Part shown: positions 1-12,418 of the stretch, in pieces
Position numbering within the stretch: position 1 is the stretch's first letter
How the letters are laid out: every line of letters begins with the position of its first letter
From: Planctomycetes bacterium RIFOXYC2_FULL_41_27
GTDB lineage: Bacteria; Planctomycetota; Brocadiia; Brocadiales; Brocadiaceae
Assembly (NCBI GenBank): GCA_001828645.1
Contig: MHZD01000202.1
Coordinates: 1 to 12,418 of the forward strand
Direction of reading: 5' to 3'
DNA length: 12,418 nucleotides
The notes under the pieces: generated by a model
What the model was told of the DNA's origin: nothing
Database searches by the model: none
The model's input: only the letters and a program-made list of their open reading frames with translations
Made by a program: the position numbers and the translations under genes

Positions 1-501
1 TTGAGGGAACGAAGAGAAGATATTCCGCTTTTAGGGGAGTATTTTTTAGAGAAAATTTTAGAAAAATTTAAAAAGGGCAAAAGGGTGTTCTCTGAAGAGG
101 CAATGCACGCGCTTATGAATTACGATTGGCCCGGTAACATTAGGGAACTGCAGAATATGATAGAAAGCGCTGTTGCATTCTCTAAAAGTGAGATAATAAA
201 TGTTGATGAACTTCCGCTTCCAGTTCCCGTTGAGAAATTTGCGGTACTTTCCAGGAATCCGTTAGATGATGAGAGGAAGAAATCATTTATTGTTACAACC
301 CTTGCCGAACAGGAAAAAAACGCCATTATGGAGGCCCTGAACAAATACGGTGGTAATCAAACAAAGGTTGCGCAAGTGCTTGGAATATCCACAACAACGC
401 TTTGGAGGAAGATTAAAAAATACAGGATTAAATCACAACACGAAATCTCAGATAATATCGATAATTCTAGAGCGAAATCACCCCTGGTACCTGGTGAATA
501 A
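1..501 (+). CDS. Sigma-54-dependent transcriptional activator, C-terminal part (NtrC family)
   Basis: This is the 3' portion of a bacterial enhancer-binding protein that activates sigma-54 promoters. The gene starts before the window, so the first codon (TTG) is internal. The visible 166 residues begin with LRERREDIPLL, the segment that closes the AAA+ ATPase core in this family. The lid follows, with the hallmark WPGNIREL at about residues 43-50. After a variable linker (about 66-100) comes a Fis-type helix-turn-helix at about 108-142, with the recognition region LGISTTTLWRKIKKY. The receiver or sensor domain, Walker A/B and the GAFTGA loop lie outside the window, so the signal it answers cannot be read. 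The tail after the HTH is about 24 residues of low complexity. I saw no convincing -24/-12 promoter in the next 240 bases, so it is not clearly the regulator of the antiporter downstream. Family assignment is certain; target genes are unknown. Confidence 0.95.
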   Translation: MRERREDIPLLGEYFLEKILEKFKKGKRVFSEEAMHALMNYDWPGNIRELQNMIESAVAFSKSEIINVDELPLPVPVEKFAVLSRNPLDDERKKSFIVTTLAEQEKNAIMEALNKYGGNQTKVAQVLGISTTTLWRKIKKYRIKSQHEISDNIDNSRAKSPLVPGE

Positions 502-602
502 AAGGGCAATAAGCACAACTTAAAACGGAATTGCGGGGTGTTAAATTTTTCAGAAGAAGGAAAGCCATTATGTTGAAATATTGGTAAACATTCGGGAATG
601 AC

Positions 603-650
603 ACTTGTCCTCACGAAAGTGGGGAAACTTGTCCTCACGGAAGTGGGGAA
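603..650. repeat. Two tandem 24-bp units, each a hairpin with a GNRA-type tetraloop
   Basis: Two adjacent 24-bp units (603-626 and 627-650) differ at one position. Each folds into a 7-bp stem, TCCTCAC / GTGGGGA, with one T-G wobble. The loops are GAAA (615-618) and GGAA (639-642), both of the GNRA class if transcribed. The pair sits between the activator gene and the antiporter. It looks like a dispersed intergenic hairpin repeat; a role in mRNA stability or termination is possible but not shown. Confidence 0.8.
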
Positions 651-739
651 TGGGCAGTGCATAACGTCTTTATCGAAAGTTTACGGTCAACTCATAATAA
701 TTAATTGCATTCTAGAGGACATCAGGTTTTAATATACCA

Positions 740-2317
740 ATGCTTAGTTTCAAATACAGTATGGCTTTCGTAATCATCTTGATTTCCTTTTATTGCCCTG
801 TTGCGATTGGGTCACCGCCATTAGGAGCAGAGTATTCAGCGCCTTCCAAAGATTCTGAACCAATTCGTATCAATATTAAAAATGAAACTGAGTCTTACTC
901 TGTCGAAGAAATACTTTCTTCAAAGAAATATTTAAAGAGACATTTGGAGAATGCAAAGAAAGAAGGTCTCCTGGAGGAATCGCCTGATAGGGAGCATCAG
1001 CCAATTGTCGTGGAAAAAGAGGCAGAAGATTCAAAACCCGCCTGGGACATATGGCATAAAGATCCAACTCATAATGTGATCCTTGCCGTTGCTATTATCC
1101 TTATTGCTGCTACGCTAGCGGGATGGATGGCAAGGATGTTACGGCTTCCTGCGGTAGTAGGAAAGCTGATAATTGGGATGATACTGGGCAACGTCTTCGC
1201 TTTTACCGGATGGGATTTTTTCGATTTTCTCAGGACGATGCCATTCGTAAAGATGATATCATACTTCGGAACATTGCTACTTCTTTTCACAGCCGGTCTC
1301 AATACAGACCTCAGGGCATTATTGCGGGTAGGGACTTCTTCTCTCCTGGTATGTTTGGGCGGTATAATAGTCCCTGCCGGGCTGGGACTTATGGTTGGAT
1401 ATTCTTTGCTTCCAGACGTCCCGATTGGCGCAAAAGTTCTTCTCGCCATTATTCTTTGTAATACAGGTATGGGACTATTAGTGGCAATTCTTCGTGAACT
1501 AAAGGCAATGAATACCCCGGAAGGGAGAATTTTAGTTGGAGCAGCAGTGCTTACGGAGATTATAGTAATTTTAACCTTCGGCGTAGTAAGTGAATTTGCC
1601 GCTAGAGGCGGGGTTTCTCTTATGGGTATGTCAGTCAGCTTTGGCATAGCAATCACTTCTCTGATAATCAGTTTGATAACTATATTAAGATATAGTGAAA
1701 AGTTTGGAAATTTTCTCACGAGAAGGATGACGGAGGGTTTGAATATACCCATTGTGGTAATTTTATCCCTTTTATTAGCCTTTATGTTCGGGTCATTAGG
1801 ACTCCACACAGTAATAGGGGCATTTGTTGCAGGTTTATTCCTGCGTAATGTGAAGTTAAGGGACTCTGATAATGGGGAGTATCGTACTATTGAATTATTT
1901 ACAAGACCATTTTATATGCTCCTTGTGCCAATACTTTTTGTTCGGGTGGGGGCGCAGGTAGAGATGAAAAGCTTCCTGAACATGGAAGCAGTTTCCCTTG
2001 GCCTTGCTATAACAGGCGCTGCCGTTATAGGGAAGATGTTTTGCAGTGTTTGCCCGATTGAGAAAGGTATAAATCGCCTGGCCATAGGCATAGGGATGGC
2101 GACGAAGATGGAGGGGACATTAATTCTGACTGGAATTGCCAGGGATATGGGTATGTTGAATGACGCTGTATTTTCCTCTATTATCGTGGTAATCGTGCTT
2201 ACTTCCACAATATGTCCTTCTCTTTTAAGATTATCATTACGCAAGAAAGGTGTCCATCGCAAAGGTTTGCATATTGCTGCAGAAAAAAAGGAATTAGAAG
2301 AGGTAACTTTAAACTGA
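740..2317 (+). CDS. Cation:proton antiporter, CPA2/KefB-like, with extracytoplasmic N-terminal extension
   Basis: This 525-residue inner-membrane monovalent cation/H+ exchanger has three parts. Residues 1-25 form a signal-peptide-like helix (MAFVIILISFYCPVAIGS). Residues 26-105 are a charged soluble stretch. From about 112 there is a multi-helix exchanger domain. Family motifs include LPAVVGKLIIGMILGN (137-151), GTLLLLFTAGLNTDL (177-191), HTVIGAFVAGLFLRN (356-370) and an FVRVGAQV-type segment (400-407). Two points are odd. First, the acidic pair DD/ND that binds the ion in CPA2 proteins is replaced by T272-E273 in LTEIIVIL. Second, the usual R of the late 'PRGE' motif is K456 in ATKMEG. Start choice: ATG 740 gives a full signal sequence; ATG 761 (residue 8) is an alternative. 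An imperfect hairpin follows the stop. The transported ion is not predictable, and a non-canonical mechanism or regulator role cannot be excluded. Confidence 0.9.
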   Translation: MLSFKYSMAFVIILISFYCPVAIGSPPLGAEYSAPSKDSEPIRINIKNETESYSVEEILSSKKYLKRHLENAKKEGLLEESPDREHQPIVVEKEAEDSKPAWDIWHKDPTHNVILAVAIILIAATLAGWMARMLRLPAVVGKLIIGMILGNVFAFTGWDFFDFLRTMPFVKMISYFGTLLLLFTAGLNTDLRALLRVGTSSLLVCLGGIIVPAGLGLMVGYSLLPDVPIGAKVLLAIILCNTGMGLLVAILRELKAMNTPEGRILVGAAVLTEIIVILTFGVVSEFAARGGVSLMGMSVSFGIAITSLIISLITILRYSEKFGNFLTRRMTEGLNIPIVVILSLLLAFMFGSLGLHTVIGAFVAGLFLRNVKLRDSDNGEYRTIELFTRPFYMLLVPILFVRVGAQVEMKSFLNMEAVSLGLAITGAAVIGKMFCSVCPIEKGINRLAIGIGMATKMEGTLILTGIARDMGMLNDAVFSSIIVVIVLTSTICPSLLRLSLRKKGVHRKGLHIAAEKKELEEVTLN

Positions 2318-2361
2318 ATGCCCTTATTGTCATATTGGCATTCGCCTTTACACATTTTTTT
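2316..2361 (+). terminator. Possible weak intrinsic terminator after the antiporter
   Basis: The inverted repeat GAATGCC (2316-2322) / GGCATTC (2337-2343) overlaps the stop codon, with a 14-nt loop. A run of seven T residues (2355-2361) starts 11 bases after the stem rather than directly next to it. It may help termination but is not a textbook case. Confidence 0.35.
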
Positions 2362-2560
2362 ATTACCTCTGACCCTGTAAAAAAGTGATACATGGAATGT
2401 CTGATAATTTATATTTATTCTCAAAATATTTTTTTGTCTGCAGGTATAGAGACATTTTTGGAAGAGAACTCACAATTACTCAAAAAATATCGAATGTTTA
2501 AAACACATTAATTTCATACTGAAACCACTATTGCACAATGGAATGTTTTTGTGAACCGAT

Positions 2561-2654
2561 AAAACGAAGATTATTAAGAAGGTAAGAATATAATCGTTTT
2601 AATAAAACGTTAATTTAATACCACTTATGTGAAATATAGGTGGTATTTTTTTTT
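2561..2654 (+). ncRNA. Structured RNA candidate: switchable hairpin followed by an intrinsic terminator
   Basis: AAAACG (2561-2566) plus ATTAT (2570-2574) pair with ATAAT (2590-2594) plus CGTTTT (2595-2600), giving an 11-bp stem with a three-base bulge. The same CGTTTT can instead pair with AAAACG at 2604-2609 across a three-base loop, so the two hairpins exclude each other. Immediately after lies a strong terminator stem (2617-2647). No protein gene ends or starts next to it: the antiporter stops 240 bases upstream and HPP starts 600 bases downstream. It could be the end of a small RNA, a long 3' UTR or a leader. No known riboswitch class is recognised. Confidence 0.35.
2617..2654 (+). terminator. 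Rho-independent terminator
   Basis: A perfect 8-bp stem AATACCAC / GTGGTATT (2617-2624 with 2640-2647) encloses a 15-nt loop and runs directly into nine T residues (2646-2654). The T-run is on the plus strand only, so it ends plus-strand transcripts: either read-through from the antiporter or a small RNA in this gap. Confidence 0.75.
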
Positions 2655-2838
2655 CATGCCGATGTTGGTATATTTTTCGTTGCTACAGTAAACCAGTAAA
2701 GTAAAATTTATACCTTGCTTGCCTTATAAGACCGTAGAGCAAAAAGATAGTTTGTTCTTGCAAATCGTCTCAAGATAAAGGCAGTGAAAATCTATGTGTT
2801 TTATTAAGGGTTGAATAATGCCCCCTTTTTCCCCATGC

Positions 2839-2868
2839 TGTAAAGACGCATAACAATACGGCTCTACA
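2839..2868. repeat. Degenerate 30-bp palindromic intergenic repeat
   Basis: TGTAAAGACGCAT (2839-2851) and ATACGGCTCTACA (2856-2868) are imperfect inverted arms (10 of 13 pairs) around a four-base loop. The pattern is that of a decayed short palindromic repeat. Nothing around it suggests coding use. Confidence 0.4.
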
Positions 2869-2929
2869 AAGTGGATGATAGGATATTCCACTAATCGTAA
2901 CATTTTGGCTTACCGCTGAGAATAGGCAG

Positions 2930-2980
2930 AGAAGGTATGCAGGTTTTCTCTGCATTCTTTGTGCCCTTTGCGGCGAGCTA
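2930..2980 (-). repeat. Dispersed CACAAAG/CACAGAG-type intergenic repeat
   Basis: Read on the minus strand this begins GCCGCAAAGGGCACAAAG and continues with an AGAG-rich tail. It resembles the stretch at 10518-10580, which begins GCCGCAGAGCACACAGAG. It appears to be one dispersed non-coding repeat family with at least two copies here and relatives near 11796 and 11960. An ORF that crosses it on the minus strand (2770-2994) is not credible as a gene. Confidence 0.5.
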
Positions 2981-3025
2981 TTACTTGTTTTCAAAATTGT
3001 ATTTTTTGGACGACTCCGCCACTAA

Positions 3026-3266
3026 ACTGGAACTTTGATTGCGGCTATACTGCGCTACGAAATACGTGACAAGGTTATAGGAGGTAGAAAGGTCTTGGCG
3101 AATGTTAAAGAAAAACTACAGAAGTTAAAAAGTCATAGACGTTAAGTTTGAAGTTAAGGGAGATTTAGAAGAAGATAGAGAAGGTTATTTAACGCATGTA
3201 TCAGGGTTTTTAAAGGGTCTTCAAATGGGGAGAAGAGAAAAAGCCGATAATGGATGGAATAAATAA
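3026..3266 (+). other. Possible decayed small ORFs upstream of the HPP gene
   Basis: Two short open stretches lie in different frames. One ends at 3145, and its last 16 residues from a TTG at 3095 read LANVKEKLQKLKSHRR. The next runs from about 3129 to 3266 and reads VKFEVKGDLEEDREGYL and onward. It has no upstream ATG, GTG or TTG and overlaps the HPP start. AGGAGG at 3079-3084 (ATAGGAGGT context) lies 11 bases before the TTG. The amphipathic, charged composition looks protein-like, so this may be a relic of one gene broken by a frameshift. I recognise no family. The rest of the 2318-3249 gap (about 930 bases) holds only the hairpins and repeats listed separately. Confidence 0.25.
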
Positions 3267-3777
3267 ATTTCGCGCGTATGTAAAAAAGTTACCAAGGGCG
3301 CCGCAGCCTGCAATTCCTTCGAGAGAGGTGTGGCTTTCTTTGTGGGGTGCGTTTTTGGGCATAGGATTTACAGCATTACTTGCTATTCTCTGGAAGTGTC
3401 CGATGCTATCAGGGGCGTTTGGCGCCAGCGCCGTGTTGATTTATGGCGCTTCTAAGGAGCCGTTTGCGCAGCCGAGGAATGTCCTGTTAGGGCATTTTTT
3501 AGCGGCATGTATCGGTGTGACTGTAAATGATTTCTTTGGTGTCACGTTTTGGTCTATTGCCCTAGGTGTTTCCCTTGCATTGGTGCTTATGGTAGTGACT
3601 TATTCAATCCATCCCCCTGCAGGTGCGACTGCATACGTGGCAGTTCAGACGGGAGGTTTGGGTGTTGGTTATATGTATATTTTGAATCCGGTCATTTTAG
3701 GCGCTTTTATTCTGGTGGTAATTGGCGTGATTTTCAATAAGCTTGGGAAAAGGGATTATCCAGTACATTGGTGGTAA
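3250..3777 (+). CDS. HPP family integral membrane protein, candidate nitrite transporter
   Basis: This 175-residue inner-membrane protein has about four membrane helices. The diagnostic HPP tripeptide is at residues 121-123 in SIHPPAGATAYV. The other family block, GAFGASAVLIYGASKEPFAQPRN, is at 56-77, and the family-typical GGLGVGYMYILNPVILGA at 135-152. Length is normal for the single-domain form; no CBS domains are fused. ATG 3250 is the only start in frame after the preceding stop; GGGGAG lies about 20 bases upstream, so the ribosome site is weak. Established knowledge: plant chloroplast and cyanobacterial members of the HPP family have been linked to nitrite transport. The FNT-type nitrite channel gene 4.4 kb downstream makes a nitrite role attractive, but substrate is inferred. 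I see no clear terminator after it. Confidence 0.9.
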   Translation: MDGINKFRAYVKKLPRAPQPAIPSREVWLSLWGAFLGIGFTALLAILWKCPMLSGAFGASAVLIYGASKEPFAQPRNVLLGHFLAACIGVTVNDFFGVTFWSIALGVSLALVLMVVTYSIHPPAGATAYVAVQTGGLGVGYMYILNPVILGAFILVVIGVIFNKLGKRDYPVHWW

Positions 3778-3893
3778 AAAATGTGTAACAAGCAATAAGA
3801 GAGGTCTGATGTTTATGAACTTGGACGCACAATTTTGTGAACATAAAAATACATTGTGATATGGTCTGATTTTGTACTATGTCCTGGACTTGT

Positions 3894-3910
3894 TTCAGGA
3901 TTGTTTCAGA
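3894..3910. repeat. Short imperfect palindrome
   Basis: A short element of the CCTGGACTTGTTTCAGG type, with arms CCTG / CAGG and partial inner complementarity. It resembles dispersed intergenic repeats seen in many bacteria. Its role is unknown. The surrounding 3778-4010 holds nothing else I can support. Confidence 0.25.
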
Positions 3911-4013
3911 ATCTTCTTCCAGTTTTCAGGCTAACTATAGGAGAACAACTCCAGATAAATCCGCTCTTTGAACGGAGACTAATCTTTTAATGGAGGCGAA
4001 TACTCTATCATAA

Positions 4014-4065
4014 CCCCAGCCTTCAGGCTGGGGACAAAGAGGCAAACCAAGCCGGGCTTTAGCCC
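4014..4065. repeat. REP-like palindrome pair upstream of the transposase relic
   Basis: A perfect 8-bp stem CCCCAGCC / GGCTGGGG with loop TTCA (4014-4033) is followed by GGGCTTTAGCCC (4054-4065), a palindrome with 5-bp arms. Short GC-rich palindromes of this kind are typical partners of REP-associated tyrosine transposases, and one C-terminal fragment of such a protein follows at once. Confidence 0.6.
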
Positions 4066-4082
4066 TGATACAGGATAAAAGT

Positions 4083-4235
4083 ATGGCATTTGTTAAAATA
4101 ATTTCTGTGAGTGAATCTATGCTTGACAAGGTGAGAGCATACATCAATACCCTGGAAGAACATCACAAGAAGGTTTCGTTTGCTCAGGAGTATGAGGAAT
4201 TCATCAGGAGATACAATCTTGGAAGTCATGGCTAA
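4083..4235 (+). pseudogene. C-terminal relic of an IS200-like (REP-associated) Y1 transposase
   Basis: Fifty codons run from ATG 4083 to TAA 4235. The peptide contains SVSESMLDKVRAYINTLEEH and then HKKVSFAQEYEEFIRRYNL. This matches the C-terminal signature of REP-associated transposases: 'the VSESxxxxVxxYIxxQEEHH' helix followed by 'xSFxxEFxxFLxKxxI'. The HUH nickase motif and catalytic tyrosine, which lie further N-terminal in a full protein of about 150-200 residues, are absent; the frame upstream closes at 4011 within 25 codons. It is therefore a remnant rather than an active enzyme. It is flanked by short palindromes (4014-4065 and 4230-4281), as expected for a REP/BIME locus. The family call comes from motif memory. 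Confidence 0.6.
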
Positions 4236-4281
4236 AGCCGTATTTATATTGCGGATATAATCTCCGCCATAAATGGCGGAG
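4230..4281. repeat. REP-like palindromes downstream of the transposase relic
   Basis: GGCTAAAGCC (4230-4239) overlaps the relic's stop codon and mirrors GGGCTTTAGCCC upstream. CTCCGCCAT (4262-4270) pairs perfectly with ATGGCGGAG (4273-4281) across a two-base loop, and flanking TATAA/TTATA bases extend the stem with one irregularity. Confidence 0.6.
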
Positions 4282-4311
4282 TTATAGTAACGGCATCAAG
4301 TTAATCCTGCT

Positions 4312-4399
4312 AAGTCCCCCTTAATAAAGGGGGATTCAGGGGGTTGTGTTTTTCTGTGATTCTTTACAACCCCCTTGCCCCCTTTTCTAAGGGGGATTT
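4312..4399. mobile_element. Palindromic MITE-like element, copy 1
   Basis: This 88-bp element has arms of about 34 bases. The left arm (4312-4347) begins AAGTCCCCCTTA and ends AGGGGGTTGT; the right arm (4366-4399) is its near-exact inverse, running ACAACCCCC to GGGGGATTT. Each arm also holds a smaller internal palindrome of C5/G5 blocks, so the whole can fold into a long hairpin. A second copy lies at 7423-7513. It encodes nothing and would depend on a transposase in trans. No clear target duplication is visible. Confidence 0.75.
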
Positions 4400-4418
4400 T
4401 GTGCATGCTTCCGTCTGT

Positions 4419-4463
4419 AAAACCCGCATAAATAAAATGAAAATTTCTATACAATTAAATTAC
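4419..4463. repeat. Left copy of the inverted repeat that brackets the receptor cassette
   Basis: Bases 4419-4445 are an exact 27-bp reverse complement of 7378-7404. The match continues inward to about 4463 (partner about 7360) with one gap and three mismatches, all transitions. It lies between MITE copy 1 and the receptor start codon, so it also forms the promoter/leader region of the receptor gene. A TACAAT at 4450-4455 could be a -10 box but has no good -35 partner. Confidence 0.85.
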
Positions 4464-4474
4464 GGGAAAAAATA

Positions 4475-6763
4475 ATGTTTATCTCAATTAAAAACCGGCT
4501 TATTTTCTTACTGATCGTATTTACGTTATTACCATTTATTTTGCTGAGGATTATGGCCTATCCAAGGATGCAGTCAGATCTTCAGGATGTCTTGATACGA
4601 AACCTCGATGGTATCGGACATAAGCAATCAGAATTGGTAACTACCTGGATACACGAAAGGACGAAGGATGCTCGTGTAGTTGCGAACAATCCTCTGATGG
4701 CTAAATGTGCAAAAATTACAAGAGATGACAAGGAGTATGTGGACATAGTCCAATATCTTGAAGTAGTAAAGAGCGAATATAATTATAAGGATGTATTAGT
4801 AAGTAACGATAAAGGGTTGGTAACAATCGCTTCAGCTGAAGAAAGCATAGGAAGGGATATTTCAAAGATGGATTACTTTAAACAGGCGGTACAGGGGAAT
4901 ACCTTTGTATCGAGTGTTACTCCATCTGAGATTCCCCTTATGAATGAATTTGGAGAGAAGGAACTGGGCGTGCCGACCATGTTTGTTTCCACGCCGATGA
5001 AAGACAGGGATGGGGTTGTAATTGGTGTTGTCGCCTTGAGGATCGATGTTGGTGCGTTGAACGAATTGATGTTGAGTCTTAAGCTGGGGCATACGGGTGA
5101 GACGTATCTCGTGAATAAAGACGGATACATGATCACAGAATCAAGGTTTACGGCGCATCTGAAAGAGATGGGATTGGTGAAAAGGAGATGCGCATTAGAA
5201 TTGAAGTTGATTAATAGGGAAACAGGCGAGTTGACCAATGGAGTTAGAGAGTGTGTCGCCGGCAATAATGGCTTTAATGCAAAGGGCTATAAGGATTACA
5301 GCGGTATCACGGTGTTGGGTGTATGGAGGTGGCTGCCGGAGTTTAATTGGGGCGTTATAGCAGAAATTGACAGGGATGAGGGTTATGGGGCTGCCTATAA
5401 TCTTAAATATATTGTGAGTTCTATATTGCTGGTGCTGGCATTTCCGATAGTGCTGGTGGCGTACTTTATCGGTAGAAAGGCTTCGATACCGATTATAAAG
5501 CTGAAAGAAGTAACTGAGAAGATGGCATCGGGGGATTTAACTCAAAGAGTAGACATAAAGAGAGAAGATGAGATTGGCGTATTGGCAAATTCCTTTAACG
5601 CCATGGCAAAGTCCCTGGATGAAAAGACGAAGGAGATCGCTGCGTCAGAGAAACGATACAGGGAATTGGTTAGCTCTGTAAAGGAAGGTATCTACCAATC
5701 AGAGCCTGGTGTGGAGGGTGTATTTACCTTTATTAACAATGCGGGCGCAGAGTTGTTGGGATACAGCAGACCGGAAGAAGTAATCGGGACGAAGGTAAAA
5801 AATATATATGTGGATTCGGAAGACAGAAGAAAACTTTGCGAGAAACTCGATAAAGACGGGGTCTGGAGGGAGTTTGTATCACTTTGTAAAAGAAAAAATG
5901 GCGAGAATTTCTATGCAGAGCGTACAAGCAATTTGCTAAGGGACGGGAAAGGAAATCCGGTTGCTATTTACGGAGTGATTCGTGACATCTCGGAAAGAAA
6001 AAAGGCAGAAATGGAGATTGTCGAATCCGAAAAGAAATATCGTATGTTGTTCAATTCACTAAAAGAAGGCGTTTATCAATGCGAACCAGAAGTGGATGGG
6101 GTGTTTACATGGATAAATCAGGCAGGCGCTAAAATACTTGGTTATAAATCTCCTGAAGAAGTGATCGGAACAAAGGTGAAGGATATTTACGTAAATCCTG
6201 ACGACCGTAAAAAAGTAGTTGAAAAGTTATTAAAAGAAGGTGGATGGAAGGATTTTGTATCTTTCTGCAAGAGGAAGAACGGCGAGAGGTTTTATATGGA
6301 ACGGACGTCCAGTCTGGGTACCGATGACAAGGGTAAACCTATTCGTATTGAAGGAATATTTAGAGATATTACGGAGCGGAAGAAACTGGAGGAGGAACTG
6401 CAAGAATCCGAGAGGCATCACAGGCAATTGTTGAACTCGTTGAAAGAGGGGATATATCAGTGTGAACCTGCAGAAGATGGGGTATTTACGTGGATTAATC
6501 AGGCAGGGGCAGAGATACTCGGTTACAGTTCACCCGAAGAAGTTGTAGGAACGCGAGTAAAGGATGTATATGTTAATCCCGACGACAGAAAAGAGTTGGT
6601 CGAAAAGTTGGGAAAGGAAGGGATATGGAGAGACTTTACTTCCTATTGTAAGAGAAAGAATGGTGAGCGCTTTATTTCTGAAAGGACATGTAATCTTGTA
6701 CGTGATGAAAACGGTAAGTCGATCAGAATTGAAGGTGTATTTCGGGATATAACGGAAAGATAA
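4475..6763 (+). CDS. Membrane receptor: dCache, HAMP and three tandem PAS/PAC domains, no output domain
   Basis: This 762-residue sensor spans the inner membrane. Helix 1 is at about 8-28. A double-Cache-type periplasmic ligand domain spans about 35-305, with SIGRDISKMDYFKQAVQGN typical of the family. Helix 2 is at about 312-333. HAMP spans about 334-388 (ASGDLTQRVDIKREDEIGVL). Three PAS/PAC units follow at about 395-508, 521-635 and 650-762, on an exact 127-residue period. The last ends in RDITER, right before the stop codon. No histidine kinase, GGDEF, methyl-accepting or phosphatase domain follows; reading past the stop gives no kinase sequence, so an obvious truncation by frameshift is not seen. 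It must signal through partners if functional. GGGA seven bases before ATG 4475 supports the start. The next gene begins 49 bases later, probably in the same transcript. The ligand is unknown. Confidence 0.9.
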   Translation: MFISIKNRLIFLLIVFTLLPFILLRIMAYPRMQSDLQDVLIRNLDGIGHKQSELVTTWIHERTKDARVVANNPLMAKCAKITRDDKEYVDIVQYLEVVKSEYNYKDVLVSNDKGLVTIASAEESIGRDISKMDYFKQAVQGNTFVSSVTPSEIPLMNEFGEKELGVPTMFVSTPMKDRDGVVIGVVALRIDVGALNELMLSLKLGHTGETYLVNKDGYMITESRFTAHLKEMGLVKRRCALELKLINRETGELTNGVRECVAGNNGFNAKGYKDYSGITVLGVWRWLPEFNWGVIAEIDRDEGYGAAYNLKYIVSSILLVLAFPIVLVAYFIGRKASIPIIKLKEVTEKMASGDLTQRVDIKREDEIGVLANSFNAMAKSLDEKTKEIAASEKRYRELVSSVKEGIYQSEPGVEGVFTFINNAGAELLGYSRPEEVIGTKVKNIYVDSEDRRKLCEKLDKDGVWREFVSLCKRKNGENFYAERTSNLLRDGKGNPVAIYGVIRDISERKKAEMEIVESEKKYRMLFNSLKEGVYQCEPEVDGVFTWINQAGAKILGYKSPEEVIGTKVKDIYVNPDDRKKVVEKLLKEGGWKDFVSFCKRKNGERFYMERTSSLGTDDKGKPIRIEGIFRDITERKKLEEELQESERHHRQLLNSLKEGIYQCEPAEDGVFTWINQAGAEILGYSSPEEVVGTRVKDVYVNPDDRKELVEKLGKEGIWRDFTSYCKRKNGERFISERTCNLVRDENGKSIRIEGVFRDITER

Positions 6764-6812
6764 AGCATGTATTTAGATAAATTAAAATACACTGAACGAG
6801 AAGTAAAGAATT

Positions 6813-7346
6813 ATGGGAAATGAGTGCGTTAAGGGTTTATCCGTCAATGCAAAGACCCTGATTCTTATATTGTTGTTTGTGAATGTTGGGTTTGCAACAA
6901 AGATGATTAATAAGTATTATGCAATGAAGGAATCGGGATACATTAGGGAAAAGACTTTCCATGAACAGCTCCAGCAAAGGGTAATGAAATCTTTTGGTTC
7001 TGTGGAAGAAATGAATAAGATGATTTCTGACATTACGCGGCAAAAAGAGGATGCTGAGAAGGTCGCGAGTTCTGTTAGAGAACAAGGTGAACAGTTAAAG
7101 TTTGTAAACAAAAAACTCGAAGATGCAAAGGCAAAGCTGGAGGAAGAAAAGGCCCGATTGCAAAAGGAAATATGGGAACAAGAAGACTCGCTCTCCAAAG
7201 CAAAGAAGGTGATGGGTGACAAGGATTATACGATTAAGGAACTTATGAATAGCTTAGAAACGGCAGAAAAGAAAACGGCTGCTTTGAAGAAACAACTTGA
7301 AGAACACTCAAAGACACCCGGCGCTTGGAGCCTCCCCCATCAATAA
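6813..7346 (+). CDS. Membrane-anchored coiled-coil protein of unknown function
   Basis: This 177-residue protein belongs to no family I recognise. Residues 14-32 (KTLILILLFVNVGFATKMI) form one hydrophobic helix preceded by a lysine, fitting an N-terminal anchor or uncleaved signal. Residues about 65-165 are strongly charged with heptad character and almost no proline or glycine, predicting a long coiled coil. The tail (TPGAWSLPHQ) is uncharged. It lies 49 bases after the receptor on the same strand, and both genes sit inside the same inverted-repeat boundary, so co-transcription is likely. Coiled-coil pairing with the receptor's HAMP or PAS linkers is possible, but that is inference. GAGAAG about 12 bases upstream is a modest ribosome site; ATG 6847 would remove part of the anchor and is less likely. 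Confidence 0.8.
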   Translation: MGNECVKGLSVNAKTLILILLFVNVGFATKMINKYYAMKESGYIREKTFHEQLQQRVMKSFGSVEEMNKMISDITRQKEDAEKVASSVREQGEQLKFVNKKLEDAKAKLEEEKARLQKEIWEQEDSLSKAKKVMGDKDYTIKELMNSLETAEKKTAALKKQLEEHSKTPGAWSLPHQ

Positions 7347-7359
7347 AGAAAGTATCATG

Positions 7360-7404
7360 GTAACTTGATTATATAAGAATTTTCATTTTATTTATGCGGG
7401 TTTT
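7360..7404. repeat. Right copy of the cassette-bracketing inverted repeat
   Basis: Bases 7378-7404 are the exact reverse complement of 4419-4445, and similarity continues inward to about 7360. It starts 14 bases after the coiled-coil gene and ends 18 bases before MITE copy 2, mirroring the order found on the left side (MITE, repeat, genes). Confidence 0.85.
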
Positions 7405-7422
7405 GGGTAGTGGCAGACAAAA

Positions 7423-7513
7423 AATCCCCCTTAAAAAGGGGGACTCAGGGGGCTGTCAAATACTCTGATAGAAAGAATACAACCCCCTATATCCCCCTTT
7501 GCTAAGGGGGATT
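7423..7513. mobile_element. Palindromic MITE-like element, copy 2
   Basis: This 91-bp copy of the element at 4312-4399 has a left arm beginning AATCCCCCTTA and a right arm (7479-7513) that is its imperfect inverse, ending AAGGGGGATT. Small differences shared between the left arms (CTCAGGGGG or TTCAGGGGG) suggest the same orientation as copy 1. It ends 18 bases before the receiver gene, so its hairpin would lie just upstream of that gene's ribosome site, or could act as a terminator for the coiled-coil gene. Confidence 0.75.
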
Positions 7514-7531
7514 AACTTGTGAAAGATTTTT

Positions 7532-7954
7532 ATGCCAAATATTTTGATTATAGAAGACCAGGAAAAGATTCGAAAGCTGCTGGTGGTCTCCTTTAAGCGG
7601 GAGAATTATAAAACGTGTGATGGAATAGATTGGGGGAAAGCTGTAGAATTTCTTAATAAAAATGTCTATGATCTCATAATTGTTGATCTGGAAGTAAAGT
7701 CATCAGCGGGTTTCGAGATGCTGAAGCTAATTAAGCTCACGAATCCCACCGCAGAGATTGTGGCAATTTTCAATTCAAATGAGTATGATAAAAACCAAAT
7801 AATCCGTTGCGGTGTGTATGATTACGCCTTGAAGCCATTTTTGCTGAGTGACGTTGTGAATATAGGTAAGAAGGCATTGGAAAAGAAGCAATTGTCTGAT
7901 AAGGTGCGAAATCTGGAGCAAATCAGGGATATGGATAAATTTGCCTTATCGTAG
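7532..7954 (+). CDS. Stand-alone response regulator receiver (CheY-like REC) protein
   Basis: This 140-residue cytoplasmic protein consists of one receiver domain. The acidic pair is E8-D9, the phospho-acceptor is D52 in LIIVDLEVKSSAG, and the conserved lysine is K101 in YALKPF. At the switch position, where Thr or Ser normally follows the fourth beta strand (usual V-x-x-T-A), the sequence is IVAIFNSNE; no Thr/Ser aligns there and S82 is displaced. Residues about 112-140 are a charged helix that could be a short coiled coil. There is no DNA-binding or enzymatic output domain. It could relay phosphate or bind a partner, as CheY and Spo0F do. It follows the kinase-less receptor and coiled-coil genes and precedes the channel gene, but a MITE separates it from the former. 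The ribosome site (GTGAAAG) is weak. Confidence 0.88.
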   Translation: MPNILIIEDQEKIRKLLVVSFKRENYKTCDGIDWGKAVEFLNKNVYDLIIVDLEVKSSAGFEMLKLIKLTNPTAEIVAIFNSNEYDKNQIIRCGVYDYALKPFLLSDVVNIGKKALEKKQLSDKVRNLEQIRDMDKFALS

Positions 7955-8007
7955 GAAAGTGTGAAAAGGGGATTTTTCGAATTAGGTGTTTTTTTATAGT
8001 GAAAAGG

Positions 8008-8166
8008 AAAGGAGGTGTGTTAAATAATTAAAGAGGCTTTAAGGAGGTTGGATGTTTAGAAATATGGAGTTGAGAGGAGATATTGAGAGGAGATATGAAG
8101 TGCAAGTAAGATGTGTGTTGATTGGGAAAATGGTCGTTACAACAACATTTTAGAGGAGGACATGTA
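8008..8166 (+). promoter_or_regulatory. Purine-rich leader of the channel gene with several Shine-Dalgarno-like motifs
   Basis: AAAGGAGGTG at 8008-8017 is a ten-base complement to the 16S rRNA tail but has no usable start codon after it. AAGGAGG at 8041-8047 precedes ATG 8052. A 13-bp perfect tandem duplication (TGAGAGGAGATAT, 8071-8083 and 8084-8096) adds two more. AGAGGAGG at 8152-8159 lies seven bases before ATG 8167 and is the working site for the channel. A weak -10-like TATAGT lies at 7995-8000. Confidence 0.5.
8052..8153 (+). CDS. Possible 33-residue leader ORF upstream of the channel gene
   Basis: ATG 8052 follows AAGGAGG with a four-base gap and opens 33 codons ending TAG at 8151-8153. 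That stop overlaps the ribosome site of the channel gene, whose ATG is 13 bases further on. The peptide (MFRNMELRGDIERRYEVQVR and on) is basic and matches no family I know. The arrangement suggests translational coupling or a leader peptide. Against this, a 13-bp tandem duplication inside it is not a multiple of three, and the start spacing is short. Coding status is uncertain. Confidence 0.35.
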   Translation: MFRNMELRGDIERRYEVQVRCVLIGKMVVTTTF

Positions 8167-9060
8167 ATGTTATATACTGAGACCGTAGATGCAGCCGCGG
8201 CAGTGTCTCTTAAGAAAGCCACGGCAATGAAACACAGCCTGACGGGTTTCTTGACGCTTTCTGTGCTGGCTGGTTTTTATTTTGGATTTGGTGTTATTCT
8301 GGCATTTATTTGTGCTGCACCTGTTGCGGAGATAAACCCAGGCATAGGCAAAATAGTTGCCGGTGCAACATTTGGTATTGCGTTGTCTCTGGTAATTATT
8401 GGTGGAGCTGAACTGTTTACTGGGTACAACCTGCTGATATTTAAAGGTACTTTAAGGGGTACGGTGACGCTTGGTGACGCTATGTTGGGTTGGTTTTGGA
8501 CATACCTAGGCAACCTGGGCGGTTCCATGCTTTTTGCGCTTATGATTATTATATCAGGTATCTTTGCCCCTGATCCATGGAAATCATACATGCTCGAGGT
8601 GGCAACAGATAAAAGTAATGGACCTTGGTGGGAATTATTCTTCAGGGGTATTTTTTGTAACTGGCTTGTCTGTCTGGCTATATGGTCTGCTTTAAGGTGC
8701 ACAAGCGATTCGGGCAAGTTGATTATGATCTGGTGGTGTCTGTTTGCCTTTATTACGACGGGGATGGAACACTGTGTGGCGAATATGACGATATTAACGA
8801 TTGCGAATTTACTGCCGCACGATCCTGAGGCGATTTCCTGGGGCAAGATGTTTGGCTGGAACCTCGTACCTGTTACCCTTGGTAATATCGTGGGTGGCAC
8901 ATTCTTCGTCACATTCCTCTACTGGTTTGCAACTGCCATGGATGAAAGAGGCGCGAAGAAGATGAGGGCTATAAAGGGCGGTTCCGGCGCTGGTGACTTA
9001 CCACATGCCGGCAGGTCTCCTGAAGAGATTAAAGATATCAAGGTGAAAATGAGGTCGTAA
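8167..9060 (+). CDS. Formate/nitrite transporter (FNT) family channel, probable nitrite channel
   Basis: This 297-residue inner-membrane pentameric channel subunit moves small monovalent anions (formate, nitrite) with their protons. It has about six membrane helices. Family marks are GGAELFTGYN (79-88) for the first half-helix break, RGIFCNWLVCLAIW (160-173), and TGMEHCVANM (198-207) carrying the central conserved histidine H202. A lysine (K149) precedes helix 4, as in FocA/NirC. The C-terminal tail from about 258 is longer and more charged than in E. coli FocA and may bind partners. ATG 8167 is chosen over the in-frame ATG 8122 because AGAGGAGG lies seven bases before it and 8122 has no such site. 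Nitrite is preferred over formate because of the HPP neighbour and the suggested anammox origin; this is inference. An intrinsic terminator follows at 9173. Confidence 0.93.
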   Translation: MLYTETVDAAAAVSLKKATAMKHSLTGFLTLSVLAGFYFGFGVILAFICAAPVAEINPGIGKIVAGATFGIALSLVIIGGAELFTGYNLLIFKGTLRGTVTLGDAMLGWFWTYLGNLGGSMLFALMIIISGIFAPDPWKSYMLEVATDKSNGPWWELFFRGIFCNWLVCLAIWSALRCTSDSGKLIMIWWCLFAFITTGMEHCVANMTILTIANLLPHDPEAISWGKMFGWNLVPVTLGNIVGGTFFVTFLYWFATAMDERGAKKMRAIKGGSGAGDLPHAGRSPEEIKDIKVKMRS

Positions 9061-9097
9061 TTGTAGCAACTATTTAGATGTATCGGAATTTTCAATC

Positions 9098-9129
9098 TTG
9101 TATGGGTAATTCATGAATTACCCATACAA
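9098..9129. promoter_or_regulatory. Perfect 32-bp palindrome downstream of the channel gene
   Basis: The half-site TTGTATGGGTAATTCA is followed directly by its exact complement, with no spacer and no mismatch. No T-run follows, so it is not a classical terminator. It may be an operator, an RNA hairpin protecting the 3' end of the mRNA, or a processing site. It begins 38 bases after the channel's stop codon. Confidence 0.75.
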
Positions 9130-9172
9130 CAAATAGAAATAATTTTCAAAGAACTAATTTAAAAGTTTTTAC

Positions 9173-9207
9173 AAAAGGGGCCGGTTTGTTATTACTGGCC
9201 CTTTTTA
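9173..9207 (+). terminator. Rho-independent terminator of the channel gene
   Basis: AAAAGGGGCC (9173-9182) pairs with GGCCCTTTT (from 9197) with one bulged G, a 14-base loop and a T-rich end on the plus strand. Read on the minus strand the A-run also becomes a short T-run, so it may serve lpxD transcripts too. The rest of 9061-9392 holds the 32-bp palindrome and no gene I can support. Confidence 0.85.
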
Positions 9208-9392
9208 TTTGTCTGAGATGTGAATTACAGAAGTTTTGAAACAATGAAAAATGGTAATAGTTCACCAGAACACGGAGATCACAAAGATTTTATTAAAGAC
9301 AGAGGTTGTGCAGTTTAGAAGACGAGGATTCCAACCTTCCAATTTTATATTCCCGACCCCCTGCCCACGCATCTTCCCAACATCGCAATTTC

Positions 9393-10463
9393 TCAACTTC
9401 CATTTTTTTTCTGACTTTGCGTATTCTGCGGTGCGCTATCGCGCTTTTCCAATTGCTCGATTCTTTTTTCAAGGGTTTTAATATGTTCTCTCATTTCGGG
9501 GAGTCTTTCGATGATCACATAACATTTACGCATACGCTTTATGGGGAGCGCTGGTGCGCCGAGATACGTTTCATTACTCGGGATGTCATTGATAACCCCC
9601 GAATATCCGCCAACGGTGACGTTATCCCCAATTTGGATATGTCCAACAATCCCAGCGCCGCCTGCGATGGTTACGTGTTTTCCAATTTTGGCTGAACCTG
9701 CAATTCCTACCTGTGATACGATTAATGAATTTTCACCTATTTCGACATTGTGCGAAATAACAACCTGGCTGTCGATCTTTGTTCCCTTTCTAATGACGGT
9801 TTCACCGAGCACAGCGCGGTTAATCGTCGTGTTGGCGCCAATATCCACATCATCTTCAATTATGGCAATACCGACCTGTGGAATTTTAAAATAACCCTCG
9901 CCATCCGGTGCATAGCCGAAACCGTTGCTGCCAATGACGGTATTGCTATGGATGGCCACTCGATTGCCGATTACCGTATCGTTATAGATTACGGCATTTG
10001 GATAAATAACGGTGTCGTCACCAATGGTACAATGGTCTCCGATATGGACACACGGGTATAGAACCACGCGGTTGCCAATGCGTACATTTTCACCGATGGT
10101 GACGTATGCACAAATAGAAATGTCTTTGCCTATTATTGCTGTTTTCGCTATTTTGGCAGAATCATCAATGCCTTTTATATATGCTGGCTTTTTGTACATC
10201 AACAATTCTACTAACTTTGCAAATGCAAGATAAGGATTGTTGCATACCAGAAGATTCCCTTTTGCGGTTTTTAATTTGGGCGAAACGATAATAGCCGAGG
10301 CCTTTGTATGATGGATTTTTTTAATATATTTCTCATTGGATATAAAAGTAATGTGTCCTTCCTGGGCATCATCGATGCTCATAACCCCGATTATTTTTAC
10401 GGTAGGGTCTCCAACAACCATACCTCCAACATATTCAGCAAGTTCTTTTAAGGTTTTTTCCAT
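9393..10463 (-). CDS. lpxD: UDP-3-O-acylglucosamine N-acyltransferase
   Basis: LpxD transfers a hydroxyacyl chain from acyl carrier protein to the 2-amino group of UDP-3-O-acyl-glucosamine, the third step of lipid A synthesis, in the cytoplasm. At 356 residues it is close to the usual 340-350. Residues 1-98 form the uridine-binding N-terminal domain (VGDPTVKIIGVMSIDDAQEG). Residues about 100-300 are a left-handed beta helix built of hexapeptide repeats. GSNGFGYA lies at 178-185, and the catalytic histidine is H238 in VVISHNVEIG. Residues about 310-345 form the C-terminal helix, ending in a polar tail. Start ATG (complement of 10461-10463) fits the family N terminus, but no good ribosome site precedes it. 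It stands alone here, away from the usual fabZ/lpxA neighbours. The gene supports an outer membrane with lipid A-like glycolipid. Confidence 0.96.
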   Translation of the reverse strand: MEKTLKELAEYVGGMVVGDPTVKIIGVMSIDDAQEGHITFISNEKYIKKIHHTKASAIIVSPKLKTAKGNLLVCNNPYLAFAKLVELLMYKKPAYIKGIDDSAKIAKTAIIGKDISICAYVTIGENVRIGNRVVLYPCVHIGDHCTIGDDTVIYPNAVIYNDTVIGNRVAIHSNTVIGSNGFGYAPDGEGYFKIPQVGIAIIEDDVDIGANTTINRAVLGETVIRKGTKIDSQVVISHNVEIGENSLIVSQVGIAGSAKIGKHVTIAGGAGIVGHIQIGDNVTVGGYSGVINDIPSNETYLGAPALPIKRMRKCYVIIERLPEMREHIKTLEKRIEQLEKRDSAPQNTQSQKKNGS

Positions 10464-10517
10464 AGAAGATTTTATCTGAAATTATCTATTCTAATTAAAT
10501 TAGGCCTTCGGCAGCTT

Positions 10518-10645
10518 TTTTGCCGCAGAGCACACAGAGAGCACAGAAAAATCCCCTGAGAACTCAGTGACCTCTGTGGCTGGTTTGAAATTCATAAACC
10601 TTAAATTAAGTTTGTAAGTGTAACGATATAAACCACAGATTTCGT
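10518..10645. repeat. Dispersed CACAGAG-type intergenic repeats
   Basis: An element from GCCGCAGAG (10518-10526) to CTCTGTGGC (about 10573-10581) has inverted ends with one mismatch and a CACAGAG-rich body. Shortly after (about 10631-10655) lies a second common motif of the ACCACAGATTTCGTGGATTA type. A minus-strand ORF through both (10500-10688) has the composition of translated repeat and is not counted as a gene. The 10464-10715 gap holds nothing else clear. Confidence 0.5.
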
Positions 10646-10715
10646 GGATTACACAGCTTTTGCACCACATGTTATTCGTATTTTGCATCCGGGCAATTTG
10701 CGGCTTAGATTGTTT

Positions 10716-11675
10716 TTAATCGGTATTTTTACGGGATACTGTTTCGCTGGATGGCGCTTTCGTTACGAAACGCACAAGGAACAAGGTAACGATTAAGAGT
10801 CCCCACCCAAGTACCCCGGTAACCACCTTGCTGTCACCGAAAAGCCACCGAAGGTTTGTTCCCACATGGTCGAATAATAATATATTGGTCTTAATGAGAA
10901 ATACCCAGCCTGCATGAAGCCCAATGGCAAAATAGAGGGAATTTGTCCTCAAGCAGGCGCATGACAGCACCACGCCGACAAGGAAAAGGCCGATCATAGT
11001 AGGCATAATGGCGGTGAAATTTACTATCATGTTGGAAAAAGATTGATAAATTACCATAAAACCGACTAACGGTTGAAAGCCTGGGAATACCAGTAATTTT
11101 GCCTTGAAGAAGTGTAATAAAGAATAGAACAGACTGCTGGCACACACGGCAGATACGGCGTGCATGTCCTGTAAAAAGCTTTGAAAGATGAACCCCCTGA
11201 AGAATATTTCTTCGATACATCCAACGAGACCTGCGATTAGCAAAAATTTGAAAAGCTGAAAAAATAAGTCTCCAGGAGATTTTGCATCAACCTGTAAGAT
11301 TTTGGCGCCTGTAATGAACAAGAAGGCGGTGTACAGGATAAATATCCCGGTGCTCAGGAAGAAGCCCATCTGCAAATGTTTCCACCATCCCGATGTGTGT
11401 TTTATGCCAATCGTTGAAAGGGAATTGATCATCAGCGGTTTCCTGAACAAGAAAATAATGAGGATGGCAACACCCATGACGATACGGCGCATAACCCTAC
11501 CAAAGTCATAACTTCCATGCTTATAGTTAAGCAGGTCTGTCACCAAAGCGCTCTGTGGTATCAGCATGTCAGCGGCGATCTTTATCAGGGGTGCAAGCAG
11601 ACTGCTTACGCATAATATGAGTAAGAATAAGAGGAGTATTTTCTTATATTGTTTTATATTACTAAATGAAATCAT
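10716..11675 (-). CDS. CPBP family intramembrane metalloprotease (CAAX protease/Abi family)
   Basis: This 319-residue integral membrane protein has about eight helices. The three family motifs are present: EE plus R in CIEEIFFRGFIF (E155, E156, R160), FYSLLHF with H188, and GLHAGW with H254. These residues form the zinc or catalytic site in the Rce1-like glutamate intramembrane proteases. Substrates of bacterial members are mostly unknown; known roles include bacteriocin self-immunity and membrane-protein processing. The N-terminal half (1-135) is longer than in the smallest members. A near-consensus promoter ends six bases before the ATG, so the message would begin at or next to the start codon, and no ribosome site is present. 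It is a single gene on the minus strand, divergent from argH. Family call is firm; function is not. Confidence 0.92.
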   Translation of the reverse strand: MISFSNIKQYKKILLLFLLILCVSSLLAPLIKIAADMLIPQSALVTDLLNYKHGSYDFGRVMRRIVMGVAILIIFLFRKPLMINSLSTIGIKHTSGWWKHLQMGFFLSTGIFILYTAFLFITGAKILQVDAKSPGDLFFQLFKFLLIAGLVGCIEEIFFRGFIFQSFLQDMHAVSAVCASSLFYSLLHFFKAKLLVFPGFQPLVGFMVIYQSFSNMIVNFTAIMPTMIGLFLVGVVLSCACLRTNSLYFAIGLHAGWVFLIKTNILLFDHVGTNLRWLFGDSKVVTGVLGWGLLIVTLFLVRFVTKAPSSETVSRKNTD

Positions 11676-11681
11676 GGTGAA

Positions 11682-11710
11682 ATGATAGTGTCGTAAAAAG
11701 GAGTTGTCAA
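11682..11710 (-). promoter_or_regulatory. Sigma-70-type promoter of the CPBP protease gene
   Basis: On the minus strand, TTGACA (11705-11710), a 17-bp spacer and TATCAT (11682-11687) are five-of-six or better matches to the housekeeping consensus. The expected start point falls at about 11675-11676, on the A of the annotated ATG. Confidence 0.75.
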
Positions 11711-11739
11711 CTGAAAATACTCTGGTTTGCTGAATTATA

Positions 11740-11768
11740 TTGACTAGCCTGTTGTATTTAGCTATATT
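11740..11768 (+). promoter_or_regulatory. Sigma-70-type promoter, probably the original argH promoter
   Basis: TTGACT (11740-11745), a 17-bp spacer and TATATT (11763-11768) lie on the plus strand, back to back with the protease promoter. The argH ATG is now 283 bases away because repeats fill the interval. Without the inserted block the -10 box would lie about 57 bases from the ATG. Confidence 0.65.
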
Positions 11769-11795
11769 ACTTCACTTGTTTTGACAGGATTTGTC

Positions 11796-11981
11796 TGCCA
11801 CAAAGTCGCTAAGATACGGAGAAATAAGTAACAGTTCACCCCCTCCCCTAACCCCTCCCACCAAGGGCGGGGAATACTCATTGTTCCCTTGTATTCCTCC
11901 TCCTTGATGGGGGAGGTTTAGGTGCGGGTGAACTGTTACGAAGATAATGTTTTGTTTGTGGCTTTGTGTCTTAGTGGCATA
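11796..11981. repeat. Outer CACAAAG-type inverted repeat, split by an inner element
   Basis: TGCCACAAAGTCGCTAAG (11796-11813) on the left and, on the opposite strand, TGCCACTAAGACACAAAG (11963-11981 region) on the right are imperfect inverted copies. Both resemble the dispersed CACAAAG/CACAGAG family seen near 2930 and 10518. Confidence 0.5.
11828..11939. mobile_element. 112-bp palindromic MITE-like element with 14-bp perfect terminal inverted repeats
   Basis: The ends GTAACAGTTCACCC (11828-11841) and GGGTGAACTGTTAC (11926-11939) are exact inverse copies. Inside, CCTCCCCTAACCCCTCCC and a G-rich partner extend the pairing with some mismatches up to GGAATAC / GTATTCC, so nearly all of it can fold into one hairpin. 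It is non-coding and belongs to a different family from the 4312 and 7423 elements. No direct target duplication abuts its ends. Confidence 0.75.
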
Positions 11982-12051
11982 GATGCCTCTATATTACTTC
12001 TAGATAGCTGCAAAAATCAGTGTTCTGATTGAAATAGAAAGCTTGAAAAAT

Positions 12052-12418
12052 ATGAAACAAAAAAAACCATGGGGAGGTCGGTTTACAAAACAGACGGCGG
12101 CTTCGGTGGAGTCTTTTACCGAATCTGTGTCGTTCGATTGGCGACTCTATAAATACGATATCGAAGGCAGTATCGCCCACGCAACGATGCTTGCCGGGTG
12201 CAAGCTTATTACGGAAAACGAGAAGGTAGTGATTGTTAAGGGTCTCAATGAAATTCTCTCGGAAATTCTTGCCGGAAAGTTCGAATTCAAGGAGTCTCTT
12301 GAAGATGTTCACATGAACATCGAATCGGCTTTGATCGAGCGGATTGGCGAGGCAGGCAAAAAGCTTCATACCGCCCGAAGCCGAAACGATCAGGTTGCCC
12401 TTGACCTGCGGCTCTGGA
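12052..12418 (+). CDS. argH: Argininosuccinate lyase, N-terminal part (cut by window end)
   Basis: ArgH cleaves argininosuccinate to arginine and fumarate, the last step of arginine biosynthesis, as a cytoplasmic homotetramer. The 122 visible residues begin [15 protein letters not shown], the standard WGGRF N terminus of the family. [20 protein letters not shown] (27-46) and [16 protein letters not shown] (about 84-99) follow, then [19 protein letters not shown], the first conserved block with the substrate-contacting TARSRNDQ. The reading frame is open to the window edge; a complete protein has about 460 residues. ATG 12052 is the family-typical start; the ribosome site is weak (GAAAG about 12 bases before), and a small hairpin AATCAG/CTGATT lies at 12015-12030. 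The minus-strand ORF 11989-12369 is its shadow. Confidence 0.97.

Follow-up and report, generated by a model that had tools for sequence, protein, structure and literature searches.

Two separately inserted copies of a dispersed mini-element, probably of the IS91 rolling-circle type, flank a receptor gene pair in a Brocadiaceae planctomycete

Elements of the IS91 family are not known to duplicate their target on insertion. In eukaryotes, non-autonomous Helitrons lack a transposase; one of their ends is that of an autonomous element of the rolling-circle kind, and their bodies vary. PATEs and the REP elements of Y1 transposases are likewise short and non-autonomous; they are palindromic and intergenic, and transposition of a single-strand type has been proposed for them. 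Among the published derivatives of IS801, an IS91-family element of Pseudomonas syringae, are one-ended miniatures of 229, 360 and 679 nt (PMC3189936). For ISCR1, part of a report on the oriIS-terIS system states that a single oriIS of ∼100 bp is enough to mobilise adjacent DNA (PMC13023784).

The DNA analysed here (the window, 12,418 nt) had been noted in a preliminary description for a 27-bp exact reverse-complement match extending inwards, with a member of one palindromic family outside each repeat copy. Both observations were borne out. The segment 4419–4445 is the exact reverse complement of 7378–7404, the inverted repeat extends to 45 nt (4419–4463 and 7360–7404, 40/45 positions identical), and the palindromes were confirmed at about the positions listed in Table 1. 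Folding of 4300–4470 with DNA parameters was better than that of 200/200 shuffled sequences (z of –4.7), and comparison of 16 copies gave compensatory changes at 0 of 29 pairs of the palindrome. The window had no match in Rfam at gathering cut-offs, and the element had none in phage and plasmid collections searched in distant mode at the default E-value. It was found that palindrome and 45-mer recur jointly, with their order kept, at the majority of 45 aligned places in the genome of origin, a recognisable tail being missing, as judged by eye, from ∼10 of these copies. On this alignment, palindrome and 45-mer are the body and the 3′ end of a single element of ∼155 bp, not two nested features. 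The last 7–8 nt of the 45-mer (4456–4463 and 7360–7367) are the insertion target and lie outside the element.

Table 1. Coordinates of the two insertions and neighbouring features in the window
Feature	Position	Strand	Description and evidence
Element A, non-autonomous mini-element, 159 bp	4297..4455	+	Starts CAAGTTAATCC, ends CTATACAAT; family alignment, boundaries, right junction against empty sites
Element B, mini-element, 152 bp	7368..7519	-	Starts CAAGTTAATCCCCC (element strand); both junctions against empty L053 and L054; remnant at same site in L060
Tail of A, constant 3′ end, proposed oriIS-like	4419..4455	+	118-tail profile; 18-mer core common to ends of IS91-transposase elements L198 and L202
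Tail of B	7368..7404	-	Match to tail of A; 118-tail profile
Palindromic body of A	4312..4399	+	Palindrome check, folding, copy comparison
Palindromic body of B	7423..7513	-	Palindrome check, copy comparison
Target 7-mer of A, TAAATTA, retained from empty site	4456..4462	+	Same in most empty counterparts displayed
Target 7-mer of B, CAAGTTA (element strand)	7361..7367	-	TAAATTA in L053 and L054
Entire insertion at site A, 617 bp, begins GAACATA, element A at its end	3839..4455	+	Junction exact in comparison with L051, L052, L053 and L055, with a small indel relative to L054
Pieces related to IS200/IS605-type (Y1) elements within site A insertion	4011..4290	+	DNA matches
dCache-HAMP-PAS receptor gene, ancestral here	4475..6763	+	Gene-order comparison with relatives
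Coiled-coil protein gene, ancestral here	6813..7346	+	Gene-order comparison with relatives

It was observed that relatives keep the gene order HPP–receptor–coiled coil–response regulator–FocA with both insertion sites empty. All five genes and both gaps were measurable in 17 of 51 named loci, and all 17 gap pairs were too short for an element (70–123 nt at site A and 17–39 nt at site B, compared with 700 and 188 nt in the window). Among comparable gaps, site A was empty in 15/15 and site B in 14/15. A close relative (L060) retains at site B a remnant of 61 nt identical to element B, while site A is empty in L312, which was taken as the same assembly; the two insertions therefore differ in age. 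These comparisons show that A and B were inserted separately, in opposite orientations and at different times, into two gaps of a conserved anammox gene cluster, A ahead of the receptor gene and B behind the coiled-coil gene. The two genes themselves would never have been carried, being simply flanked by two insertions.

The preliminary description had favoured a discrete cassette, mobilised or invertible between MITE-type ends. Such a cassette fits the geometry, in that two inverted copies flank two whole genes, but gene order and neighbours are the same in relatives without both repeats, the insertions are of different age, and genes and repeats do not appear or vanish together across relatives. 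Moreover, inward pairs are common in the genome of origin: among 42 copies above 60 bits, 10 neighbouring pairs were found on shared contigs, of which 5 have their tails facing inward, the arrangement seen in the window, 3 are divergent and 2 are in tandem. Because the repeats are two separate insertions of a common element, the receptor/coiled-coil pair is very probably not a movable cassette; as the origin of the arrangement, a cassette was rejected on the empty sites, and its probability is close to negligible. The alternative also named there, that both repeats are copies of a larger dispersed family inserted independently, gained support: the proposed search of genome and relatives yielded many solo copies, and relatives with the genes but without the repeats, which was the outcome named there as speaking against a cassette.

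Precise junctions were obtained at seven sites (A, B, L073, L117, L161, L166 and L167), where insertion took place 5′ of an NAANTTA-like site and the target was retained on the tail side. Junction pairs with a left-flank score below 50 were left out; the second round comprised 152 pairs, excluding L001, L050, L073, L043 and the window, which the first round had covered. The comparisons at L043, L210 and L240 (pairs L043/L091, L210/L223, L210/L155 and L240/L249) were ambiguous and involved repeat-like DNA. The absence of target duplication was clear at L073 and L167. The junctions at A, B, L117, L161 and L166 are also precise, but there the element start resembles the target too closely, or the left neighbour has changed too much, for duplication to be judged from these sites alone. 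If the element were a classical MITE, moved by a DDE transposase and duplicating 7 bp of its target, the CAAGTTA on both flanks of site B and the palindromic centre of the target, AANTT, would be accounted for. Nevertheless, the left and right 7-mers differ at L073 (CGAGTTA and AAATATA) and at L167 (TGAATTA and CAAGATA), which means that the additional 7-mer on the left was not copied from the target. In the family alignment, the two ends of the element do not form inverted repeats with one another. Target duplication, first suspected at site B, was dropped after the comparison of L073 with L074, and a classical MITE is very improbable. The earlier label ‘MITE’ is thus inaccurate in its usual sense, since neither terminal inverted repeats nor, where judgeable, target duplication was found.

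The insertions are site-specific. Of 144 tails with ≤3 mismatches in the 18-mer, the 125 with ≤2 were used; beside their constant end, the target tetranucleotides included TAAA (41), CAAG (31), AAAT (12) and GAAC (4). Starts could be parsed in 32 of 45 hairpin copies and were CAAG in 13, TAAA in 4, TAAG in 3 and CGAG in 3, the rest occurring singly. The 5′ start resembles the target in the family copies, and the autonomous elements start with GAAC.

In the genome of origin, a partial assembly of 1.54 Mb, the element has 55 matches and the tail at least 42 occurrences. The tail was found in at least 16 of 24 genomes, this one included; a backwards control sequence had 0 matches in the same search of the 24 genomes, among the matches listed. 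The tail profile was made from 118 distinct tails with ≤4 mismatches in 22, at loci chosen for a matching element, tail or receptor and hence a non-random sample. As far as the genomes compared suggest, the hosts are anammox relatives of the Brocadiaceae type and, in at least one case (G027), of a different family. Across the family the bodies are variable and the 3′ end is constant. That otherwise unrelated bodies have the tail alone in common is unusual. A 1.67-kb stretch common to two tails of one genome (G011) was considered as an autonomous element and rejected, being a duplicated gene segment that runs beyond the tail.

Two elements of ∼1.6 kb in congeners (L198 and L202) terminate in this tail, and their boundaries agree in the two genomes. 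Both encode an IS91-family HUH/Y2 transposase, with Y2_Tnp and Zn_Tnp_IS91 domains in the family scan and NCBIfam IS91 scores of 250.9 (L202) and 209 bits (L198) against a cut-off of 125; the L202 protein carries HLH and YLAKY. The exact 18-mer tail core was an element end at 2 of 20 Y2_Tnp loci, and no Y2 gene was found in the genome of origin, a 58% complete assembly. With a partner element that has the same ends and encodes an IS91-family transposase, the preferred view of the window copies is that they are probable non-autonomous rolling-circle (IS91-type) relatives. Against this view weigh the low share of Y2 loci with the exact core, the Y2 gene not found in the genome of origin, the breadth of the target, the ambiguous junctions and the place of the tail. 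In 2/2 elements the tail is upstream of the transposase gene, opposite to ISCR1, whose oriIS is placed downstream in the part of the report that treats it (PMC13023784). In our judgement this position is a matter of anatomy; membership of the family is decided by the transposase.

A mini-element of the IS200/IS605 type (Y1), similar to PATEs or REP elements, was also considered. It would agree with the hairpin body, the absent duplication and the directional ends; Y1 genes occur in 7/7 genomes of the genus searched, and a Y1-related remnant adjoins element A. Within this remnant, 4102–4284 matches DNA overlapping a Y1_Tnp gene (G003:C45), and 4221–4290 and 4011–4069 are repeated elsewhere; the small ORF 4083–4232 has no Pfam match, the relation to Y1 elements resting on the DNA matches. 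However, among 30 Y1 loci selected from 45 matches listed, the exact tail core was present at one (L073), where it belongs to a later insertion absent from L074, and the tail serves as element end for IS91-type genes instead. A Y1 transposase as mobiliser was rejected, the sole exact tail core at these 30 loci being a secondary insertion, and a Y1 origin is considered unlikely.

The preferred reading, to which we assign a probability of about 0.8, is that a dispersed element was inserted twice separately and that a HUH/Y2 (rolling-circle) transposase of the IS91 type, acting in trans, mobilised its non-autonomous copies. This transposase would nick at the constant tail, an oriIS-like end, between ...CCTATACAAT and NAANTTA; one strand would be peeled off or copied back to the CAAG- or GAAC-like start (ter) and joined 5′ of an NAANTTA-like target without target duplication. 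Tail orientation was also compared with GC skew, with agreement of 35/47 (p 0.001) in G016 and 14/21 (p 0.19) in G018. A post hoc two-arc permutation, with same-orientation neighbouring tails within 6 kb collapsed, gave p 0.009 (33/41) and 0.034 (17/19), for which gene-strand bias is a possible explanation.

The family shares with IS91-family elements insertion without duplication, where this can be judged, and with Helitrons mini-elements without transposase, varied bodies and an end common to an autonomous element. In contrast to Helitrons, it is bacterial and much shorter, and the family scan placed no helicase domain in the IS91-type transposase. Like PATEs and REP elements, it consists of short, palindromic, non-autonomous and intergenic copies, but a Y1 element with these ends was not found among the 30 Y1 loci. 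As in the IS801 derivatives, in the sections describing them, the right end is constant and the start lies at a target-like tetranucleotide; GAAC and CAAG, found at some of the tails here, are among the IS801 targets (PMC3189936). The derivatives described there are continuous IS801 fragments, whereas here many bodies have no relation to the transposase element; they are often palindromic, and their copy number is high. The target of the present family (NAANTTA-like, TAAA commonest) is broader than the IS801 set given in that part of the paper (PMC3189936). One-ended transposition from a single essential end, reported for ISCR1 in the part cited (PMC13023784), is proposed here, and resistance genes were not seen near the window copies.

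In the open-access literature, nothing was found joining IS91 and Brocadia, and a search for miniature inverted-repeat elements and anammox gave, by title, nothing on anammox genome repeats. A broader idea is offered tentatively, at somewhat less than even odds: anammox bacteria may host a prokaryotic counterpart of non-autonomous Helitrons, in which an oriIS-like end of ∼40 nt acts as a stand-alone mobility tag, joined repeatedly by one-ended transposition to bodies that are unrelated and in many cases palindromic. The entire insertion at site A (617 bp), with its GAACATA start, IS200-type remnant and complete mini-element, would then be one capture event. The analysis removes a false lead, in that the receptor pair is very probably no cassette. 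Anammox genomes appear to hold a large population of rolling-circle-type mini-elements, whose precise insertions, with some empty counterparts, form a natural data set for studying how IS91-type elements choose their targets, capture DNA from one end and prefer one strand.

The inverted repeat that encloses the receptor and coiled-coil genes proved to be real, with 27 nt exact and 40 of 45 positions matching, and a palindrome was present immediately outside each 45-mer copy, as the preliminary description had stated. With the first palindrome and its repeat as the query, 55 matches were obtained in the organism's own genome (1,544,939 bases), some of them palindrome self-matches on the opposite strand. 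After merging and alignment 45 places were left, at most of which palindrome and 45-mer occurred together in the same order. The supposed MITE and repeat are therefore the body (variable, often palindromic) and the constant 3' end, or tail, of one element; a recognisable tail was missing, as judged by eye, in about ten of the 45 places. The 45-mer extends past the element: its final bases belong to the flanking target. A 26-mer of the repeat occurred 42 times at ≤3 mismatches among the matches listed for the own genome, and 0 times in the control. An inward-tailed pair such as the window's is nothing unusual in this genome, where 5 of 10 adjacent copy pairs are arranged that way.

Coordinates of the elements and associated features (in the window unless a locus is named)
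Feature	Locus	Position	Strand	Remark
Element A	HPP-receptor gap (site A)	4297-4455	+	copy of dispersed element
Element B	coiled-coil/response-regulator gap (site B)	7368-7519	-	copy of dispersed element
Additional repeats	HPP-receptor gap	3839-4296		pieces related to Y1 (IS200/IS605-type) element; parts repeated in congeners
Receptor ribosome-site region	adjoining A	4456-4477		CGGGAAAAAATAATG; relatives mostly CGGAGAAAAATAATG
G/C-rich palindromic repeat	near window end	11839-11930		further repeat of similar look, without tail
Tandem elements	L018	3582-3791		one starts directly at another's tail end
Tandem elements	L035	57-298		one starts directly at another's tail end
TTGAAATTCCTnnACATT-type motifs	L195, L196, L197, L200, L207	966-1009	-	
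TTGAAATTCCTnnACATT-type motifs	L193	three times	+	

The gene order in the window is HPP membrane protein, dCache-HAMP-PAS receptor, coiled-coil protein, response regulator and FocA-type formate/nitrite transporter. Among 19 receptor loci of relatives in the matches listed (L051-L069), the first three genes were kept in order in 15, and the response regulator too in 14; L065, L068 and L069 held receptor-like genes only, and L060 was incomplete, its contig ending before HPP. The element was absent from all 15 comparable gaps at site A and from 14 of 15 at site B. A second, named collection, probably sharing some genomes with the first, contained 51 receptor loci, of which 17 had all five genes and both gaps measurable. 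The gaps there were 70-123 nt (site A) and 17-39 nt (site B), too short for an element, against 700 and 188 nt in the window. Since this collection includes Candidatus Brocadia, Jettenia, Loosdrechtia and Scalindua, the relatives compared are anammox planctomycetes.

In L060 (genome G006; L273 in the second collection) the corresponding gap contained 61 nt that match element B without a difference, a remnant whose tail half was replaced by other sequence. Site A was empty, ending TTTTTGTTAAATTACGGAG, in L312, which holds HPP and the receptor start on a contig taken to be from L060's genome. B is thus older than the split of the two lineages, and A was either a later arrival on the window's line or cleanly lost from the other; under either history they did not arrive together. 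The bracketed genes had been interpreted as a mobilised or invertible cassette. This was wrong, because relatives keep the gene order with empty sites and the insertions differ in age; the pair is no unit of movement. The fallback, independent insertion of copies of a dispersed family, is borne out by the many copies elsewhere and the empty sites in relatives.

The profile of 118 distinct tails, collected from the loci gathered up to then, showed sharp conservation from about CCCGC to TATACAAT and an abrupt end; next to it stood a preferred 7-mer, NAANTTA, beyond which the profile fell to background. The bodies upstream varied (the window's C5/G5 palindrome, a CCCCTCTTGGGAGGGG type, a AAACAAAGTTTGTCC type and others), and for 15 of the 118 tails the threshold used yielded no partner whose upstream DNA could be aligned as far as the tail. 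A second palindromic repeat, CTTCGTCGTGAGCTCAGTCGAACGA, was found at one fixed point within the palindrome in L016, L029, L033, L036 and L038 and in mirror position in other copies; it looks nested or inherited. L134 and L181, with orthologous-looking flanks, had the tail at the identical point but different bodies upstream of it, which may mean that bodies were exchanged or that one target was hit more than once. G027, from another family of the order, held 19 tails at ≤3 mismatches among the matches listed, most ending CTATACTAT, so the tail either predates the families or moves between them.

The empty site L074 read CTGTT^AAATATAAAACTCC and the filled site L073 CTGTT[CGAGTTA...CTATACAAT]AAATATAAAACTCC. 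Junctions were likewise precise at A (where the L054 counterpart deviates by a small indel), B, L117 (left flank weakly matched), L161, L166 and L167, where 86 to 617 bp had been inserted; comparisons at L043, L210 and L240 gave ambiguous junctions. A single copy of the target remained, next to the tail; the CAAG- or CGAG-like start was supplied by the element itself. Ordinary target duplication was ruled out on these grounds at L073 and L167; at A, B, L117, L161 and L166 the similarity between the two 7-mers, or the change in the left neighbour, was too great to judge it. Target tetranucleotides of 125 tails included TAAA (41), CAAG (31) and GAAC (4). The tandem arrangement at L018 and L035 is expected if a CAAGTTA element start doubles as target.

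At site A, 617 bases were added, starting GAACATA, with Y1-type-related pieces inside and the 159-bp element last. A single one-ended transposition to a surrogate GAAC start would account for the exact 617-base junction; stepwise insertion is the alternative origin. Judging from the sequence next to A, expression of the receptor may be altered by the insertion.

Y1 transposases were present in 7 of 7 genomes searched of the genus. The exact tail core was found in 1 of 30 Y1 loci scanned, L073, which holds it as a later insertion, and Y1 was rejected as mobiliser. Matches to Y2_Tnp, the IS91-type HUH transposase, were found in 9 of 24 genomes, and none was obtained in the own genome (58% complete). 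Among 20 scanned Y2 loci, two had the exact 18-mer tail core at an element end: L202 (G006) and L198 (G003). Their proteins matched Y2_Tnp and the IS91 zinc-binding domain and exceeded the NCBIfam IS91 transposase cut-off. The L198 gene is broken; the L202 protein has motifs HLH and YLAKY, which we take to be the HUH and two-tyrosine motifs. The two elements aligned over 1603 columns at 81%, with target 7-mer and tail, through to GTTAAGTTC, where the alignment ends, indicating that they start GAAC in tail orientation. Similar yet different motifs were seen in six other Y2 loci; with ~14 chance matches expected per shuffled set at ≤5 mismatches, the five minus-strand loci are suggestive solely by their shared position. 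The shared element ends point to a transposase of the L202 type as the probable mobiliser of the window elements, and the tail, being constant and beside the target, would be the initiation end.

On the single-contig chromosomes of G016 and G018, tail orientation clustered by arm, two arcs fitting 33 of 41 and 17 of 19 tails (permutation p 0.009 and 0.034). By GC skew, tails opposed the G-rich strand in 35 of 47 cases in G016; for G018 the figure was just 14 of 21. Such clustering could result if the elements enter single-stranded DNA at replication forks; gene-strand bias is the other candidate cause.

According to PMC3189936 (section 7), one-ended derivatives of IS801 (IS91 family) are 229-679 nt long; they retain the right end, and their start lies at a target-like tetranucleotide. 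The window elements obey the same rules. The targets of the family span a wider range than those of IS801. Both partner elements have the tail on the upstream side of the transposase gene, whereas PMC13023784 places the oriIS of ISCR1 downstream. Literature searches of open-access papers found no prior description of such elements. They are best classed as non-autonomous relatives of an element with an IS91 (rolling-circle) transposase, a variant that is new in that many unrelated bodies have only the end in common.
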